In this document: piece by piece, positions 1 through 64,000 of the stretch
How the letters are laid out: each line of letters opens with the position of its first letter
Position numbering within the stretch: position 1 is the stretch's first letter
Source: Paenirhodobacter ferrireducens
Lineage (GTDB): Bacteria > Pseudomonadota > Alphaproteobacteria > Rhodobacterales > Rhodobacteraceae
DNA length: 64,000 nt
Reading direction: 5' to 3'
NCBI RefSeq assembly: GCF_004022265.1
Contig: NZ_SAVB01000011.1
Location: 62,001 to 126,000, forward strand
The notes under the pieces: model-generated
Told to the model about the DNA's origin: nothing
Database searches by the model: none
Seen by the model: the letters and a program-made list of their open reading frames with translations, nothing else
Translations under genes and position numbers: made by a program

Positions 1-269
1 GGGCACGGCCGAAGATCGGCGCGCCGCCGCAGCGCGACACCGCCTCGCGCACGCCGCAGCCCAAGGCCCGGCGTCCGGTCTGGTTCAGCGGTCCGGCCGC
101 GCTCGAGACCCCGGTCTATGACCGGGCCGAGCTGGCCGCCGGCGCCGAGCTGACCGGCCCCGCCGTGATCGACCAGTTCGATTCCACCCTGCTGCTGTTC
201 CCGGGCGACGTCGCGCGTGTCGACGAAGCCCGCAACATCCTGATCACCCGCGGAGAGACCGAGCTTTGA
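1..269 (+). CDS. Hydantoinase/oxoprolinase subunit A, C-terminal fragment
   Basis: Only the last 88 codons are inside the window; the reading frame is open from base 3 and stops at 267-269. The tail contains the features typical of the end of HyuA/OplahA-type subunits: a VWFSG segment, a GPAVIDQFDST motif and a LLFPGD segment. The family hydrolyses hydantoins, 5-oxoproline or N-methylhydantoin in an ATP-dependent way as an A/B complex. The stop codon overlaps the TTG start of the B subunit, so the two are translationally coupled. The substrate cannot be told from this fragment. Confidence 0.85.
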   Translation, partial: ARPKIGAPPQRDTASRTPQPKARRPVWFSGPAALETPVYDRAELAAGAELTGPAVIDQFDSTLLLFPGDVARVDEARNILITRGETEL

Positions 270-1987
270 CCCTTCACGACACCCGCACCGCCTCTGCCGC
301 CGCGCCGCAGGGCGGGCCCGATCCGATCACCGTCGAGATCGTCGCCTCGGCCTTCCGCTCGGTGGTGGACGAGACCTTCATCGCGCTGATGAAAAGCGCC
401 TATTCGACCAACATCAAGGAACGCCACGACCATTCGACGGCGATCTGTGACCGCGAGGGGCGGCTGATCGTGCAGGCCGAGATGTCGCTGCCGATCCATC
501 TGGCCTCGATGACCGGGCTGATGCAGGCGGTGCTGTCGCGCTATGCGCCCGAGGAGATCCGCGAGGGCGACATCTTCGTGGCGAACGATCCGCATGTGGC
601 GGGCGGCACCCATCTGCCCGACATCAACTATGCCGCGCCGATCTTCGTCGAGGGCCGGCTTCTGGGCTTCGTGTGCAACATCGCCCATCACGCCGACATC
701 GGCGGCATGGTGCCCGGCTCGATGGCCGGCGGCATGTCGGAGATCTATCAGGAGGGGCTGCGGATCCCGGTGGTGCGGCTGTTCCGGGCGGGCGAGCTGC
801 AGCAGGACATTCTCGATCTGCTCTTGCTCAATGCCCGGATCCCCGAGGAACGCCGGGGCGACCACTTCGCGCAGATCGCCGCCTGCCGCCTCGGCCTGCG
901 CCGGGTCGGCGAGATCGCCGGGCGCTATGGCGCGGCGCTGATCGAGCAGGTCTGGGCCTCGCTGCTGAGCCGCACGCATGCCCGGATGCGCGCCGCCATC
1001 GCCGGTCTGCCCGACGGCACCTATCGCTTCGAGGATGTGATGGACGATGATGGTTGCGGCACCTCGGACATTCCGCTCCGGCTCGAGATCACCGTGAGCG
1101 GCGACCGGGCGGTGTTCGACCTGCGCGGATCGGCACCGCAGGTGCAGGGCAACATCAACCTGACCCGCAACGCCGCCAAGGCCGCGGTCGCCTATGCGCT
1201 GCGCACGCTGCTGGACCCCGAGATCGCGAACAACGAGGGTATTCTCGAGTGCTGCGAACTGCTGACCGAGCCGGGCAGCATCGTCGACTGCATCGCCCCG
1301 GCGCCGGTGGCGCAGCGGCTCAACACCTCGCAGCGGCTGGTGGACGTCATCATCGGCGCGCTGGCCCCGGCACTGCCCGAGGCCGCGGTCGGCGCCGCCA
1401 ATGGCGCCAACACCACCGCGGTGTTTTCCGGGATCGACCCGCGCAACGGCAAGCCTTATCTCTATCTCGAGACGCTCGGCGGGGGCGCCGGCGGGCGCAA
1501 TGACCGCGACGGCAAGGACGGCGTGCAGGTGCATATCACCAATACCTCGAACCTGCCGATCGAGGCGATCGAGACCGAATATCCGCTGCGGGTGCTCAGC
1601 TACGGGTTCGTCGAGGATTCCGGCGGGGCAGGGCGCTATCGCGGTGGCGCGGGGCTGCGCCGGGTGATCGCGCCGGTGGATCACGACTGCACCTTCAACG
1701 GCGCGGGCGAACGGTTCGCCCACGCGCCCTGGGGGATCTTCGGCGGGGGTGCCGGGCGGCCCGGGCGCTTCGTGCTGAAGGGCGGGGCGGGGGAGACGGT
1801 GCTGGTCGCCAAGCCCTCGGCGGTGCCGCTGCGCCGCGATCAGGTCATCGTGGTCGAGACCCCGGGCTCGGGCGGCTATGGCCCCGCGGACGAGCGCAGC
1901 GCCGCGGCGGTGGCCGAGGACGCGCTGTCGGGCAAATACAGCCCCGGCTTCCTCGACCGGAACTATCCCGCGCAACGACGCGGATGA
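266..1987 (+). CDS. Hydantoinase/oxoprolinase subunit B
   Basis: A 573-residue protein of the HyuB/5-oxoprolinase B family, of normal length. It acts with the A subunit as a cytoplasmic ATP-dependent amidohydrolase on a cyclic amide. Family hallmarks are the ITVEIVASAFRSVVDE start, the ANDPHVAGGTHLPDI segment near residues 110-125, the GSMAGGMSEIYQEGLRIP segment near 150-167 and a glycine-rich C-terminal region ([23 protein letters not shown]). The start is an unusual TTG that overlaps the stop of the A subunit; no better start lies just downstream. A TRAP transporter follows at once, which suggests uptake of the substrate. Specificity (5-oxoproline, hydantoin, carboxylated amide) is not resolved. 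Confidence 0.88.
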   Translation: MTLHDTRTASAAAPQGGPDPITVEIVASAFRSVVDETFIALMKSAYSTNIKERHDHSTAICDREGRLIVQAEMSLPIHLASMTGLMQAVLSRYAPEEIREGDIFVANDPHVAGGTHLPDINYAAPIFVEGRLLGFVCNIAHHADIGGMVPGSMAGGMSEIYQEGLRIPVVRLFRAGELQQDILDLLLLNARIPEERRGDHFAQIAACRLGLRRVGEIAGRYGAALIEQVWASLLSRTHARMRAAIAGLPDGTYRFEDVMDDDGCGTSDIPLRLEITVSGDRAVFDLRGSAPQVQGNINLTRNAAKAAVAYALRTLLDPEIANNEGILECCELLTEPGSIVDCIAPAPVAQRLNTSQRLVDVIIGALAPALPEAAVGAANGANTTAVFSGIDPRNGKPYLYLETLGGGAGGRNDRDGKDGVQVHITNTSNLPIEAIETEYPLRVLSYGFVEDSGGAGRYRGGAGLRRVIAPVDHDCTFNGAGERFAHAPWGIFGGGAGRPGRFVLKGGAGETVLVAKPSAVPLRRDQVIVVETPGSGGYGPADERSAAAVAEDALSGKYSPGFLDRNYPAQRRG

Positions 1988-2055
1988 GCGCAGCCGGGGC
2001 GGTGGCCGCCGCCCCGGTTCCACCGAACACGAAAAACCAACAGGGAAATCGAGAC

Positions 2056-3051
2056 ATGCTGAAAATGCTGACCAAACCTCTTCTTGCCGGGGCGCTCGCC
2101 CTTGCCGCGCTGCCGGCCTGGGCGCAATCGGTCACCTGGGATCTGGCGAACGAATACCCGCCGAATTCGGTCCATGCGCAATCCGCCGACACCTTCATCG
2201 AGACGCTGAAGGCGGTCTCGGGTGGCGACATCGTGGTGACCGCGCATCACGGTGCGGCGCTCGGCTACAAGTCGCTCGATCAGTATGACGCGGTCGGCGA
2301 CGGGGCGCTCGACCTTGCCTCGTCCTTCGCGACGCCGTGGTCGGGGATCAACCCGGTCTTCGTGCTGTCCTCGATTCCCTTCCTGGTGACCACCCCGGCC
2401 GAGGAACGCACGCTCTACGAGATCGCCAAGCCCTATTACGAGGCGGTGCTCGAGCGCGACAACCAGGTGCTGCTGTTCGCCACGCCCTGGCCGCCGAGCG
2501 GGCTGTGGGGCAACAAGCCGCTCGATTCGATGGAGGCGCTCGCCGGCGTCAAGCTGCGCACCTATGACGCGAATGGCACGATCACCTTCGGCAATACCCC
2601 CGCGACGCCGGTGCAGCTGAGCTGGGCCGATACCGTGCCGCAGCTCTCGACCGGGGCGATCGACGCGGTGCTGACCTCGGCCGATGGCGGCTCTGCCTCG
2701 CAGCTGTGGGAACAGCAGTCGCATTTCACCGAGGTGAACTATGCGATGCCGCTGCAATTCGTGCACATGAACCGCGATGCCTACGAGGCGCTGAGCGACG
2801 AGCAGAAGGCCTGGGTCGCCGAGGCGGCGAAGGCGGCCGAGGATTTCGGCTGGAACCTGCTCGCCGACCGGGTGTCGCAGAACTATGCCGAGATGAAGAG
2901 CCACGGCATGACCGTCGTCACCGATGTCGATCCGGCCTATATCGCGGCGCTGACCGAGGCGGCGAAGCCCGCGCTTGAGGAGTGGAAGGCGAAGATGGGT
3001 CCCGATGCCGACGCGATCCTGTCCGCCTTCGACGCGAAACGCGCGCAATGA
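2056..3051 (+). CDS. dctP: TRAP transporter substrate-binding protein (DctP family)
   Basis: A 331-residue periplasmic solute receptor of the DctP family. The start at 2056 gives a clean Sec signal peptide (about residues 1-22, ending PAWA-QS) and follows an AGGGAAA ribosome-binding site; longer in-frame starts would ruin the signal peptide. The mature part has the usual DctP lobes, including the LRTYDANG segment near residue 173 in the position of the conserved carboxylate-binding arginine. It overlaps the small permease gene (stop TGA inside ATGATG). The ligand is probably an organic acid or cyclic amide used by the upstream hydantoinase-like enzyme; that link is inferred from position only. 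Confidence 0.9.
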   Translation: MLKMLTKPLLAGALALAALPAWAQSVTWDLANEYPPNSVHAQSADTFIETLKAVSGGDIVVTAHHGAALGYKSLDQYDAVGDGALDLASSFATPWSGINPVFVLSSIPFLVTTPAEERTLYEIAKPYYEAVLERDNQVLLFATPWPPSGLWGNKPLDSMEALAGVKLRTYDANGTITFGNTPATPVQLSWADTVPQLSTGAIDAVLTSADGGSASQLWEQQSHFTEVNYAMPLQFVHMNRDAYEALSDEQKAWVAEAAKAAEDFGWNLLADRVSQNYAEMKSHGMTVVTDVDPAYIAALTEAAKPALEEWKAKMGPDADAILSAFDAKRAQ

Positions 3052-3623
3052 TGAGCGCGTCCGACACCCGCGACATCGCCGGCCGGAACCGGCCGGCGAT
3101 GCTCTTCCAGCGCGGCGTCTATGCGCTGTCGCAGGCCGCCGCGGCGGTGGCGGCGCTGCTGGTCGTCGGCATGGTGCTGCACATCCTGTTGGAGATCGCG
3201 TTGCGGATGGTCGACCGCTCGACCTTCGTGCTGGACGAGGTGGTGGGCTATGCGATCGCCGGGGCCACCTTCCTGTCGCTCGGCTATGCCTTCGAGCATT
3301 CGGCGCTGGTCCGCGTCGGGCTGCTGGTCGACCGGCTGTCGGGCCGCCCGCGGCGGGCGCTCGAGACGATCTGCGGCCTCGCCACGCTGGCGGTGACCTC
3401 GCAGATCGCGCTGGTGATCGGCCGGACGGCGCTGCGCAGTTTCGAGCGCGGGCGCACCTCCAGCTCGGTCGCCGAGATCCCGCTCTGGATCCCCGAGGCG
3501 GTCTGCGCCGCGGGGATGACGATCTTCAGCCTCCAGGTCCTGGCCTGGACCCTGCGGCAGATCTTCGACCTGCCCGGCCCGGTGCCGCCGGGAGAGATCG
3601 ACCCACTTCAGAACGACCTGTAA
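3048..3623 (+). CDS. dctQ: TRAP transporter small permease (DctQ family)
   Basis: A membrane protein of about 191 residues with four hydrophobic helices, the size and layout of DctQ subunits. The start is ATG at 3048, with a second ATG at 3051; both overlap the stop of the receptor gene, so expression is coupled. It contains the family-typical stretches FVLDEVVGYAIAG and PLWIPEAVCAAGM. It forms the small subunit of the cation-coupled tripartite transporter with the genes on either side. Confidence 0.88.
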   Translation: MMSASDTRDIAGRNRPAMLFQRGVYALSQAAAAVAALLVVGMVLHILLEIALRMVDRSTFVLDEVVGYAIAGATFLSLGYAFEHSALVRVGLLVDRLSGRPRRALETICGLATLAVTSQIALVIGRTALRSFERGRTSSSVAEIPLWIPEAVCAAGMTIFSLQVLAWTLRQIFDLPGPVPPGEIDPLQNDL

Positions 3624-3644
3624 CGACAGGCAGAAAGGGAATAC

Positions 3645-4958
3645 ATGGACCCGCTCGTTTCCGGCCTGGCCCTGATCGCGATGCTTGTCCTGACCCTCGG
3701 CAGCGGGGTCTGGATCTTTGCCGGGCTGCTGCTTGTCTCCTTCGCCGGCCTGCATTTCCTGGTCGGCATGCCGCTGGAGCGCGTCTTCACCATCGCCGGC
3801 ACGATCACCTATCGCAGTGCTTCCACCTGGGAGATGGCGGCGGTGCCGCTGTTCATCTGGGTGGCCGAGCTGATCTTCCGCTCCTCGGTCTCGTCGCGGC
3901 TGTTCCGTGGGCTGGCCCCCTTCGTCGACCGGATCCCCGGGCGGCTCCTGCACACCAACGTTCTGGGCTGCACGCTGTTCGCCGCGGTTAGCGGCTCGTC
4001 GGCCGCGACCACCGCGACGGTCGGCAAGATCACCTCGAAGGAGCTGGTCGCGCGTGGCTATGACCAGAACCTTGCGGTCGGCTCGCTGGCCGGGGCGGGC
4101 AGTCTCGGGCTGCTGCTGCCGCCCTCGATCGCGATGATCATCTATGGCATTCTCGCCGAGGTCTCGGTCAGCCGGCTGTTCGCCGCAGGGGTGCTGCCGG
4201 GGCTGATGGTCTCGGGGCTCTATTCCGGTTTCATCATGCTGATGGCGCTGCTGCGCCCGGGCATCGCTCCGGCCGGGCATCAGGAGTTCGCCTTGCGCGA
4301 CTATCTGCGGGCGGCGGTGGATCTGCTGCCGGTGGTGGCGCTGATGGGGATCGTTCTGGGCGCGATCTATTCCGGCATCGCCACCCCCTCCGAGGCGGCG
4401 GCGGTCGGGGTGCTGGCCGCCTTCGTGGTGCTGGCGCTGCTGCGCGAGCTGAGCTGGGAGCTGATCCGGGTCAGCCTGATGGGCACGGTGCGGACCAGCG
4501 CGATGGTCTGCATCATCCTGGTCTCGGCCTCGCTGCTCTCGACGACGCTCGGCTATCTGCACCTGCCGCAGGAGCTGGGCGCCGCGATCGGCGCGATGAA
4601 CCTCGATCCGCTGGCGCTGATCGTGCTGCTGGCGGTGTTCTACCTGCTGCTCGGGATCTTCGTCGACGGGGTGGCGATCATCGTCATGACGCTGCCGATG
4701 ACCCTGCCGCTGGTGACGGCGGCTGGATACGACCCGGTCTGGTTCGGTGTCTTCCTGGTGCTGATGGTCGAGATCGGGTTGCTGACGCCGCCGGTGGGGA
4801 TCAACCTCTTCGTGCTGCAGGGGCTGACGAACTGGCCGCTCGGGCGGGTGGCGCGGGCCTCGGTGCCGTTCTTCCTGCTGTTCGGGCTGGCGGTGCTGCT
4901 GCTGGTGCTGTTCCCGCAGCTTGCGCTGTGGCTGCCGGACCTGCTTTACGGCGCATGA
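3645..4958 (+). CDS. dctM: TRAP transporter large permease (DctM family)
   Basis: A 437-residue integral membrane protein with around twelve hydrophobic segments, the transport channel of the tripartite system. It shows the conserved LPPSIAMIIYGI motif, the SGSSAATTATVGKI segment near residue 117 and the ending LTPPVGINLFVLQGL. The ribosome-binding site is AAAGGGA, 8 bases before ATG. It is the last gene of the hyuAB-dctPQM group and a strong hairpin follows. Confidence 0.92.
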   Translation: MDPLVSGLALIAMLVLTLGSGVWIFAGLLLVSFAGLHFLVGMPLERVFTIAGTITYRSASTWEMAAVPLFIWVAELIFRSSVSSRLFRGLAPFVDRIPGRLLHTNVLGCTLFAAVSGSSAATTATVGKITSKELVARGYDQNLAVGSLAGAGSLGLLLPPSIAMIIYGILAEVSVSRLFAAGVLPGLMVSGLYSGFIMLMALLRPGIAPAGHQEFALRDYLRAAVDLLPVVALMGIVLGAIYSGIATPSEAAAVGVLAAFVVLALLRELSWELIRVSLMGTVRTSAMVCIILVSASLLSTTLGYLHLPQELGAAIGAMNLDPLALIVLLAVFYLLLGIFVDGVAIIVMTLPMTLPLVTAAGYDPVWFGVFLVLMVEIGLLTPPVGINLFVLQGLTNWPLGRVARASVPFFLLFGLAVLLLVLFPQLALWLPDLLYGA

Positions 4959-4964
4959 CCGGCC

Positions 4965-4989
4965 CGCCGGGGCCCTCGTGGCCCCGGCG
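4965..4989 (+). terminator. Hairpin after the first TRAP operon
   Basis: A perfect 10-bp GC-rich inverted repeat (4965-4974 and 4980-4989) with a 5-base loop starts 7 bases after the dctM stop. There is no clear T-run, so it may be a weak intrinsic terminator or a 3'-end stabiliser. Confidence 0.55.
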
Positions 4990-5441
4990 TGATCCCGTGC
5001 CGGGCGCGGCCCGAAGGCGGTTTCCGGCGGCGACCGGAGCGTGCCACCCAACCGGGCCCCATTGCTGAAACACGACAGGTTCCCGCGGCGCGCTCCCGTG
5101 CTTCGCTTTGCGGAGACGGGATGACGCCGCATCGCGAAGGCGGGGCGGCCCTGTTGTTTCCGAGTGCAGGGCGGACCTTGCTGTGATGCTTCCCGCGGCC
5201 CGCTCCGCTCCGGCCGGCGGCGACGGGGCCGCGGCCGATGCAACAGGGCACAGCTGACGCTGATCTGCGTCAGGTCTGACATCGAGATGAGAAATGGCAC
5301 GAATCGCCTGCTGCCGGATCTCATCATCCTTGAGAAGGTCTCGTTCGTGTCACCCTGTTTCCGGCCTGGCGGCCCCCATACCGGCGCCATCCGCAAGAGT
5401 GCTGTGCGCGCGCGATTTTGTGGGTGATATGGGGGCGTACG
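4990..5441. other. Long non-coding stretch upstream of the first RTX gene
   Basis: About 450 bases with no reading frame that looks like a protein on either strand. The last 150 bases are less GC-rich than the neighbourhood and probably carry the promoter of the RTX gene. A GGGGGCG ribosome-binding site precedes the ATG at 5442. I see no RNA gene here. Confidence 0.4.
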
Positions 5442-7934
5442 ATGGCTGATGTTTTCGGCACCAGCGGCAACGATACTTGGACCAACGACAATACCAACGA
5501 CCGGTATTTCGGCGGCGACGGCAATGACACGATGACCGGCGGCAACGGCACGCAGGTGCTGTTTCCCGGGTCGAACCCCGCCGCCAATGGCGAGTGGATC
5601 TATGGCGGCAACGGCAACGACGTCTATTACGGCAATGGCAGCAATGACGTTCTGGTCGAATACGAGACCACCACCGGCCGCGACACGATGTATGGCGGTG
5701 ACGGCAATGACACAATGTCTGGTGGTGCCGACAACGACTTCATGAGCGGGGACGCCGGCAACGACAACCTGACCGGCGGGACCGGCAACGACAGCATGCT
5801 GGGCGGCATCGGGAACGATTCCCTTTTTGGCGACGCCGGCAACGACACCCTCTACGGCGGCGATGACGCGGATTACCTCGATGGTGGGGCGGACAACGAC
5901 ACGCTCTACGGGGGTACCGGAAACGATACAATCGGCGGGGACACCGGGGACGATCTGCTCTTTGGCGACGACGGGGCTGATGTGCTCGCCGCTGGCATCG
6001 GGACGGATACGCTCTATGGTGGAACCGGCAACGACACGCTCTGGGGAATGGGCGGTGCCGACCTGGTCTATGGTGGGACTGGTAACGACCGGATCTACGG
6101 CGAAGATAACGATACGGTCACCGGATACAACGACAGCCTCTATGGCGATGACGGCAATGACAGCATCTTCGGTTACGGCGGCGATGACAGCATCGACGGC
6201 GGGAACGGCAGCGATTCGCTCGTCGGCGGCGACGGCAGTGACACCATCTTCGGGGATGCTGCGAGTGATACGCTGCCCGGCAATGACACGCTTGATGGCG
6301 GTGCCGGGGCTGATATCCTGCGCGGCGGCGCGGGCGATGACCTGGTCTATGGTGGCGCAGACAACGACAGCATGACCGGCAATGCCGGCAACGACACGCT
6401 CTATGGCGGCACCGGCGACGATGTGATCGACGGCGGCGATAGCCTCAACCCGACCGGCGATGACCTCGTCTATGGCGGCGATGGCAACGACACGATCTGG
6501 GGCACGGCCGGTTTCGATACTCTCTACGGCGACGCTGGCAATGATGTGCTCGATGGCGGCGATGATGCGGATTCGCTGCAAGGCGGTATCGGCGCGGATA
6601 CGCTCTATGGCGGCGCCGGCAATGACACGCTCTGGGCCGGGACGGGCGACGGGGTCACCGACACCGCCGGGAACTCCCTCGATGGCGGCGACGGCAATGA
6701 TTCCCTTGTCGGCGAGGCCGGCAATGACACGCTCTGGGGCGGGACCGGCGACGACACCCTCCTGGGCGGGAGCGGCGACGACAATCTCTTCGGTGAAGCC
6801 GGGGCGGACTCGCTGGACGGCGGCGATGGCAATGACACCGTGTGGGGCGGCGATGGCGCCGGCGGGCCTGACGGGAACGATACGCTCTCTGGTGGTGCCG
6901 GCGATGACATCATTCTTGGCGAAGGCGGCAACGACGTGCTGTCCGGTGACGCGGGCAACGACACGCTCTGGGGGGATGACGGCAACGACACGCTGACCGG
7001 CGGAACCGGCGACGACTACTTCGTCTGGGATGGCGCCAGCGATGATGTCATCACCGATTTCGGTACCGACAGCGGCGGACCCTACACCGATGGCAACCAG
7101 TCGAACAACGACTTCGTCGATCTGAGCGGCATCTTCAACGATGCGACGCTTGCGGCCTACAACGCGGCGAACGGCACGAATTTCGTCCAGCCGATCATGG
7201 CGATGAACCACGATCTGGCCGATGGCGTCATCAGCTTCAACGGCACCGACATGAGCGGGCCGACGCTGACCATGACCGGCATCACCGGCGGGCTGACCTG
7301 GGATCAGACCAATGTCGTCTGCTTCGCCTCGGGCACGCGGATCAAGACGCGGCACGGCGAGGTCGCGGTCGAGGATCTCCAGCCCGGTGCGCAGGTGCTG
7401 ACGCTCGATTCGGGCTATCAGCCGCTGCGCTGGATCGGCGGGCGCCAGGTCGGGGCGGCGGAGCTGGTGCAGCATCCGAAGCTGCGGCCGATCCGGATCC
7501 GGGCCGGCGTTCTGGGGCTGAACCAGCCCGAGCGCGACCTGCTCGTCTCGCCCCAGCACCGGGTGCTTGTCCGTTCCCGCGTCGCCGAGCGGATGTTCGG
7601 CGAGGCCGAGGTGCTCGTCGCGGCGAAGCATCTGCTGGCCCTCGACGGGGTCGAGGTTGCCGAGGACGTGACCGAGGTGACCTATTGGCACTTCCTCTTC
7701 GACACGCATCAGGTCGTGTTCTCGAATGGTGCGGCGACGGAAAGCCTGTTCACCGGCCCCGAGGCACTGAAGGCGGTCAGCCCCGAGGTCCGCGAGGAAA
7801 TCCTGGCGCTGTTCCCCGAACTCGCCCTCGGCCTTGGTGCCGAGACCGAGGCGGTGCGCCGCCTCGTCCCGGGGCGTGCGGCCCGGCAGCTGGCGGAGCG
7901 TGTCTTGCGCAACCGCAAGCCGCTGGTCGCCTGA
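5442..7934 (+). CDS. RTX-repeat protein with C-terminal Hint domain (copy 1)
   Basis: An 830-residue acidic protein. Residues from about 20 to 545 are tandem calcium-binding RTX nonapeptides (GGxGNDxxx). A linker of about 80 residues follows, then a Hedgehog/intein-type Hint_2 domain beginning at Cys627 (VVC-F) with a block-B-like SPQHRVLV and a VTYWHF...VVFSNG segment. The ATG at 5442 is chosen because it follows a GGGGG site and the longer in-frame start adds no conserved sequence. There is no Sec signal; export by a type I system is expected for RTX proteins, but no HlyB/HlyD genes lie nearby. The Hint domain may process or attach the chain. Bases 6456-7344 appear identical to part of the RTX gene at 29228. 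The biological role is unknown. Confidence 0.85.
6456..7344 (+). repeat. 889-bp direct repeat, copy 1
   Basis: Apparently identical to 30110-30998 (constant offset 23654), read by eye at both ends and supported by identical translations in several frames on both strands. It covers the distal RTX repeats, the linker and the first residues of the Hint domain. Similarity drops sharply at both ends. Confidence 0.9.
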
Positions 7935-7976
7935 TCGCCCGGACACGGGCCACGCTTGCCGTGGCCCGCACCTTGC

Positions 7977-8759
7977 ATGGATGGACTGCGAATGGATGTT
8001 GGCATCACCCTGGAGCGCCCTGACTACAGCCTGAAATCCGGGCCGGTGACGGTGGGCTGGTTCCTGCTCGAGGACAGCGGCTCGGCGGTGCTGTTCCCGC
8101 CCGAACGGCTGAGCAATCGGGGGGCGAACCGGACCCATGCAAAATCCGCCGCCCGCTGTCCCGGCGTGGTGCAGCTGGAAAGCCGGTATTTCGTGCTGCG
8201 CTGCCCCTATGATCTGCATATCGGCTTCGAACGCGATGCGCAGGGCGTCGCGCGGCTGGTCAACCGGGCAGGGCCGCAGGGCGCGGTGCGCGCCGGTAAG
8301 CTCGGCAAGATCCTGCATCTGGTGAACGAGGCGGAGTGGCGCTTTCCGGATCGCCCGACGGTCCAGCTCAACCTTGGCTATTGCTTCGCGGCCGAAGAGA
8401 TCTGCTATGTCACGCAGCTCGACGCTTTCGCGCATTACCGCCCCACGCCGCTGCCCGGGACGATCTTCGGCGGGCGGTTCCCGATCCATGCCTGGGTGCG
8501 GCCGCTGATGTGGGCCTTTGAATGGCACGACACCGGCAAGGACCTTGTGCTCAAGCGCGGCGATCCGCTGTGCTATTGCCAGTTCGAGGCCGATGGCCCC
8601 GACCGTCCGATCCAGCTGATCGCGGTCGAACGCACGCCCGAGCTCGAACGCTGGGTCGCCTCGATGCAAGGGGTGGCCTCGATGATCAATCAGACCTTCA
8701 GCCTGTTTCGCGCGACGGAGCAGGCGCGTCCGGCGAAGCTGCTGGTGCCGAAGTCATGA
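7977..8759 (+). CDS. DUF6065-like protein
   Basis: About 260 residues, no signal peptide and no membrane segment. The sequence (GWFLLEDSG, YFVLRCPYDLHIGFE, NLGYCFAAEE, FPIHAWVRPLMWAFEW, RGDPLCYCQF) resembles the DUF6065 family of unknown function; I recognise the pattern rather than a specific member. Two starts are possible, ATG 7977 or ATG 7992, neither with a strong ribosome-binding site. The gene sits 42 bases after the RTX-Hint gene and is probably co-transcribed with it, so a role linked to secretion or modification of the Hint proteins is possible but unproven. A strong hairpin follows. Confidence 0.6.
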   Translation: MDGLRMDVGITLERPDYSLKSGPVTVGWFLLEDSGSAVLFPPERLSNRGANRTHAKSAARCPGVVQLESRYFVLRCPYDLHIGFERDAQGVARLVNRAGPQGAVRAGKLGKILHLVNEAEWRFPDRPTVQLNLGYCFAAEEICYVTQLDAFAHYRPTPLPGTIFGGRFPIHAWVRPLMWAFEWHDTGKDLVLKRGDPLCYCQFEADGPDRPIQLIAVERTPELERWVASMQGVASMINQTFSLFRATEQARPAKLLVPKS

Positions 8760-8789
8760 CGCGCTTTTGACGGCGACAGGTGAACGCTT

Positions 8790-8817
8790 GCGAGCGGGCA
8801 GCCCGGAGCCCGCTCGC
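8790..8817 (+). terminator. Intrinsic terminator-like hairpin
   Basis: A perfect 10-bp inverted repeat (8790-8799 and 8808-8817) with an 8-base loop, followed by CTTCAACTTCATT. It closes the RTX-DUF6065 pair, so the Hint-only gene at 8851 probably has its own or a read-through promoter. Confidence 0.6.
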
Positions 8818-8850
8818 CTTCAACTTCATTCAGCAACCAGAAGGTGAAAC

Positions 8851-9972
8851 ATGGCGACGTATGACATGTGGGCGTGGTACGGCATCGGGTTGGTGCCCCA
8901 GGTCGGCGACAATGATCTCCGGTCGGGTCTGAACGGGACGACCTATGCAGCGGGCGCGAACTTCGACTACTACCGCTACGGCGCCATGCAGATGATCGAC
9001 GGGGACAATGACGGCACCCTGCGTGACAATGACGCCGATGACGGCTCGACCGCCGGGAGCGATCGGATCGTCACCCCGGACGGCGTCCCGCGCATCGTCA
9101 ACGAAGTCGCACTCTACAGCAACAGCGTCCTCACCTACACGGATTTCAACGGCGATACCCAGACCTGGACGATGACGCTCACCACCTGGCAGCTCCAGAA
9201 TGGCGATATGGTCTTCCGGATCAACAATGCGCTGAACGCCACCTGGCCGACGGATTTCTATCCGGGCAATATCGTGAGCATCCAGCTCGGCACCTGGAAC
9301 GGTACCGAATACAGTGGCGGGACGATCTCTGCGAACATCGACAGTCCCGTCGTGCCGTGCTTTTCGGCCGGAACCCTGATCCGGACGCCGCGAGGCGAGG
9401 TCAGTGTCGAAACCCTGCGCTGTGGCGATCTGGTGCTCACGCTCGACAGCGGCGCGTGCGCGCTGTGCTGGATCGGGGCGCGTCATCTCGGCCCGGCCGA
9501 GCTGGAGGCCTGGCCAAATCTGCGTCCGATCCGGATCCGTGCCGGCGCGCTCGGGCCGAACCAGCCCGAACGGGATCTGGTCGTCTCGCCGCAGCACAGG
9601 GTGCTGGTCCGCTCGTCGATCGCGCGGCGCATGTTCGGCGAGGCGGAGGTTCTGGTCGCCGCCAAGCACCTGCTCGGTCTCGCGGGGGTCGAGATCGCCA
9701 CGGATCTGGCCGAGGTGACCTATTGGCATTTCCTGCTTGACGGTCATCACCTCGTGTTCTCGAACGGCACGCTGACCGAGAGCTTCCTTGCCGGCCGGCA
9801 GGCGCTGAAATCGCTGCCCTCCGGGGCGCTCGACGAAATCGCGGCGCTTTTTCCAGAGCTCGTCGCCGCACCGCAGTCAGAGGCAGATACGGCGCGCAGG
9901 GCCATTGCCAGGTCCAGGGCGCAGCGTCTGGTCGAGCGGCATCAGCGCAACAACCGGGCCCTCATCCTCTGA
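8851..9972 (+). CDS. Hint-domain protein without RTX repeats
   Basis: 373 residues. The first ~165 form a small domain I do not recognise (MATYDMWAWYGIG..., rich in Asp, Asn and Gly). A Hint_2 domain starts at Cys170 (VPC-F) and closely resembles the Hint domain of the RTX protein at 5442 (shared [49 protein letters not shown]). The start follows an AAGGTGA site. The basic, Arg-rich tail is like that of the other two Hint proteins. It may be a second substrate of the same system, with a compact N-domain in place of the RTX stalk. Confidence 0.75.
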   Translation: MATYDMWAWYGIGLVPQVGDNDLRSGLNGTTYAAGANFDYYRYGAMQMIDGDNDGTLRDNDADDGSTAGSDRIVTPDGVPRIVNEVALYSNSVLTYTDFNGDTQTWTMTLTTWQLQNGDMVFRINNALNATWPTDFYPGNIVSIQLGTWNGTEYSGGTISANIDSPVVPCFSAGTLIRTPRGEVSVETLRCGDLVLTLDSGACALCWIGARHLGPAELEAWPNLRPIRIRAGALGPNQPERDLVVSPQHRVLVRSSIARRMFGEAEVLVAAKHLLGLAGVEIATDLAEVTYWHFLLDGHHLVFSNGTLTESFLAGRQALKSLPSGALDEIAALFPELVAAPQSEADTARRAIARSRAQRLVERHQRNNRALIL

Positions 9973-10157
9973 GCGCGGGCCGCGTCCTTTGAGCAAACGC
10001 CATTTGCCGCGGCGGTGACCGGCGGCAGGGCCTTCTTCAGGGGGTCACGCGCTGCCCGGAGCCGGGCGGCCACCGGCTTCCGGGCGGTGAGTCCGGCCGG
10101 GCCGGCGCACGGCGGAAAACTCTTCTCCCTGCTGCGCCCCGGAGCGCGGTTTTCAGC

Positions 10158-10179
10158 TCCAAACCCGGGGGAGTTTGGA
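10158..10179. promoter_or_regulatory. Inverted repeat upstream of the sulfur operon
   Basis: Arms TCCAAAC (10158-10164) and GTTTGGA (10173-10179), with an 8-base GC-rich loop. It lies in the 271-base gap between the Hint-only gene and the flavin reductase. It could be a weak terminator for the upstream gene or a regulatory site. Confidence 0.35.
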
Positions 10180-10197
10180 ATGGCGACAGAGCGGCCC

Positions 10198-10228
10198 CGA
10201 CTTTATCAATTATCTACAGATAAAGTCG
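10198..10228. promoter_or_regulatory. Perfect palindromic operator candidate before the flavin reductase gene
   Basis: CGACTTTATC (10198-10207) and GATAAAGTCG (10219-10228) form a perfect 10-bp inverted repeat around an AT-rich 11-base spacer. It ends 15 bases before the ATG at 10244 in an otherwise GC-rich region. Position and symmetry fit an operator overlapping the promoter or the transcript start. Confidence 0.5.
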
Positions 10229-10243
10229 TCATTTGGAGCCGCC

Positions 10244-10801
10244 ATGTCCGGTCCCCGTTTCGCTGCCTTTGCCGGTTCCTGGAGCCGGCCGTCGAAGACC
10301 CGCGCGCTGGTCGAGGCCGCTGCCGCCCGTGCCACCGCCCGTTTCGGCGGCCAGGCCCATGTCTTCGATGTCGATGACCTCGGCCCCGGCTTCGGCGCCC
10401 TGCGCGAGGGCGGGGAGGCCGCGCTCGACCGCCATCGCGCGGCCTTCCTCGCGGCCGATGCGCTGATCGTCGCAAGCCCGGTGTTCAAGGGCAGCTACAC
10501 CGGCCTTTTCAAGCATTTCCTCGACCTGATCGAGCCCGAGGCGCTGGCCGGCAAGCCGGTCCTGCTGGCGGCCTGCGGTGGCGGCGAGCGCCACGCGCTG
10601 GTGATCGAACACCAGCTGCGGCCGCTCTTCGGCTTCTTCGAGGCGATCACCCTGCCGACCGGGCTCTATGCCTCGGCGGCCGACTTCTCGGCGGCCGGGC
10701 TGACCGCCGGCCCGATCCTCGAACGCCTTGACCGCGCGGTGGCGCAATTCGCCCCGCACCTTCCCCACGCCCTTGCCGCGCCGTTGCGCGTGGCCGGCTG
10801 A
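10244..10801 (+). CDS. NAD(P)H-dependent FMN reductase (SsuE/MsuE type)
   Basis: 185 residues with the flavodoxin-like FMN reductase fold: FAAFAGSWSRPSKT near the N-terminus (phosphate-binding loop), ADALIVASPVFKGSYTG in the middle and a PVLLAACGGGERHAL strand-loop. It supplies reduced FMN to the two flavin monooxygenases encoded next in the operon. The ATG at 10244 has a TTGGAG site 5 bases upstream; the longer reading frame starts within the palindrome region and is not credible. First gene of the organosulfur-type operon. Confidence 0.85.
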   Translation: MSGPRFAAFAGSWSRPSKTRALVEAAAARATARFGGQAHVFDVDDLGPGFGALREGGEAALDRHRAAFLAADALIVASPVFKGSYTGLFKHFLDLIEPEALAGKPVLLAACGGGERHALVIEHQLRPLFGFFEAITLPTGLYASAADFSAAGLTAGPILERLDRAVAQFAPHLPHALAAPLRVAG

Positions 10802-10815
10802 GACCGGAGTTCCCG

Positions 10816-12270
10816 ATGACCACCCAAGCGAAGAAACGCATCATCCTCAACGCCTTCGACATGACCTGCGTCGGTCATCAGGCGGCCGGCACCTGGCGGC
10901 ATCCGTCGAGCCAGGCGTCGCGCTACAATGACCTCGAATATTGGACCAACCTCGCGATCGAGCTGGAACGGGGCGCTTTCGACAGCCTGTTCATCGCCGA
11001 TGTCGTGGGGGTCTACGACGTCTATCGCGGCTCGGCCGAGGCGGCGCTGCATGACGCGGCGCAGGTGCCGGTGAACGACCCGTTCGGCGCGATCTCGGCG
11101 ATGGCGGCGGTGACCCGCAACCTCGGCTTCGGCATCACCGCGGCGGTGACCTTCGAGCATCCCTATCTGCTGGCCCGCCGGCTCTCGACGCTCGATCACC
11201 TGACCAAGGGGCGCGTCGCGTGGAACGTGGTGTCGTCCTATCTCGACAGCGCGGCGCGCAACATCGGCCTTGACCGGCAGATCGGCCATGACGCGCGCTA
11301 TGACCTTGCCGAGGAATACATGGAAGTCACCTACAAGCTGTGGGAGGGCAGCTGGGAAGAGGGCGCGGTGCTGCGCGACAAGGAGAAGGGGATCTTCACC
11401 GATGCCACGAAGGTGCACCCGATCCGCCACGAGGGCGAGTATTTCAAGGTGCCGGGCTTCCACCTGTGCGAACCCTCGCCGCAGCGCACGCCGGTGATCT
11501 TCCAGGCCGGGGCAAGCGCGCGCGGCCGCCAGTTCGCCGCGCGCCATGCCGAGGCGATGTTCGTGCTGGCGACCAGCCCCGAGACGGCGAAGAAGCTGAC
11601 CGACGCGATCCGCGCCGAGGTGGCCGCGGCCGGGCGCGAAGCCGACAGCCTGAAGATTTTTGCACTGCTCACCGTCATCACCGGCCCGACCGACGAGGCG
11701 GCGCAGCGCAAATATGAGGAATACCTCGATTATGCCAGCGCCGAGGGGGCGCTTGCGCTCTATGGCGGCTGGACCGGGCTCGATTTCTCGACGCTCGATC
11801 CCGATCAGCCGCTGACTGCGGTCGAGAACGACAGCCTGCGCACCACGCTCGAATCCCTTGCCGCCGATGGCGAGGCCTGGACGGTGCGCGACGTAATCCG
11901 CAAGCGGTCGATCGGCGGGCTTGGCCCGGTGCTGGTTGGCGGGCCGCAGACGGTGGCCGATGCGCTCGAACGCTGGGTCGACGAGGGCGGCATCGACGGC
12001 TTCAACCTCGCCTATGCGATCACCCCGGCCTCGACCACGGATTTCATCGACTTCGTGGTGCCGGAGCTGCGCAAGCGCGGCCGCGCGCAGCAGGGCTATG
12101 CCCCCGGCACGCTGCGCGAGAAGCTGTTGGGCGATGCGGGCGGTCTGGCCCGCGACAGCCACCCCACCGCGCAGTGGCGCCGCCATTACATCGGCCGCGA
12201 GAGCGTCGCCGACGCCTCGCGCCCCTCGGCCTTCGAAGGGCTGGGCCATGTCTCGGAGGCGGCGGAATGA
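10816..12270 (+). CDS. FMN-dependent monooxygenase, NtaA/SnaA/DszA family
   Basis: 484 residues, a luciferase-like (LLM) flavin monooxygenase of the nitrilotriacetate monooxygenase component A family. Characteristic segments are [12 protein letters not shown] at the N-terminus, [44 protein letters not shown] and [16 protein letters not shown]. Such enzymes use FMNH2 from a partner reductase (the upstream gene) to oxidise sulfones, polyaminocarboxylates or similar compounds. It overlaps the following monooxygenase by ATGA. The context suggests release of sulfite from an organosulfur compound; the actual substrate is not visible. Confidence 0.85.
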
Positions 12271-13394
12271 GCGCGCCCGAGATCTTCTGGTTCCTGCCCA
12301 CCTCGGGCGACACGCGCTATCTTGGCACCTCGGACTTCGGCCGGGCGCCCGAGCCCGACTATCTGCGGGACATCGCCACCACCGCCGACCGGCTGGGCTA
12401 TGACGGGATGCTGATCCCGACCGGGGCAAGCTGCCTCGACCCCTGGGTGGCGGCGGCGGCGCTGGCGCCGGTGACGCGGCGGCTGAAGCTGCTGGTGGCG
12501 CTGCGCACCTCGATCAGCGGCCCGACGGCGGCGGCGCGGCAGGCGGCGACGCTGGATGCGGTGCTTGGTGGCCGGCTCCTGCTCAATGTCGTGCCGGGCG
12601 GCGACCCGCGCGAGCTTGCCGCCGACGGCGCCTTCTTCAGCCATGACGGGCGGTACGAGAATGCCGGGGAATTCCTGACCGTGTGGAAGCGGCTGATGGC
12701 CGGCGAGACGGTCGATTTCGAGGGCCGGCATATCCGGGTCGAGGGAGCGCGGAACTTTCATCCCGGCCCGCAGCGCCCGCACCCGCCGCTCTACTTCGGC
12801 GGCTCGTCGCCCGCGGCGCATGCGCTGGCCGCGCAGCATGTCGATGCCTATCTGACCTGGGGCGAGCCGCCCGAGGCGGTGGCGCAGAAGATCGCCGACG
12901 TGCGCGCGCAGGCGGCGGCGCAGGGGCGCAAGCTGCGCTTCGGCATTCGACTGCATGCCATCGTGCGCGAGACCGAGGCCGAGGCCTGGGCCGAGGCGGA
13001 GCGGCTGATCAGCCGGCTCACCGACGATGACATCGCCCGCGCCCAGGCGAATTACGCGCGCATGGACTCGGTCGGGCAGGGTCGGATGGCGGCGCTGCAC
13101 GGCGGCCGGCGCGACCGGCTCGAGGTGGCGCCCAACCTCTGGGCCGGGGTCGGTCTGGTGCGCGGCGGCGCGGGCACCGCCCTCGTCGGCGACCCCGACA
13201 CGGTGGTTGCGCGGATGCGCGAGTACCAGGCGCTTGGCATCGAGACCTTCGTGATGTCGGGCTATCCGCATCTCGAGGAGGCGATCCGCTTCGCCGAACT
13301 GATCTTCCCGCGCATCGGCAAGGCTGCCGTCACGGAGCAGGGCACCAGCCAGACCGGCGGCGCCTTCGACGTGCGGGCGCGGGCCACTTCCTGA
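12267..13394 (+). CDS. ssuD: Alkanesulfonate monooxygenase-like FMN enzyme
   Basis: 375 residues, close in length and pattern to SsuD (FMNH2-dependent alkanesulfonate monooxygenase): [18 protein letters not shown] at the N-terminus, [10 protein letters not shown] near residue 48, a [19 protein letters not shown] strand, [11 protein letters not shown] and [13 protein letters not shown]. It cleaves the C-S bond of sulfonates to aldehyde and sulfite. The ATG at 12267 overlaps the previous stop (ATGA), which rejects longer starts. No SsuABC-type transporter is encoded in the operon as it stands. Confidence 0.85.
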
Positions 13395-13404
13395 GGACAA
13401 AGCC

Positions 13405-14268
13405 ATGACCTTTCCCGTCATCGACATGCGCTGCCGCCCGGCCTTCCTGCACGATTTCTTCGGCAGGACGCCCGGCACGCCCGACTTCGACACCGTGCGC
13501 TGGCTCAACCGCCGCGTCGGCACCCGCGGGCCGGACACCCATTTCACCCGTTCCGCGACCGAGGCGGGCTTTCTGGCCGAGATCGGCGACGCGGGCCTGA
13601 CGCGCGCCGTGGTCGTCGGCCGTCACACCCCGACGCAGCATCTGCCGAATGACGAGATCGCGCGCATCGTTGCGCTCGATCCCGCCCGGCTGAGCGGCAT
13701 CGGTGCGGTCGATCCGGTGTTGCAGGGGCCCGAGGGGGCGATCGCCGAGGCAAGCCGCGCGGTGGGGCCGCTCGGGCTGCGCGGCATCGACCTCGAGCCC
13801 GGTTTCGGCACGCCGCCGCGGCACCCCGACGATCCGGCCTATCTGCCGGTCTACGAATGGGCCGCGGCCGAGGGCGTGCCGGTCTTCCTGATGAGCGGGC
13901 CGACGACGCCGGCGCCGCGGTTCAACGACCCGGCCGGGCTGGCTGCCGTGGCGCGGCTGTTCCCGGCGCTGAAGATCGGCGTCTTCCACGGCTACTGGCC
14001 GAATGTGCAGGACATCCTCGGCCTCGCCTTCCGGCACGAGACGATCCACATCATCCCGGACATGTATCTCTTCCAGGCCGGCAGTCAGGCCTATGTCGAG
14101 GCCGCGAACGGCTGGCTTGGCGACCAGTTGTTGTTCGGCTCGTCCTATCCGTTCCGCCCGATCGGGCAGAGCGTCGAGGACGCGCTGCAGCTCGGCCTGC
14201 GCGAGCAGGTGCTCGGCCGGTTCTTCCACGACAACGCGGCGCGGCTTCTGGGCCTCGCGGCCGGCTGA
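13405..14268 (+). CDS. Amidohydrolase-family (amidohydrolase 2) protein
   Basis: 287 residues with an amidohydrolase-2 type TIM barrel: IDMRCRPAFL at the start in place of the usual DxHxH, then GLRGIDLEPGFG, YEWAAAEGVPVFLMSG, LKIGVFHGYWPNVQDILGLA and a LLFGSSYPFRPI end. The first metal-binding His pair appears replaced (MRCRP), so metal binding or catalysis may differ from classical members. It starts 10 bases after ssuD in the same operon and may hydrolyse a product of the monooxygenases. No substrate can be assigned. Confidence 0.75.
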   Translation: MTFPVIDMRCRPAFLHDFFGRTPGTPDFDTVRWLNRRVGTRGPDTHFTRSATEAGFLAEIGDAGLTRAVVVGRHTPTQHLPNDEIARIVALDPARLSGIGAVDPVLQGPEGAIAEASRAVGPLGLRGIDLEPGFGTPPRHPDDPAYLPVYEWAAAEGVPVFLMSGPTTPAPRFNDPAGLAAVARLFPALKIGVFHGYWPNVQDILGLAFRHETIHIIPDMYLFQAGSQAYVEAANGWLGDQLLFGSSYPFRPIGQSVEDALQLGLREQVLGRFFHDNAARLLGLAAG

Positions 14269-14281
14269 AAGGGGAACCACG

Positions 14282-14416
14282 ATGACTGACATCCGCTTTT
14301 CCGCACGCGATGCGCAGATCCGTCTGGCGCCCGCCCGCCGGCACGACATTCGGCAGCGGGCGATCACCGATCTGATCGCCTGGCGCGAAGCCGTGCCGGT
14401 CGGGGCCGTGGCATGA
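14282..14416 (+). CDS. Small conserved-context protein, 44 residues
   Basis: A 44-codon frame with a good ribosome-binding site (AAAGGGG, 7 bases before ATG) whose stop overlaps the start of the next gene as ATGA. The product (MTDIRFSARDAQIRLAPARR..., ending WREAVPVGAVA) is basic, soluble and not recognised. Placement, coupling and ribosome-binding site argue for real translation, either as a small protein or as a leader that couples translation of the FAD protein. Confidence 0.5.
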   Translation: MTDIRFSARDAQIRLAPARRHDIRQRAITDLIAWREAVPVGAVA

Positions 14417-15828
14417 GCGCGGCCGCGGATCTGCCGGTGGTGGCGATCATCGGTGGCGGTTTCACCGGGGCGAGCACGGCCTTTCATCTGGCGCGCGCGC
14501 TGAACACCCCGGCGCGGATCGTGGTGATCGAGCCGCGGGCGCAGCTTGGCCAGGGGCTGGCCTATGCGACCCGCGACCCGAGCCACCGCATCAACGTGCC
14601 GGCCGTGCGGATGACGATGGACAGTGCCGCGCCGGGCGGATTGCAGACCTGGATCGAGGCGCAGCGGCCCGCGCTTTCGGCCGGGACGCAGCTGGCCACG
14701 GGCGAGCTTTTCGTGCAGCGCGGCCTTGTCGGCGAGTACGTGGCGGGGGCGCTGGCGCCGCTGCTGGCCGCGGGGCGGGTCGAGCATCTGCGGGCGCGAG
14801 CGGTGACACTTGCGCGCAGCACGCGCTTCACCCTCGGCTGCGACGACGGCCGCAGGCTGGTGGCCGATCTGGTGGTGCTTGCCACCAGCCATCCGCCGCC
14901 CGGCGTGCCTGCGGTCCTTGCGCCGCTCGCCGGTTCGGCGCGGCTGATCGCCGACAGCAGCGACGGTGCGCGGCTGCGCGCGCTGGCGCGGGACGCGCGC
15001 AACCTGCTGATCGTCGGCACCGGGCTGACCTCGGCCGACGTGATCGCCAGCCTCGACCGACAGGGCTTTGGCGGCCGGATCGTCGCGCTGTCGCGGCGCG
15101 GGCTGCGCTCGCGCGGGCATGCCTTCGGCCATCCCGACTCGCCGGCCGATTTCGCCGCCGATCCCGCCCGCACCGCGCTGGCGTTGCTGCGCCGGATCCG
15201 GGCGGCGGTGCGGGCGGATGCTGCGGCGGGCCTGCCCTGGCAGGCGGCGCTCGACAACGTGCGCCGCGACGGCCCGGCGATCTGGGCGGCGCTGCCGCCG
15301 GGAGAGCGCGCGCGGCTGGTGTGCCGGCTGCGGGTGTGGTGGGACGTGCACCGCTTCCGCATCGCGCCGCAGCTCGAAGCGGTGATCGAACGCCGCCTTG
15401 CCGAGGGGCGGCTTGCGATCGTGGCGGGGCGTCTGCTGTCGGCGCAGGAGAGCGAGGCGGGGATCGAGGTGCAGTGGCGCGGCCGCGGTGCAGGCCCCGG
15501 CCACGCGCGGTTCGATGCGGTGATCCTGACCACCGGCCCGGCGCATGGCGCGATCGTGCACGAGATGCCGCTCTTTGCCGCGATGGCCGCGGCCGGGCTG
15601 ATCCGCGCTGATGCGCTGCAGCTCGGGCTCGATGTGACCGAGGGCTGCCGCGCCGTCGGACAGGACGGCAGGCCGGTGCCCGGCCTGTTCGTCGCGGGCC
15701 CCCTGGCGCGCGGGCATGTGGGCGAGCTGATGGGCATTCCCGAGGTGACGCAGCACGCCGAGCTGGTCGCTGCCCGTCTGGCGCAGGCGCTGGCCGCGCG
15801 GGTGCACCCGGTCACCCAAAGCGCCTGA
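14413..15828 (+). CDS. FAD/NAD(P)-binding oxidoreductase
   Basis: 471 residues with two dinucleotide-binding motifs: VVAIIGGGFTGAST near residues 9-22 and LLIVGTGLTSADVI near 198-211. It belongs to the FAD-NAD(P)-binding (YdhS-like) group; other marks are GQGLAYATRDPSHRINVPA, a VVLATSHPPPG stretch and a C-terminal GLFVAGPLARGHVGELMGIPE. Start and stop fit the operon (ATGA overlap upstream). It may recycle flavin or oxidise a pathway intermediate. Its exact reaction is unknown. Confidence 0.75.
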   Translation: MSAAADLPVVAIIGGGFTGASTAFHLARALNTPARIVVIEPRAQLGQGLAYATRDPSHRINVPAVRMTMDSAAPGGLQTWIEAQRPALSAGTQLATGELFVQRGLVGEYVAGALAPLLAAGRVEHLRARAVTLARSTRFTLGCDDGRRLVADLVVLATSHPPPGVPAVLAPLAGSARLIADSSDGARLRALARDARNLLIVGTGLTSADVIASLDRQGFGGRIVALSRRGLRSRGHAFGHPDSPADFAADPARTALALLRRIRAAVRADAAAGLPWQAALDNVRRDGPAIWAALPPGERARLVCRLRVWWDVHRFRIAPQLEAVIERRLAEGRLAIVAGRLLSAQESEAGIEVQWRGRGAGPGHARFDAVILTTGPAHGAIVHEMPLFAAMAAAGLIRADALQLGLDVTEGCRAVGQDGRPVPGLFVAGPLARGHVGELMGIPEVTQHAELVAARLAQALAARVHPVTQSA

Positions 15829-15840
15829 CCCGATCGAAAT

Positions 15841-15858
15841 CGCCCGCCGGAGCGGGCG
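15841..15858 (+). terminator. Hairpin after the FAD oxidoreductase gene
   Basis: Arms CGCCCGC and GCGGGCG with a 4-base loop, 13 bases after the stop. No T-run follows; it may be a weak terminator or an intercistronic stem. Confidence 0.35.
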
Positions 15859-15911
15859 CCCGGCCGATCCCCCATGCCCGCCGGACCGGCCGGGCCAGAC
15901 AGGAGACGACC

Positions 15912-16169
15912 ATGACCTTGCATGACACCTGGGCCGAGATCCCCGACACCGCGGCGCTGAAGGCCCGGTTCCGGCCCGTCTTCGACCGCATCGCCGCGGG
16001 CGCGCTGCGCCGCGAGCGCAAGCGCGAATTGCCCTTCGAGGAGATCGGCTGGCTCAAGCAGAGCGGCTTCACCGCGCTGCGCGTGCCGGTCGACTACGGC
16101 GGGGCAGGGGGGGGCGACCTTCGCGAGAGGCCGGCGGGATCAGACCCCGCGCCGCTCAGCCGGCGCTGA
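15912..16169 (+). pseudogene. Truncated SfnB/DszC-like acyl-CoA-dehydrogenase-fold gene
   Basis: A good ribosome-binding site (CAGGAGA) and ATG open a frame whose first ~66 residues look like the N-terminus of acyl-CoA-dehydrogenase-type sulfur-acquisition oxidoreductases (LPFEEIGWLKQSGFTALRVP, then DYGGAGG). Those enzymes are about 400 residues. After a run of eight G at about 16110 the frame turns into unrelated sequence and stops at 16169, and the oppositely oriented galM gene already ends at 16156. The remaining ~330 codons are absent, so a deletion or rearrangement breakpoint lies near 16108-16155. Loss of function is nearly certain. Confidence 0.75.
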
Positions 16170-17190
16170 AGCGCAGCGACATCTGTGCGCGATAGGGCGT
16201 GCCGGGGCGCAAGATGGGGGAGAGTGCGCCGCGCTCGGGCGGCATGTTCACCGCATCTGGCCAGGTCTGCGGCTCGAGGCAGATCGCATCCTGGCGGGCA
16301 TAGGCGCGGCCGTTCTTGCCGCGCACCGAGCCGTCGAGCGCGTCGCCGGTATAGACCTGCAGTCCCGGCTGATCGGTGCACAGCGTCATCCGGCGCCCGG
16401 TCACCGGGTCGAACAGCTCTGCCTGACCGGCGTCGAGGCACAGGCAATGGTCATATCCGCCGATCACGCCGCTGCGCACCGCGGTCACCGGCAGGCGGCC
16501 GGTGCGGAAGTCGAAGGGGGTGGCGCCGACCGGCGCGGGGGCGCGCGGGATCGCGCGCGCGTCGACCGGCAGATAGCGCGAGGCCGCCACCGTCAGCCGG
16601 TAGTCGAGCGCCGAGCGCGGCCGCGCCGCCAGACCGCGCGCCCCGGCGAGCGCGAAGAAGCTGTGATGGGTCATCGCGACCGGCGTCGGCGCGTCGGTCT
16701 GCGCCTCGTGGGTGATGCTCAGCACTGCGGCGCCGGCCTCGGTGCTCAGGGCATAAGTGACGCGGGCATGCACCCGGCCCGGAAAGCCCTGATCGCCGGC
16801 GGGCGAGACGAGGCCGAGCCGGACCGCGCCGGGGCTTTCGGCCTCGATCTGCCACAACCGGCGGTCCCAGCCGTCGGGGCCGCCGTGCAAGGTGGTGCTG
16901 CCCTCGTTCACCGCAAGCCGCACCTCGCGCCCGTCGAGGGTGAAGCGCCCGTCGGCGATGCGGTTCGCGACCCGGCCGATGGTGGCGCCGAAGAAGCTGC
17001 GATGCGCCAGATAGCCCGCCAGCCCGTCGTGGCCCAGAACGACGTCGTCCGGTGTGCCCGTCCGGTCGGGTACGAGCAGGGCCTGCAGCGCCGCCCCGAA
17101 GGTGATGATCCGCGCCGTCACCCCGCCGGCGGCCAGGGTGAGGCGCTCGACCTCGCGGCCGTCAGGCAGGGTGCCGAAGGGCTCTCTCAT
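16156..17190 (-). CDS. galM: Aldose 1-epimerase
   Basis: 344 residues, normal for GalM/mutarotase. Motifs include ITFGAALQAL near the N-terminus, FGATIGRVANRIADGRF, NEGSTTLHGG, MTHHSFFAL and the CLEPQTWPDAVN segment before the C-terminus. It interconverts the alpha and beta anomers of galactose, preparing the form used by galactose dehydrogenase. Last gene of the minus-strand operon; its start (17190) overlaps the stop of the dehydrogenase gene. Its 3' end abuts the truncated sulfur-operon gene. Confidence 0.9.
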   Translation of the reverse strand: MREPFGTLPDGREVERLTLAAGGVTARIITFGAALQALLVPDRTGTPDDVVLGHDGLAGYLAHRSFFGATIGRVANRIADGRFTLDGREVRLAVNEGSTTLHGGPDGWDRRLWQIEAESPGAVRLGLVSPAGDQGFPGRVHARVTYALSTEAGAAVLSITHEAQTDAPTPVAMTHHSFFALAGARGLAARPRSALDYRLTVAASRYLPVDARAIPRAPAPVGATPFDFRTGRLPVTAVRSGVIGGYDHCLCLDAGQAELFDPVTGRRMTLCTDQPGLQVYTGDALDGSVRGKNGRAYARQDAICLEPQTWPDAVNMPPERGALSPILRPGTPYRAQMSLRFSAG

Positions 17191-18113
17191 CCGTCGAAGG
17201 CCTCGACCAGACGCCGCTCGCCCAGCAGGAAGATGTCGGCCACGAGCTGCAGCGGCGCCAGGTCGACCTCGGAGGCGCCGGCGGCGATCAGCTCGGCAAA
17301 GCGGGCGTAGAGGCGGGGATATTCCGCATCCCCGGCGGCGATCTGCGTCTGGCCGCCGACGCTCAGCGTCGCACCGCCATCGCTCAGCACGATCTCGGGC
17401 CCGTCGCAGAGCACCCGGATCTCCCAGGTCTGCGGGCCGGTCTGGCGCCAGTCGAAATCGGCCCCGACCGGCACGCCCGAGGCGGTGCGCATCCGGATCT
17501 GGGCGGCGATCGGGGTCTGGCGGTTGGCGGGAACCTCGAGCACCGCGGCCATCGGGTGCAGCCGTTCGGGCAGGATCTGCGTCACCACCGAGAGTGCGTT
17601 GATGCCCGGATCGAAGACACCGAGCCCGCCCGGCTGCCAGATCCAGTCCTGGCCCGGATGCCAGCGGCGCACGTCCTCCTTCCAGGTGATCTCGACCGCG
17701 CGGATCGTGGCCTGGGCAAGGCGGCGGCGCGCCTCCTCGACCGCGGCGGCGGCGCGGCTGTGCCAGGTGGCAAACAGCGTCACGCCGCGCGCGCGCGCCA
17801 GTGCGGCCAGGGTCTCGACCTCGCTGACCGAGGGGCCCGGCGGCTTTTCCAGCATCACGTGGCGGCCAGCGCGGATCGCCGCCGCGGCCTGGTCGAAGCG
17901 GCCCTGCGGCGGCGTGCACAGGGTGAGCGCGGCGATCTCCGGCTCGGCCGCCAGCAGGGCGTCGATATCGGGATAGGCGGGCAGGCCGTCGAGGCCGCCC
18001 GCGGGGTCGGCGATCGCCACAAGGCGCAGCGCCGGGGTGGCGGCGAGCGCCGGCAGGTGCTGCTTGCGGGCGATGGTGCCAAGGCCGGCGAGGCCGATCG
18101 GGGTGGGGGTCAT
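17187..18113 (-). CDS. gal: D-galactose 1-dehydrogenase (Gfo/Idh/MocA family)
   Basis: 308 residues. N-terminal Rossmann motif GLAGLGTIARKQHLPAL, then ALTLCTPPQGRF, HVMLEKPPGPSVSEVE (the EKP motif of the family), LFATWHSRAAAAVE and KEDVRRWHPGQDWIW. These segments fit NAD(P)-dependent galactose 1-dehydrogenases of Caulobacter/Pseudomonas type, which oxidise D-galactose to galactono-lactone. It overlaps both neighbours by 4 bases. It may also accept L-arabinose or D-fucose, as related enzymes do. Confidence 0.88.
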   Translation of the reverse strand: MTPTPIGLAGLGTIARKQHLPALAATPALRLVAIADPAGGLDGLPAYPDIDALLAAEPEIAALTLCTPPQGRFDQAAAAIRAGRHVMLEKPPGPSVSEVETLAALARARGVTLFATWHSRAAAAVEEARRRLAQATIRAVEITWKEDVRRWHPGQDWIWQPGGLGVFDPGINALSVVTQILPERLHPMAAVLEVPANRQTPIAAQIRMRTASGVPVGADFDWRQTGPQTWEIRVLCDGPEIVLSDGGATLSVGGQTQIAAGDAEYPRLYARFAELIAAGASEVDLAPLQLVADIFLLGERRLVEAFDG

Positions 18114-18991
18114 CTGGGGTCTCCGTGCAGTCGGAAGGCGGGTTCCGGCCGGCCCTGCCGGCCGTCGGTGCGGCAGAAGGTGGCACCCGAAAGCGGCGCG
18201 GCGGTGAGGGCCTCGGGCGACAGGTCCTGTGTGGCCGAGGTGCAGAACAGCGTGCGGAAGTCCGGCCCGCCATAGGCGGGGCAGGTGACATGGGGGGCGG
18301 GCAGCGGGTCGCGCGCGCCGATCTCGCCGCTGGCCGAGACGGTCAGCACCGCCCCCGCCCCCCACAGCGCGATGCGCAATGTGCCATCGGCAAGCGTCAC
18401 CGCGCCATCGGGCCAGAGCCCGGCGGCGGCGAAATCGACGAAGACCTCGGGCGCGGCGGCAGGCCAGCCCTGCGCGTCGAGCACGACGCGGAACAACAGG
18501 CCGCGCGCGGTGTCGGCGAAATAGCCCTGCGTCCGGTCCGGCGCGAAGCACAGCGCGTTCGGGATGGTGAGACCGGCCACGACCGGTCGCAGCCGGCCCT
18601 CGAACAGGCGGTGGATCGCCCCGGCCCCGGGGGCGGCGTCCTTCGCCATGGTGCCGATCCAGAACCCGCCCCAGGGGTCGGCACGGCCGTCGTTCGAGCG
18701 GGTCTCGGGGCGGTCGGCCTCGAGATCCGCCAGCCGTCGCGTGCACCGTCCGGCCGGGATGTCGAACACCGACAGCCCGGTTTCGGAGGCGATCAGCAGC
18801 CGGTCGTGGTCGATCCAGGCGGCGGCGGAACAGATCTCGGGCAGGGCCCATTCGCCGGTCTCGCCGGTTTCGGGCATGCGCGACAGCAGCCGGCGGCCGC
18901 TGACATCGAACCAGAACAGCGTGCCGCGGCCGGGGTGCCACAGGGCGCCCTCGCCAAGCGCGCAGATCCGGGGGTCGAACGGATCGCTCAT
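18110..18991 (-). CDS. SMP-30/gluconolactonase-family sugar lactonase
   Basis: 293 residues with the six-bladed propeller motifs of the SMP-30/LRE family: LGEGALWHPGRGTLFWFDV, the SNDGRADPWGGFWIGTM metal-site region and the IPNALCFAPDRTQGYFADT region. It hydrolyses the sugar lactone made by galactose dehydrogenase to galactonate (or arabinonate). Overlaps with both neighbours put it firmly in the pathway operon. Confidence 0.88.
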   Translation of the reverse strand: MSDPFDPRICALGEGALWHPGRGTLFWFDVSGRRLLSRMPETGETGEWALPEICSAAAWIDHDRLLIASETGLSVFDIPAGRCTRRLADLEADRPETRSNDGRADPWGGFWIGTMAKDAAPGAGAIHRLFEGRLRPVVAGLTIPNALCFAPDRTQGYFADTARGLLFRVVLDAQGWPAAAPEVFVDFAAAGLWPDGAVTLADGTLRIALWGAGAVLTVSASGEIGARDPLPAPHVTCPAYGGPDFRTLFCTSATQDLSPEALTAAPLSGATFCRTDGRQGRPEPAFRLHGDPR

Positions 18992-19605
18992 GCCGGCCCT
19001 CCGGCCGCGTCATAGGCGACGACCACCGCGCGTGCCCGCGCCGCGACCGCATCCGCCGTCAGGCCGGGGGCATAAAGCGCGGTGCCGAGACCGAAGCCGT
19101 CGGCCCCGGCGGCCCGCCAGGCGGCGAAGTTCCCGGGCCCGGCTCCGCCCACGGCATAGACCTGCGTTGCGGGTGGCAGCACCGCGCGCAGCGCCCGCAG
19201 CCCCTCGGGGCCGGCCAGCGCGCCGGGGAACAGCTTCAGCCCGGTCGCGCCCGCGCGCAGCGCCGCGAAGGCTTCGGTCGGGGTGAACACCCCGGGCCAG
19301 CAGTCCAGTCCCTGCGCCACCGCTGCGCCGATCACCTGCGCATCGGTGTTGGGCGAGACGATCAGCCGCCCCCCCGCGGCGCGGACCTGCGCCACCTCCT
19401 GCGCCGTCAGCACGGTGCCGGCGCCGATGCGGACCTCGCCGCGCCCGGCAAAGGCCTGCGCCAGCCGCGCGATCGAGACCAGCGGCTCGGGCGAGTTCAG
19501 CGGCACCTCGATCGTCGTGATGCCGGCATCGACGAGCGCCTGCCCGACGGCAATGGCGTCGCCGGGCGGCAGCCCGCGCAGGATCGCGATCAGCTTGCGT
19601 GTCAT
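18988..19605 (-). CDS. dgoA: 2-dehydro-3-deoxy-6-phosphogalactonate aldolase
   Basis: 205 residues, a class I KDPG/KDPGal aldolase: LIAILRGLPP start with the active-site Glu in TTIEVPLNSPEP, RIGAGTVLT, a VSPNTD stretch and the Schiff-base lysine in GLKLFPGAL. The TIEVPLNSP version is the one seen in KDPGal aldolases. It splits 2-keto-3-deoxy-6-phosphogalactonate into pyruvate and glyceraldehyde 3-phosphate. Start at 19605, 4-base overlap with dgoK. Confidence 0.9.
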   Translation of the reverse strand: MTRKLIAILRGLPPGDAIAVGQALVDAGITTIEVPLNSPEPLVSIARLAQAFAGRGEVRIGAGTVLTAQEVAQVRAAGGRLIVSPNTDAQVIGAAVAQGLDCWPGVFTPTEAFAALRAGATGLKLFPGALAGPEGLRALRAVLPPATQVYAVGGAGPGNFAAWRAAGADGFGLGTALYAPGLTADAVAARARAVVVAYDAAGGPA

Positions 19606-20495
19606 GTCATTCCTCCGTTCCGGGCAAGGGCGAGGCCGCGGCACACCAGCGCCCCGGCCCCGATCGCGCGCGCCGCGATGCCCGCCTGTGCCAGTGCGTC
19701 GAGATAGGCCCGGGCCAGCGCCTCGGCGCCGATCACCACGCAGTCTTGCGCGGGCGGCTGCGCGGCAAGCTCGGCGCCGATCAGCAGGCCCGAGAGCCGC
19801 GCCCGCGCCGCCACCGGATCGAGCCCGGCGAGCAGCGCCTCGGCGCGCAGTGCGAAGAGCCCGGCGAGGCCGCCGCCGTCGAGCCCCTGTCGCACCCCGT
19901 GCCGGAATGCGGCCGGATCCGTGCCGGCCGGCGCGAGCGTCAGGCGCAGCACCGATTGCGTCGCGAGCAGGGCGAACAGCTCTCCGGTCATCCAGGTGGT
20001 GAAGCCGGTGACGAGGCCACCGGCAACGCGCACGTGTTTCGAATGCGTGCCGGGCAGGATCAGGGTGCCGGCGAAACCGGGTTCCTCGGCCAGAAACCCG
20101 GCGATCTGGGTTTCCTCGCCGCGCATCACGTCGGCGGGGGTGTGCTGGCACAGGCCCGGCACGATCTCGACGGCAAGGCGCGGATCGCGGGCGCGCAGGC
20201 GCAGTGTCTCGCCCGCGGCGACGGGCGGGCAGGGGACGGGGCGATAGGGCGCCTCGGCCCAGCCCTGCCGGGCGCCGACCATGCCGCAGGCGATGACCGG
20301 TGTCGTGCCGGGGCCGAGCCAGGGCCCGACGAGGCGCAGCAGCGCCGGCTCGAAACCGTCGGGCGCCAGGCTGGCCATGCCCTCGGCCGAGGCGGCCTCG
20401 GCGATCTGTGCCGTGCCGCGCATGGCGAAGGCGCGCAGCGCCGAGGTGCCCCAGTCGACCGCGATCCAGTCCGGCGTGATCCGCGCAGAAGCCAT
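19602..20495 (-). CDS. dgoK: 2-dehydro-3-deoxygalactonokinase
   Basis: 297 residues. The phosphate-binding start WIAVDWGTSALRAF and the segments GMVGARQGWAEAPY, VPGLCQ, MRGEETQIAG, ILPGTHSKHV and TGELFALL are typical of DgoK kinases. It phosphorylates 2-keto-3-deoxygalactonate. The ATG at 20495 is chosen because the kinase fold begins right after it; upstream in-frame sequence is low-complexity Arg/Ala. Confidence 0.9.
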   Translation of the reverse strand: MASARITPDWIAVDWGTSALRAFAMRGTAQIAEAASAEGMASLAPDGFEPALLRLVGPWLGPGTTPVIACGMVGARQGWAEAPYRPVPCPPVAAGETLRLRARDPRLAVEIVPGLCQHTPADVMRGEETQIAGFLAEEPGFAGTLILPGTHSKHVRVAGGLVTGFTTWMTGELFALLATQSVLRLTLAPAGTDPAAFRHGVRQGLDGGGLAGLFALRAEALLAGLDPVAARARLSGLLIGAELAAQPPAQDCVVIGAEALARAYLDALAQAGIAARAIGAGALVCRGLALARNGGMT

Positions 20496-20551
20496 CGTGC
20501 TGTCCTGTCCTTGCCGCTGTGCGGCGGCCGGTGCCGGCCGGGGCGCCGCGC

Positions 20552-22303
20552 TCAATGCGCTTCCTTGCCGACCGCGTTGCCGCGGCAGCCGACGAGGAAG
20601 TCGAGGTCGGCCCCGGTCTCGGCGCCCTGCACATGGGTCTGGTGCAGCCAGGCATAGCCGCTTTGCGGCGCCTCCTCGGCCGGTCGCCACGCGGCCAGAC
20701 GCGCGGCCAGCTCGGCCTCGGAGATGTCCAGATGCAGGCGCCGGTTCGGCACGTCGAGCTCGATCATATCGCCGTCGCGCACCACCGCGAGCGGCCCGCC
20801 CGCCGCCGCCTCGGGCGCGGTGTGCAGCACCACGGTGCCATAGGCGGTGCCCGACATCCGGGCGTCGGAAATCCGCACCATGTCGGTGATCCCCTTCCTC
20901 AGCACCTTGGCGGGCAGGCCCATGTTGCCGACCTCGGCCATGCCGGGATAGCCCTTCGGGCCGCAGTTTTTCAGCACCATCACGCAGGTCTCGTCGATGT
21001 CGAGCGCATCATCGTCGATCCGCGCCTTGTAATCGTCGATGTCCTCGAACACGACGGCGCGGCCGCGATGCACCAGCAGATGGGCCGAGGCCGCCGAGGG
21101 TTTCAGCACCGCGCCGTTCGGCGCGAGGTTGCCCTTCAGCACGGCGATTCCGCCCTGCGCGGTCAGGGGCCGGTCGGCGGGCAGGATCACGTCCTCGTTC
21201 CAGTTCCGCACCTCTTTCACCTCGTCCCAGATCGAGCGGCCGGAGACCGTCAGCGCGTCCTTGTGCAGGGTGCCGTTCTCGCCCAGGCGTCGGATCACCA
21301 CCGGCAGGCCGCCGGCATAGAAGAACTCTTCCATCAGGTATTTGCCCGAGGGCATCAGGTTGACGATGGTGGCGACGTCGCGGCCGCAGCGGTCCCAGTC
21401 GTCGAGCGTCAGCTCGACGCCGACGCGGCCGGCAAGCGCGAGCAGGTGGATCACCGCATTGGTCGAGCCGCCGATCGCGCCATTGGTGCGGATCGCGTTC
21501 TCGAAGGCCTGTTTGGTCAGGATGTCCGAGGGTTTCAGGTCGTCCTTCACCATCTGCACGATGCGCCGCCCGGAGACCTGCGCCATCACCCGCCGGCGCG
21601 AGTCGACGGCCGGGATCGCGGCGTTGCCCGACAGCGCCATGCCGAGCGCCTCGGCCATCGAGGCCATCGTCGAGGCGGTGCCCATCGTGTTGCAGGTGCC
21701 CGAGGAGCGGCTCATCGAGGCCTCGGCCTCGAGAAACTCGGCCTGGGTCATCTCGCCGGCCTTCACCGCCTCGGAGAATTTCCACAGATGCGTGCCCGAG
21801 CCCACCCGCTCGCCGCGGAACCAGCCGTTCAGCATCGGCCCGCCGGTGACCACGATCGAGGGGATGTCGCAGCTTGCCGCCGCCATCATCAGCGAGGGCG
21901 TGGTCTTGTCGCAGCCGACAAGCAGCACTGCGCCGTCGATCGGCTGGCCGCGGATGGTTTCCTCGATCGCGAGGGCGGCGAGGTTGCGAAACATCATCGC
22001 CGTCGGCCGGAAGGTGTTTTCCGAGGCCGAGAATACCGGCACCTCGACCGGGAAGCCGCCCGCCTCCCAGACCCCGGCCTTCACCTTCTCGGCGAGTTCG
22101 CGCAGATGGCCGTTGCAGGGCGTCAGGTCGGACCAGGTGTTCAGGATGCCGATGATCGGCCGGCCGTCGAACAGATCGTGCGGGTAGCCCTGATTTTTCA
22201 GCCAGCCGCGGTGATAGATGACGTCGCGGGACTCGCCGCCATACCAGGCTTGCGAGCGCAGCGGGCGCGGCCAGGGGGCGGGGGTGAAGGAGCGGGCGGA
22301 CAT
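20552..22303 (-). CDS. araC: IlvD/Edd-family sugar-acid dehydratase (arabinonate/galactonate type)
   Basis: 583 residues, the usual length of sugar-acid dehydratases of the IlvD/Edd family. The iron-sulfur cysteines are visible: Cys63 in SDLTPCNGHL, Cys131 in LLVGCDKTTPS and Cys204 in SSGTCNTMGTAST. It dehydrates aldonates to 2-keto-3-deoxy acids. The closest recognisable pattern is L-arabinonate dehydratase (AraC of Azospirillum); in this operon D-galactonate, L-arabinonate or both are likely. The gene follows gguC after 31 bases, with 56 bases to dgoK. Confidence 0.85.
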   Translation of the reverse strand: MSARSFTPAPWPRPLRSQAWYGGESRDVIYHRGWLKNQGYPHDLFDGRPIIGILNTWSDLTPCNGHLRELAEKVKAGVWEAGGFPVEVPVFSASENTFRPTAMMFRNLAALAIEETIRGQPIDGAVLLVGCDKTTPSLMMAAASCDIPSIVVTGGPMLNGWFRGERVGSGTHLWKFSEAVKAGEMTQAEFLEAEASMSRSSGTCNTMGTASTMASMAEALGMALSGNAAIPAVDSRRRVMAQVSGRRIVQMVKDDLKPSDILTKQAFENAIRTNGAIGGSTNAVIHLLALAGRVGVELTLDDWDRCGRDVATIVNLMPSGKYLMEEFFYAGGLPVVIRRLGENGTLHKDALTVSGRSIWDEVKEVRNWNEDVILPADRPLTAQGGIAVLKGNLAPNGAVLKPSAASAHLLVHRGRAVVFEDIDDYKARIDDDALDIDETCVMVLKNCGPKGYPGMAEVGNMGLPAKVLRKGITDMVRISDARMSGTAYGTVVLHTAPEAAAGGPLAVVRDGDMIELDVPNRRLHLDISEAELAARLAAWRPAEEAPQSGYAWLHQTHVQGAETGADLDFLVGCRGNAVGKEAH

Positions 22304-22334
22304 TGGGAAACCCTCCGGATCTTGCGGGGTTGTC

Positions 22335-23303
22335 TTACAGGGAGTGAACGACGGCGGGGCCGGTGGCGGGCGCCACCGCGAGCGGGTTGCGCAGCGGCAG
22401 GCCGAACTGCGGCGAGGAAATCTCGAACACGTCGCCCGGCTGGGCCGTCAGCTGCGCGGCAAAGCTGAGCGTGGCGGTGCCGAACATGTGCACGTGCAGA
22501 TCGCCCGGGCGCCGGAACGGGGCGTATTTGAAATGGTGGTGCTCGAGATTGGCGATCGTGTGCGACATGTTCTCCTCGCCCGACAGGAAGGGCTGGTCGA
22601 AGATCACCGTATCGCCGCGCAGGATGCGCGAGCGGCCCTCGACATGCGCGGGCAGCGCGCCGAGCCGCAGCTCCGGGCCGAAGCTCGCCGGGCGGAGTTT
22701 CGAATGGGCGAGGAACAGATAGTTGATCCGTTCCGTCACATGGTCGGAGAACTCGTTGGCGAGGCTGAAGCCGAGACGGTTCGGCACGCCGTCGGGGCCG
22801 ATCACATAGAAGCCGGCGATCTCCGGCTCCTCGCCGCCATCGAGGGCGAAGGCGGGCGAGGTCAGCGGGTCGCCAGGCGCCACGGCCTCGGTCCCGGGGC
22901 CCTTGTAGAACCATTCGGGCTGCACCCCGATCCCGCCCGCGGCGGGCTTGCCGCCCTCGAGCCCCATGCGGAACATCTTCATCGAGTCGGAGAGCTGCTC
23001 GCTGGTGCCGGCGTGCATCGCATCGCGCGTCGCCGCCGAGCCGAGATGCGTCAGCCCGGTGCCGCACAGATACATCCGCGCGGGCTCGGGGTGTCGCACC
23101 GGCACGTCGATCGCCCCGGCGGCGAGCAGCGCCGGCAGGTCCACCGTCTCGCCGCCCGCGGGCAGCAGATCGGCCAGGCCCGCCCCGGCCGCGATCGCCG
23201 CCTGGGCAAGCGCGTAGGTCGAGCTCAGGCCGGGCAGCAGCCGCGCCTGCGCGCCCTCGCGGACGATCACGCCGCCGGTTTTCAACTGGCTCAGGAAGGT
23301 CAT
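22335..23303 (-). CDS. gguC: GguC/AraD1-family protein (FAH-like fold)
   Basis: 322 residues, FAH-superfamily protein of the GguC type: ARMYLCGTGLTHLGSAATRD, MKMFRMGLEGGKP, GVQPEWFYKG, VIGPDGVPNRLGFSLANEFSDH and SKLRPASFGPELRLG. In Agrobacterium gguC follows gguAB after chvE, the same order as here. Members are proposed to act on 2-keto-3-deoxy sugar acids (arabinose branch). The presence of both this and DgoK/DgoA suggests the operon handles L-arabinose/D-fucose as well as galactose. Confidence 0.85.
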   Translation of the reverse strand: MTFLSQLKTGGVIVREGAQARLLPGLSSTYALAQAAIAAGAGLADLLPAGGETVDLPALLAAGAIDVPVRHPEPARMYLCGTGLTHLGSAATRDAMHAGTSEQLSDSMKMFRMGLEGGKPAAGGIGVQPEWFYKGPGTEAVAPGDPLTSPAFALDGGEEPEIAGFYVIGPDGVPNRLGFSLANEFSDHVTERINYLFLAHSKLRPASFGPELRLGALPAHVEGRSRILRGDTVIFDQPFLSGEENMSHTIANLEHHHFKYAPFRRPGDLHVHMFGTATLSFAAQLTAQPGDVFEISSPQFGLPLRNPLAVAPATGPAVVHSL

Positions 23304-23306
23304 GGC

Positions 23307-24539
23307 TCAGCCCTGCTTTCTCTTGTTGTAGACGTCGAAGATCACCGCGGAGAGCAGCACCAGGCCCTTGATCATCTGCTGGTAGTCGATGCCGATGCCC
23401 ATGATCGACATGCCGTTGTTCATCACCCCCATGATGAAGGCGCCGACGACCGCGCCGATCACCTTGCCGGTGCCGCCCGAGGCCGAGGCGCCGCCGATGA
23501 ACACCGCTGCGATCACGTCAAGCTCGAGCCCGTAGCCGCCCTTCGGCGTCGCGGTGTTCAGCCGCGCGGCAAAGATCAGCCCGGCCAGCGCGGCAAGGAA
23601 GCCCATGTTGACGAAGGCGAGGAAGGTCAGCCGCTCGGTCTTGATCCCCGAGAGCTTGGCCGCCTTGGCGTTGCCGCCGAGCGCGTAGATCCGCCGGCCG
23701 ATCACCGTGTTCTGGGTGACGAAGGCGTAGATCAGCGTCAGCACCGCCATCGAGATCAGCACGTTGGGCAGGCCGCGGAAGGTGGCGAGCTTGTAGCACA
23801 GGAACAGCAGCGCGCCGATGACGACGAGGGTGCGCAGCCAGAACACGTTCGCGGGTTCGCTCACCGTGCCATAACGGGCCTCGCGCGCGCGCCCCTTCAG
23901 CCCGGTCCAGACGATCGCCACCGAGGCGATGACGCCGAGTGCCATGCACAGGAGGTTCAGGTTGCGCTCGCCGAACAGCGCGCCCGCGGCATTGGTCAGG
24001 CCGGTCGGGAAGATGTCGGGGACGAAGCCCGTCGACAGCATCTGGAAGGACATCGGGAACGGCCCCACCGACTGCCCGTTCAGCAGCCACAGTGAGGCGC
24101 CGCGGAACACCAGCATCCCGGCCAGCGTGACGATGAAGGACGGGATCTTCCAATAGGCGACCCAATAGCCCTGCGCCGCTCCGATCACCATGCCGAGCAC
24201 CAGCGCGATCACGATCGTGACCGGCACCGGCAGGTGGTATTCGACGATCAGCACCGCCGCGAGGGCGCCGATGAAGCCCATCACCGAGCCCACCGACAGG
24301 TCGATGTTGCCCGAGACGATGACGATCAGCATGCCGAGCGCCATGATGATGATGTAGCTGTTTTGCAAGAACAGGTTGGTGATGTTGACCGGGCGCATCA
24401 GCGTGCCCGCGGTCACGATCTGGAAGAACAGCATGATCGCGATCAGGGCGACCAGCAGGCCGTAATCGCGCATGTGCGATTTCAGATAGGCCTTCAGCGC
24501 GCCGCCGTTCGAGACGGTCCCGGTGGATTGCATCGTCAT
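23307..24539 (-). CDS. gguB: Multiple-monosaccharide ABC transporter permease
   Basis: 410 residues with about ten hydrophobic helices. Marks are MLIVIVSGNIDLSVGSVMGF, TLAGMLVFRGASLWLLNGQ, YALGGNAKAAKLSGI and VIAAVFIGGASASGGTGKV, all typical of RbsC/GguB-type permeases. It forms the membrane channel of the ChvE-GguAB importer. 4 bases separate it from gguA. Confidence 0.92.
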   Translation of the reverse strand: MTMQSTGTVSNGGALKAYLKSHMRDYGLLVALIAIMLFFQIVTAGTLMRPVNITNLFLQNSYIIIMALGMLIVIVSGNIDLSVGSVMGFIGALAAVLIVEYHLPVPVTIVIALVLGMVIGAAQGYWVAYWKIPSFIVTLAGMLVFRGASLWLLNGQSVGPFPMSFQMLSTGFVPDIFPTGLTNAAGALFGERNLNLLCMALGVIASVAIVWTGLKGRAREARYGTVSEPANVFWLRTLVVIGALLFLCYKLATFRGLPNVLISMAVLTLIYAFVTQNTVIGRRIYALGGNAKAAKLSGIKTERLTFLAFVNMGFLAALAGLIFAARLNTATPKGGYGLELDVIAAVFIGGASASGGTGKVIGAVVGAFIMGVMNNGMSIMGIGIDYQQMIKGLVLLSAVIFDVYNKRKQG

Positions 24540-24543
24540 TTCC

Positions 24544-26058
24544 TCACTCCGTGACGATGAGCGACATGATGCGCTCCTGATTGGCCTCGGAGGCGATCAG
24601 CTCGCCGACGAAGGCCCCTTCGTTCATGACATAGATCCGGTCGCACATGCCGAGCAGTTCCGGCATCTCGGACGAGATCATCACCACCGCCTTGCCCTGC
24701 GTGGCCAGGTCGTTGATGATCGTGTAGATTTCATACTTGGCACCGACGTCGATGCCGCGCGTCGGCTCGTCGAGGAGCAGCACCTTCGGCCCGGTGAACA
24801 GCCATTTCGCCAGCACCACCTTCTGCTGGTTGCCGCCCGACAGGTTGCCCACGGCCTGCATCACCGTCGGGGTGCGGGTCGCCATCGCCTTGCGATAGCG
24901 CTCGGCCACGGCGGTTTCCTCGGCCTCGTTCAGCACCCCGGCCCGCGACACCTCGCCGAGGTTCGCGAGGGTGTTGTTGAAGCGGATGCTTTCCTCGAGC
25001 ACCAGGCCAAGCTGCTTGCGGTCTTCGGTCACATAGGCGAGGCCGGCGTCGATCGCCTTCGAGACGGTGGACAGGTCCCGGGGCGCGCCGTCGATCTGCA
25101 CCTCGCCCGAGATGTTGCGGCCCCAGCTGCGCCCGAAGATCGACATCGCAAGCTCGGTGCGCCCCGAGCCCATCAGCCCGGCGATGCCGACGACCTCGCC
25201 CGCGCGCACGCTGAAGGAGATGTCGCGGATCACCCGCCGGTTCTGGTCCGGATGCCAGACGTTCCAGCCGCTGACCTGCATCGCCACCGCGCCGGGGGCG
25301 GGGTGGCGTTCGGGGTAGCGGTGCGACATGTCGCGCCCGACCATGTCGCGCACGATGCGGTTTTCGGACAGGCCGGCCGCCGCGTCGAGACGCGACACCG
25401 TGGTGCCGTCGCGGATCACCGTCACCGTGTCGGCGACATAGCGCACCTCATTCAGCTTGTGGCTGATGATGATGCAGGTGACGCCCTGCGATTTCAGTTC
25501 CTTCATCAGGTCGAGCAGCTTGCGGCTGTCATTTTCCTGAAGCGCCGCCGTCGGTTCGTCGAGGATCAGAAGTTTCACGTTCTTCGACAGCGCCTTGGCG
25601 ATTTCGACGAGCTGCTGCTTGCCGACGCCGATGGTCTCGACGATGGTGCCGGGCGGGTCCTTCAGCCCGACCTTGGCAAGCAGCTCTTCGGTGCGGCGGA
25701 AGGTCTCGGCCCAGTCGATCACGCCGTTGCGGGCGCGTTCGTTGCCCAGGAAGATATTCTCGGCGATCGAGAGCTGCGGGATCAGCGCAAGCTCCTGGTG
25801 GATGATGACGATGCCGCGCGATTCACTGTCGTTCAGGGTGCGGAACTGCGCCAGGGCGCCGTCATAATGGATCTCGCCGTCATAGCTGCCGGCCGGGTAG
25901 ACGCCGGACAGCACCTTCATCAGCGTCGATTTTCCCGCGCCGTTCTCGCCGCAGATGGCGTGGATCTCGCCCGTCGCGACCGAGAGGTTCACCCGGTCGA
26001 GTGCCTTGACGCCGGGGAATTCCTTCGTGATGTCGCGCATTTCTAGGAGGGTGGTCAT
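24544..26058 (-). CDS. gguA: Multiple-monosaccharide ABC transporter ATP-binding protein
   Basis: 504 residues with two nucleotide-binding domains, as in RbsA/MglA. The first Walker A is GENGAGKST near residue 38 and its signature is the divergent [12 protein letters not shown]. The second half has a degenerate Walker A ([11 protein letters not shown]) and a good signature LSGGNQQKV. It energises uptake of galactose, arabinose and other aldoses. A stem-loop lies in the 72-base gap after chvE and probably lowers gguA expression relative to the binding protein. Confidence 0.93.
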
Positions 26059-26099
26059 GGTCCTGCTCCTGCCGGGCCCGGAGGCCGGAGGTGGAGGCT

Positions 26100-26118
26100 G
26101 CCCGGGACGAAGCCGGGC
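26100..26118 (-). promoter_or_regulatory. Intercistronic hairpin between chvE and gguA
   Basis: Arms GCCCGG and CCGGGC with a 7-base loop, within a longer GC-rich segment that can extend the pairing. Such stems after binding-protein genes usually protect the upstream mRNA and reduce transcription into the permease genes. Confidence 0.45.
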
Positions 26119-26130
26119 GGCCGGGCCGTC

Positions 26131-27195
26131 TCATTTCAGCTGATCGGCGGTGTAGTAGCCGGACTCGACGAGGATCTTCTCGTAGTTGCTGGCGTCGATT
26201 TCGATCGGCTGCAGCAGGTAGGAGGGCACGACCTTGACGCCGTTGTTGTAGGTCGTGGTGTCGTTCACCTCGGGCTGTCCGCCCTTCATCATCGCGTCGA
26301 CCATCGAGACGGTGACCCGGGCAAGTTCGCGGGTGTCCTTGAACACGCTGGAATACTGCTCGCCCGCCTTGATCGACTTGACCGACTGCACCTCGCAGTC
26401 CTGGCCGGTGACGATCGGCATCTTCAGGTCGCCCGAGCCGTAGCCGACGCCCTTGAGCGAGGACAGGATCCCGATCGACAGCCCGTCATAGGGCGAGAGC
26501 ACGCCGTTCACATGCTTTTGCGTGTAGGTGGCGGACAGGATGTTGTCCATCCGCGCCTGTGCCACCGCGCCGTCCCAGCGGAGCGTGCCGACCTTGTCCA
26601 TGCCGGTCTGGCCCGAGCCGATCACCACATCCCCGGCGTCGATCAGCGGCTGCAGGACCGACATCGCGCCATTGTAGAAGAAGTAGGCGTTGTTGTCGTC
26701 GGGCGAGCCGCCGAACAGCTCGACATTCCACGGGTGCACGTCAGGGAAGCGCGCCTTCAGCCCGTCGACGAGCGAGCTGGCCTGGATCACGCCGACCTTG
26801 AAATTGTCGAAGGTGGCGTAATAGTCGACGTTGCCGCTGTCGCGGATCAGCCGGTCATAGGCGATGACCTTGACCCCGGCCGCCGCCGCATTGTCGAGTG
26901 CATTCGACAGCGTGGTGCCGTCGATCGCCGCGATCACCAGCACGTTGACGCCCTTGGTCACCATGTTCTCGATCTGGGCGAGCTGGTTCGGGATGTCGTC
27001 CTCGGCATATTGCAGGTCGGTGTCATAGCCCGCCGCCTGGAACTGCTTGACCATGTTGTTGCCGTCATCGATCCAGCGTGCCGAGGATTTCGTCGGCATC
27101 GAGATGCCGATCAGCCCCTTGCCTTCCGCCTGGACCTGCGAGGTCAGCGCCAACGCGCTGACGGCGAGCGCACCCGCCAGTTTGAGCAATTTCAT
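26131..27195 (-). CDS. chvE: Multiple-monosaccharide periplasmic binding protein (ChvE type)
   Basis: 354 residues with a Sec signal peptide (about residues 1-23, ending QVQA-EG). The mature protein carries the ChvE pattern: [88 protein letters not shown] and [11 protein letters not shown]. ChvE-type proteins bind D-galactose, D-glucose, L-arabinose and sugar acids. Start at 27195 after GGGAGGACA; the in-frame upstream sequence is the leader region, not protein. First gene of the 11-kb operon. Confidence 0.95.
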
Positions 27196-27209
27196 CTTGT
27201 CCTCCCATG

Positions 27210-27250
27210 GCGGGGCCTCCTCGCCCCGCGTACCTCCCGCGCGGGAGGTA
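27210..27250 (-). promoter_or_regulatory. Structured chvE leader: 20-bp perfect palindrome and hairpin
   Basis: 27231-27250 is a perfect palindrome (TACCTCCCGCGCGGGAGGTA) and 27210-27229 a hairpin with 7-bp arms (GCGGGGC/GCCCCGC). Both lie just upstream of the chvE Shine-Dalgarno GGGAGG (27201-27206). The palindrome contains CCTCCC, which could pair with that Shine-Dalgarno. It may be an operator, a leader hairpin or a translational switch. Confidence 0.5.
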
Positions 27251-27326
27251 TCTTGGGATACATCGGGAGTGACATGGCGTTCAAATATCAATACACGTAA
27301 AGAACATTCCAATAATGGTATGCTGC

Positions 27327-28256
27327 ATGGCGGAATTTTTACAAAACATGCGTCCCGCGCAAAGCCGTCTTGTGCTGGAGGTCGCCACCCACGGCCAATT
27401 GCAGGTCGCGGCGGTGGTCTGCGGGATGACGCAGCCGGCCGCCTCGCGGATGCTGGCCGAGATCGAGGCGCAGCTCGGCGTGCGGCTGTTCCTGCGCACA
27501 CCGAAGGGGATGGAGCCGACGCCGGAAGGTGCGCTGATCGCCCATCATGCCCGCCGCATCGTGCACGACCATGCGCTGATGAGCGCCGAGTTCGACGAGA
27601 TGGCGGCGGGGCGGGGCGGGGCGGTGCGGGTCGGCGCGGTGACCGGACCGGCGCTCGGTCAGCTGGTGCCGGCGATCCGCTGGCTGAAGGCGCGCGCGCC
27701 GCAGATCGACGTGAGCGTGGAAGTGGCGCCCTCGGGCGTGCTGGTGCAGGCGCTCGAGCGGGGCGATCTCGATTTCGCGCTGGCCCGGCTGCCGCCGCGG
27801 GTCGACGACAGGGCGTTCGAGCTCGAGCCCGCGCGCGACGAGATCGTGCGGCTGATGGTGCGCGACGGCCATCCGCATCTGGGCCGCGGGCCGGTCTCGG
27901 TGCGCGACCTGCATGGGCTGCCGTGGATCTTGCAAGACCATGGTACGCCGATTCGCCTTGCGATCGACAGCGCCTTTCACGACGAGGGGTTGGCCTCGCC
28001 GGCCAATGTCATCACCGCCTCGTCGCTGCTGGTGATCGTCGCGCTGCTGCGCGAGACGGATTCGGTGGCGCCGATGTCGCAGGAGGTGATGGACCTGATG
28101 CTCGACCCGCCGGTGTCCGCCGGGTTCCGCCGGCTCGAACTGAACCGGCTGATGACGGTGGAGCCCTACATGATCTTGCGGGCGAAGGGGCGGACGATGC
28201 CGCGCGCCGCCGAGATGCTGTTCGACCGGGTGCGGGCCTCGATCCGTCAGTTCTAG
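27327..28256 (+). CDS. gbpR: LysR-family regulator, GbpR-like
   Basis: About 309 residues. N-terminal helix-turn-helix ([30 protein letters not shown]) followed by a LysR substrate-binding domain. It is divergent from chvE, as gbpR is in Agrobacterium, where GbpR activates the sugar-binding protein gene in response to galactose and arabinose. Starts at 27315, 27327 or 27348 are all possible, none with a strong ribosome-binding site; I chose 27327 as a compromise. The 130-base intergenic region ends in AT-rich sequence with TTCAAATATCAATACACGT, a plausible binding and promoter region. Confidence 0.85.
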
Positions 28257-29003
28257 CGCGGCCGGCTCAGCTGCCCGCCGGCAAGATCTTCAGCCGGGCG
28301 GCAAAGGCGCTGCGGCTGTGGTCGCGCGGCCCGGCACCGAGAATGCCCTCGGCCCCAGAAGGGCCAAGAAATCCTGCAACTCTTCCAGCGGGGCATGGAG
28401 GAGCGGTTGCAGACCTCTCGCCATGAACCCATGTGGTCAGACGGGTCAGCCCATTGGTGCCGATGGCGCAAAATGTGTGGGAGGCATTCCGCCAGCGCTC
28501 CGAAACCATCGGGTTCCGAGAGGAGCGGAAACCGCCGCTGCACCGGGGGCGTCCTCGCTGGACAGCCCCGCTGCAACCTCCCGCCAGAACCGGCAAAATG
28601 CTCACGCTGCCGGACTCGCGGCTGACCTGGCGAGGATAATTTGCGCCGGGGCGAGCGCGCAGACTTCCGTCTTCCTGTCGTCGACGACGCCCCCAGCATC
28701 AGGGTGTTGCGACGACCGGTTGAATCCGTCTGGTCCCGCATCAAGCCATTGGCGCGAACATAGCCTTCGCGGACTGGCGTCGCTGATGGATGGCGATAGC
28801 GAATTGTTGAGGGGATGAGCATCAGCCACCGTTTCAGGTGACGCGGAGGTTGTCTTGATTTTGGAGGCGCTGGCCACCCCAGCAGCACCATTCGCGCCAT
28901 GGGAGGAGTAGCCCGTGAGGATGTGGGGGGAGACCGCACCTCAGCAGGGTTTGCATCTATCCCGGTCTGCAATGTGCGTCGAACGCCACAGGGAGCCTGT
29001 CAG
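28257..29003. other. Stretch without a supportable gene
   Basis: About 750 bases. Several open frames cross it on both strands, but none gives a protein-like sequence or has a convincing start, and they change frame repeatedly. Base composition is less extreme than the flanking operon. It may be decayed sequence belonging to the RTX remnant or to an old insertion; I recognise no transposase motif or terminal repeats. Confidence 0.4.
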
Positions 29004-29211
29004 ATGGCCAACGGCACTGTCGGAACCGATACACTCACCGGCTCGGCCAATAGCGAGACGATTCACGGGTGTGGGGGGCAACGGCCTCATGGCCGGTAGC
29101 AACCTGACTTGCGGCGGCGCCGGTATGCCTGCCTCGTTGATGCCGTGGGCAATGCTCCTTTGTGCGGCCAGCGCGGCAGAGATGATCTGGAACTTGGAAT
29201 GTTCAGTTTAG
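29004..29211 (+). pseudogene. Decayed, frameshifted RTX gene fragment
   Basis: An ATG with a GGGAGCC site opens MANGTVGTDTLTGSANSETIHG, a typical RTX start. A frame change in a G-run near 29070 is needed to continue into VGGNGLMAGS, and a further frame holds [16 protein letters not shown], which reads as a corrupted nonapeptide (NDTLYGG-like). Stops occur in all three frames before the intact RTX gene at 29228. This looks like the 5' remnant of a third RTX gene or of a longer ancestor of the next one. Confidence 0.6.
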
Positions 29212-29227
29212 GGTTTGGGAGATCCAC

Positions 29228-31597
29228 ATGGCGAACATTTATGGCGGCCTTGGGAACGATTCCCTCAACGGGACTACCGGCAGCGATTCGATTTTCGCCT
29301 ATGGCGGCGACGACACGGTCACCGGCGGCCTCGGCAACGATGTGATCGTCGGCGGCCTCGGCAACGACCGACTGTTTGGGGAGGACGGCAACGATTCGAT
29401 TTGGGGTGAGGCTGGCAACGACACGATCGTCGGCGGCCTCGGCGATGACGCGCTGTTCGGGCAGGACGGCAACGATTCGATTTGGGGTGCAGTCGGCAAC
29501 GATTCCATCATCGGCGGCCTCGGCGATGACGGGCTGTTTGGGGGGGACGGCAGCGATTCGATTTGGGGTGAAGCCGGCAATGATACGATCGGCGGCGGCG
29601 CCGGCAACGATTCCATCTATGGTGGGATCGGAAATGATTCCATCGACGGTAACGACGGCAATGATTCCATCGACGGGGGCGACGGCAGTGATTCGCTCCT
29701 CGGCGGAACCGGGGATGACACGATCTGGGGCGACGGCAACGATGCCCTCATGGTTGGGGATGACACCATCGACGGCGGGCTCGGGAACGATGTTCTGCGC
29801 GGTGGCGCCGGGAATGACTCCATCTTGGGCGGCGACGGCAACGATTCGATTGCCGGCAATCTCGGAAATGACACGATCTACGGTGGTCTCGGCGACGATT
29901 TGATCGACGGCGGCGATGTCTCTGACCCGATCAGCGACGATCTGGTCTATGGCGGCGACGGCAATGACACGATCTGGGGCTCTGCCGGCAATGATACGCT
30001 CAGCGGGGATGCCGGCAATGACACGATTACGGGCGGCAGCGGCAACGACACGATCTACGGCGGGACCGGCGATGATAATATCGACGGTGGCGATAACACC
30101 AACCCGCTGGGCGATGACCTCGTCTATGGCGGCGATGGCAACGACACGATCTGGGGCACGGCCGGTTTCGATACTCTCTACGGCGACGCTGGCAATGATG
30201 TGCTCGATGGCGGCGATGATGCGGATTCGCTGCAAGGCGGTATCGGCGCGGATACGCTCTATGGCGGCGCCGGCAATGACACGCTCTGGGCCGGGACGGG
30301 CGACGGGGTCACCGACACCGCCGGGAACTCCCTCGATGGCGGCGACGGCAATGATTCCCTTGTCGGCGAGGCCGGCAATGACACGCTCTGGGGCGGGACC
30401 GGCGACGACACCCTCCTGGGCGGGAGCGGCGACGACAATCTCTTCGGTGAAGCCGGGGCGGACTCGCTGGACGGCGGCGATGGCAATGACACCGTGTGGG
30501 GCGGCGATGGCGCCGGCGGGCCTGACGGGAACGATACGCTCTCTGGTGGTGCCGGCGATGACATCATTCTTGGCGAAGGCGGCAACGACGTGCTGTCCGG
30601 TGACGCGGGCAACGACACGCTCTGGGGGGATGACGGCAACGACACGCTGACCGGCGGAACCGGCGACGACTACTTCGTCTGGGATGGCGCCAGCGATGAT
30701 GTCATCACCGATTTCGGTACCGACAGCGGCGGACCCTACACCGATGGCAACCAGTCGAACAACGACTTCGTCGATCTGAGCGGCATCTTCAACGATGCGA
30801 CGCTTGCGGCCTACAACGCGGCGAACGGCACGAATTTCGTCCAGCCGATCATGGCGATGAACCACGATCTGGCCGATGGCGTCATCAGCTTCAACGGCAC
30901 CGACATGAGCGGGCCGACGCTGACCATGACCGGCATCACCGGCGGGCTGACCTGGGATCAGACCAATGTCGTCTGCTTCGCCTCGGGCACGCGGATCATG
31001 ACACCGGACGGCGAGGTGATGATCGAAGATCTTCATGCGGGCGATGTGGTCATGACGGTCGACAACGGCGCCCAGGAGATCCGCTGGATCGGGTCGCGCC
31101 ACATCGATGCCGAGCGCCTTGCTGCCGAGCCGACACTTCGGCCGATCCGCATCCGCAAGGGCGCGCTCGGCGGCGGGCTGCCTGAGAGTGATCTTCTGGT
31201 CTCGCCGCAGCACCGCGTGCTGATCCGCTCGAAAGTGGCGAAGCGCATGTTCGGCGAAAGCGAAGTCCTTGCGGCCGCCAAGCAATTGCTGACGATCGAC
31301 GGGGTCGAGGTGGCGCATGATGTGACTGAGGTGACCTATTGGCACTTCCTGTGCAGCCGGCACGAGGTGGTCTTTTCCAACGGCGCCATGACGGAGTCGC
31401 TTTACACCGGGGCGCAGGCGCTCAAGTCGTTCCCGTTTGAGGTCATCGAAGAGATCTTCTCGATCTTTCCCGAACTGAAGACCTGGGAGGAGGAAGCGTG
31501 CCCGGACGGCGCCCGCATTCTGTTGAGAGGGCGCGAGGCACGCAGCCTTGCAGAGCGCATCGCGAAGAACAACAAGTCGCTTCTTGAGGCCGCATGA
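29228..31597 (+). CDS. RTX-repeat protein with C-terminal Hint domain (copy 2)
   Basis: 789 residues with the same architecture as the gene at 5442: RTX nonapeptides (about residues 5-500), a linker, then a Hint_2 domain from Cys583 (VVC-F) with [10 protein letters not shown] and a VTYWHFL...VVFSNG block. The N-terminal repeats differ from copy 1, the middle (30110-30998) appears base-identical, and the Hint domain and tail diverge again ([16 protein letters not shown] against [16 protein letters not shown]). Type I secretion and calcium binding are expected from the family; no secretion genes are present. The start is the ATG after a GGGTTTGGGAG stretch. Confidence 0.85.
30110..30998 (+). 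repeat. 889-bp direct repeat, copy 2
   Basis: Partner of 6456-7344 in the same orientation. The two copies flank 23.65 kb, including the DUF6065 and Hint-only genes, the sulfur operon, the galactose operon and gbpR. The absence of visible differences implies recent duplication or gene conversion. Confidence 0.9.
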
Positions 31598-31700
31598 CAG
31601 CAACGTGGGGTCCAAGACGCTTCTGGTGCCGAAGGGCAGGGGACAGGCCGGCGCCTGACAGGCAACGTTTCGCCGCGCTCGGCCGCGCGACCGCTCCGGT

Positions 31701-33323
31701 ATGAGCCGGTTTCCCACCATAGCGATCAGGACAACGCCGGCAGATCTGTCGGCTGCGATGGTATTCGGCGAGCGCAATTCCGGCACCAACCACGCAATGG
31801 AGCTGGTCCGGCGAAACTTTCCGGCGTTTGCCGACAGCCCGGGGGACAGGATCGGCCCTTTCGGCTTTCGCTACGGTTGGAAACACGCCTTCCCGCAGAT
31901 GCTGGCCGCGCCGGTCACCACCCTCGCAATCGGGGTGTTCCGTGAGCCCGAGGCCTGGCTGCGCAGCATGCACCGGCGGCCGTGGCATGCGGACCCGCAG
32001 CTTCGCATCCTGCCCTTTCAGGCGTTCCTGCGCGCGCAATGGGTATCCCGGGCAGATGAGCTGAATTTCGGTCTCGGCGAAGACGACCCGGCCCTGGGGG
32101 CCGAGATGCAATGGGACCGCCATCCGCTGACCGGAGAGAGGTTCGCCAATATCTGCGCCCTGCGCACCGCCAAAAATGCCGGTTTCCTGTCTTTGCCGCA
32201 CCGATTCGGCAATTGTATTCTGGTCAGGCATGAAGACGTGGCAGATGACCCGGAAGGGTTCATTCAGGCTATTTCTGAATGGTATGGTGTCCTGAAGGTG
32301 CCGGATTTCGAACCCGTTCCCCTGCGCCGCGGGCGCCAGAGCGAAGGGCTGTTCGCGGCGGGGGAATATGAGCCGCTAGATGCAGCGGATCGCGACTTTT
32401 TGTGGGGCCAGCTTGACCCTCAACAGGAAGCGACCTTGGGCTATCATCGCAAGGACGTGGCTCAGGGGACCGGACCCTTGCAACGTCGCGACAACCAACC
32501 GGCAAGACCCGCGAAGGCATCGGCGCAAGCCTCCGGTCTCACCCAAGCTGTGACATCCCAATTGCGATCACTGGCTGAGCGGGAGCCATCGATCCGGTCT
32601 CTGAGCCAGGCCTACAGGCTATTGGCGAAATGGCGCGCGCACTTGATCGAAAACACGCTGGTTCGGCGGCAGGGCACCGTGGTCGGGAGCGGTCCTTTCG
32701 CCGGAATGGAATACGGTATTGCCGCGACCGAAGGGGCGCGCGTCGCACGCCTGCTGGGCTGCTACGAGGCCTCTTTGGCGCCGATCATCAAAACCATCGT
32801 CGCGCGCGCCTATGATCTGGTGATCGATATTGGCTGTGCCGAAGGCTATTATGCCGTCGGTCTGGCCCGGAGGCTGCCCGGGGCGAAAGTGATCGCACGC
32901 GATGCCAGTCCGGCCGCGCGCGAGGCTTGCGCGGCGCTTGCTCGGCGCAACGGCGTGTTCGACCGCATCGAGATCGGTGGCGAATGGGGGCATGAGCATT
33001 TCGACATCTGCCAGAATGCCAGAAGCGTCGTTATTTGCGACATTGAGGGGGCCGAGGACGGCTTGCTGGACCCGTCCCGGGCGGTGGGTCTGCGTGACGC
33101 CGATATCCTTGTCGAGGTCCATGACTGCGATCGTCCCGGACTGTCGGATGCGATCGCCACGCGGTTTGCGTCCACCCATCGGGTGACGAAGCTTGCTCGG
33201 CGCATTGAAGCCGGCGTGCTGCCCGACTGGATGGAAGAACTCAGCGACCTCGATCGCCTGACCGCACTTTGGGAGTGGCGCAAAGGACCAACTCCCTGGC
33301 TATGGATGGAACACATTGAGTAA
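31701..33323 (+). CDS. Fusion protein: sulfotransferase-like domain plus SAM methyltransferase-like domain
   Basis: 540 residues. The N-terminal half has FGERNSGTNHAMELV at residues 22-36, a phosphosulfate/P-loop-like motif of sulfotransferase-type proteins, and a RHEDVADDPEGF segment usual in that fold. The C-terminal half has a class I methyltransferase motif around residues 371-382 (YDLVIDIGCAEG), followed by a PGAKVIARDAS acidic-loop strand and an ICDIEGAEDGLLDP segment. A low-complexity linker (QPARPAKASAQASG) joins them. It overlaps the glycosyltransferase gene by 8 bases, so both probably modify a surface glycan or glycoprotein. Codon use is visibly less GC-biased than in the catabolic operons, suggesting transfer. 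Confidence 0.7.
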   Translation: MSRFPTIAIRTTPADLSAAMVFGERNSGTNHAMELVRRNFPAFADSPGDRIGPFGFRYGWKHAFPQMLAAPVTTLAIGVFREPEAWLRSMHRRPWHADPQLRILPFQAFLRAQWVSRADELNFGLGEDDPALGAEMQWDRHPLTGERFANICALRTAKNAGFLSLPHRFGNCILVRHEDVADDPEGFIQAISEWYGVLKVPDFEPVPLRRGRQSEGLFAAGEYEPLDAADRDFLWGQLDPQQEATLGYHRKDVAQGTGPLQRRDNQPARPAKASAQASGLTQAVTSQLRSLAEREPSIRSLSQAYRLLAKWRAHLIENTLVRRQGTVVGSGPFAGMEYGIAATEGARVARLLGCYEASLAPIIKTIVARAYDLVIDIGCAEGYYAVGLARRLPGAKVIARDASPAAREACAALARRNGVFDRIEIGGEWGHEHFDICQNARSVVICDIEGAEDGLLDPSRAVGLRDADILVEVHDCDRPGLSDAIATRFASTHRVTKLARRIEAGVLPDWMEELSDLDRLTALWEWRKGPTPWLWMEHIE

Positions 33324-34968
33324 GGCCAGCCGAAACGCCGCCATTTGGTATGCTAGCGATGGCTATGATCCCGGCACGAACGGGGTCAACGGACGCCGCA
33401 TGGTGGGCGAGTCATTCCTCAAGGGCTTCTTCCGCCATGCCGATGTGGATGAATTTGTATCCCTGACACAGGGGCACAGCGGCAGAAAAGACTTTGCCCT
33501 GGTCAAGGATCGGTATGCTCCCACGAAGCCTCACCGCGCCGTATTTCACGGCCAGACTCCCCAAATCGCACCGGTCGGAACCCTGTATTTTCCTGCTCCG
33601 AACTTTTCCGACCTTTGTTGGCAGCGCCAAGCGTTCGGGATGAATCGCTATTCGATCTGCGGGCTCACGCACACCACCGCGACGCAGATGGTCATGCGCG
33701 GTTTTTTCGATCTCCGGGCGGGACCGCAGGCCGAGTGGGACGGCGTGATCTGCACATCGCGCGCGGTCCGTGCCGCGACGGTTCGCAACATTGAGATCGC
33801 CGAGGCTTTCTTGCGCAACCGCTTTGGCAGCGTTCCGCCCCGCCCGCAACTGCCGGTCATTCCACTTGGCATCAACAGCGACGATTTCACTGCTGACGCG
33901 CAGGCCAGGGCGAGCCTGCGCGAACAGATGAAATGGGATGAAGACGATATCGCGGTGGTCACGATCGCGCGGCTGCTGCCTTACGGCAAGTTCGATCCCG
34001 GCCCCCTGTTCATCGCGCTGCAAAAGGCACAGGAGCAGCTGGGAAAGGAAAAACGGCTGCATTTCATCGCCTGTGGCATCTTCGGTGACAGCCACAGCGA
34101 GACGGTCTTCAACAATTGTGCGCAAAACCTGATGCCGTCGGTCACCTTCCATCATCTGCCCGGTGACGACCCGGTCTGCCGCAAGCAGACGCTGTCGGCC
34201 GGGGATATTTTCGCCTTTTCGATCGACAACATTCAAGAGACCTTTGGTCTCTCGCCGATCGAGGCAATGGCCGCGGGACTGCCGGTGGTGGCCTCGGACT
34301 GGGATGGGATGCGCGACACCGTTTCACCCGATGTTGGCATCAGGGTTCCGACCCGCAGTGTCGGAGCCGACGCCAGCCAGCCAGAGGCGGCAGGCTACCT
34401 GTCTGGCGAGTTTTCCTATGCGCAATATGGCAACCGGCTCTCCATGCTGACCCAGATCGACCTGCGCCAGATGACCGAGGCTTTCGTTGCGCTGGCACGC
34501 GACGCGCAAATGCGTCGGCGCATGGGCGCTGCCGGAATGCGTCGCGTCAAAAACGAGTACGATTGGAGCGTGATTGTCCCGAAGCTTCAGGACTTCTGGG
34601 AAGAGCTGAATTCCATTCGCCTGATCTCGGGCAATCCCGAAGGCAGAGGCTCACACCATAATCCCGTCGGTACGGCGCCAATGGATATCTTCGGAAACTA
34701 TCCGACGGTGCTCGCAAACCGTTCGGATGACAGGATGGTTGCCGTTGGCGATGCCGCCCGTCTCAAACTGATTTTTGAAGTGCGCCGCTATGACAGGTTG
34801 GGCTGGCCCGCTGAGAAAATGTCAACGCTGGAAGGAGCACTGGCGGCGCTGATCGCACGTGGCGCATCAGGCGGCACGATAGATGAACTGGCGGCCGATC
34901 TCGGCTGGAACAAACTCACGGTCGAGCGTTGCACGCTGTTTCTGCAGAAATATGGATTGGCGGAATAA
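33316..34968 (+). CDS. Glycosyltransferase (GT4-like) with extra C-terminal domain
   Basis: 550 residues. A GT-B glycosyltransferase pattern is visible: PVIPLGINSDDF near residue 185, VVTIARLLPYGKFD near 213 and the nucleotide-sugar-binding EX7E motif in ETFGLSPIEAMAAGLPVV near 308. Beyond about residue 420 lies an additional ~130-residue domain ending in a winged-helix-like stretch (TIDELAADLGWNKLTVERCTLFLQKYG), unusual for this family. It overlaps the upstream fusion gene. It probably builds a cell-surface glycan; acceptor and sugar are unknown. Confidence 0.78.
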   Translation: MSKASRNAAIWYASDGYDPGTNGVNGRRMVGESFLKGFFRHADVDEFVSLTQGHSGRKDFALVKDRYAPTKPHRAVFHGQTPQIAPVGTLYFPAPNFSDLCWQRQAFGMNRYSICGLTHTTATQMVMRGFFDLRAGPQAEWDGVICTSRAVRAATVRNIEIAEAFLRNRFGSVPPRPQLPVIPLGINSDDFTADAQARASLREQMKWDEDDIAVVTIARLLPYGKFDPGPLFIALQKAQEQLGKEKRLHFIACGIFGDSHSETVFNNCAQNLMPSVTFHHLPGDDPVCRKQTLSAGDIFAFSIDNIQETFGLSPIEAMAAGLPVVASDWDGMRDTVSPDVGIRVPTRSVGADASQPEAAGYLSGEFSYAQYGNRLSMLTQIDLRQMTEAFVALARDAQMRRRMGAAGMRRVKNEYDWSVIVPKLQDFWEELNSIRLISGNPEGRGSHHNPVGTAPMDIFGNYPTVLANRSDDRMVAVGDAARLKLIFEVRRYDRLGWPAEKMSTLEGALAALIARGASGGTIDELAADLGWNKLTVERCTLFLQKYGLAE

Positions 34969-35368
34969 AGGCTGCAGGCACGACTGATCTGGGGCGGTCA
35001 CCTCATCAATTCCGCCAGCATTCCGACGGTCAACGGGCCGGCTCCGGGCCTGGGTGACGGATCACGACCGCATGCGCCGGCTGGTCGAAATCCATCAGCG
35101 AATTGAAATTCAATGATCTTGTTCAGGTTCGGCCACGGCGATGTCCAGGAAATGGTTGTCGGGTGGGCAAGAAACGGGCCCGAATGGTCATCATTTCAGT
35201 GGTCGGACAGCCAGATCAGCCCAAAGGCATCGTGATCCGTATAAGCAAGAAAGTGTATTTTTGCGATGCACACAAGAAAATCTTGTGGAACCCCACAACC
35301 CATTGAAAAAATGGACATCGGCAAGGGCTGATCTAGTGGGTCATTTTATGTAGGGCAGGGCGCCTAGA
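34969..35368. other. Non-coding stretch before the prophage
   Basis: About 400 bases of lower GC content. A 67-codon frame at 35103-35306 (VIISVVGQPDQPKG..., VYFCDAHKKILWN) has no clear ribosome-binding site and no recognisable family, so I do not call it a gene. The right edge runs into the left attachment sequence. Confidence 0.35.
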
Positions 35369-35382
35369 CACAAGACGCATAA
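35369..35382 (+). repeat. attL: Left attachment site (XerC-arm-like)
   Basis: CACAAGACGCATAA matches 41423-41436 (CACAAGGCGCATAA) with one difference. The last 11 bases resemble the XerC arm of dif (GGTGCGCATAA in E. coli). The following bases (TCTGCGCGCAAATTT) do not resemble a XerD arm, as expected for the phage side of a XerC-mediated junction. Confidence 0.7.
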
Positions 35383-35405
35383 TCTGCGCGCAAATTTGCA
35401 CAACT

Positions 35406-35771
35406 CTACCTCCGGTTGCACCACGGCACGAACGCACGACCCGTGCCGCCGCCCTTCTTAGGGTCCGGGCGGCGCTTACAGGTCTCAGGCTTGGGGGGAG
35501 ACATATCGAGCGCGCGCGGCTCTTCACGCCGCGACGGCACCACGCGCTGAACTGCGGCGGGAGCCGCCGAGCGTGTGGCCTCCTGTTCATCCGCCAGCCG
35601 CGCAATCGACAGCGCGCGCCGCCGAGGAAGAGACGAAACAACCACATCGGGCAGTGTATCAGCAAGCACCCGATGTGCGCGCGCGACACGAAAGGTCGAG
35701 CGCGCGGAACCGTCGTTGCGGTCCCGCGTCAGATCGCGGGCCAGCCGCTCGCGAGGATTGCGCCGTCTCAT
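35406..35771 (-). CDS. Small basic phage protein (VP5-like, possible ssDNA-binding)
   Basis: 121 residues, very rich in Arg and Pro (MRRRNPRERLARDL...), with no enzyme motif. Position directly after the replication gene and strong positive charge fit the small DNA-binding proteins of microviruses. Its start overlaps the Rep stop (ATGA). Assignment rests on location and composition only. Confidence 0.6.
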   Translation of the reverse strand: MRRRNPRERLARDLTRDRNDGSARSTFRVARAHRVLADTLPDVVVSSLPRRRALSIARLADEQEATRSAAPAAVQRVVPSRREEPRALDMSPPKPETCKRRPDPKKGGGTGRAFVPWCNRR

Positions 35772-36751
35772 ATCTTACCCTCCAAGTCACTGAGCCGAAT
35801 AATACCATCAGGAGCATCTTGGAGCAACCGCTCCACAAAATCTAGTTGTCTCAGGCGATCGCCGCGCATCATATCGGCCTTCTGCTCAGAAATACGCTGC
35901 GAAAATTCCTCATCCGCGGCGCGTTGCTCCTCCAGCGGCAACGCCTCGCGCCAGTCGCGCTCACGCTGCAACGCCTGTTTCTCAAACGACCGCCCGACCC
36001 ACTCGGACATTTTAGGAAGATCATCGGGGCTCGTGGTAATCGCGTTGAGATAATCCCGGCGCGTCGCGCCGGTCATCAGATAAGGCTTGTCGCGGCTACC
36101 GCCCGGGGGAAGATATTCGAACGACGAGGGCAGAACGCCCAACTCCCGCGCCCTGGCGGCCTTGCGTGCAAACCACTCGGCGCCAAGCGCCGGCTTCTTC
36201 GAAAGCGAGAACCACGCATTGTTCTTGTCCTCCTGAAGCAGATATTTGCACACGTACCGCGCGGATTTTTCAGAGGCGGACCAATCCACCTTAATGTGGC
36301 CATGAGGCCACTCGCGAATGTGAACCATTCGCTTTTGCGGTATCTCGCGACAGAAGGGACCATCATAAGAACCGTAAACGGGGACCGGCCCGCGATCCCC
36401 GAGCGGTTCAAGATGCTGGAAAAACAGGATCGCATGAAAATGCGCTCTGTCCCGAAGTTCACCATATTCACCAGAGACGAGATACCTAACTTTGTGACCC
36501 GCCCGGCGAAGCAACTTCATAAAAAGCTGGAAATGACGCGGATACAGCACTTTATCCGCGAGATCATCACGCGGCGCATAGGTCAAGCTCACCGTCGCAC
36601 AAATCTGCGACACCGACGCTTCGGCCATACAGCGCGCCACGTAGTCATTCACCCGATTTTGCCTGCACCGCCAGCATTGGCGGCAGGCCACGGGTTGTTG
36701 CTCCCATTTCGGCCCGCGTTGAACCCAAACATAGTTCGGAGAAATACACAT
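35768..36751 (-). CDS. Microvirus replication initiation protein (HUH endonuclease)
   Basis: 327 residues. N-terminal cysteine cluster (CRQCWRCR, residues 23-30), then the HUH motif His104-Phe-His106 within GEYGELRDRAHFHAILF, and a catalytic tyrosine motif YVCKY at residues 166-170. This order is diagnostic for Gokushovirinae-like VP4/Rep, which nicks the replicative form to start rolling-circle replication and single-strand synthesis. The start has only a weak GGGA site. The gene lies downstream of a hairpin-rich region that probably contains the origin. Confidence 0.92.
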   Translation of the reverse strand: MCISPNYVWVQRGPKWEQQPVACRQCWRCRQNRVNDYVARCMAEASVSQICATVSLTYAPRDDLADKVLYPRHFQLFMKLLRRAGHKVRYLVSGEYGELRDRAHFHAILFFQHLEPLGDRGPVPVYGSYDGPFCREIPQKRMVHIREWPHGHIKVDWSASEKSARYVCKYLLQEDKNNAWFSLSKKPALGAEWFARKAARARELGVLPSSFEYLPPGGSRDKPYLMTGATRRDYLNAITTSPDDLPKMSEWVGRSFEKQALQRERDWREALPLEEQRAADEEFSQRISEQKADMMRGDRLRQLDFVERLLQDAPDGIIRLSDLEGKI

Positions 36752-37195
36752 TTTCGGTCCCGTTCTTGGCGTGTCACTAAAAGGGTATGTGCATCAAGTA
36801 AGCATACCCCGCCCCGCGCCTCTCTGATCGAGAGGCGCGGGGCTGCATGGGGGCGCATCGCTAGCGCTGACGGTTCCTGCAAGCAGGAAAAAACCATTTC
36901 CCATGCGGATTTAGGGGTCTGGAAGACCCCACCCCCTTGCGACTGCGCCCCCGCCCGTGCGGGGGCTGTCGCTAAAAAAGAGCGCAAAAGGCCCAGCGTA
37001 GCGCGCTTAACAGACCGGAGAAGCCGGGCTAACTACGACACAGGCCTACGCTCAAATGGATAAGACAGGACTGCGCAAACGCGGGGCGGCTTCCGCCCCG
37101 CTTCTTTATTTGCGCAGATCACAGAACAGCCGTAGCGGCTCCGCCGCTGCAAAATGCAACGACAGCACATAGAAGAGCCCTCGGCTTGAAGCAGG
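36752..37195. promoter_or_regulatory. Hairpin-rich prophage intergenic region, candidate origin/packaging region
   Basis: 444 bases with no gene and four strong inverted repeats: 36811-36843 (14-bp arms, 5-base loop), 36914-36930 (7-bp arms), 36947-36966 (8-bp arms) and 37081-37101 (9-bp arms followed by TTCTTTATTT). It separates the structural/lysis genes from rep. Single-stranded origins and packaging signals of such phages are typically stem-loops; one of these may also be a terminator. Confidence 0.55.
37081..37101 (+). terminator. Intrinsic terminator-like hairpin in the prophage
   Basis: Perfect 9-bp arms (GCGGGGCGG/CCGCCCCGC) with a 3-base loop, followed on the plus strand by a T-rich tail. 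It lies after the endolysin gene as read on the minus strand, where the tail is weaker (GTTTG), so it may work in both directions. Confidence 0.5.
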
Positions 37196-37891
37196 CTACC
37201 GATACCGGGCAAGAATGGCCCGGGGTGTCAAATGCACCATGGGACCGGCCTCGATTTCACGAGTCCGTCGCCGATAGTCGGTGATTTCCCAATGGGCAGG
37301 GTCCCAAGAGAAGCGATCGCCGGGGCCGTCATTGCCGCCCCATGTCAAGCTCAGCTTCTCGGCCTTCTTCAGCGGCGCGTTGACGCGATCAAGCGCCAGA
37401 CGGCCCAACACGCCGAGGAACTGCCATTCCTGCGGCGTGAGTTGCCAATGGTAAACCCCGTGGACGATATCGACGGCCTCACCGATGCAATGCGCAGAGC
37501 GCGGCCACGGCGCCTTAGAAGCACCGTCACGCACCGCCTTCACCTGTTGCTCGCGCGTCCGAAAGGCGCTGTGCACATAGAGCGGCACGCCGCGCTTGCG
37601 CGCGAGTTCAACGAAGGCAGCGGCCCACCGCATCAGACGCGGGTCACAATGCTGCCAATCGGCCCGGCCATATTGCCGCAACGCGGCATCCGTGAGGATG
37701 AAGCCGGGAGCCTTCAGACGTTCCGGAGCGGCCCAAGTAGGACCGTCCTGAGGATCATCAAGAAAGCGCAGGTAGGCCTGCGCAGGATCGGGATTTTCGC
37801 GCTTGGCAGACCGGAAAAGGTCTTGGGGCGTCCGAAGACGCCCCCCGACATACTCTTGCCACCAGCGCGTGAGCACTTGGCCGGGCCTCAT
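37196..37891 (-). CDS. M15-family peptidase, phage endolysin
   Basis: 231 residues. The C-terminal two thirds match M15 (VanY/L-Ala-D-Glu peptidase) endolysins: VHSAFRTREQQVKAVRDG, the zinc-site motif SAHCIGEAVDI with His134 and Asp141, and the third ligand His200 in DPAHWEI. It should cleave peptide cross-links in the cell wall for lysis. Classical microviruses such as phiX174 lyse cells with a small MraY inhibitor instead; an M15 enzyme is a trait of some temperate and alphaproteobacterial microviruses. It overlaps the upstream gene by 4 bases. Confidence 0.88.
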   Translation of the reverse strand: MRPGQVLTRWWQEYVGGRLRTPQDLFRSAKRENPDPAQAYLRFLDDPQDGPTWAAPERLKAPGFILTDAALRQYGRADWQHCDPRLMRWAAAFVELARKRGVPLYVHSAFRTREQQVKAVRDGASKAPWPRSAHCIGEAVDIVHGVYHWQLTPQEWQFLGVLGRLALDRVNAPLKKAEKLSLTWGGNDGPGDRFSWDPAHWEITDYRRRTREIEAGPMVHLTPRAILARYR

Positions 37892-38361
37892 TCCTCGCCC
37901 TCCACGGAAACGGCGCCGTCGCCTGCGCCATCATCATCGGCGGACGCCACCGACTGCGCAGCCGGCGCCAGACGCGCCTTGCGCTGCTCGGCGCGGATCT
38001 CCGCAATCGACGCGCGCCGGGCAAATTCGAGCTCACGCAGCGCCCGCCGCACTTCCATGACGGTGCCGCTCTCATCCGGCAACCGGTCGATATTGGTGAA
38101 GACCTCACCGACAGCCGGAACGGCGGTCCGGCTTTCGACCTGGCGGAACACGCGCAGGCCTTTCAGCCCCTCAGCGCGGAACGTCCCCGCGTCCGAAACC
38201 TCGAGGTCGAACGCCGCGCCATAACCGGCGAGGGCTTCGACCCCTTCGCAGGTGACGAAGAGCGCGGCGGGCGCCGAGAACCGCAGGCACAAGCGCCCTT
38301 TCGCGAACGGGATTTCTGCATTGGCTTTGACCTCATTCCAACCGAAAACGTCGAATTTCAT
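37888..38361 (-). CDS. Microvirus internal/scaffold-type protein
   Basis: 157 residues, starting MKFDVFGWNEVKANAEIPFAK after a near-perfect GAGGAGG site. The C-terminal third is helical and charged (ELEFARRASIAEIRAEQRKARL) with an acidic end. It lies between capsid and lysis genes, where microviruses often place the VP3-like internal scaffold. No firm family match; function inferred from location. Confidence 0.6.
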   Translation of the reverse strand: MKFDVFGWNEVKANAEIPFAKGRLCLRFSAPAALFVTCEGVEALAGYGAAFDLEVSDAGTFRAEGLKGLRVFRQVESRTAVPAVGEVFTNIDRLPDESGTVMEVRRALRELEFARRASIAEIRAEQRKARLAPAAQSVASADDDGAGDGAVSVEGEE

Positions 38362-38371
38362 GTGAACCTCC

Positions 38372-40021
38372 TCAGACGCCAGCCGAAACGACAGCGTCGT
38401 AATCGTCGGAGTTCTCGGCGAGCACGTCGCCAATCTGCGTCAGGCCGACGATAGACACCGAATGACGCGCGACGAACTCGAAAGCGTCGGCGGTCGTGTC
38501 GGAAAAAACGTCATGCGGGAAATCCGCCGGCGCGAGATAGTGCGTCGCCGAGAATGTCGGATTGACGATTTCCGTCTGCCAGATCGCGGCGCGGTTTTCC
38601 GTCCAGCCCGCGCCCGGCGTGGCCTGATAGAAAACACCGCCCAGCCGGGTGAAATCCCGGTTCCACACGTCATTCATCGGCTCATAGCCGTAAAGCTGCC
38701 CGGGCTGCGCATGTTTGGCGTCGACGCGGCGATTTTTCACCAGATCGACCGGTTCGACGCGCTGAACATCGCGCAGAGCATTCGGGAACTGATCGAAGTT
38801 GTTAAAGAACAGCCACTCGTCAGTCATCCGTTCGTCAATCCGCTCGGGCAGAACCTCGACGGTGACGATCACCACGCCGCCCACATCATTGCGCGGAACG
38901 TTCAGCGACAGCGACGCCGACGCGAGGCCCTGCGTCACCGACTGGTCAAGATTTGCCGCATCCGTCGCAAAACGCTCGGCAAAGTCCACCGGCACCCGCT
39001 TGCTATCCAGCAACCACGGGCGCTTGAACTGCTCATCGGGCACCGACAGCCCCATCATCAGCAGCGCAACGAGCGTGTCGTCATTGTCGAAACCCGTCGC
39101 GTCGTTCCCGGCGTAGGCCGTCCGCAGTTTGGCAAACGCCTGCGTCGTGCGTGCCTTGTCGATATCCGCGAGCGACACGCCCAAAGTCTGACCGGCCATT
39201 TCGGCCCACACCTCAGGATAACCGCTGGCATTCTCGCGCAAATAACGCTCGGTGTTGCTGTCATTGAAGCCGCGACCGGTCGCGTAAGTCGCCGTCTTCC
39301 CACCGGTTTCCTTCACCGACACACCGAGAGCGATCGACCCGCCGTCCGCACGCTGGCCGATACCCGTAACCGGCAGGCGACCGGCGATCACGTCGAGATC
39401 GAGGGACCCGACGACGAGCGCCCGCTCATAATCCGGCACGACACGCGAGAACCGGGGCGACGGCCAGAACGCAGGCGGAAGCGACGTCGCCTGTGCAAGG
39501 TCTTCCACCGCATATTTCCGGCGCGGCAAACGCGACGAATGCGCGGCCAGCCGGAAATTGTAGACCAGATTGAAAGCGTCGATGAGATCGGTGTTCATCG
39601 ACGCGCCGGTGAAGCCATGCAGACCGAGCGTCCGATACAGCGCGGACGCATAGACAACGTCGCGCGCCGTGCCGCTCAAAACGTTGAAATACGGCGGCGG
39701 CATGCGATCCGCCGCACCAAGCGTTTTGATCGCCTCGCCGGTCATCGCGTGCATCAGTTCATCGCGGCCCGAGAACTGCGGAAACGCCGATTTGGGCACG
39801 AACCACGCCTGAAAATTAGCGGTGACGCCGTTCAGCAGCGGCTTCGGCATTTCGGCCAACTGCACATCGACGCCGACGCGCCCCGAGGCGCTGTCACCCG
39901 GCAGCAGCGGGAAATAGGTCACGGGCACGACCACACCGGCACGACCGCTCGACATGGTCACCGCGCGGTCAATGCGGGTGGACGGCGAAAAAGAGACCGG
40001 CGTCGTGGATTGACGGGACAT
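38372..40021 (-). CDS. Microvirus major capsid protein (VP1/F)
   Basis: 549 residues, the size of gokushovirus-like capsid proteins. The N-terminus carries the family pattern (FSPSTRIDRAVTMSSGR, VPVTYFPLLPGDS, VDVQLAEMPKPLLNGVTANFQAWFVP) and the C-terminus RVEPVDLVKNRRVDAKHAQPGQLYGYEPMND. It forms the icosahedral shell. The start follows AAAGGAAA. Intact over its length. Confidence 0.92.
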   Translation of the reverse strand: MSRQSTTPVSFSPSTRIDRAVTMSSGRAGVVVPVTYFPLLPGDSASGRVGVDVQLAEMPKPLLNGVTANFQAWFVPKSAFPQFSGRDELMHAMTGEAIKTLGAADRMPPPYFNVLSGTARDVVYASALYRTLGLHGFTGASMNTDLIDAFNLVYNFRLAAHSSRLPRRKYAVEDLAQATSLPPAFWPSPRFSRVVPDYERALVVGSLDLDVIAGRLPVTGIGQRADGGSIALGVSVKETGGKTATYATGRGFNDSNTERYLRENASGYPEVWAEMAGQTLGVSLADIDKARTTQAFAKLRTAYAGNDATGFDNDDTLVALLMMGLSVPDEQFKRPWLLDSKRVPVDFAERFATDAANLDQSVTQGLASASLSLNVPRNDVGGVVIVTVEVLPERIDERMTDEWLFFNNFDQFPNALRDVQRVEPVDLVKNRRVDAKHAQPGQLYGYEPMNDVWNRDFTRLGGVFYQATPGAGWTENRAAIWQTEIVNPTFSATHYLAPADFPHDVFSDTTADAFEFVARHSVSIVGLTQIGDVLAENSDDYDAVVSAGV

Positions 40022-40138
40022 AGGGTTTCCTTTCGTGGAAATCAGCGAAACCGCACCGTCGCCCCGGTCTGAACCGAGTGGCGACGATAGAACGGATTGT
40101 TCGAGGAGTAGTGATAGGGGCGGGCCTCAGTAGAGGCA

Positions 40139-40981
40139 TTACGCGGCTCTTGCGCGTAATAACTTCCCGTCGATTTTCATCACGGGAACGCCCTGTGCTT
40201 TCAGCTTTTTGGCTTCGGCAGCAGTGAACATACGGCCAAGCGTAGTCACCACAGCATCGCCAGATGCGGCAATGCCGCCAACGCCAGAGATAACTTCACC
40301 CCCGGCGTCCTCGAAAACTTGACCACTGGACGTAGCGCCGGACCCGACAAAGGTCTTGCCAAACAAACGAAAAGCCGGAATGCCCGCCTTATTGGCGACC
40401 GTTACAGGGTCGTTGTCAGCGCCGACAGCATACCCATCAGGGAAGCGAGCAGGCACACCCAAAGAAACACTCGCAGCATCAGAACCCCCCGCTTGCCCTC
40501 GGGGTCGGACATTACCGACAGCCGAGCCACCGGGCAATACCGTAACGGCGGTGCGCCCGAGAGGCGAACCGCCGCCGATGGCGCCGGCAGCGCTGCCCGG
40601 CGCATAGGCAACACCCGACCGGGCCTGTTCCAGCTTGAGCTTGGCGAGATCAAGATTCAGTTGATCCGCCTCGCGCTTGATCGCCCGTTCTTCACGGGCT
40701 TCCGGGGACAGCGCGTCGAGGCCGGCCGAGATCATTTCGAACGACGCCAGCGGCGGCCCCGAGCTACCGCCACCGAGGGCACCACCCGGCTGGCCATATT
40801 GCAGCATGGTCAGCGGATTGAAGCCATAGCGCTCGGCAGCCTGCCGGGCGCCCTTCGCCTGCGAATTGATATTCGACGCGGGAGACGCGGACTTTTTCTT
40901 ACCGAAAAGCCCGCCGATACCGCCCAGAATACTGCCGATACCGCTCAGAGCACCGCCGGCGGATGCAAGGCCTGCAAACAT
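40139..40981 (-). CDS. Microvirus DNA pilot protein (VP2/H-like)
   Basis: 280 residues. The N-terminus is a small hydrophobic Gly/Ala/Ile segment (GLASAGGALSGIGSILGGIGGLFGKKK) followed by a YGFNPLTMLQYG stretch and a long helical region (LNLDLAKLKLEQARSG), typical of pilot proteins that form a tube for DNA delivery. The ATG at 40981 follows GGAGGTGAGC; the longer open frame upstream overlaps the previous gene and lacks a site. Confidence 0.85.
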   Translation of the reverse strand: MFAGLASAGGALSGIGSILGGIGGLFGKKKSASPASNINSQAKGARQAAERYGFNPLTMLQYGQPGGALGGGSSGPPLASFEMISAGLDALSPEAREERAIKREADQLNLDLAKLKLEQARSGVAYAPGSAAGAIGGGSPLGRTAVTVLPGGSAVGNVRPRGQAGGSDAASVSLGVPARFPDGYAVGADNDPVTVANKAGIPAFRLFGKTFVGSGATSSGQVFEDAGGEVISGVGGIAASGDAVVTTLGRMFTAAEAKKLKAQGVPVMKIDGKLLRARAA

Positions 40982-40983
40982 GC

Positions 40984-41247
40984 TCACCTCCGGATCGGGC
41001 CGCGCACCGAACCGGCGCGACGAAGAGGCGGGGGAGCCGAGGACCGGCGCGCCTGCGGAATGTCCGCGAAAAACGCGCGCAGCTTCCGGCACAGGTCTGC
41101 CGGGCTAATCCAGAACATATCGCACGCGAACTGCGCCGCCTGCGGCAGGTCGGCGTCAGGATCGAAGATGTATTCTTCGGGCCGCGTGTAGCGCAGAAGC
41201 CACAGCAAGGCGTCTTCCAGCGTCGAAACGGAAAGCGGGGCGTGCAT
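40984..41247 (-). CDS. Small prophage protein, 87 residues
   Basis: Starts with ATG at 41247, or GTG one codon earlier, overlapping the stop of the upstream tiny gene; it ends 2 bases before the pilot gene. The sequence (TLEDALLWLLRYTRPEEYIFDPDADLPQAAQFACDMFWISPADLCRKLRAF split across the chain) looks soluble and helical, with an Arg-rich tail. Not recognised; tight packing supports expression. Confidence 0.6.
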   Translation of the reverse strand: MHAPLSVSTLEDALLWLLRYTRPEEYIFDPDADLPQAAQFACDMFWISPADLCRKLRAFFADIPQARRSSAPPPLRRAGSVRGPIRR

Positions 41248-41375
41248 CACAGCCCCCCAACGCCAGCGCAGAACGGCGCGTGGAACTCAGGGAAAGTCAT
41301 CGCCAGCAGCGTACCGAGCACGCCCAGAAGCGGGGGAAGAGCCACCCGGAGGGTGGAAAACGAAAAGGACTTCAA
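41247..41375 (-). CDS. Tiny membrane protein with TTG start, 42 residues
   Basis: A TTG codon 6 bases after a perfect AGGAGG opens a frame of 43 codons ending in a TGA that overlaps the next start. The product has a basic start (KSFSFSTLR), one hydrophobic segment (VALPPLLGVLGTLLAMTF) and a short Gly-rich end. Its size and single membrane span, in a phage with a peptidoglycan hydrolase, make a holin-like or spanin-like role possible. First gene of the prophage as transcribed. Confidence 0.6.
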   Translation of the reverse strand: MKSFSFSTLRVALPPLLGVLGTLLAMTFPEFHAPFCAGVGGL

Positions 41376-41393
41376 AAAAGCCTCCTAGGGTTA

Positions 41394-41410
41394 CGAGCCG
41401 AACCGGCTCG
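41394..41410. promoter_or_regulatory. Perfect hairpin at the right end of the prophage
   Basis: Arms CGAGCCG and CGGCTCG with a 3-base loop, between the attachment site and the first prophage gene. No T-run on either strand. It may be a regulatory or attP-folding structure. Confidence 0.45.
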
Positions 41411-41425
41411 CCCCTAGATAAGCAC

Positions 41426-41453
41426 AAGGCGCATAAGCAAGATTATGTCAAGA
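41426..41453 (+). repeat. dif: dif-like XerCD recombination site (right junction)
   Basis: 28 bases that align with E. coli dif: XerC arm AAGGCGCATAA (8 of 11 match), 6-base centre GCAAGA, XerD arm TTATGTCAAGA (8 of 11 match). Bases 41426-41436 also match the left junction. On a XerC-exchange model the centre and XerD arm are host sequence and the prophage ends at 41436. The XerD arm overlaps the stop codon of the next minus-strand gene. Confidence 0.75.
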
Positions 41454-41885
41454 TTGAGCCGGAATCAGGTCGGCGCTGAGCTCGTGCAGGCGCTGCGTGA
41501 TCGCGTGCATCTTCTCGATCTCGGTGGGGCTGAACGGACCCGCGCTGCGGGTGAAGCCGGAGATCGAGCGGTCGCCCGCCGGGCCCACGGCACAGGTCAG
41601 CCCGTTGCGGATGCCGTGTTGTGCGGCCTCGGCCAGGATGCCGTCCGGGTCCTCGAGATCCTTCCACAGCACCGAGCCGGTGTGGTGGAAGCCCCACACC
41701 ACCACCGGGTCGCGCAACATCATGCCCATTTCGCTGTAATGGTCGATCCAGTCCTGCGCATAGGTGCGGAACAGCAGGCCCGGCCGGGTGAAGCGGATAT
41801 GCAGCGCGAGCGCATAGCCGGTGTCGCACAGCTCACCCAGCTCTGACAGGATCGCGTCAAGTTGTGCTTTGTTTCCGGTTCCCAT
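41448..41885 (-). CDS. Autoinducer-binding-domain protein without DNA-binding domain
   Basis: 145 residues covering only the AHL-binding domain of LuxR-type regulators. The conserved pocket residues are present in order (WIDHYSEMGMMLRDP with the W, Y, D, P positions, then VLWKDL, then GLTCAVG). There is no LuxR helix-turn-helix and no remnant of one downstream. The stop codon is on the host side of the dif site, so prophage insertion did not shorten it. It is divergent from luxR. By analogy with TrlR of Agrobacterium it could titrate AHL or form inactive heterodimers with the full-length LuxR; that is inference. Confidence 0.8.
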   Translation of the reverse strand: MGTGNKAQLDAILSELGELCDTGYALALHIRFTRPGLLFRTYAQDWIDHYSEMGMMLRDPVVVWGFHHTGSVLWKDLEDPDGILAEAAQHGIRNGLTCAVGPAGDRSISGFTRSAGPFSPTEIEKMHAITQRLHELSADLIPAQS

Positions 41886-41957
41886 GTCCTGATTTCCGCT
41901 TTAGGTTGTCGCGCGCAGCGGACATTTCCGTCTGCCGCGAAAGATATTGAGCGCATT

Positions 41958-41969
41958 TTGCGAGCGCAA
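41958..41969. promoter_or_regulatory. Palindrome between the AHL-binding gene and luxR
   Basis: TTGCGAGCGCAA is a perfect 12-bp palindrome 17 bases before the luxR ATG, in the 100-base divergent promoter region. Candidate LuxR-type binding site. Confidence 0.35.
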
Positions 41970-41985
41970 GCTGTTTGCCGGGCCA

Positions 41986-42600
41986 ATGAACCTGTCTAAA
42001 AGTCGAAACACGCTGGAACAGATCGCCCCTGCGGGTTTCTACGTGGCGCTGCGCGTGGGGTATTCCTTCCCGGAAGAAGAGCTGAACGGTCTCGATCCGG
42101 GCTGGATCGAGACGTACACCCAGCTGGGTCTCGTCATGCAGGATCCGTCGATGCGGTGGGTCTATGCCCATAACGGGGCGGTGCGCTGGTCTGAGCTCGA
42201 GCTGCCAGATCCGGCCGGGGTGATCGGGCTGGCGCGCAAGGCGGGGCTGAACTGGGGCGCGACCGTCGCCTTCTGCCGGCCCGAGGACGCCGGGCGGCGC
42301 AGCTATGCGATGCTGTTCCGCGCCGATCGCAATTTCACCCAGGACGAGCTCGACGCGGCCTATGCGCTGCTTCGTGACCTGCATCTGGGGGCCGGGCGGG
42401 AGGCGGGGCCGGCCCTGACCGAGGCCGAGCTCGAGGCGATCCGGCTGCGCGCGGGCGGCAAGCTGCTGAAACAGATCGCCGCCGAGATCGGGATCTCGGA
42501 AAGCGCCGTGAAGGCGCGTCTGGCCTCGGCCTGCCGCAAGACCGGGGCGAAAAATGCCATCGAATTGCTCTCGATTGCCACCACGAGGCGAATGATCTGA
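41986..42600 (+). CDS. luxR: LuxR-family quorum-sensing regulator
   Basis: 204 residues from ATG 41986. N-terminal AHL-binding domain with WIETYTQLGLVMQDP and VRWSEL pocket motifs, and a C-terminal LuxR helix-turn-helix (LTEAELEAIRLRAGGKLLKQIAAEIGISESAVK, split around residue 145-180). It should bind the signal made by the downstream synthase and control target promoters. The longer frame starting at 41947 runs through the palindrome and is not chosen. luxI follows after 72 bases. Confidence 0.9.
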   Translation: MNLSKSRNTLEQIAPAGFYVALRVGYSFPEEELNGLDPGWIETYTQLGLVMQDPSMRWVYAHNGAVRWSELELPDPAGVIGLARKAGLNWGATVAFCRPEDAGRRSYAMLFRADRNFTQDELDAAYALLRDLHLGAGREAGPALTEAELEAIRLRAGGKLLKQIAAEIGISESAVKARLASACRKTGAKNAIELLSIATTRRMI

Positions 42601-42672
42601 GCACAGGCACCCCTCAAGGGTGAAAACGTTGCCCAATCGTGCTTCAGCTTGCCTATCCAGAAGGAGGCAAGC

Positions 42673-43335
42673 ATGGAAAACATCACTTTCAAATTCGCCG
42701 ATCTGCATCGTCACGGTCCGGCGTTCTACGACTTCCTGCGGCTGCGCAAGGAGGTCTTCGTCGACGAGCTCGGCTGGGACGTGCCGCATGACGACGAGGT
42801 CGAGATGGACCAGTATGACACCCCCGTTGCGCATTACTCGCTGGTGCTGTCGGGCGGGGCGGTCGTGGGCGGCGCGCGGGCGATGTCGACCGAGGCGATC
42901 TGGGGCCCGAACACCTACATGCTGCGCGACGCGCATCGCGGCAAGCTCGAGCATATCCCGCCCACCGTGCTGCCCGACGAGATCGCCTCGCCGCAGGTGT
43001 GGGAATGCACGCGGCTGGTGATCTCGTCGCGGCTGACGACCAATGACGAGCGGCGCACCTGCTTGCGGCTGATCGTCGACGGTCTGGTCGAGCAGGCCCG
43101 CGCGCGCGGTGCCGAGACGCTGATCTGTCTGTCGTCGCATGCGCTGATGCGGACGCTGCGCCAGCTCGGCTACGAGGTCACCCGGATCGGGCCGAGCTAT
43201 CGCAACGACGAGGACGGGCGGCTCTATGCGGTGCTGGCGATGCCGGCCGAGTTCTCGACCGCGCGGCGCGAGGACTGGGCGCCGGCGCATCTGCCGATCG
43301 CACCCGCCGCGACGATCGCGGCGCGTGCGGTCTGA
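42673..43335 (+). CDS. luxI: Acyl-homoserine-lactone synthase
   Basis: 220 residues, ATG after AAGGAGGCAAGC. Conserved LuxI residues are visible: Arg25 and Phe29 in LRKEVFV, Trp35 in LGWDVP, Asp46 and Asp49 in EVEMDQYD, Arg69 in GGARAM, and Glu111 and Arg114 in WECTRL. It makes the AHL from acyl-ACP and S-adenosylmethionine. The 72-base gap after luxR holds a CACCC...GGGTG inverted repeat (42608-42622) that could be an operator or a weak stem. Confidence 0.93.
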   Translation: MENITFKFADLHRHGPAFYDFLRLRKEVFVDELGWDVPHDDEVEMDQYDTPVAHYSLVLSGGAVVGGARAMSTEAIWGPNTYMLRDAHRGKLEHIPPTVLPDEIASPQVWECTRLVISSRLTTNDERRTCLRLIVDGLVEQARARGAETLICLSSHALMRTLRQLGYEVTRIGPSYRNDEDGRLYAVLAMPAEFSTARREDWAPAHLPIAPAATIAARAV

Positions 43336-43418
43336 GACCGGCAGGCGGGGGGGGGGGCGGTCCCTTCCCCGCTTGCGGCCCTTGACAGCGGGCGCGGCAC
43401 GGTCTCACCGTCGCCGCC

Positions 43419-44300
43419 ATGTTCGGCTTTCGCGATATCGAGATCATCCGCGCCATCGTGCGCCACGGCGGCTTCCGGGCGGCCTCTGACGCCACCGGGC
43501 TGGCGCAATCGGCGATCTCGCGCCGGGTGCACCACCTCGAGGACCGGATGAAGATCACCATCTTCGAGCGCGACGGCCGTGGCGTGCGGCTGAGCGCGGC
43601 GGGGCGGCGCTTTTGCGAGGAGGCCGAGCTGCTGGTGGCGCAGCGCGACCGGATCCTCGGCGAGCTGACGCAGGGCCAGATGGCGGGCGTGGTGCGGCTT
43701 GGCGTGGCCGAGACGATCACCCACACCCTGTTGCCGCGGCTGCTGACGGCGCTGCGGGCGCGCCATCCGCTGCTGCGCTTCGAGATCTCGGTCGACACTT
43801 CGGACCAGATGGCGCACGAGCTGAGCGCCGACGGGCTCGATGTGGCGATCATGCTGCGCGACGAGGCGCCGCGGGGCATGGTGCTGACCGCACTGCCGCC
43901 GGTGAGCCTTGGCTGGTTCTGCTCGCCCGCGCATTTCACCCTGCCGCGGCCGGCGGGGATCGACGATCTTGCCGCGCTGCCGATCGTGTCCTTCCCGAAG
44001 ACCACGATCCCGCACCGGCGCGTGCTCGATCTGCTGACCCCGGTGCGGCGCAAGGTGGCCGAGGTGCATGGCTCGGCCTCGCTCGCCACGGTGCTGCATC
44101 TGGTGGCGCAGGGCTTCGGCATCGGCACGATCCCGCATGACATCGTCGCCTCCTGGCCCGATGCCGGGATCGAGGAGATCGAGGTGACGCCCGAGGCGCG
44201 GCTGCCCGATCTGGAATTCGCGATCTGCTACATGCCCGAGCGCAACGAGGAGATCGGCCGCGAGCTGACCCGGGCGGCGGTTGCCGCCTCGGTTGTATGA
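43419..44300 (+). CDS. LysR-family transcriptional regulator
   Basis: 293 residues. Helix-turn-helix at residues 1-60 (FRAASDATGLAQSAISRRVHHLEDRM) and a type 2 periplasmic-binding-like effector domain (VVRLGVAETITHTLLPRLL, QGFGIGTIPHD). It is encoded just upstream of and in line with the YcsI-TRAP-5-oxoprolinase operon and probably controls it through the repeated TGATCT/AGATCA sites at 44298-44344. A G-run of nine precedes the gene (43348-43356). Confidence 0.85.
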   Translation: MFGFRDIEIIRAIVRHGGFRAASDATGLAQSAISRRVHHLEDRMKITIFERDGRGVRLSAAGRRFCEEAELLVAQRDRILGELTQGQMAGVVRLGVAETITHTLLPRLLTALRARHPLLRFEISVDTSDQMAHELSADGLDVAIMLRDEAPRGMVLTALPPVSLGWFCSPAHFTLPRPAGIDDLAALPIVSFPKTTIPHRRVLDLLTPVRRKVAEVHGSASLATVLHLVAQGFGIGTIPHDIVASWPDAGIEEIEVTPEARLPDLEFAICYMPERNEEIGRELTRAAVAASVV

Positions 44301-44344
44301 TCTCAAAAACAGATCAATACTGCGCATGACTGAACTCTTGATCT
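44298..44344. promoter_or_regulatory. Three inverted half-sites before the 5-oxoprolinase operon
   Basis: TGATCT (44298-44303), AGATCA (44311-44316) and TGATCT (44339-44344). The first two form a perfect inverted repeat with 7 bases between; AGATCAA and TTGATCT (44311-44317, 44338-44344) form another with 20. Spacing and position 50-90 bases before the ycsI start fit binding of a LysR-type regulator. Confidence 0.5.
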
Positions 44345-44390
44345 AATCGGTCGCCTTGCGGAATCTTCTCCGATCCGAAGGAGACCCGAG

Positions 44391-45212
44391 ATGACCGATC
44401 AAGACGCCCTGCTGTCCGACCCGCGTGCGCTGCGCGCCGAGATCCGTGCGGGGCGGTTCGAGCGGCCGACCGCCGGCTTTGGCGGCGATGCGCTGCAGGC
44501 CAATCTGGTGATCCTGCCGGCGCCCGAGGCGGCCGAGTTCCTGCGCTTTGCCCAGGCGAACCCGCGCCCCTGCCCGCTGCTGGCGGTGAGCGAGCCGGGC
44601 AATCCGGCGCTGGACCTGCTCGGCGCCGGCATCGACCTGCGCCACGACCTGCCGCGCTATCGGGTCTGGCGCCATGGCGCGCTGGTGAGCGAGCCCGCCG
44701 ACATCGCCGATCTGTGGCAGGACGATTTCGTCGCCTTCGCGATCGGCTGTTCGTTCAGCTTCGAGGATGCGCTGGTGCGCGCCGGCATCCCGGTGCGCCA
44801 TCAGGCGGCCGGCCGCAACGTGCCGATGTATCGCACCTCGATCCCGACCCGGCCGGCCGGGCAGTTCTCGGGCCCGCTCGTGGTGTCGATGCGGCCGATG
44901 CCGATGGCCGACGCGATCGAGACGGTGAAGATCTGCGACCGCTTCCCGCTGGCCCATGGCGCGCCGGTGCATATCGGCGACCCCGCCGCGATCGGCATCG
45001 CCGACATCACCCGCCCCGATTACGGCGACGCCCCCGACATCCGGCCGGGCGACGTGCCGGTGTTCACCGCCTGCGGCGTGACCCCCCAGGCGGCGATTGC
45101 CGCTGCCCGCCCCGCCCTCGCCATCACCCACGCCCCGGGCTACATGCTCGTCACCGATATCCCGGCGGGCGCCGCCTGGCGGGAGCTGACCGGCGTGGGC
45201 ATGGCGCAGTAA
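44391..45212 (+). CDS. YcsI/DUF1445-family hydro-lyase-like protein
   Basis: 273 residues with DUF1445 marks: [71 protein letters not shown] and the C-terminal [28 protein letters not shown]. Members are annotated as putative hydro-lyases; the same domain occurs in human D-glutamate cyclase (DGLUCY). Here it heads an operon ending in 5-oxoprolinase PxpBCA, which suits a step producing or using 5-oxoproline. Ribosome-binding site GAAGGAGA. Confidence 0.85.
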
Positions 45213-45246
45213 CCAACAACAAAAGCACCCCAACAGGAGAGACCCG

Positions 45247-46284
45247 ATGAAGAAGATGATCGCCGCATTCATGGCCGGCACCCTGCTCGCCGCCCCCGCG
45301 ATGGCCGAGGAACAGCTCTCGGTGGTCGGCAGCTGGAGCAACCTGCCGCTCTACAAGGCCTTCGAGACCCCGTTCTGGACCGAAAAGCTGCCCGGGATGA
45401 CCGGCGGCGCCTTCACCGCGCAGCTGACCAGCTTCGACCAGATGGGCATTGCCGGCGCCGACGTCTACCGGATGCTGGGCGACGGTGTCTTCGACATCGG
45501 CGCGACGGTCGCCGATTACACCGTGGGCGACGCGCCCGAGCTGGAAGGGCTCGACGTGCCGTTGCTCGCCACCACCGCGGACGAGGCGAAGAAACTGGTC
45601 GATGCCGCCCGCCCGATGGTCGCCGACATCATGCGCGCGCGCTTCAACGCGCAGCTTCTGGGCATCGCGCCCTATCCGCCGCAGGTGGTGTTCTGCCGCG
45701 GCGACGTCACCTCGCTGGCCGGTCTCAAGGGCAAGAAGGTGCGCGGCTCGGGCCGGATGACGACGAAATTCCTCGAGGCGCTTGGCGCCGAGGGCGTGAA
45801 CATCGCCTTCTCGGAAGTGCCCGGCTCGCTCGAGCGCGGGGTGATCGACTGTGCCGTGACCGGCGCCGGTTCGGGCTATTCGGCGGGCTGGTGGGAGGTC
45901 TCGGACCACCTGCTGACGCTGCCGCTTGGCGGTTGGGACCCGGTGGTGATCGCGATGAACGCCGATCGCTGGGACGGGCTCTCGGCCGAGGAACAGGCGA
46001 CGCTGGAAAAGGCCGTGACCGAGGGGCTCGAGACCCCGGCCTGGGCCGCGGCGCAGGGCGGGCTCACGACCGACATCGCCTGCCTGACCGGCAAGGGCGA
46101 GTGCCCGGCGGGCAAGGCAGCCTCGATGACGCTGGTCGAGGCGACCCCGGCCGACATGGCGCAGGCGCGCCAGATCCTGACCGAGGTCGTGCTGCCCGAC
46201 TGGGCCGGCCGCGCCGGCAAGGACTGGGTCGCGCGCTGGAACGACACCGTCGGCGCCGCCGCCGGCGTGACGATCGCGCAGTAA
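45247..46284 (+). CDS. dctP: TRAP transporter substrate-binding protein (second system)
   Basis: 345 residues with a signal peptide (residues 1-20, PAMA-EE). DctP-like lobes are present, with KGKKVRGSGRMTTKFLEALGAEGVNIAFSEVPGSLERGVID in the usual receptor hinge. Ribosome-binding site CAGGAGAGA. The receptor carries four cysteines in the mature part (for example VVFCRG and IACLTGKGECP), more than usual. The ligand is probably a substrate of the amidase/5-oxoprolinase encoded downstream. Confidence 0.88.
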   Translation: MKKMIAAFMAGTLLAAPAMAEEQLSVVGSWSNLPLYKAFETPFWTEKLPGMTGGAFTAQLTSFDQMGIAGADVYRMLGDGVFDIGATVADYTVGDAPELEGLDVPLLATTADEAKKLVDAARPMVADIMRARFNAQLLGIAPYPPQVVFCRGDVTSLAGLKGKKVRGSGRMTTKFLEALGAEGVNIAFSEVPGSLERGVIDCAVTGAGSGYSAGWWEVSDHLLTLPLGGWDPVVIAMNADRWDGLSAEEQATLEKAVTEGLETPAWAAAQGGLTTDIACLTGKGECPAGKAASMTLVEATPADMAQARQILTEVVLPDWAGRAGKDWVARWNDTVGAAAGVTIAQ

Positions 46285-46300
46285 CGGCGGGGCGGGCGCG

Positions 46301-46846
46301 ATGGTCGCGAAACTGCACGGCGCGCTTTTGCGCGCCAACCGCCTCGTCGCGCTCGTCCTGGGCGCGGCGCTGATCGCCACGGTGCTGTTCATCCTGGTCG
46401 ATGTGGTGCTGCGCAAGCTGGGCGCGGGCTCGCTTGGCGGCTCGGACGAGCTCTCGGGCTATGTCATGGCCGCGGTCGCAAGCTGGGGCCTCGCCTGTGC
46501 ACTGGTCGAGCGGGCGCATGTCCGCATCGACGTGCTGCGGCTGCGGCTGACCGCGCCCGGGCGGGCGCTGCTGGACATCTTCGCGATGATCGTCACCAAC
46601 GGCATCGTGCTGCTGATCGCCTGGCATTGCTGGCCGGTGCTGGAAAAGACGCTGGCACGCGGCTCGCGGGCGAACACCCCGCTCGAGACGCCGCTGTGGA
46701 TCCCGCAGGGGATCTGGTTTGCCGGCTGGGCCTGGTTCGCCGTCAGCGCGACGGCGCTGACGCTGATCGGGCTCGCCTATTTCCTCTCCGGCCAGCGCGC
46801 GCGCTTCGATGCGACGCTGGGCCTCGGATCGGAGCTTGACGCATGA
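46301..46846 (+). CDS. dctQ: TRAP transporter small permease (second system)
   Basis: 181 residues, four membrane helices, with DELSGYVMAAVASWGLACALVERAHVRIDVL typical of DctQ and an LETPLWIPQGIWFAGW segment. It overlaps dctM by 4 bases. Confidence 0.88.
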   Translation: MVAKLHGALLRANRLVALVLGAALIATVLFILVDVVLRKLGAGSLGGSDELSGYVMAAVASWGLACALVERAHVRIDVLRLRLTAPGRALLDIFAMIVTNGIVLLIAWHCWPVLEKTLARGSRANTPLETPLWIPQGIWFAGWAWFAVSATALTLIGLAYFLSGQRARFDATLGLGSELDA

Positions 46847-48126
46847 TCTGGACCGTTGCCGTTTCGCTTCTGGGGCTGATGGCCCTGTCGATCCCGGTGG
46901 GGATCGTGCTCTTCGTGCTGGGCATCGGGGTCGGGCAGTTCTATTCCGCCTTCCCGCTGCTGCGCGGGCTGGGCCAGGTGGTCTGGTCCTCCTCGGCCTC
47001 GGCGACGCTGATCGCGATTCCGCTCTTCGTCCTGCTGGGCGAGATCCTGGTCCGCGGCGGGGTGGCCGCGCGCACCTATGGCGCGCTCGACAAATGGCTG
47101 AGCTGGCTGCCGGGCGGGCTGGTGCACGCCAATATCGCCACCGCGACGATGTTTTCGGCGACCTCGGGCTCGTCGGTCGCGACCGCCGCCACCGTCGCTA
47201 CCGTGGCGATGCCGCAGGCCGAGCGGCTGAACTATGACCCGAAGCTCTTCTCGGGCGCGATCGCCGCGGGCGGCACGCTCGGCATCCTGATCCCGCCCTC
47301 GATCAACCTGATCGTCTATGGCTTCCTGACCGAGACCTCGATCCCGCAGCTCTTTTCGGCGGGGCTGGTGCCGGGTGTGCTGATGGCGCTCGCTTTCGTC
47401 GCCGTCACCGCGGCGATCTGCGCGGTGCGCCCCGATCTGGGCGGCCCGTCGCGCCGCTTCAGCTGGGGCGAGCGGCTGGCGAGCCTGGTGCAGCTGGTGC
47501 CGATCGTGATCCTCTTCACCGTGGTCATCGGCTCGATCTATGCCGGCTGGGCCACGCCCACGGAATCGGCGGCGATCGGGGTCGCCATCGCGGCGCTGAT
47601 CGCGGTGGGGCTGGGCGAGGGGCTGAGCCTGCGCACCCTCGGCGCTGCGCTGATCGGCACGGTGCGGATCTCGGCGATGATCATGCTGGTGATTACCGGC
47701 GCCTATTTCCTGAACTTCGCGATGACCTCGGCCGGGCTCGGGCGCGAGCTTGGCGCGCTGATCCGCGACTCGGGGCTCTCGCCCTTCGGCACGCTGCTGC
47801 TGGTGGTGGCGCTCTATCTCGTGCTCGGCTTCTTCATCGAGACGCTGTCGCTGATGGTGGCGACGATCCCGATCGTGGTGCCGATCATCGCCGGGCTTGG
47901 CTATGACAAGGTCTGGTTCGGGGTGCTGATGATCGTGCTGATCGAGATGGCGCTGATTACCCCGCCGGTCGGGCTGAACCTCTTCGTGGTGCAAAGCACG
48001 CGGCGCAGCGGCACGATGAACGAGGTGATCCTCGGCGCGATCCCCTACGTGCTGGTGATGCTGTGCATGATCGCGGCGCTGATCGCGCTGCCGTCGCTTG
48101 CGCTCTGGCTGCCCTCCCACCTCTGA
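46843..48126 (+). CDS. dctM: TRAP transporter large permease (second system)
   Basis: 427 residues with about a dozen membrane helices. Marks: FSATSGSSVATAATVATVAMPQ, AAGGTLGILIPPSINLIVYGFLTE and ITPPVGLNLFVVQ. Overlaps dctQ. It carries the substrate into the cell with a cation gradient. Confidence 0.92.
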   Translation: MIWTVAVSLLGLMALSIPVGIVLFVLGIGVGQFYSAFPLLRGLGQVVWSSSASATLIAIPLFVLLGEILVRGGVAARTYGALDKWLSWLPGGLVHANIATATMFSATSGSSVATAATVATVAMPQAERLNYDPKLFSGAIAAGGTLGILIPPSINLIVYGFLTETSIPQLFSAGLVPGVLMALAFVAVTAAICAVRPDLGGPSRRFSWGERLASLVQLVPIVILFTVVIGSIYAGWATPTESAAIGVAIAALIAVGLGEGLSLRTLGAALIGTVRISAMIMLVITGAYFLNFAMTSAGLGRELGALIRDSGLSPFGTLLLVVALYLVLGFFIETLSLMVATIPIVVPIIAGLGYDKVWFGVLMIVLIEMALITPPVGLNLFVVQSTRRSGTMNEVILGAIPYVLVMLCMIAALIALPSLALWLPSHL

Positions 48127-48145
48127 TTTCCTGAAAGGACACCCC

Positions 48146-48814
48146 ATGCGTTTCCTCAACGGCGAGTCGCCGATCGACCTCGATTTCTCTCATCTCGTCG
48201 TTGCCGGCTGGACCGGACGCGACCAGAAGGCCATCGCCCATCACATCGACGAGCTTGCGGCGCTTGGCGTCGCGCCACCCTCGGCAACGCCGCTTTACTA
48301 CCGCGTTGCCGCCGCCACGCTGACCACCGCGCCGCGGATCGAGGTGGTGGGCACGGGCTCCTCGGGCGAGGTCGAGCCGATGGTGGTGCAGCATGGCGCG
48401 CGCCGTTTCCTCGGCCTTGGCTCCGACCACACCGACCGCGCGCTCGAGGCGCATTCGGTGGCGCTGTCGAAGCAGGTCTGCGCCAAGCCCTGCGCCGCCG
48501 CGCTCTGGCCCTGGGAGGAGGTCGAGGACCGTCTCGACCGGCTGGTCTGCGAAAGCTGGATCTGCGAGAACGGCAGCTGGGTCGCCTATCAGGCCGGCAC
48601 GCTCGCCTCGATCCGGCCGCTGGCCGAACTTGCCGCCGGGGCGGGGCTGAACGTGCTGGGCGTCGACGGGCCGGTGGCAATGCTGTGCGGCACCTTCGGC
48701 GCGATCGGCGGGGTGCGGCCGGCCCGCCGCTTCCGGATGCGGCTGAGCGACCCCGACCGCAACCGCGCGATCGGGCATGAATATGAAACCATCGTTCTGC
48801 CCGAGGTGGCCTGA
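48146..48814 (+). CDS. DUF2848-family protein
   Basis: 222 residues from ATG 48146 (AAAGGACA site). The sequence (LVVAGWTGRDQKAIAHHIDELAALGV, VGTGSSGEVEPMVV, LGLGSDHTDRALEAHSVALSKQVCAKPCA) matches my recollection of DUF2848 proteins, whose fold resembles fumarylacetoacetate-hydrolase-type enzymes. The EVEP and GSDHTD segments could bind a metal. It lies between the transporter and the amidase, so it probably acts on the imported compound. Confidence 0.75.
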   Translation: MRFLNGESPIDLDFSHLVVAGWTGRDQKAIAHHIDELAALGVAPPSATPLYYRVAAATLTTAPRIEVVGTGSSGEVEPMVVQHGARRFLGLGSDHTDRALEAHSVALSKQVCAKPCAAALWPWEEVEDRLDRLVCESWICENGSWVAYQAGTLASIRPLAELAAGAGLNVLGVDGPVAMLCGTFGAIGGVRPARRFRMRLSDPDRNRAIGHEYETIVLPEVA

Positions 48815-48815
48815 G

Positions 48816-50075
48816 ATGAGCGCTTTCCTGACCCGCGTCGAGGACGCGATCGCCCGCACCGAGGCCCTGCCCGCCGCGACCCGCCGCGCGATCTTCACCG
48901 AATTCACCCCGGCGCGGATCCGTGCCGAGGCGGCCGCGCTTGCGGCGCGCGCCGCGGCGGGCGAGGCGATGCCGCTTTTCGGCACGCTGATCTCGGTCAA
49001 GGACCTTTACGACGAGGCCGGGCAGGTCACCGGCGCGGGCTCGCGCCTGCTGGCCGAGCGCGGCAGCGTGGCCGCCGTGGATGCCGTCGTCGTCGCCCGG
49101 CTGCGCCGCGCCGGCGCGCTGATGTTTGGCCGCACCTCGATGTCGGAATTCGCCTATTCCGGCGTCGGGCTGAACCCGCATCACGGCACCCCGGAAAGCG
49201 CGCTGGCGGCCGGGGTGATCCCGGGCGGCTCGTCCTCGGGCGCGGCGGTGAGCGTGGCGCTTGGCCTATGCGACGCGGCGCTTGGCACCGACACCGGCGG
49301 TTCGCTGCGGATTCCGGCGGCGGCGAACGGGCTGTGGGGGCTGAAGCCGAGTGCGGATCTCATTGACGCGACCGGCATCTTCCCGCTGGCCGGCACCTTC
49401 GACAGCGCCGGCGCGATGGCCGGCACCGAGGCCCTGCTGCGGCAGGTGACCGAGGTGATGGCGGGCGCCCCGCTCGACGCGCCCGCGCCCGGCCGGCTGC
49501 GTCTCGGCCTGCCGACCGGCGCCTTCACCGAGGGTCTCTCGCCCGAGGTCGCCACGCTTTTCGCCGCCGAGACCGCGCGGATCGCGGCGCTTGGCCACGA
49601 GATCGTGCCGGTCGAGATGGCCGAGATCGGCGCCGGCATCGGGCTGAACAAGATCATCGTCGCGGCCGAGGCGCTGGCGATCCACCACGCCGATCTTGAC
49701 CGCCTGGAAACGGTGGGCGACCCGCGCGTTCTGTCGCGCATCCGCTTCGCGCTGACGCTCACCCCTGGGGCGCTCGACGCGGCGCTGACCGAGCGGGCGC
49801 GGCTTGTGGCGCTCTTCGAGGCGCGGATGCAGGGGCTCGATGCGCTTCTCGTGCCGACGCTGATGCAGCTGCCGCCGATGATCGCCGCGGTCGAGGCGGA
49901 TTTCGACGCGCTGAACGCGGCGATGCTGCGCAACACCTCGCTGGTCAATCTGGTTGACGGTTGCGCCGTGGCGCTGCCCACGCCGGGGGCCGAACCGCGC
50001 TGGTCGATGACGATGCTGGTGGGCCGCAAGGGCGCCGATGCGGCGCTTCTGGCCGCGGCGCGCGCAATCGCGTGA
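48816..50075 (+). CDS. Amidase signature-family enzyme
   Basis: 419 residues. The Ser-cisSer-Lys triad of amidase signature enzymes is visible: Lys62 in ISVKDLYDE, the GGSSSG loop at 137-142 and the nucleophile Ser163 in GTDTGGSLRIPAA. It hydrolyses an amide or carbamate. Start at 48816, two bases after the preceding stop; an in-frame upstream ATG overlaps the DUF2848 gene and is rejected. Together with PxpBCA it suggests degradation of a cyclic amide to an amino acid. Confidence 0.9.
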   Translation: MSAFLTRVEDAIARTEALPAATRRAIFTEFTPARIRAEAAALAARAAAGEAMPLFGTLISVKDLYDEAGQVTGAGSRLLAERGSVAAVDAVVVARLRRAGALMFGRTSMSEFAYSGVGLNPHHGTPESALAAGVIPGGSSSGAAVSVALGLCDAALGTDTGGSLRIPAAANGLWGLKPSADLIDATGIFPLAGTFDSAGAMAGTEALLRQVTEVMAGAPLDAPAPGRLRLGLPTGAFTEGLSPEVATLFAAETARIAALGHEIVPVEMAEIGAGIGLNKIIVAAEALAIHHADLDRLETVGDPRVLSRIRFALTLTPGALDAALTERARLVALFEARMQGLDALLVPTLMQLPPMIAAVEADFDALNAAMLRNTSLVNLVDGCAVALPTPGAEPRWSMTMLVGRKGADAALLAAARAIA

Positions 50076-50082
50076 GGCGGCG

Positions 50083-50823
50083 ATGACCGAGGACGCGCCC
50101 CTCTCGCCCGAGTTGCTGCCCGCCGGCCCCGACGGGATCGAGCTGCGCTTTGCCCGCCGGCCCGAGCCCGCGGCGATGGCGGCGGTGCAGGTGCTGGCGG
50201 CCGAGATCGCCGCGGCCCCGCCCGAGGGGCTGCGCGAGCTGGTGCCGGGGCTCGTCTCGGTGCTGCTGCGGCTTGACCCGGCGGCGGTGGCGGCGGTCGG
50301 GCCGGGGCTTCTGGCGCGCGCCCGCGCCATCGCCGCGACCCGCCCGGCGCTCCCCGCCCCCACCCGGCGCTGGACGATCCCGGCGGCCTTCGGCGGTGCC
50401 GAGGGGCCGGATCTGGCCGCGGTGGCGGCGCGCCTTGGCCAGAGCGAAGCGGCCGCCGCGGCCGAGATCTGCGCGGCCGAGCTGCGGGTGCTGACCATCG
50501 GCTTCGCCCCCGGCCAGCCCTATATCGGCCTGCTGCCCGAGGCCTGGAACCTGCCGCGCCTGCCCGAGCTGACGCCCAGCGCGCCGGCGGGCGCGCTGGT
50601 CGTCGCGGTGCGGCAGCTGGTGCTCTTCGGTGCCACCTCGGCGACCGGCTGGCGGCAGGTGGCGCAGGTGGCCTTCCGCCCGTTCCGCCCCGAGCGGGCC
50701 GAACCGATGCCGCTGCGCGCGGGCGATGCGATCCGTTTTGCCGCTGCGCCTGCCGATCAGATCGCGGCACTTGCGGGCGATCCGCAGGGCCTTGGCGGGG
50801 CCCGGCTGGAGGTTCTGGCATGA
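50083..50823 (+). CDS. pxpB: 5-oxoprolinase subunit B (KipI/allophanate hydrolase subunit 1 family)
   Basis: 246 residues with the KipI/AHS1 pattern: IPAAFGGAEGPDLAAVAARLG, LTIGFAPGQPYIGLLPE, RQLVLFGATSATGWRQVAQ and FRPFRP with PLRAGDAIRF at the end. With PxpC and PxpA it forms the ATP-dependent prokaryotic 5-oxoprolinase that converts 5-oxoproline to glutamate. ATG 50083; overlaps pxpC by 4 bases. Confidence 0.9.
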   Translation: MTEDAPLSPELLPAGPDGIELRFARRPEPAAMAAVQVLAAEIAAAPPEGLRELVPGLVSVLLRLDPAAVAAVGPGLLARARAIAATRPALPAPTRRWTIPAAFGGAEGPDLAAVAARLGQSEAAAAAEICAAELRVLTIGFAPGQPYIGLLPEAWNLPRLPELTPSAPAGALVVAVRQLVLFGATSATGWRQVAQVAFRPFRPERAEPMPLRAGDAIRFAAAPADQIAALAGDPQGLGGARLEVLA

Positions 50824-51845
50824 GCACGCTCACCCTTCACCGCGTCGACGGCATCGTGACCGTGCAGGACATGGGCCGGCCCGGCCATCTGGCGCAGGGC
50901 CTGTCGCGCGGCGGCGCGGCCGACCGGCTGGCGCTGATCGAGGCGGCGGCGCTTCTGGGCGCGCGTGCACCGCTTGCCGGGCTCGAGATGGCCGGCGCCG
51001 GCGGGGTCTTCTCGGGCGATGCGCCGATGCGCGTCGCGCTGACCGGCGCGCCGATGGCGGCGACGCTGGACGGTGTGCCGCTGCGCTGGAACGCCACGCA
51101 CCGGATCGAGCCGGGCGCACGGCTGCGCATCGCCGGGGCCGAGGCCGGGGTCTATGGCTATCTGGTGCCGGCGGGCGGGCTGGCGACGCCCGACTGGCTG
51201 GGCAGCCGCGCCGCGCATCTGGCGATCGGCATCGGTGCGCCGCTGACCGCGGGCGCGGTGCTCGCCGTGACCCCCGATCCCGCGCCCGAGACCGAGGCCC
51301 GCGTCATCGCCGTGGCGAACCGCTTTCAGGGCGGCACCGCGCGGCTGATGGACGGGCCGCAGACCGGGCTGTTCGACGCCGAAACCCTCGACGCCTTCTG
51401 CACCACCGCCTTTCGCCGCGGCACCCGCGGCAACCGGCAGGGCGTGCAGCTGAGTGCCGGGGCGCGCTTTGTCTCGGCCGAGGCGGCGGGGCTGGCCTCG
51501 GACCTGATCGGGCCGGGCGACGTGCAAAGCACCGGCGACGGCGTGCCCTATGTGCTGCTCGCCGAATGCCAGACCGTCGGCGGCTACCCGCGCCTTGGCA
51601 CGGTGGTGGCCGAGGACCTGCCGCTGATCGCGCAGGCGGCCCCGGGCACGGTCTTGCGCTTTCGCCGCGTGGGGGCCGAGGAGGCCGCCCGCGCCTGCCG
51701 CGACGAGACGGTGTTGTTGCGCGAGGCGGCGGCGCGCTGTAGCAGCCTCGTGCGGGACCCGGCATTGATCCCGGACCTTCTGTCCTATCAGCTGATCGGC
51801 GGGGTGACCCGCGGCGACGACCTGGAGCAAGACGATGCGCGTTGA
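50820..51845 (+). CDS. pxpC: 5-oxoprolinase subunit C (KipA/allophanate hydrolase subunit 2 family)
   Basis: 341 residues. VQDMGRPGHLAQGLSRGGAADRLALIEAA near the start is the signature of the biotin-dependent-carboxylase-like KipA family; further marks are GYLVPAGGLATPDWLGSRA and LAECQTVGGYPRLGTVV. Partner of PxpB. Overlaps both neighbours (4 and 11 bases). Confidence 0.92.
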   Translation: MSTLTLHRVDGIVTVQDMGRPGHLAQGLSRGGAADRLALIEAAALLGARAPLAGLEMAGAGGVFSGDAPMRVALTGAPMAATLDGVPLRWNATHRIEPGARLRIAGAEAGVYGYLVPAGGLATPDWLGSRAAHLAIGIGAPLTAGAVLAVTPDPAPETEARVIAVANRFQGGTARLMDGPQTGLFDAETLDAFCTTAFRRGTRGNRQGVQLSAGARFVSAEAAGLASDLIGPGDVQSTGDGVPYVLLAECQTVGGYPRLGTVVAEDLPLIAQAAPGTVLRFRRVGAEEAARACRDETVLLREAAARCSSLVRDPALIPDLLSYQLIGGVTRGDDLEQDDAR

Positions 51846-52587
51846 CCTGAATGCGGACATGGGCGAGGGCTTCGGCCCCTGGCGGATGGGCGACGACGCG
51901 GCGCTTCTGGGCGTGGTGACCTCGGCCAATATCGCCTGCGGCATGCATGCGGGCGACGCGAATGTGATGGCCGGGGTGATGCGGGCGGCGGCGGCGCAGG
52001 ATGTGGGCATCGGCGCGCATCCGGGCTTTGCCGATCTGCAGGGCTTTGGCCGGCGGCGACTGAAACTGTCTGCCGAGGAGCTGGCGAACCTTGTCGCCTA
52101 TCAGCTCGGCGCGGCGCAGGGCATGGCGCGGCTTGCCGGCACCCGGGTGCGGCATCTCAAGCTGCACGGGGCGCTCTCCAACATGGCGGCCGAGGATGCG
52201 GCGATCGCGCGCGCCTGCTATGGCGCGGCGGTGGCGCTCGATCCCGGGATCATCCTGGTCGCGCAGGCCGCGACCGCGATGGAGGCGGTGGCGCGCGAGA
52301 TCGGCGCGACCTGGGTCGGCGAGATCTTTGCCGACCGCGCCTATAATGACGACGGCACGCTTCTCGACCGCAGCCGCCCGGGCGCGGTGCTGCACGATCC
52401 GGCCGAGGTCGGCCGGCGCATGGAAGAGATGATCCGCGCCCGCGCGATTATCACCGCCAGCGGCCGCCAGCTGCCGGCCCGCATCGACACGATCTGCGTG
52501 CATGGCGACAGCCCGGCGGCGGTGACGATGGCGGCCACGCTGCGCGCCCATCTCGAGACGGCGGGGATCACCGTCACCCGGTTCTGA
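51835..52587 (+). CDS. pxpA: 5-oxoprolinase subunit A (LamB/YcsF family)
   Basis: 250 residues, the YcsF TIM-barrel-like subunit: VDLNADMGEGFGPW at the N-terminus, ANIACGMHAGDANVM, IGAHPGFADLQGFGRR, KLHGALSNM, FADRAYNDDGTLLDRSRPGAVLHD and CVHGDSP. Last gene of the operon, followed by a hairpin shared with the convergent aromatic operon. Confidence 0.95.
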   Translation: MRVDLNADMGEGFGPWRMGDDAALLGVVTSANIACGMHAGDANVMAGVMRAAAAQDVGIGAHPGFADLQGFGRRRLKLSAEELANLVAYQLGAAQGMARLAGTRVRHLKLHGALSNMAAEDAAIARACYGAAVALDPGIILVAQAATAMEAVAREIGATWVGEIFADRAYNDDGTLLDRSRPGAVLHDPAEVGRRMEEMIRARAIITASGRQLPARIDTICVHGDSPAAVTMAATLRAHLETAGITVTRF

Positions 52588-52592
52588 GAAAA

Positions 52593-52620
52593 CGCCCCCC
52601 GGCGCAGCGGCCGGAGGGCG
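52593..52620. terminator. Convergent terminator hairpin
   Basis: 11-bp arms (52593-52603, 52610-52620) with one mismatch, between the convergent pxpA and DUF2783 genes. It probably ends both transcripts. Confidence 0.55.
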
Positions 52621-52625
52621 CGGGG

Positions 52626-52820
52626 TCACGCGGCGGGGCGGGCGGCGGCGATCGCCGCCTCGATCACCCGGCGGTCGCCGATGTGATTGGCCAGCAGCAG
52701 CGCGAGCTTGGCCCAGACCTTCAGGCTGTCCTCCTCGCTCAGACCCTCGTGCAGCGCGACGAGGGATTGATAGAGGTCGTCGTGCCCGCTCAGATTGGGC
52801 GTCAGGGTCAGTGCAGACAT
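52626..52820 (-). CDS. DUF2783 small protein, possible hydroxylase coupling protein
   Basis: 64 residues: LSGHDDLYQSLVALHEGLSEEDSLKVWAKLALLLANHIGD, split across the chain, a DUF2783 pattern. It overlaps the end of the FAD hydroxylase gene by 13 bases. In Pseudomonas putida U, 3-hydroxyphenylacetate 6-hydroxylase consists of a flavoprotein (MhaA) and a small coupling protein (MhaB) of about this size, and the product is homogentisate. The same arrangement beside hmgA suggests an MhaB-like role; this is inference. Confidence 0.7.
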   Translation of the reverse strand: MSALTLTPNLSGHDDLYQSLVALHEGLSEEDSLKVWAKLALLLANHIGDRRVIEAAIAAARPAA

Positions 52821-54400
52821 GCGTCACCTTTCAGCAGGGCGCCGCGGGCGCGCGACAGCGCGGCGGCGATGGCCTCGGTCGTGGGGTGCTGCCAGCGCGC
52901 CGCCACATATTGATCGGGACGCACCAGCGTGGCGCCGCCTTCGGGCAGCGCGAGCCGCTCGGCCGCAAGGCCCGAGACCTCGAGCCGCATGAGCCCCTCG
53001 GGCGCCGTGCCGTCCCAGCCGTGGGAGATCAGCACGAAATCGTCGCCAAGCGCATCGAGCAGCCAGCCGTCTTCCAGCGGTGCATCTAGCACCGGGCTGC
53101 CCGGTGGCACACCGCCCGCCCAGGTCTCGGCATCGGGGGTCGAGAGCAGCGAGGTGGGATAGCTGACCGCGGTCGAGAGCCGCCCCGAGTTCACGAAGGG
53201 CCGCGCGAAGGCATGCTCGCCCGCCAGTTCGAGCACCGCGTCGCGCAGCGCCCGGCTGGCCGTCGATTTCGGCGTCAGGAAATCGGTCGAGCGGGTCGAG
53301 TTCAGGATGTTCTCGTCCGCCGTGGCGATCGCCTCGTCGTTATAGGTCTCGATCAGCGCCGCATCGGCCGCGCCGCGCAGCACGAGGTCAAGCTTCCAGC
53401 CGAGGTTGTCGATATCGGCAAAGCCGCCGTTGCAGCCGCGCGCGCCGAAGGGCGAGACCAGATGCGCGGAATCGCCGGCGAAGATCACCCGCCCATGCAC
53501 GAAGCGCGCCATGCGCCGGCACTGGAAGGTATAGACCGAATACCATTCGCGTTCGAAGGCGACACCCTCGCCCAGCATGGCGCGCACGAAGGGCTCGACG
53601 TTCTCCGGGCGGATCGCCGCCTCGCGGTCGATGTTCCAGCCGAGCTGGAAATCCAGCCGCCAGACGTCATCGGGCTGGCGGTGCATCAGCGCCGAGCGGC
53701 CGGGGTTGAACGGCGGGTCGAACCAGAACCAGCGTTCGGGCGGCATCTCGTGCGTCATCCGGATGTCGGCAATGAGGAAGTTGTCCTCGAACACCCGGCC
53801 CTCGAAATCGAGGCCCATCTTCTCGCGCACGGTCGAGCGCGAGCCGTCGCAGGCGATCAGCCAGCCCGCATGAAGCCGATAGCCCTGCCCGCCCGCGGTC
53901 ACATCGAGCGTCACGCCCTCGGGTCCGGGGGTCACGTCCTCGACCGCATGGCCCCAGCGGATCTCCACATTGGGCAGCTTCGACACTTCGTCGAGCAGGT
54001 AATCCTCGACGTAATATTGCTGGATGTTGACGAAGCCCGGACGCTTTTGATCCTTCACCGGCAGCATGTCGAACTGATAGACCGGCGCGTCGTCGCCGCC
54101 CCAGAACACCTTGCCGATGTTCCACACGACGCCCTTGTCGGTCACCGCATCGCCCGCGCCGAGCCGGTCGAGAATGTCGAGCGATCGCTTCGAGAAGCAG
54201 ATCGCCTTCGAGCAATGCGCGACGAAATCGAGCCGGTTCAGCACCGTCACCGCATGGCCGCGCCGGCCGAGGTCGAGCGCCATCGCCAGGCCCACGGGCC
54301 CGGCGCCGACGATGACCACCGGCGCGCTGTCGGTGTCGGTGGCCGGCGCCGGGGTGGCGCCAATCTCCTTGTAGACGGGAATTCCCGCAACGTTTGCCAT
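52808..54400 (-). CDS. FAD-dependent aromatic hydroxylase (MhaA/MhpA-like)
   Basis: 530 residues, class A flavin monooxygenase. FAD motif VVIVGAGPVGLAMALDLGRRG near residue 29, the DG motif in LIACDGSRSTVREKMG, and the GDSAHLVSPFGARGCNGGFAD motif near 310. It hydroxylates an aromatic acid using NAD(P)H and O2. Given homogentisate dioxygenase and the whole homogentisate branch close by and a DUF2783 partner, the best guess is 3-hydroxyphenylacetate to homogentisate; a 3-(3-hydroxyphenyl)propionate-type substrate is the alternative. MBL gene 21 bases upstream in the same operon. Confidence 0.82.
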   Translation of the reverse strand: MANVAGIPVYKEIGATPAPATDTDSAPVVIVGAGPVGLAMALDLGRRGHAVTVLNRLDFVAHCSKAICFSKRSLDILDRLGAGDAVTDKGVVWNIGKVFWGGDDAPVYQFDMLPVKDQKRPGFVNIQQYYVEDYLLDEVSKLPNVEIRWGHAVEDVTPGPEGVTLDVTAGGQGYRLHAGWLIACDGSRSTVREKMGLDFEGRVFEDNFLIADIRMTHEMPPERWFWFDPPFNPGRSALMHRQPDDVWRLDFQLGWNIDREAAIRPENVEPFVRAMLGEGVAFEREWYSVYTFQCRRMARFVHGRVIFAGDSAHLVSPFGARGCNGGFADIDNLGWKLDLVLRGAADAALIETYNDEAIATADENILNSTRSTDFLTPKSTASRALRDAVLELAGEHAFARPFVNSGRLSTAVSYPTSLLSTPDAETWAGGVPPGSPVLDAPLEDGWLLDALGDDFVLISHGWDGTAPEGLMRLEVSGLAAERLALPEGGATLVRPDQYVAARWQHPTTEAIAAALSRARGALLKGDACLH

Positions 54401-54421
54401 GATCTCCTCCCTCGTCCGCGC

Positions 54422-55381
54422 TCAGCCCTGCAGCTTCGCCCAGACCTCGCGGTCGCGCTCGGCGGTCCAGATCCGCGGGTTCTCGATGCCGTCGAACTCG
54501 TCCCACAGGCGCTGCACGTCGAAGGGTAGGCAGTGCTCGAAGATCGGCCATTGGCCGAAGTCGGGGGCGAGCGCGGCATGGGTCGCCTCGAACGCCTCCT
54601 TCAGCGTGCCGCCGGCGCGGTGCACGGGGCCGACATTCTCGATCATGCCATTGAGGAACTTGCGGGTCTGCTCGACCGCGGCATCGGTTTCCGCGACGCC
54701 GCGCGCCACCGCGCCACGCCCGCCGATCAGGTTCTCGGAGCGATACGCCTTGACCGCGTCGAGCGTCTTCGTCGCCCAGTCGAAGTGATAGGCGTCGCCG
54801 GTGTAGAGCGCGGCCTTCGCCTCGACGAGGTCGCCCGCGAAGAGGGTCCGGGTCTTGTCGTGCCACACCACGATGTCGCCGCCGGTATGGCCGCGGCCGA
54901 GGAAACGCAGATCGAGCGTGCCGCGGTCGCCGCCAAGCGGGATCGAGTATTCCGTGTCGAAGGTGATCGTCGGCCAGGTCAGCCCGGGCACCTCCTCGGC
55001 GTTCTTCGCCAGTCGCGGCATCCGGCCGAATTCGCTTTTCCAATCCTCTTCGCCGCGTTCGGCCACCAGATCGCGCGAGGCATTCGACATGATGATGTCG
55101 CCCGCCTCGAAGGCCGAGGCGCCGAGCACCCGCACCGCGTGGTAATGCGTCAGGATCAGATAGCGCACCGGCTTGTCGGTCTGCTCGCGCAGGATCTTCA
55201 GCCAGTCGCGCGAGGCCGAGGGGGTGGCGCGCGATTCGATCGCGACGAGGAAATCCTCGCCTTCGATCGCGCCGACGTTCGGGTCACCCTCGGCGGTCAG
55301 CGCATAGACGCCGTCCCCCAGGATTTCCAGCGTATCGGTCTTGAGTTCGGTGTCGGCCGAGGATGCGAAAGGTTTCGTCAT
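54422..55381 (-). CDS. MBL-fold metallo-hydrolase with altered metal motif
   Basis: 319 residues, metallo-beta-lactamase fold. The usual HxHxDH motif reads His79-Tyr-His81-Ala-Val83-Arg84, so the Asp and last His of the second metal site are lost. Later ligands His165 (GRGHTGGD) and Asp184 (LFAGDLVEA) remain, which would allow one metal. It is the first gene of the aromatic hydroxylase operon; it may hydrolyse a thioester, ester or lactone of the aromatic acid. Start at 55381 with a GGGAGG site. Confidence 0.8.
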   Translation of the reverse strand: MTKPFASSADTELKTDTLEILGDGVYALTAEGDPNVGAIEGEDFLVAIESRATPSASRDWLKILREQTDKPVRYLILTHYHAVRVLGASAFEAGDIIMSNASRDLVAERGEEDWKSEFGRMPRLAKNAEEVPGLTWPTITFDTEYSIPLGGDRGTLDLRFLGRGHTGGDIVVWHDKTRTLFAGDLVEAKAALYTGDAYHFDWATKTLDAVKAYRSENLIGGRGAVARGVAETDAAVEQTRKFLNGMIENVGPVHRAGGTLKEAFEATHAALAPDFGQWPIFEHCLPFDVQRLWDEFDGIENPRIWTAERDREVWAKLQG

Positions 55382-55423
55382 GGGTCTCCCTCCCCTTGAT
55401 TTCTTGCGTTCTCACGCTCAGGA

Positions 55424-55478
55424 TCGTTTCTAGGGAAACGAAATCGGGCCGTCTGTCATCAGATCTGAGGACAGGCCC
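55424..55478. promoter_or_regulatory. Operator candidates in the MBL/LuxR-type divergent promoter
   Basis: 55424-55441 is TCGTTTC-TAGG-GAAACGA, a perfect 7-bp inverted repeat. 55446-55478 is a second imperfect dyad with outer arms GGGCC/GGCCC and the central palindrome TCAGATCTGA. Both lie in the 112-base gap between divergent genes. Confidence 0.5.
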
Positions 55479-55493
55479 GAAAGGGAGGATCGG

Positions 55494-56222
55494 ATGCAGA
55501 CGGCGGGGTTGATCGACCCGGACCGGGCGGCGGCGTTGCTTGAGGCGCGCGACCCGGCCCTGTTCGCCGAGCGGCTGCTCGAGCTTGCGCATTCAGCGGC
55601 CGGGGTCGAGGAGCTTTTCGCCTATCGCGTGGGTGACGGCGCGCCGCAGGCGCTGGCCTCGTCGAGCGGGCTTGGCGATGTGCGCGAGCGGGCCGAGGCC
55701 TATGCGCGGCGCTTCCATGCCTCGGACCCGGTGGCCGCGGCGCGGCGCGCGGCACGGCCCGGCAGCGGCTTTGCCTGCCGGATTCCGGCCGAGGCGATCG
55801 AGCTTGGCGCCTATCGCCGGCTGTGTTTCGAGCGGCCGCGCTTTGCCGAGAAGATCTGCTTCGGCTGGCGCAAGCCCGAGGCGACGACGGTCGTCACCTT
55901 CTATGCCCGTTCGGGCGGCGCCGCGCCCGACATGGCGCAGCTTGGCGCGCTGGCGCAATTGGCGATCACCGGGCTCATGCGCAACGCCGCGCCCCAGGTG
56001 CCGCTGGTCGAGGAGGTCGAGCGCCGCCTTGCCGCCGCCCACCCCTCCCTCACCGGGCGCGAGCGCGGCGTCTGCGCCCGCAGCCTGACCGGCGAGACCG
56101 CGCGCGAGATCGGCCAGGCGCTTGGCCTCAGCCCGGCGACCGTGCTGACCTATCGTCAGCGCGCCTATCAGAAGCTCGGCCACTCCAAGGCGCACGATCT
56201 GCTGGCGGCGGTGATGGGCTAG
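55494..56222 (+). CDS. LuxR-type (C-terminal HTH) transcriptional regulator
   Basis: 242 residues. The C-terminal 60 residues are a LuxR helix-turn-helix (LTGRERGVCARSLTGETAREIGQALGLSPATVLTYRQRAYQKLG, read in two parts); the N-terminal ~180 residues are an effector domain I do not recognise and lack the AHL-pocket residues. Divergent from the MBL-hydroxylase operon, so it probably regulates that operon. Ribosome-binding site AGGGAGG. Confidence 0.85.
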   Translation: MQTAGLIDPDRAAALLEARDPALFAERLLELAHSAAGVEELFAYRVGDGAPQALASSSGLGDVRERAEAYARRFHASDPVAAARRAARPGSGFACRIPAEAIELGAYRRLCFERPRFAEKICFGWRKPEATTVVTFYARSGGAAPDMAQLGALAQLAITGLMRNAAPQVPLVEEVERRLAAAHPSLTGRERGVCARSLTGETAREIGQALGLSPATVLTYRQRAYQKLGHSKAHDLLAAVMG

Positions 56223-56260
56223 CCGTTCACCCGGGGGTTGATTCTTCGGCCGGACCGGGG

Positions 56261-56280
56261 CAAATGTTGCATTTGAAACA
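56261..56280. promoter_or_regulatory. Operator candidate before the first MarR gene
   Basis: CAAATG-TTG-CATTTG is a perfect dyad (56261-56275) overlapping GTTGCATTTGAAACA (56266-56280), which differs at one base from 58898-58912 before fahA. 27 bases before the marR start. Confidence 0.55.
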
Positions 56281-56306
56281 GTTTTCGGAAGTGGCCGGGG
56301 CCCGTC

Positions 56307-56792
56307 ATGCGTATCGAGGCGTTCTTTCCCTACAGGCTGGCCGTGGTGGCCGAGGCCTTTTCGCGTCAGCTGGTGGCGGTCTATGGCCGCGAATACGGGC
56401 TCTCGCGCGAGGAATGGCGGCTGCTGTTCCTGCTCGAGGATGCCGGCTCGCTCGATTCGCTGCAGCTCGCGCAGCGCACCTCGCTCGACAAGGTGCAGGT
56501 CAGCCGGGCGGCCTCGCGGCTCGAGGAGAAGGCGCTGATCACCCGCACCGTGCTGGGCTCTGACCGGCGGCTGCGCAATTACGCGATCACCGAGGCCGGG
56601 CGCGACCTCTTCCGCCGCGCCTTCGATCGGGTCGGCGCGCGGGCGGACGAGATCCTCGAGGCGATGCCGGCGCGCGACCGGGCGGCGCTCGAACGCGGGG
56701 TCGCGGCGCTGGACCGCGCGATCGCCCGGGTCACCGAGCCCGAGACCGGCCACGGCACCGCCTTCCCGCGCCCGGGCCCGATCGAGGATTAA
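56307..56792 (+). CDS. MarR-family regulator (probable regulator of fahA-maiA-TRAP)
   Basis: 161 residues, winged-helix MarR pattern: PYRLAVVAEAFSRQLVAVY, YGLSREEWRLLFLLEDAG, LAQRTSLDKVQVSRAASRLEEKALITR and SDRRLRNYAITEAGRDLF. Its 3' end overlaps the convergent second MarR gene by 4 bases. A near-identical motif before this gene and before fahA points to autoregulation and control of the fumarylacetoacetase operon; the ligand may be a homogentisate-pathway intermediate. Confidence 0.87.
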   Translation: MRIEAFFPYRLAVVAEAFSRQLVAVYGREYGLSREEWRLLFLLEDAGSLDSLQLAQRTSLDKVQVSRAASRLEEKALITRTVLGSDRRLRNYAITEAGRDLFRRAFDRVGARADEILEAMPARDRAALERGVAALDRAIARVTEPETGHGTAFPRPGPIED

Positions 56793-57211
56793 CCCTCGCC
56801 CGCGAGCCGGGTCAGCGCCGCGGCGAAGGCCTCGGCACCGGGGCCGAGTTCGGCGCAAAGCTCGGCCTGGAATCGCGCCGCGATCGCGCCAAGCCGCGCC
56901 ATCAGCGCCTCGCCCTCGGGGGTCAGTTCCAGCACGATCAGCCGCCGGTCGGTCTCGTGTTCCGACTTGCGCAGCCAACCCGCCGCCTCGAGCCGCGAGG
57001 CGGCCCGGCTGACCACCGACTTGTCGAGGGCGACGCGCTCGTGGATGTCGCGTACGCTGACCGAGCCCGAGCGCGCAAGATGCGCCAGCACCCGCCATTC
57101 CGGGATCGTCAGCCCCGCCTCGGCCTCGTAGAGCGCGGCGAATCGCCGGCTGACCCGCGCCGCGGCAACGCTGAGCCGATAGGGCAGGAACCCGTCCAGA
57201 TCGAAGCTCAT
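56789..57211 (-). CDS. MarR-family regulator divergent from hmgA
   Basis: 140 residues from ATG 57211 (GGAGGGGCC site). MarR pattern: LPYRLSVAAARVSRRFAALY, EAGLTIPEWRVLAHLARSG, ERVALDKSVVSRAASRLEAAGWLRK, ETDRRLIVLELTPEGEALM. It is paralogous to the convergent MarR gene. Three TCGTTG-N6-CAACGA-type sites fill the region between it and hmgA, so it very likely represses itself and homogentisate dioxygenase. A longer frame reaches back over the operators and is rejected. Confidence 0.87.
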   Translation of the reverse strand: MSFDLDGFLPYRLSVAAARVSRRFAALYEAEAGLTIPEWRVLAHLARSGSVSVRDIHERVALDKSVVSRAASRLEAAGWLRKSEHETDRRLIVLELTPEGEALMARLGAIAARFQAELCAELGPGAEAFAAALTRLAGEG

Positions 57212-57245
57212 CGGCCCCTCCTTTTGCCGCCAGATCAGCAGAAAT

Positions 57246-57336
57246 TCGTTGCACAAACAACGACAAATGCGCGGGCCGCGAAATCTCCGTTGACATCGTT
57301 GCATCAACAACGACATGTTCGTTGCAGAAGCAATGA
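57246..57336. promoter_or_regulatory. Three MarR-type operators in the marR-hmgA promoter region
   Basis: TCGTTG-CACAAA-CAACGA (57246-57263), TCGTTG-CATCAA-CAACGA (57296-57313) and TCGTTG-CAGAAG-CAATGA (57319-57336). The first two are perfect 6-bp dyads with 6-base spacers; the third has one change in its right half. Centre spacing is 50 and 23 bases. Confidence 0.75.
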
Positions 57337-57363
57337 CTTTCATCTGCGAAGGGAGGACGTGGA

Positions 57364-58731
57364 ATGACCAGCCAGACGCTGCCCACGGGCATGATCCGCG
57401 CGACCGGCACGACCGGCACGCACGAGGGCTACATGCCCGGTTTCGGCAATGACTTCGAGACCGAGGCCCTGCCCGGCGCGCTGCCGCAGGGGCAGAACAG
57501 CCCGCAGAAATGCAATTACGGCCTCTATGCCGAACAGCTCTCGGGCACCGCCTTCACCGCGCCGCGCGGCCAGAACGAGCGCACCTGGTGCTATCGCATC
57601 CGCCCCTCGGTCAAGCACACCGGCCGGTTTGCCGAGATCGACGTGCCCTATTGGAAGACCGCGCCGAATGTGGTGCCGAAGGTGACGAGCCTTGGCCAGT
57701 ATCGCTGGGACCCGGTGCCGATGCCGGCCGCGGGCGAGGCGCTGACCTGGATCACCGGCATGCGCACGATCACTACCGCGGGCGACGTGAACACCCAGGT
57801 CGGCATGGCGAGCCACATCTACCTCGTCACCCGCTCGATGCAGGACGAATATTTCTTCTCGGCCGACAGCGAGCTGCTGGTGGTGCCGCAGGAGGGCCGG
57901 CTGCGGTTCTGCACCGAGCTCGGCGTGATCGACCTCGAGCCCAAGGAAATCGCCATCCTGCCGCGCGGCCTCGTCTATCGGGTCGAGGTGCTGGACGGCC
58001 CCGCCCGCGGCTTCGTGTGCGAGAATTACGGCCAGAAGTTCGACCTGCCCGGCCGCGGCCCGATCGGCGCGAACTGCCTCGCCAACCCGCGCGACTTCAA
58101 ATGCCCCGTCGCCGCCTTCGAGGACCGCGAGGCGCGTTCGCGCGTGGTCATCAAGTGGTGCGGCAGCTTCCACGAGACCTGGATCGATCACAGCCCGCTC
58201 GACGTCGTCGCCTGGCACGGCAATTACTGCGCCTACAAATACGATCTGCGCACCTACAGCCCGGTGGGTTCGATCCTGTTCGACCATCCCGATCCGTCGA
58301 TCTTCACCGTGCTGACCGCGCCCTCGGGTCAGGAAGGCACCGCCAACATCGATTTCGTGCTGTTCCGCGAGCGCTGGATGGTGGCCGAGCACAGCTTCCG
58401 CCCGCCGTGGTATCACAAGAACATCATGTCCGAGCTGATGGGCAACATCTATGGCATCTATGACGCCAAGCCGAAGGGCTTCGTCCCGGGCGGCATGAGC
58501 CTGCACAACTGCATGCTGCCGCACGGGCCCGACCGCGCCGCCTTCGAGCATGGTTCGACCGAGCCGATGGTGCCGGTCTATCAGGCCGAGACGATGCAGT
58601 TCATGTTCGAGACCCGCTTCCCGCAGCACCTGACCGCCTTCGCCGCGACCGAGGCGCCGATGCAGGACGATTACATCGATTGCTGGGACAGCCTCGAGAA
58701 GAAGTTCGACGGCACCCCCGGGGTGAAGTAA
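57364..58731 (+). CDS. hmgA: Homogentisate 1,2-dioxygenase
   Basis: 455 residues, normal length. Marks: [19 protein letters not shown] and [24 protein letters not shown] at the start, and iron ligands in [18 protein letters not shown] (His and Glu) with [13 protein letters not shown] (His). It opens the ring of homogentisate to maleylacetoacetate with O2 and Fe(II). ATG after GGGAGGACG. It is followed by a strong terminator, so it is a single-gene transcript controlled by the upstream operators. Confidence 0.96.
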
Positions 58732-58758
58732 ACCGCGCAGCTCGCGAGACATCAATCG

Positions 58759-58789
58759 AACGGCCGGGCGGCATTGCTGCCCGGCCGTT
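58759..58789 (+). terminator. Intrinsic terminator after hmgA
   Basis: AACGGCCGGGC (58759-58769) pairs perfectly with GCCCGGCCGTT (58779-58789) and is followed by TTCCG; 28 bases after the stop. Confidence 0.8.
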
Positions 58790-58843
58790 TTCCGTCATCC
58801 CCTTGCAGCATTGACGGGAAACGCCGCTCCGTCCCGGGATTTC

Positions 58844-58912
58844 GTTTCATGTGACACAAGTTTTTCGTCATTTTGCGGCCAAAATACATCTTTGACGGTT
58901 GCAAATGAAACA
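58844..58912. promoter_or_regulatory. fahA promoter region with two MarR-type sites
   Basis: GTTGCAAATGAAACA (58898-58912) matches the motif before the first MarR gene. GTTTCATGTGACAC (58844-58857) is a related site in reverse orientation. Between them lies a TTTTGCGGCCAAAA dyad (58871-58884). The stretch is AT-rich and 85-155 bases before the fahA start. Confidence 0.55.
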
Positions 58913-58997
58913 AGTCGTGGTAAGGATTCGGGGCAGTGACACGGCCTGCGCAACTTCGCCGCGGGCCTGTCCGGGGGGATCATAAGACAGGAGACGG

Positions 58998-60218
58998 ATG
59001 GTGCCGACGGTGGAGAAGCCGTTGCGCAGCTGGATTGCGGCTGCCAACGAAGCGGGATGCGATTTTCCGGTGCAGAACCTGCCCTACGGGGTGTTTTCGA
59101 CCGCAGGCACGGCGCCGCGCTGTGGCGTGGCGATCGGGGACCGCATCCTCGACCTCGCCGCCTGCGAGGCGCGCGGCCTGATCGACGCGAAGGGCGCCTT
59201 CGCGGAACCGGCGCTCAATGCCTTCATCGCGCAGGGCCGCGCCAGATGGGCCGAGATCCGCGCCCGCCTGACCGAGATCCTGGCCGAGGGCGGCGACGAG
59301 ACCGCGCCCACCGTGGCGATGTCTGACGCCACCCTGCACCTGCCGGTCAAGGTCACCGAATTCACCGATTTCTACGCCTCGAAGAACCACGCCTTCAACG
59401 TCGGCGTGCTGTTCCGCGGCCCCGAGAACGCGCTGCCGCCGCAGTGGACCCACATGCCGATCGGCTATAACGGCCGCGCCTCGTCGGTCGTCGTCACCGG
59501 CACCCCGATCCGCCGCCCGATGGGCCAGGTGAAGGGCGAGACGGGGCCGGTCTGGTCGCCCTGCCGCCGGCTGGATCTGGAGCTTGAACTCGGTGCCATC
59601 GTCGGCGCCGACAGCCAGATGGGCGAGCGCGTCAGCGTCGCCGAGGCTGACGAGATGATCTTCGGCTATGTGCTGCTGAACGACTGGTCGGCGCGCGACA
59701 TCCAGGCCTGGGAATATGCGCCGCTGGGGCCGTTCCAGTCGAAGGCGCTCGGCACCACGATCGGCGCCTGGATCGTGCCGCAGGCGGCGCTCGAGCCCTT
59801 CCGCTGTGCCGGGGCCGAGCGGGTGAACCCGCTCCTGCCCTATCTGCAGGAGGACAAGCCCGGCTTCTTCGATCTGACCATCGGTTGGACGATGAACGGC
59901 GCGCCGATGGGGCGGACGAATTACAACGTGATGTATTATTCGAGCGCGCAGCAGCTCGCCCATCACACCGAATCGGGCTGCCCGATGCGGGTGGGCGATC
60001 TGCTCGGCTCGGGCACGATTTCGGGGCCGACGCCCGACCAGACCGGCGCGCTGCTCGAGATGACCCAGGCCGGCAAGCTGCCGGTGACGGTGAACGGCGA
60101 GAGCCGCACCTTCATCGAGGATGGCGACGAGATCGGCCTTTACGCCTTTGCCGAGGGCGAGGGCTATCGCATCGGCTTCGGCCCCTGCACCGGGCGGATC
60201 ACGCCCGCGAAGGCCTGA
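58998..60218 (+). CDS. fahA: Fumarylacetoacetase
   Basis: 406 residues, full length. FAH marks: FTDFYASKNHAFNVG, RRLDLELELGAIVG (metal-binding Glu residues), LLNDWSARDIQAWEYAPLGPF (metal Asp) and SKALGTTIGAWIVP. It splits fumarylacetoacetate into fumarate and acetoacetate, the last step of homogentisate breakdown. The start at 58998 is an ATG after an AGGAGA site. First gene of fahA-maiA-dctPQM. Confidence 0.95.
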   Translation: MVPTVEKPLRSWIAAANEAGCDFPVQNLPYGVFSTAGTAPRCGVAIGDRILDLAACEARGLIDAKGAFAEPALNAFIAQGRARWAEIRARLTEILAEGGDETAPTVAMSDATLHLPVKVTEFTDFYASKNHAFNVGVLFRGPENALPPQWTHMPIGYNGRASSVVVTGTPIRRPMGQVKGETGPVWSPCRRLDLELELGAIVGADSQMGERVSVAEADEMIFGYVLLNDWSARDIQAWEYAPLGPFQSKALGTTIGAWIVPQAALEPFRCAGAERVNPLLPYLQEDKPGFFDLTIGWTMNGAPMGRTNYNVMYYSSAQQLAHHTESGCPMRVGDLLGSGTISGPTPDQTGALLEMTQAGKLPVTVNGESRTFIEDGDEIGLYAFAEGEGYRIGFGPCTGRITPAKA

Positions 60219-60220
60219 CG

Positions 60221-60910
60221 ATGACGGTGCAGGTCCCGGTCACCGATGTCGTTCTCTACGACTACTGGCGGTCCTCGGCCTCGTACCGGGTGCGGATCGC
60301 GCTCGGGCTGAAGGGCGTGCCCTTCGCCCGGGTGCCGGTCGATCTGGTGGCGGGCGCACAGCGCGCCCCCGCCCATCTGCGGATCAATCCGCAGGGGCTG
60401 GTGCCGGCGCTGGCGATCGATGGTCATGTGCTGACGCAATCGCTCGCGATCCTCGAATATCTCGAGGAGACCCGCCCCGCCGCGCCGCTCCTGCCCGAGG
60501 GCGAGGAGGCGCGCGCCCATGTCCGCGCCCTGGCCCTCGCGCTTGCCTGCGAGGTGCATCCGGTCTCGAACCTCGGCGTTCTGGCCCGGGTCGAGCGGCT
60601 GGCCGGCCCCGAGGCGCGGGCAAGCTGGAACCGCGACAACATCGAGGCGGGGCTTGCCGCCTTCGAGAGGATGCTCGACCATCCGGGCTTCACCGGGCAG
60701 TTCTGCCACGGCGGCACCCCGGGCATGGCCGACTGCACGCTGATCCCCCAGCTTTACAACGCGGCCCGCTGGGGGGTGGGCTTCGATCACCTCGCGCGCA
60801 TTTCCGCCGTGGCGCGGTCCTGCGCCGCGCTGCCCGCCTTCGCGGCCGCGCACCCCGATCAATTCGACCCTTCGCGGGAGGCGAAGGCCATTCAGGGAGA
60901 GACCCGATGA
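60221..60910 (+). CDS. maiA: Maleylacetoacetate isomerase (zeta-class GST)
   Basis: 229 residues. Zeta GST marks: YDYWRSSASYRVRIALGLKGV with the SSxSYRVRIAL glutathione site, NPQGLVPAL, LTQSLAILEYLEETRP and HPVSNLGVL. It isomerises maleylacetoacetate to fumarylacetoacetate. Two bases after fahA; overlaps the TRAP receptor gene by 4. Confidence 0.93.
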   Translation: MTVQVPVTDVVLYDYWRSSASYRVRIALGLKGVPFARVPVDLVAGAQRAPAHLRINPQGLVPALAIDGHVLTQSLAILEYLEETRPAAPLLPEGEEARAHVRALALALACEVHPVSNLGVLARVERLAGPEARASWNRDNIEAGLAAFERMLDHPGFTGQFCHGGTPGMADCTLIPQLYNAARWGVGFDHLARISAVARSCAALPAFAAAHPDQFDPSREAKAIQGETR

Positions 60911-61911
60911 AATCGCTGAAACTGGCGCTTGCGGCGCTGCTGCTCACCTCGGCCCCGGCGCTGGCCGAGGAACTGATCATGTCGTCCTGGCTGCCGCCCA
61001 AGCACCCGGTCGTGGTCAACGCCTTCAAGCCCTGGGCGGCCGAGGTCGAGAAGGTCACCGACGGCCGCGTCACCGTGCGGATCATGGGCAAGCCGCTCGG
61101 CAGCCCGCCGGCGCATTTCGACATGGCCCGCGACGGCGTGGCGGACATCACCTATGGTCTGCATTCCTTCACCGAGGACAACCGCTTCAACCGCGCCCGT
61201 CTGGGCCAGTTCAGCTTCCTCGGCGATGACGCGATCGCGAATTCCAAGGCCTATTGGAAGATCTATGGCGGCGAGCTGAACGCGGCCGAGGAGCACAAGG
61301 GCACCCATCTCCTCGGCCTCTTCATGCACGGCCCGGGTCTGCTGCACAACAACAAGCGCAAGATCGAGACGCCGGCCGATTTCGCCGGGCTGAAGCTGCG
61401 CGTGCCGGGCGGCTATGTCGGCGATCTGGTCTCGGCGCTTGGTGCGACGCCGCTCTTCATGTCCTCGACCGAGGTCTATGAGAAGCTGTCGCGCGGGGTG
61501 ATCGACGGGGTGGCCTTCACCTATGAATCGATGACCGCCTTCAACCTCACCGACTACATCAAGTATTCGATGACCGTGCCCGGCGGCATCTACAACACCA
61601 CCTGGTTCTTCGTGGTGAACGAGGCGAAATGGGAGAAGATCTCGCCCGAGGACCGCGCCGCGATCGACGCGATCTCGGGCGAGGCCTTCGCCGAGCGCGT
61701 CGGCAAGGCGTGGAACGACGCCGACGCCAAGGCGCGCGAGGTGATCGGCGACAAGGTCGACTTCTACGAGGCCTCGCCCGAGGTGCTGGCCGCGATGAAG
61801 ACCGAGGCCGACAAGCTGGAGAACAGCTGGGCGGCGACGCTGGGCGACGGCTATGACGGCAAGGCCGCCCTCGCCGAGTTCCGCAAGATGACCGGGGTGA
61901 CGCTGGAATGA
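60907..61911 (+). CDS. dctP: TRAP transporter substrate-binding protein (third system)
   Basis: 334 residues, signal peptide 1-20 (PALA-EE). DctP pattern: LIMSSWLPPKHPVVVNAFKPW, GLKLRVPGGYVGDLVSALGATPLFMSSTEVYEKLSRGVIDG with the carboxylate-binding Arg. Being in one operon with fahA and maiA, it probably imports an aromatic acid that feeds homogentisate, such as a hydroxyphenylacetate. Confidence 0.92.
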   Translation: MKSLKLALAALLLTSAPALAEELIMSSWLPPKHPVVVNAFKPWAAEVEKVTDGRVTVRIMGKPLGSPPAHFDMARDGVADITYGLHSFTEDNRFNRARLGQFSFLGDDAIANSKAYWKIYGGELNAAEEHKGTHLLGLFMHGPGLLHNNKRKIETPADFAGLKLRVPGGYVGDLVSALGATPLFMSSTEVYEKLSRGVIDGVAFTYESMTAFNLTDYIKYSMTVPGGIYNTTWFFVVNEAKWEKISPEDRAAIDAISGEAFAERVGKAWNDADAKAREVIGDKVDFYEASPEVLAAMKTEADKLENSWAATLGDGYDGKAALAEFRKMTGVTLE

Positions 61912-62423
61912 GCGGTCAGGCCCAGGGCGGCGCGGAGGACGCGCCGCACGACATGATCCCGGGCCGCACGCCGCATCGGCACACGGCCTGGTATCGGGCG
62001 CTGGCGGTGGTCGCCGCGGTGCTGATCGCGCTGATGATCGCGGTGACCTGCATCGACGTGGTGGGGCGGTATCTCTTCAACCACCCGTTCGGCGGCGCCT
62101 ATGAGCTGACGCAGATCCTGCTGGCGGCGCTGGTCTTCGTGGCGCTGCCGCTGACCAGTGCCGACGGCGGCCATGTCGAGGTGGACCTTGCGCTCCACCT
62201 CTTCCCGCGGCCGGTGCAGCGCGGGCTGGGCCGGCTTGCCGGCCTCGTCTCGGCGCTGGCGCTCGGCTTCTTCTGCTGGCGGCTTGCCGGGCTTGGCCTG
62301 ACGCAGCTGCACGAGGGCACGCGCAGCTCCTCGCTCGCGCTGCCGATGGCGCCGCTTGCCTTCATCGCGGCCGCAAGCTGCGGCTTTTCCGCGCTCGTGC
62401 TGATCCTGCGCCGGGAGGACTGA
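61908..62423 (+). CDS. dctQ: TRAP transporter small permease (third system)
   Basis: 171 residues with four hydrophobic helices after a ~25-residue polar start; VVGRYLFNHPFGGAYELTQILLAALVFVALPL is the usual DctQ core. Overlaps dctP by 4 bases and abuts dctM. Confidence 0.9.
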   Translation: MSGQAQGGAEDAPHDMIPGRTPHRHTAWYRALAVVAAVLIALMIAVTCIDVVGRYLFNHPFGGAYELTQILLAALVFVALPLTSADGGHVEVDLALHLFPRPVQRGLGRLAGLVSALALGFFCWRLAGLGLTQLHEGTRSSSLALPMAPLAFIAAASCGFSALVLILRRED

Positions 62424-63734
62424 ATGACCATTTCCCTGATCGCCTTCGCCATCCTGCTGGCCATGGTCTTTTTGCGCGTGCCGATCGCCTTCGCGATGGC
62501 GATCGTCGGCGGCATCGGCTTCGGCATCCTGCGGGGCTGGGAGCCGGCGGGCGCGATGGTCGGCAACGCGGTCTACGAGACCGGGCTGAACTATTCGCTG
62601 TCCGTGGTGCCGCTCTTCATCTTCATGGGCAACGTGCTCGCAGGATCGGGCATCGCGCAGGGGCTGTTCGCCGCCGCCGACCGGATCTTCGGCCGGATGC
62701 GCGGCGGGCTCGCGATGGCGACGGTGCTGTCGTGCGGCGGCTTCTCGGCGGTCTGCGGCTCGTCGCTCGCCACCGCGGCGACGATGTCGAAGGTGGCAAT
62801 GCCCTCGATGCGGCGCTTCGGCTATTCCGACAGCCTCGCCACCGGCGCCATCGCCGCGGGCGGCACGCTCGGCATCCTCATTCCGCCCTCGGTGGTGCTG
62901 ATCCTCTTCGGCCTGCTGACCGAGGCCGACATCGGCAAGCTTTTCCTCGCTGGCATCATCCCGGGCGTGGTCGGCATCCTCGGCTATCTGCTCGCCGTGA
63001 TGGTCGCGGTGCGGCTGAAGCCCGATCTGGCGCCGAAGGTCGGCGAGGTGCATCCGATGACGCGGCGCGACGTGATCTCGGTGCTGGCGGTCACGGCGCT
63101 GTTCGTCTTCATCATGGTCGGCATCTATGGCGGGCTCTTCACGCCGATCGAGGCCGCGGGCATGGGCGCCGCCGCCGCGCTGGTCATCGCCTTCGCCACC
63201 GGCGGCATGACCCGCAGCGCGCTCTGGACCGCGTTTCTCGACAGCGCCACCGCCTCGGCGATGATCTTCGCGATCATCATCGGCGCCGAGATCTTCAGCA
63301 ATTTCGTCACCTTCGCCGGCCTGCCCGACAGCCTGTCGGAGATGGTCGACGGCTTGGGCCTTTCGCCCTGGATGGTGATGCTGCTGATCGTGGCGATCTA
63401 TCTGGTGCTCGGCTGCTTCCTCGAGAGCCTGTCGATGATCCTGCTGACCGTGCCGGTGTTCTATCCGGTGATCTCCAACCTCGATTTCGGCATGGCGGTG
63501 CTGAACGACCCCGAGGCGGTGGTGACCTGGTTCGCGATCATCGTCGTCGTGGTGACCGAGATCAGCCTGATCACCCCGCCGATCGGGATGAACGTCTTCG
63601 TGCTGCGCTCGGTGCTGCCCGATGTGCCGCTGCGCACGATTTTCCGCGGCGTCTATGTGTTCTGGGTGTCGGACATCCTCCGGCTGGCGCTGATCATCTT
63701 CGTGCCCGGCCTGTCACTCTGGCTGGCGCATTAG
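62424..63734 (+). CDS. dctM: TRAP transporter large permease (third system)
   Basis: 436 residues, about twelve helices. Marks: GGFSAVCGSSLATAATMSKVAMPSM, AAGGTLGILIPPSVVLILFGLLTE and LITPPIGMNVFVLRSVLPDVPL. Ends the homogentisate operon; a GC-rich hairpin separates it from convergent ftsH. Confidence 0.93.
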   Translation: MTISLIAFAILLAMVFLRVPIAFAMAIVGGIGFGILRGWEPAGAMVGNAVYETGLNYSLSVVPLFIFMGNVLAGSGIAQGLFAAADRIFGRMRGGLAMATVLSCGGFSAVCGSSLATAATMSKVAMPSMRRFGYSDSLATGAIAAGGTLGILIPPSVVLILFGLLTEADIGKLFLAGIIPGVVGILGYLLAVMVAVRLKPDLAPKVGEVHPMTRRDVISVLAVTALFVFIMVGIYGGLFTPIEAAGMGAAAALVIAFATGGMTRSALWTAFLDSATASAMIFAIIIGAEIFSNFVTFAGLPDSLSEMVDGLGLSPWMVMLLIVAIYLVLGCFLESLSMILLTVPVFYPVISNLDFGMAVLNDPEAVVTWFAIIVVVVTEISLITPPIGMNVFVLRSVLPDVPLRTIFRGVYVFWVSDILRLALIIFVPGLSLWLAH

Positions 63735-63746
63735 CGCCCTTCTGAC

Positions 63747-63776
63747 CGCGGGCGGGCCCGTCCGGGGCCGCCCGCG
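63747..63776. terminator. Convergent terminator hairpin
   Basis: CGCGGGCGG (63747-63755) and CCGCCCGCG (63768-63776), perfect 9-bp arms, in the 48-base gap between dctM and ftsH. Confidence 0.6.
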
Positions 63777-63782
63777 CGCCGC

Positions 63783-64000
63783 TCAGTCCGCGGCAATCAG
63801 CGCCTGCAGATCGTCCTCGTTCAGCGTTTCCTTCTCGAGCAGGGCCCGCGCCGCCCGTTCCAGAAGCGCGCGCTTGTCCCCCAGAAGACGGACGGTCCGG
63901 TCAAAACTCTCGTCGATCAGCCGCTTCACCTCCTCGTCGATCAGCGCCGCGGTCTCGTCGGAATAGTCGTGCTGTTCGGCGAAATAGGGGTCTTCCGCGC
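63783..64000 (-). CDS. ftsH: ATP-dependent zinc metalloprotease FtsH, C-terminal fragment
   Basis: The frame runs from beyond the right edge to a TGA at 63783-63785. The 70 visible residues (FAEQHDYSDETAALIDEEVKRL, then FDRTVRLLGDKRALLERAARALLEKETLNEDDL in two parts) are the helical end of the FtsH protease domain. Membrane-bound AAA+ protease for quality control. The catalytic parts are outside the window. Confidence 0.85.
   Translation of the reverse strand, partial: AEDPYFAEQHDYSDETAALIDEEVKRLIDESFDRTVRLLGDKRALLERAARALLEKETLNEDDLQALIAAD

Follow-up and report, generated by a model that had tools for sequence, protein, structure and literature searches.

The window, which is the whole stretch of 64,000 nucleotides analysed, carries the phage genes listed in Table 1. 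All of their ORFs are open and lie on the minus strand, as the ORF calls confirmed. No recombinase family was found among the eight phage ORFs scanned against Pfam and PHROGs, in agreement with the integrase-free element that had been described. The families matched by these ORFs were those of Rep, endolysin and head protein; the 42-aa ORF, the 157-aa protein and the pilot candidate had no match in Pfam or PHROGs. The HUH motifs of the original prediction, H104-F-H106 and YVCKY, were confirmed in Rep, and H104, H106, Y166, V167 and Y170 are invariant in six aligned Reps. Tryptophan stands between the two histidines in two of the six. The assignment of an M15 endolysin also held: the motifs SAHCIGEAVD and PAHWE are seen, six aligned rows all keep D141 and the PAHW block, and the SAHxxGEAxD block is not conserved in the Rhizobium phage row. 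The Pfam M15 models were matched only below their cut-offs. Overlapping models, weak or of unknown function (DUF5715, PHROG 29197 and PHROG 5115 'ferredoxin'), also fell on Rep and the endolysin.

Table 1. Features of the prophage locus, with positions in the window.
Feature	Position	Strand	Remarks
Prophage	35245..41436, equivalently 35251..41442	- (genes)	6192 bp (~6.2 kb)
attL	35234..35261	+	XerC arm GATCCGTATAA 35234-35244, centre GCAAGA 35245-35250, degenerate XerD arm AAGTGTATTTT 35251-35261
KOPS GGGCAGGG	35353..35360	+	points at dif
Left repeat of the original prediction	35369..35382	+	extra XerC-arm-like copy in the prophage tail, not a boundary
Basic protein, 121 aa	35406..35771	-	C-terminus CKRRP...GTGRAFVPWC; homologue of Ebor Gp10
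HUH replication initiator (VP4/A-like), 327 aa	35768..36751	-	Pfam REP_ORF2-G2P 7.5e-17; PHROG 942 1e-38; motif alignment
M15-type endolysin, 231 aa	37196..37891	-	PHROG 465 endolysin 6e-7; aligned with 5 relatives
KOPS GGGCAGGG	37294..37301	+	points at dif
Conserved protein, 157 aa	37888..38361	-	no assigned role; counterpart L030 9360-9842
Major capsid protein VP1/F, 549 aa	38372..40021	-	PHROG 514 major head protein 7e-6
Candidate DNA pilot protein (VP2/H-like)	40139..40981	-	glycine-rich N-terminus; precedes capsid gene
88-aa ORF, Ebor Gp2 counterpart	40984..41250	-	165-nt DNA match, 76.5%, Ebor 221-385
Small hydrophobic ORF, 42 aa	41247..41375	-	positional counterpart of Ebor Gp1, a putative membrane protein; by position only
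attR = complete dif	41426..41453	+	AAGGCGCATAA GCAAGA TTATGTCAAGA; probable plasmid dimer-resolution site, regenerated

The capsid protein is 71.7% identical to that of Tortoise microvirus 38 and 76% identical (544 columns) to that of a Pseudogemmobacter humi prophage, and its full-length alignment with four relatives shows 68-72% identity. The N-terminus of the pilot candidate resembles the ORF at 6647-7579 of one relative (L030). The 121-aa protein shares 15 invariant columns among five aligned sequences, and its homologue Gp10 of Ebor (PP754850) is annotated in the Ebor record as found in the virions. The DNA match to Ebor in the 88-aa ORF falls inside Gp2 (206-460). The VP1 capsid, the HUH Rep and the pilot protein (the last recognised solely from its place and N-terminus), all encoded on the same strand of a 4-8 kb genome, form the gene set of Microviridae.

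A tblastn search with the capsid at 1e-5 matched 76 phage records, 27 of which were Rhizobium phages; the identity to the listed Rhizobium phages is about 33-34% over nearly the whole length. The Ebor capsid was absent among these 76 matches. In the capsid tree, the window prophage falls in a separate, well supported clade. The tree includes one Rhizobium phage, and its root is unsure because the Ebor branch is very long, about 10 changes per column from the other capsids, which makes the placement of Ebor unsure too. Left out of the tree were L108, L110 and L111, whose capsid matches are partial, a Rattus record and 53 of the 57 contigs L112-L168; no row was removed for stops. A grouping of the capsid with Ebor, as expected for Tainavirinae, was not seen. 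The Rep identity is 27% to Ebor and 35% to RHEph17. By these comparisons the prophage appears to be a temperate, Occultatumvirinae-like alphaproteobacterial microvirus. The lineage is not as poorly described as was first supposed, since passages of PMC9512667, PMC12115509 and PMC11980548 already present relatives as Occultatumvirinae and, more distant, Tainavirinae.

The ends of the element were located from an att pair. The complete dif at 41426-41453 flanks the row of genes at its 5' end and is unique in the 4.07-Mb genome with up to three mismatches allowed. When candidate partners were ranked by XerC arm and centre, the best one for this dif was at 35234, with 13/17 positions and a centre of 6/6. 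The pair gives 6192 bp, in place of the 6.05 kb from 35383 to 41436 that had been predicted. The XerC arms of attL and attR are alike at 7/11 positions only, and the XerD arm is degenerate in attL (AAGTGTATTTT vs TTATGTCAAGA in dif). A complete dif and a phage dif with a common XerC arm and centre, together with the lack of an integrase, are the features of an XerCD-dependent temperate microvirus. The two copies of CACAAGRCGCATAA that had been named as the ends are present at 35369-35382 and 41423-41436, but they do not bound the element. In the same ranking, the left copy reached 11/17 with a centre of 1/6, the hexamers 3' of the copies being TCTGCG and GCAAGA. With two mismatches permitted, at least two copies of CACAAGRCGCATAA occurred in 5/100 shuffles. 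The XerC-side flank is homologous to two Paracoccus plasmids, and the homology reaches 35209, placing dif at 35234; the Paracoccus plasmid dif has the same 43-nt spacing from the homologous flank (counted by eye). Because of the centre (6/6 vs 1/6) and this flank homology, the att site at 35234 was preferred and CACAAGRCGCATAA was ruled out as boundary; the earlier left end at 35383 falls within the 6192-bp element.

The same arrangement was found in related prophages. Sixteen were compared, namely that of the window, 10 from genome contigs (the family sample being 295 genomes from a larger group) and 5 from PLSDB, and in all 16 the att repeat consists of a XerC arm and an identical 6-bp centre. 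In cross-locus controls, none of 152 pairs with unlike centres reached 6/6; among all cross pairs 6/240 did, which equals the number of ordered pairs with identical centres. In the 10 prophages from genome contigs, too, dif precedes the capsid gene on its 5' side; for the five plasmid prophages, the script sought dif only on that side. Related prophages occur on six PLSDB plasmids, three of which are typed conjugative by PLSDB. The sixth (L174) shows, by eye, a 6-bp centre shared by its att pair, but its dif arm reads ATAC; it failed the ATAA filter and was excluded from the 16 and from the KOPS counts. Complete plasmids with a prophage at a dif-like site were seen in Paracoccus, Agrobacterium, Aminobacter, Rhizobium, Tritonibacter and Rhodovulum. 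Tritonibacter mobilis p2 and Rhodovulum sulfidophilum Plasmid1 carry Rep-bearing loci with a like 6/6 att pair, the Tritonibacter locus being assessed by Rep match and att pair only. The attP core ATAAGCAAGAAAGTGTA was found in five IMG/VR contigs. A gokushovirus on a Citrobacter IncF plasmid was excluded; it lies between two ISNCY transposase genes, and the best centre match of its dif-like sites is 3/6. A Pusillibacter plasmid had no dif of the motif used.

The original prediction placed the element at the host dif through host XerCD. A dif is indeed occupied and the use of XerCD is inferred, but the replicon's own features make a large repABC plasmid the most likely owner of this dif. As in a repABC plasmid with a chromosome-like dif, the replicon carries repC, and its KOPS and skew change direction close to rep and dif. 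The repC match was found on the window contig (C2) and nowhere else in the genome, the GC-skew minimum of C2 adjoins repC, and the dif is located 8-14 kb before the skew maximum. C2 carries 37 KOPS, polar from repC towards this dif (0/16, 13/0 and 0/8 in three arcs), with the polarity flipping between the KOPS that bracket 41426..41453. The dif type of 12 of the 17 other genomes of the genus (centre TCAGTA or TCGGTA) has a counterpart on contig C25 (centre TTGGTA). With this dif type on C25, the site on C2 is most likely not simply the host dif. Because C2 is a draft contig (61-contig assembly) without terminal overlap, both its plasmid status and the outer KOPS arcs presuppose circularity. 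In one genome of the genus (G046), a homologous 92-kb contig carries both repC and dif, and no capsid match was found in that genome. The right flank of the prophage occurs there at 91%; the dif has a different centre (TTTGGA) and different DNA to its left, so that it does not show the same plasmid with its site cleanly unoccupied. The left flank has no full counterpart among the 17 other genomes of the genus, and the right flank has no match in PLSDB. An XerD model gave five matches in the genome; the two strongest, which score 313 bits (C25) and 226 bits (C58) and so do not reach the curated cut-off, were taken as XerD and XerC.

KOPS was taken as GGGNAGGG from E. coli, the only support for it in this host being the contig's own polarity. 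In the 16 prophages KOPS are 58:1 towards dif, a strand excess larger than that of any other of the 15,324 motifs. Within the prophage ORFs the count is 35:0, against 9.9 +/- 3.0 : 3.9 +/- 2.0 in 500 synonymous shuffles. Further counts are 7:0 for L206 and L207 and 2:0 for Ebor; L090 and L092, members of the window capsid clade, have none. Among the best 80 of 222 viral-contig relatives, 22 non-prophage contigs, which may come from other hosts and whose capsids share 43% identity or more, gave 12:8, and the window capsid clade differs from them (p = 0.001). From these counts, selection appears to have shaped the prophage KOPS to match the replichore direction. Six E. coli gokushovirus prophages at dif gave 0:0 each, so not every microvirus integrated at dif has the polarity. 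Between prophages, some KOPS lie at almost the same positions.

Starting from the gene content, the att pair, the replicon features and the KOPS polarity, which are read directly in the DNA, we consider it very probable that the element is a temperate microvirus lysogenised by XerCD via a short attP, with a centre matching the repABC plasmid dif and not the C25 dif, and with KOPS that appear to have been selected beside dif. The phage would offer host XerC and XerD an attP made of a XerC arm, a 6-bp centre and a poor XerD arm, and this centre would have to match that of the dif entered. Recombination would set the phage next to dif, on its XerC side, leaving a complete dif at the phage 5' end and a degenerate copy at the 3' end. 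Because a complete dif would be regenerated, dimer resolution by FtsK-XerCD should remain possible for the plasmid. The attP layout suggests that XerD exchanges strands first and XerC second, and that the reaction would be reversible. Entry in one orientation right beside dif would select for KOPS pointing with the replichore.

Several other explanations were weighed. An exchange at the XerC arms like that of CTX-phi, without matching centres, could make the element 35383-41436 (6054 bp). The CACAAGRCGCATAA copies have 13/14 bases in common, in the same orientation and 24 bases from the last ORF end. However, the centres agree at 1/6 and are unlike at the base adjoining the XerC arm, where pairing is reported to be required even for CTX-phi (passages of PMC4246890); the other 15 prophages have 6/6, and the flank homologous to plasmid dif flanks puts dif at 35234. 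Such an exchange is very unlikely. That C2 is instead chromosomal, for example with an integrated repABC plasmid, would suit a draft contig that does not self-close, but it is scarcely credible in view of the genus dif type on C25, the KOPS and skew arranged around C2's own repC and dif, and the joint presence of repC and dif on the G046 contig.

Strand composition, codon use or common ancestry might by themselves account for the KOPS polarity. The 41 permuted G6A motifs are also biased to the dif strand (mean 13.0:3.7), 57 more distant viral contigs among the best 80 of 222, which may be temperate or lytic, gave 109:7, and the near-coincident positions point the same way. Against this stand the first rank of GGGNAGGG, the excess over synonymous shuffles and the 12:8 of the 22 closer contigs; 58:1 also exceeds the permuted-motif ratio with p = 7e-6, a guide only since the prophages are related. 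We hold such an incidental origin to be doubtful, with adaptation to the dif side as the preferred reading. A defective remnant would fit with the lack of a recognised repressor gene in the Pfam and PHROGs families searched, but all ORFs are open, the catalytic motifs are kept and the att pair is complete. Loss of function is thus unlikely; the same features support the earlier view in showing an intact-looking temperate microvirus, and virions may be produced.

XerCD lysogeny of microviruses was already known (passages of PMC7062461). The targeting of a plasmid dif and the KOPS polarity look new for microviruses: in the titles, abstract openings and passages covered, no microvirus prophage at a plasmid dif and no KOPS polarity in microviruses was recognised, and priority may lie with Zucker et al. 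2022 or Bobay et al. 2013. Plasmid-dif prophages would give these ssDNA phages a second route of spread, plasmid transfer, and the centre match would be a simple, testable rule for the replicon entered. Strand-polar KOPS in small phages would record FtsK action at plasmid dif and might help to separate temperate from lytic microviruses in metagenomes. For temperate alphaproteobacterial microviruses in general, the chances seem evenly balanced that the attP centre addresses them to one replicon of a multi-replicon cell, so that each lineage becomes specialised for the chromosome or for a particular plasmid and may be carried along by conjugative plasmids, and that FtsK-KOPS polarity has shaped their 6-kb genomes because of their life beside dif.

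The system can be compared with known ones as far as the passages of the cited papers go. The dif/xrs of large extrachromosomal replicons (PMC11724359, PMC13342612) is a 28-bp XerCD site with FtsK-type control and a KOPS switch at dif; the passages of these papers place no phage there ('phage' occurs 0 times in those of the first, 'prophage' and 'microvir' 0 times in those of the second). The E. coli enterogokushoviruses (PMC7062461) likewise have no integrase, with a complete dif on one side and a degenerate phage dif on the other. Their integration failed without xerC or xerD, and complementation restored it for xerC and not for xerD (PMC7062461). In our search, 6/5426 genomes matched, with the same att layout in 6/6 and centres of 6/6 in five prophages and 5/6 in one. 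They differ from the window prophage in subfamily, in using the chromosome dif and in having no KOPS. Ebor (proposed Tainavirinae, PMC11980548) is likewise a temperate alphaproteobacterial microvirus, and its attP combines a XerC arm with a centre, TCAGTA, that belongs to the common dif type, its XerD arm being poor. It resembles the window prophage in gene order, the Gp10 homologue and a lytic enzyme; unlike it, Ebor has a putative methylase gene and is reported in the cbbII operon of R. capsulatus strains (PMC11980548). In the proposed Occultatumvirinae (chaparroviruses, chicoviruses and related prophages; PMC9512667), the gene order of RHEph17, which includes an endolysin, is like that of the window prophage. 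By the layout of its attP the element falls with the TLC-phi class (PMC4246890), which has a dif-like XerC arm and centre and a degenerate XerD arm; the present attP has the same form, its centre being equal to that of dif at 6/6. TLC-phi itself is a satellite filamentous phage of Vibrio cholerae.

On its sequence, the predicted microvirus prophage is a real feature of an already known kind. The plasmid dif as its address, the corrected boundaries and the polarity of the FtsK-orienting motifs (KOPS) would be new; this whole account is sequence-based. The original prediction placed a 6054-bp element at 35383–41436, between two repeat copies. That repeat is present but is not the att pair, and the best-ranked dif partner in the window lies at 35234 instead. 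The complete dif was the sole match to its pattern genome-wide (≤3 mismatches). Its partner reads GATCCGTATAA GCAAGA AAGTGTATTTT, at a spacing of 6192. Partners were ranked by the XerC arm and centre for the window locus and ten prophages from genome contigs, including that of genome G026 (L082, also listed as L030). The best partner shared the whole 6-bp centre in 10/10 of the latter. Five prophages on complete plasmids obeyed the same rule, giving 16/16 in total, and 0/152 cross-locus control pairs with unlike centres attained 6/6. In a sixth plasmid prophage (L174) the two sites have one centre between them, judged by eye, and an arm deviates.

On the XerC side, window 35024–35209 matches intergenic plasmid DNA of Paracoccus aminovorans at 74% identity and of P. 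kondratievae at 70%. Both plasmids carry a complete dif at an equal distance, a by-eye count of 43 nt that begins with a common GTnnGACA-like block and runs through the last base of the XerC arm. The flank homology and the same dif spacing independently support the corrected boundaries. Three Rhodobacterales replicons have this conserved stretch, about 185 bp long, at a fixed distance from dif on its XerC side, and it may serve dif as an accessory element. The prophage of Aminobacter aganoensis (L087) has a complete dif on both sides, each with the centre TCAACA; other dif-like sites of that genome (GATAGA, GTTATG) are on different contigs.

Features of the prophage and its surroundings (window positions unless a genome or locus is named; the prophage ORF row is a compact series at about 35.2–41.4 kb)
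Feature	Location	Strand	Remark
Prophage	35245–41436	minus	
Complete dif	41426–41453		
Partner site	35234–35261		
42-aa hydrophobic ORF	prophage ORF row	minus	
88-aa ORF	prophage ORF row	minus	match to Gp2 of Ebor
Pilot-like protein	prophage ORF row	minus	
Major capsid protein	prophage ORF row	minus	PHROG 514 (head protein)
157-aa protein	prophage ORF row	minus	
M15 endolysin	prophage ORF row	minus	PHROG 465
HUH Rep	prophage ORF row	minus	REP_ORF2-G2P, PHROG 942
121-aa basic protein	prophage ORF row	minus	homologous to Ebor Gp10
Conserved XerC-side intergenic stretch	35024–35209; L192 2501–2686; L193 2501–2695		
145-aa autoinducer-binding ORF	beside dif, within 41448–43335		no HTH match; stop codon inside XerD arm
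LuxR homologue, LuxI homologue	after the 145-aa ORF, within 41448–43335		
Second dif-like sites	G000:C2, G046:C9, G298:C97, G302:C9, G295:C25		

In alignments with relatives, Rep and the endolysin retain their key residues. The record of the temperate Rhodobacter phage Ebor notes the presence of Gp10 in the virion. Capsid tblastn matched 76 phage records, with Tortoise microvirus 38 (71.7%) and Flyfo microvirus Tbat2_93 (69.1%) nearest. Rhizobium phages made up 27 of the 76, at about 33–34% identity among those listed, and Ebor was not among the 76. Capsid matches were present in 2/295 sampled family genomes, P. ferrireducens included, and in 6/72,556 PLSDB plasmids. The capsid tree (47 rows) placed the window in an 11-row clade (support 99/97) of six prophages (window, L080–L083 and L169 of a P. 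aminovorans plasmid) and five phage or viral-contig genomes. Among these five, L092 has a dif-like site (centre TCAGTA) and Tortoise microvirus 38 an attP-like one (TCGGTA). L086, a prophage in a Rhodobacter MAG, fell outside this clade. Roseobacter phage CRPss-151 (L077) has a dif-like site, TACGCGCATAA TCTATA CTATGTTAACC, at about 1340, and may be temperate.

A Rep search of plasmids gave 11 records, including the same six with capsids. The loci in Tritonibacter mobilis and Rhodovulum sulfidophilum had 6/6 centres, and the Citrobacter and Pusillibacter plasmids had no 6/6-centre pair. The remaining record is a 4.5-kb E. coli one (L204, CP057117, 4549 bp), which is filed as a plasmid and resembles a free gokushovirus genome. 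The IncF plasmid of Citrobacter sp. TSA-1 (L205) carries a gokushovirus-type prophage that has an ISNCY transposase gene on either side and dif-like sites close to both ends.

Contig C2, which carries the window at bases 62001–126000, is 137,502 bp long in a 4.07-Mb genome of 61 contigs and holds the only RepC family match of the genome. Its cumulative GC skew has the minimum in the 51–54 kb bin, adjoining repC (54.3 kb), and the maximum in the 111–114 kb bin, and its dif lies at 103.4 kb. KOPS (GGGNAGGG) on C2 are perfectly polar, with forward/reverse counts of 0/16 before repC, 13/0 from repC to dif and 0/8 after dif. PMC13342612 describes a KOPS switch at dif in large extrachromosomal replicons. 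Given the repC match, GC skew and KOPS polarity, the most likely identity of C2 is a repABC plasmid whose dif resembles that of a chromosome, and the phage is inserted there. Another genome of this genus, G046, gave no capsid match; its contig homologous to C2 carries both repC and a dif.

A dif with the centre TCAGTA or TCGGTA occurs in 12/17 other genomes of the genus, and its counterpart in P. ferrireducens is on contig C25, with the centre TTGGTA. The second dif-like sites have centres different from the common one (GCAAGA, TTTGGA, TTTTGA and, twice, GAGATG), and among their five contigs repC was shown on C2 and G046:C9 only. The divergent centres look as if they bar recombination between replicons. 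The immediate neighbours of the plasmid dif are quorum-sensing genes, and this DNA is conserved in G046 at 91%. Elsewhere in the window, a 789-aa protein (29228–31597) combines a Hint domain with RTX calcium-binding repeats in 15 stretches, and its region has an 88% similar stretch at 6386–7822.

In the 16 prophages, 58 KOPS point towards dif and one away. Their positions are scattered, a few nearly coincident. When 15,324 motifs of like form were compared, GGGNAGGG had the top strand excess, and it was found in 16/16 prophages; permuted motifs averaged 13.0 towards dif and 3.7 away. Within ORFs the observed ratio was 35:0, as compared with 9.9 ± 3.0 (maximum 20) and 3.9 ± 2.0 in 500 synonymous shuffles, and outside ORFs it was 23:1. 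Host DNA at 14 loci gave 31:0 on the XerC side and 5:40 on the XerD side. Viral contigs whose capsid identity was 43% or more (22 of them) gave 12:8, close to the background of 7.5:5.1. Two results count against a general rule: KOPS occurred in 0/6 dif-integrated gokushovirus prophages of E. coli, and a ratio of 109:7 was seen in 57 viral contigs that are more distant and of unknown lifestyle. Abundant KOPS in E. coli and Salmonella prophages are cited as known in PMC5993296.

The host has five matches to the XerD model; the top two, which score 313 and 226 bits and so fall short of the curated cut-off, were taken as XerD and XerC. The phage would enter dif by a TLC-phi-type XerCD route, and centre compatibility would direct the choice of replicon. 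The empty plasmid dif would then have been GATCCGTATAA-GCAAGA-TTATGTCAAGA, and the complete dif remaining after insertion would keep plasmid dimer resolution working. For an E. coli gokushovirus, the requirement for XerC and XerD was shown experimentally, according to PMC7062461. According to PMC4246890, TLC-phi attP has a XerC arm and centre like dif and a degenerate XerD arm, and XerD acts first, after which XerC completes the reversible reaction. The attP layout of the prophage is like that of TLC-phi.
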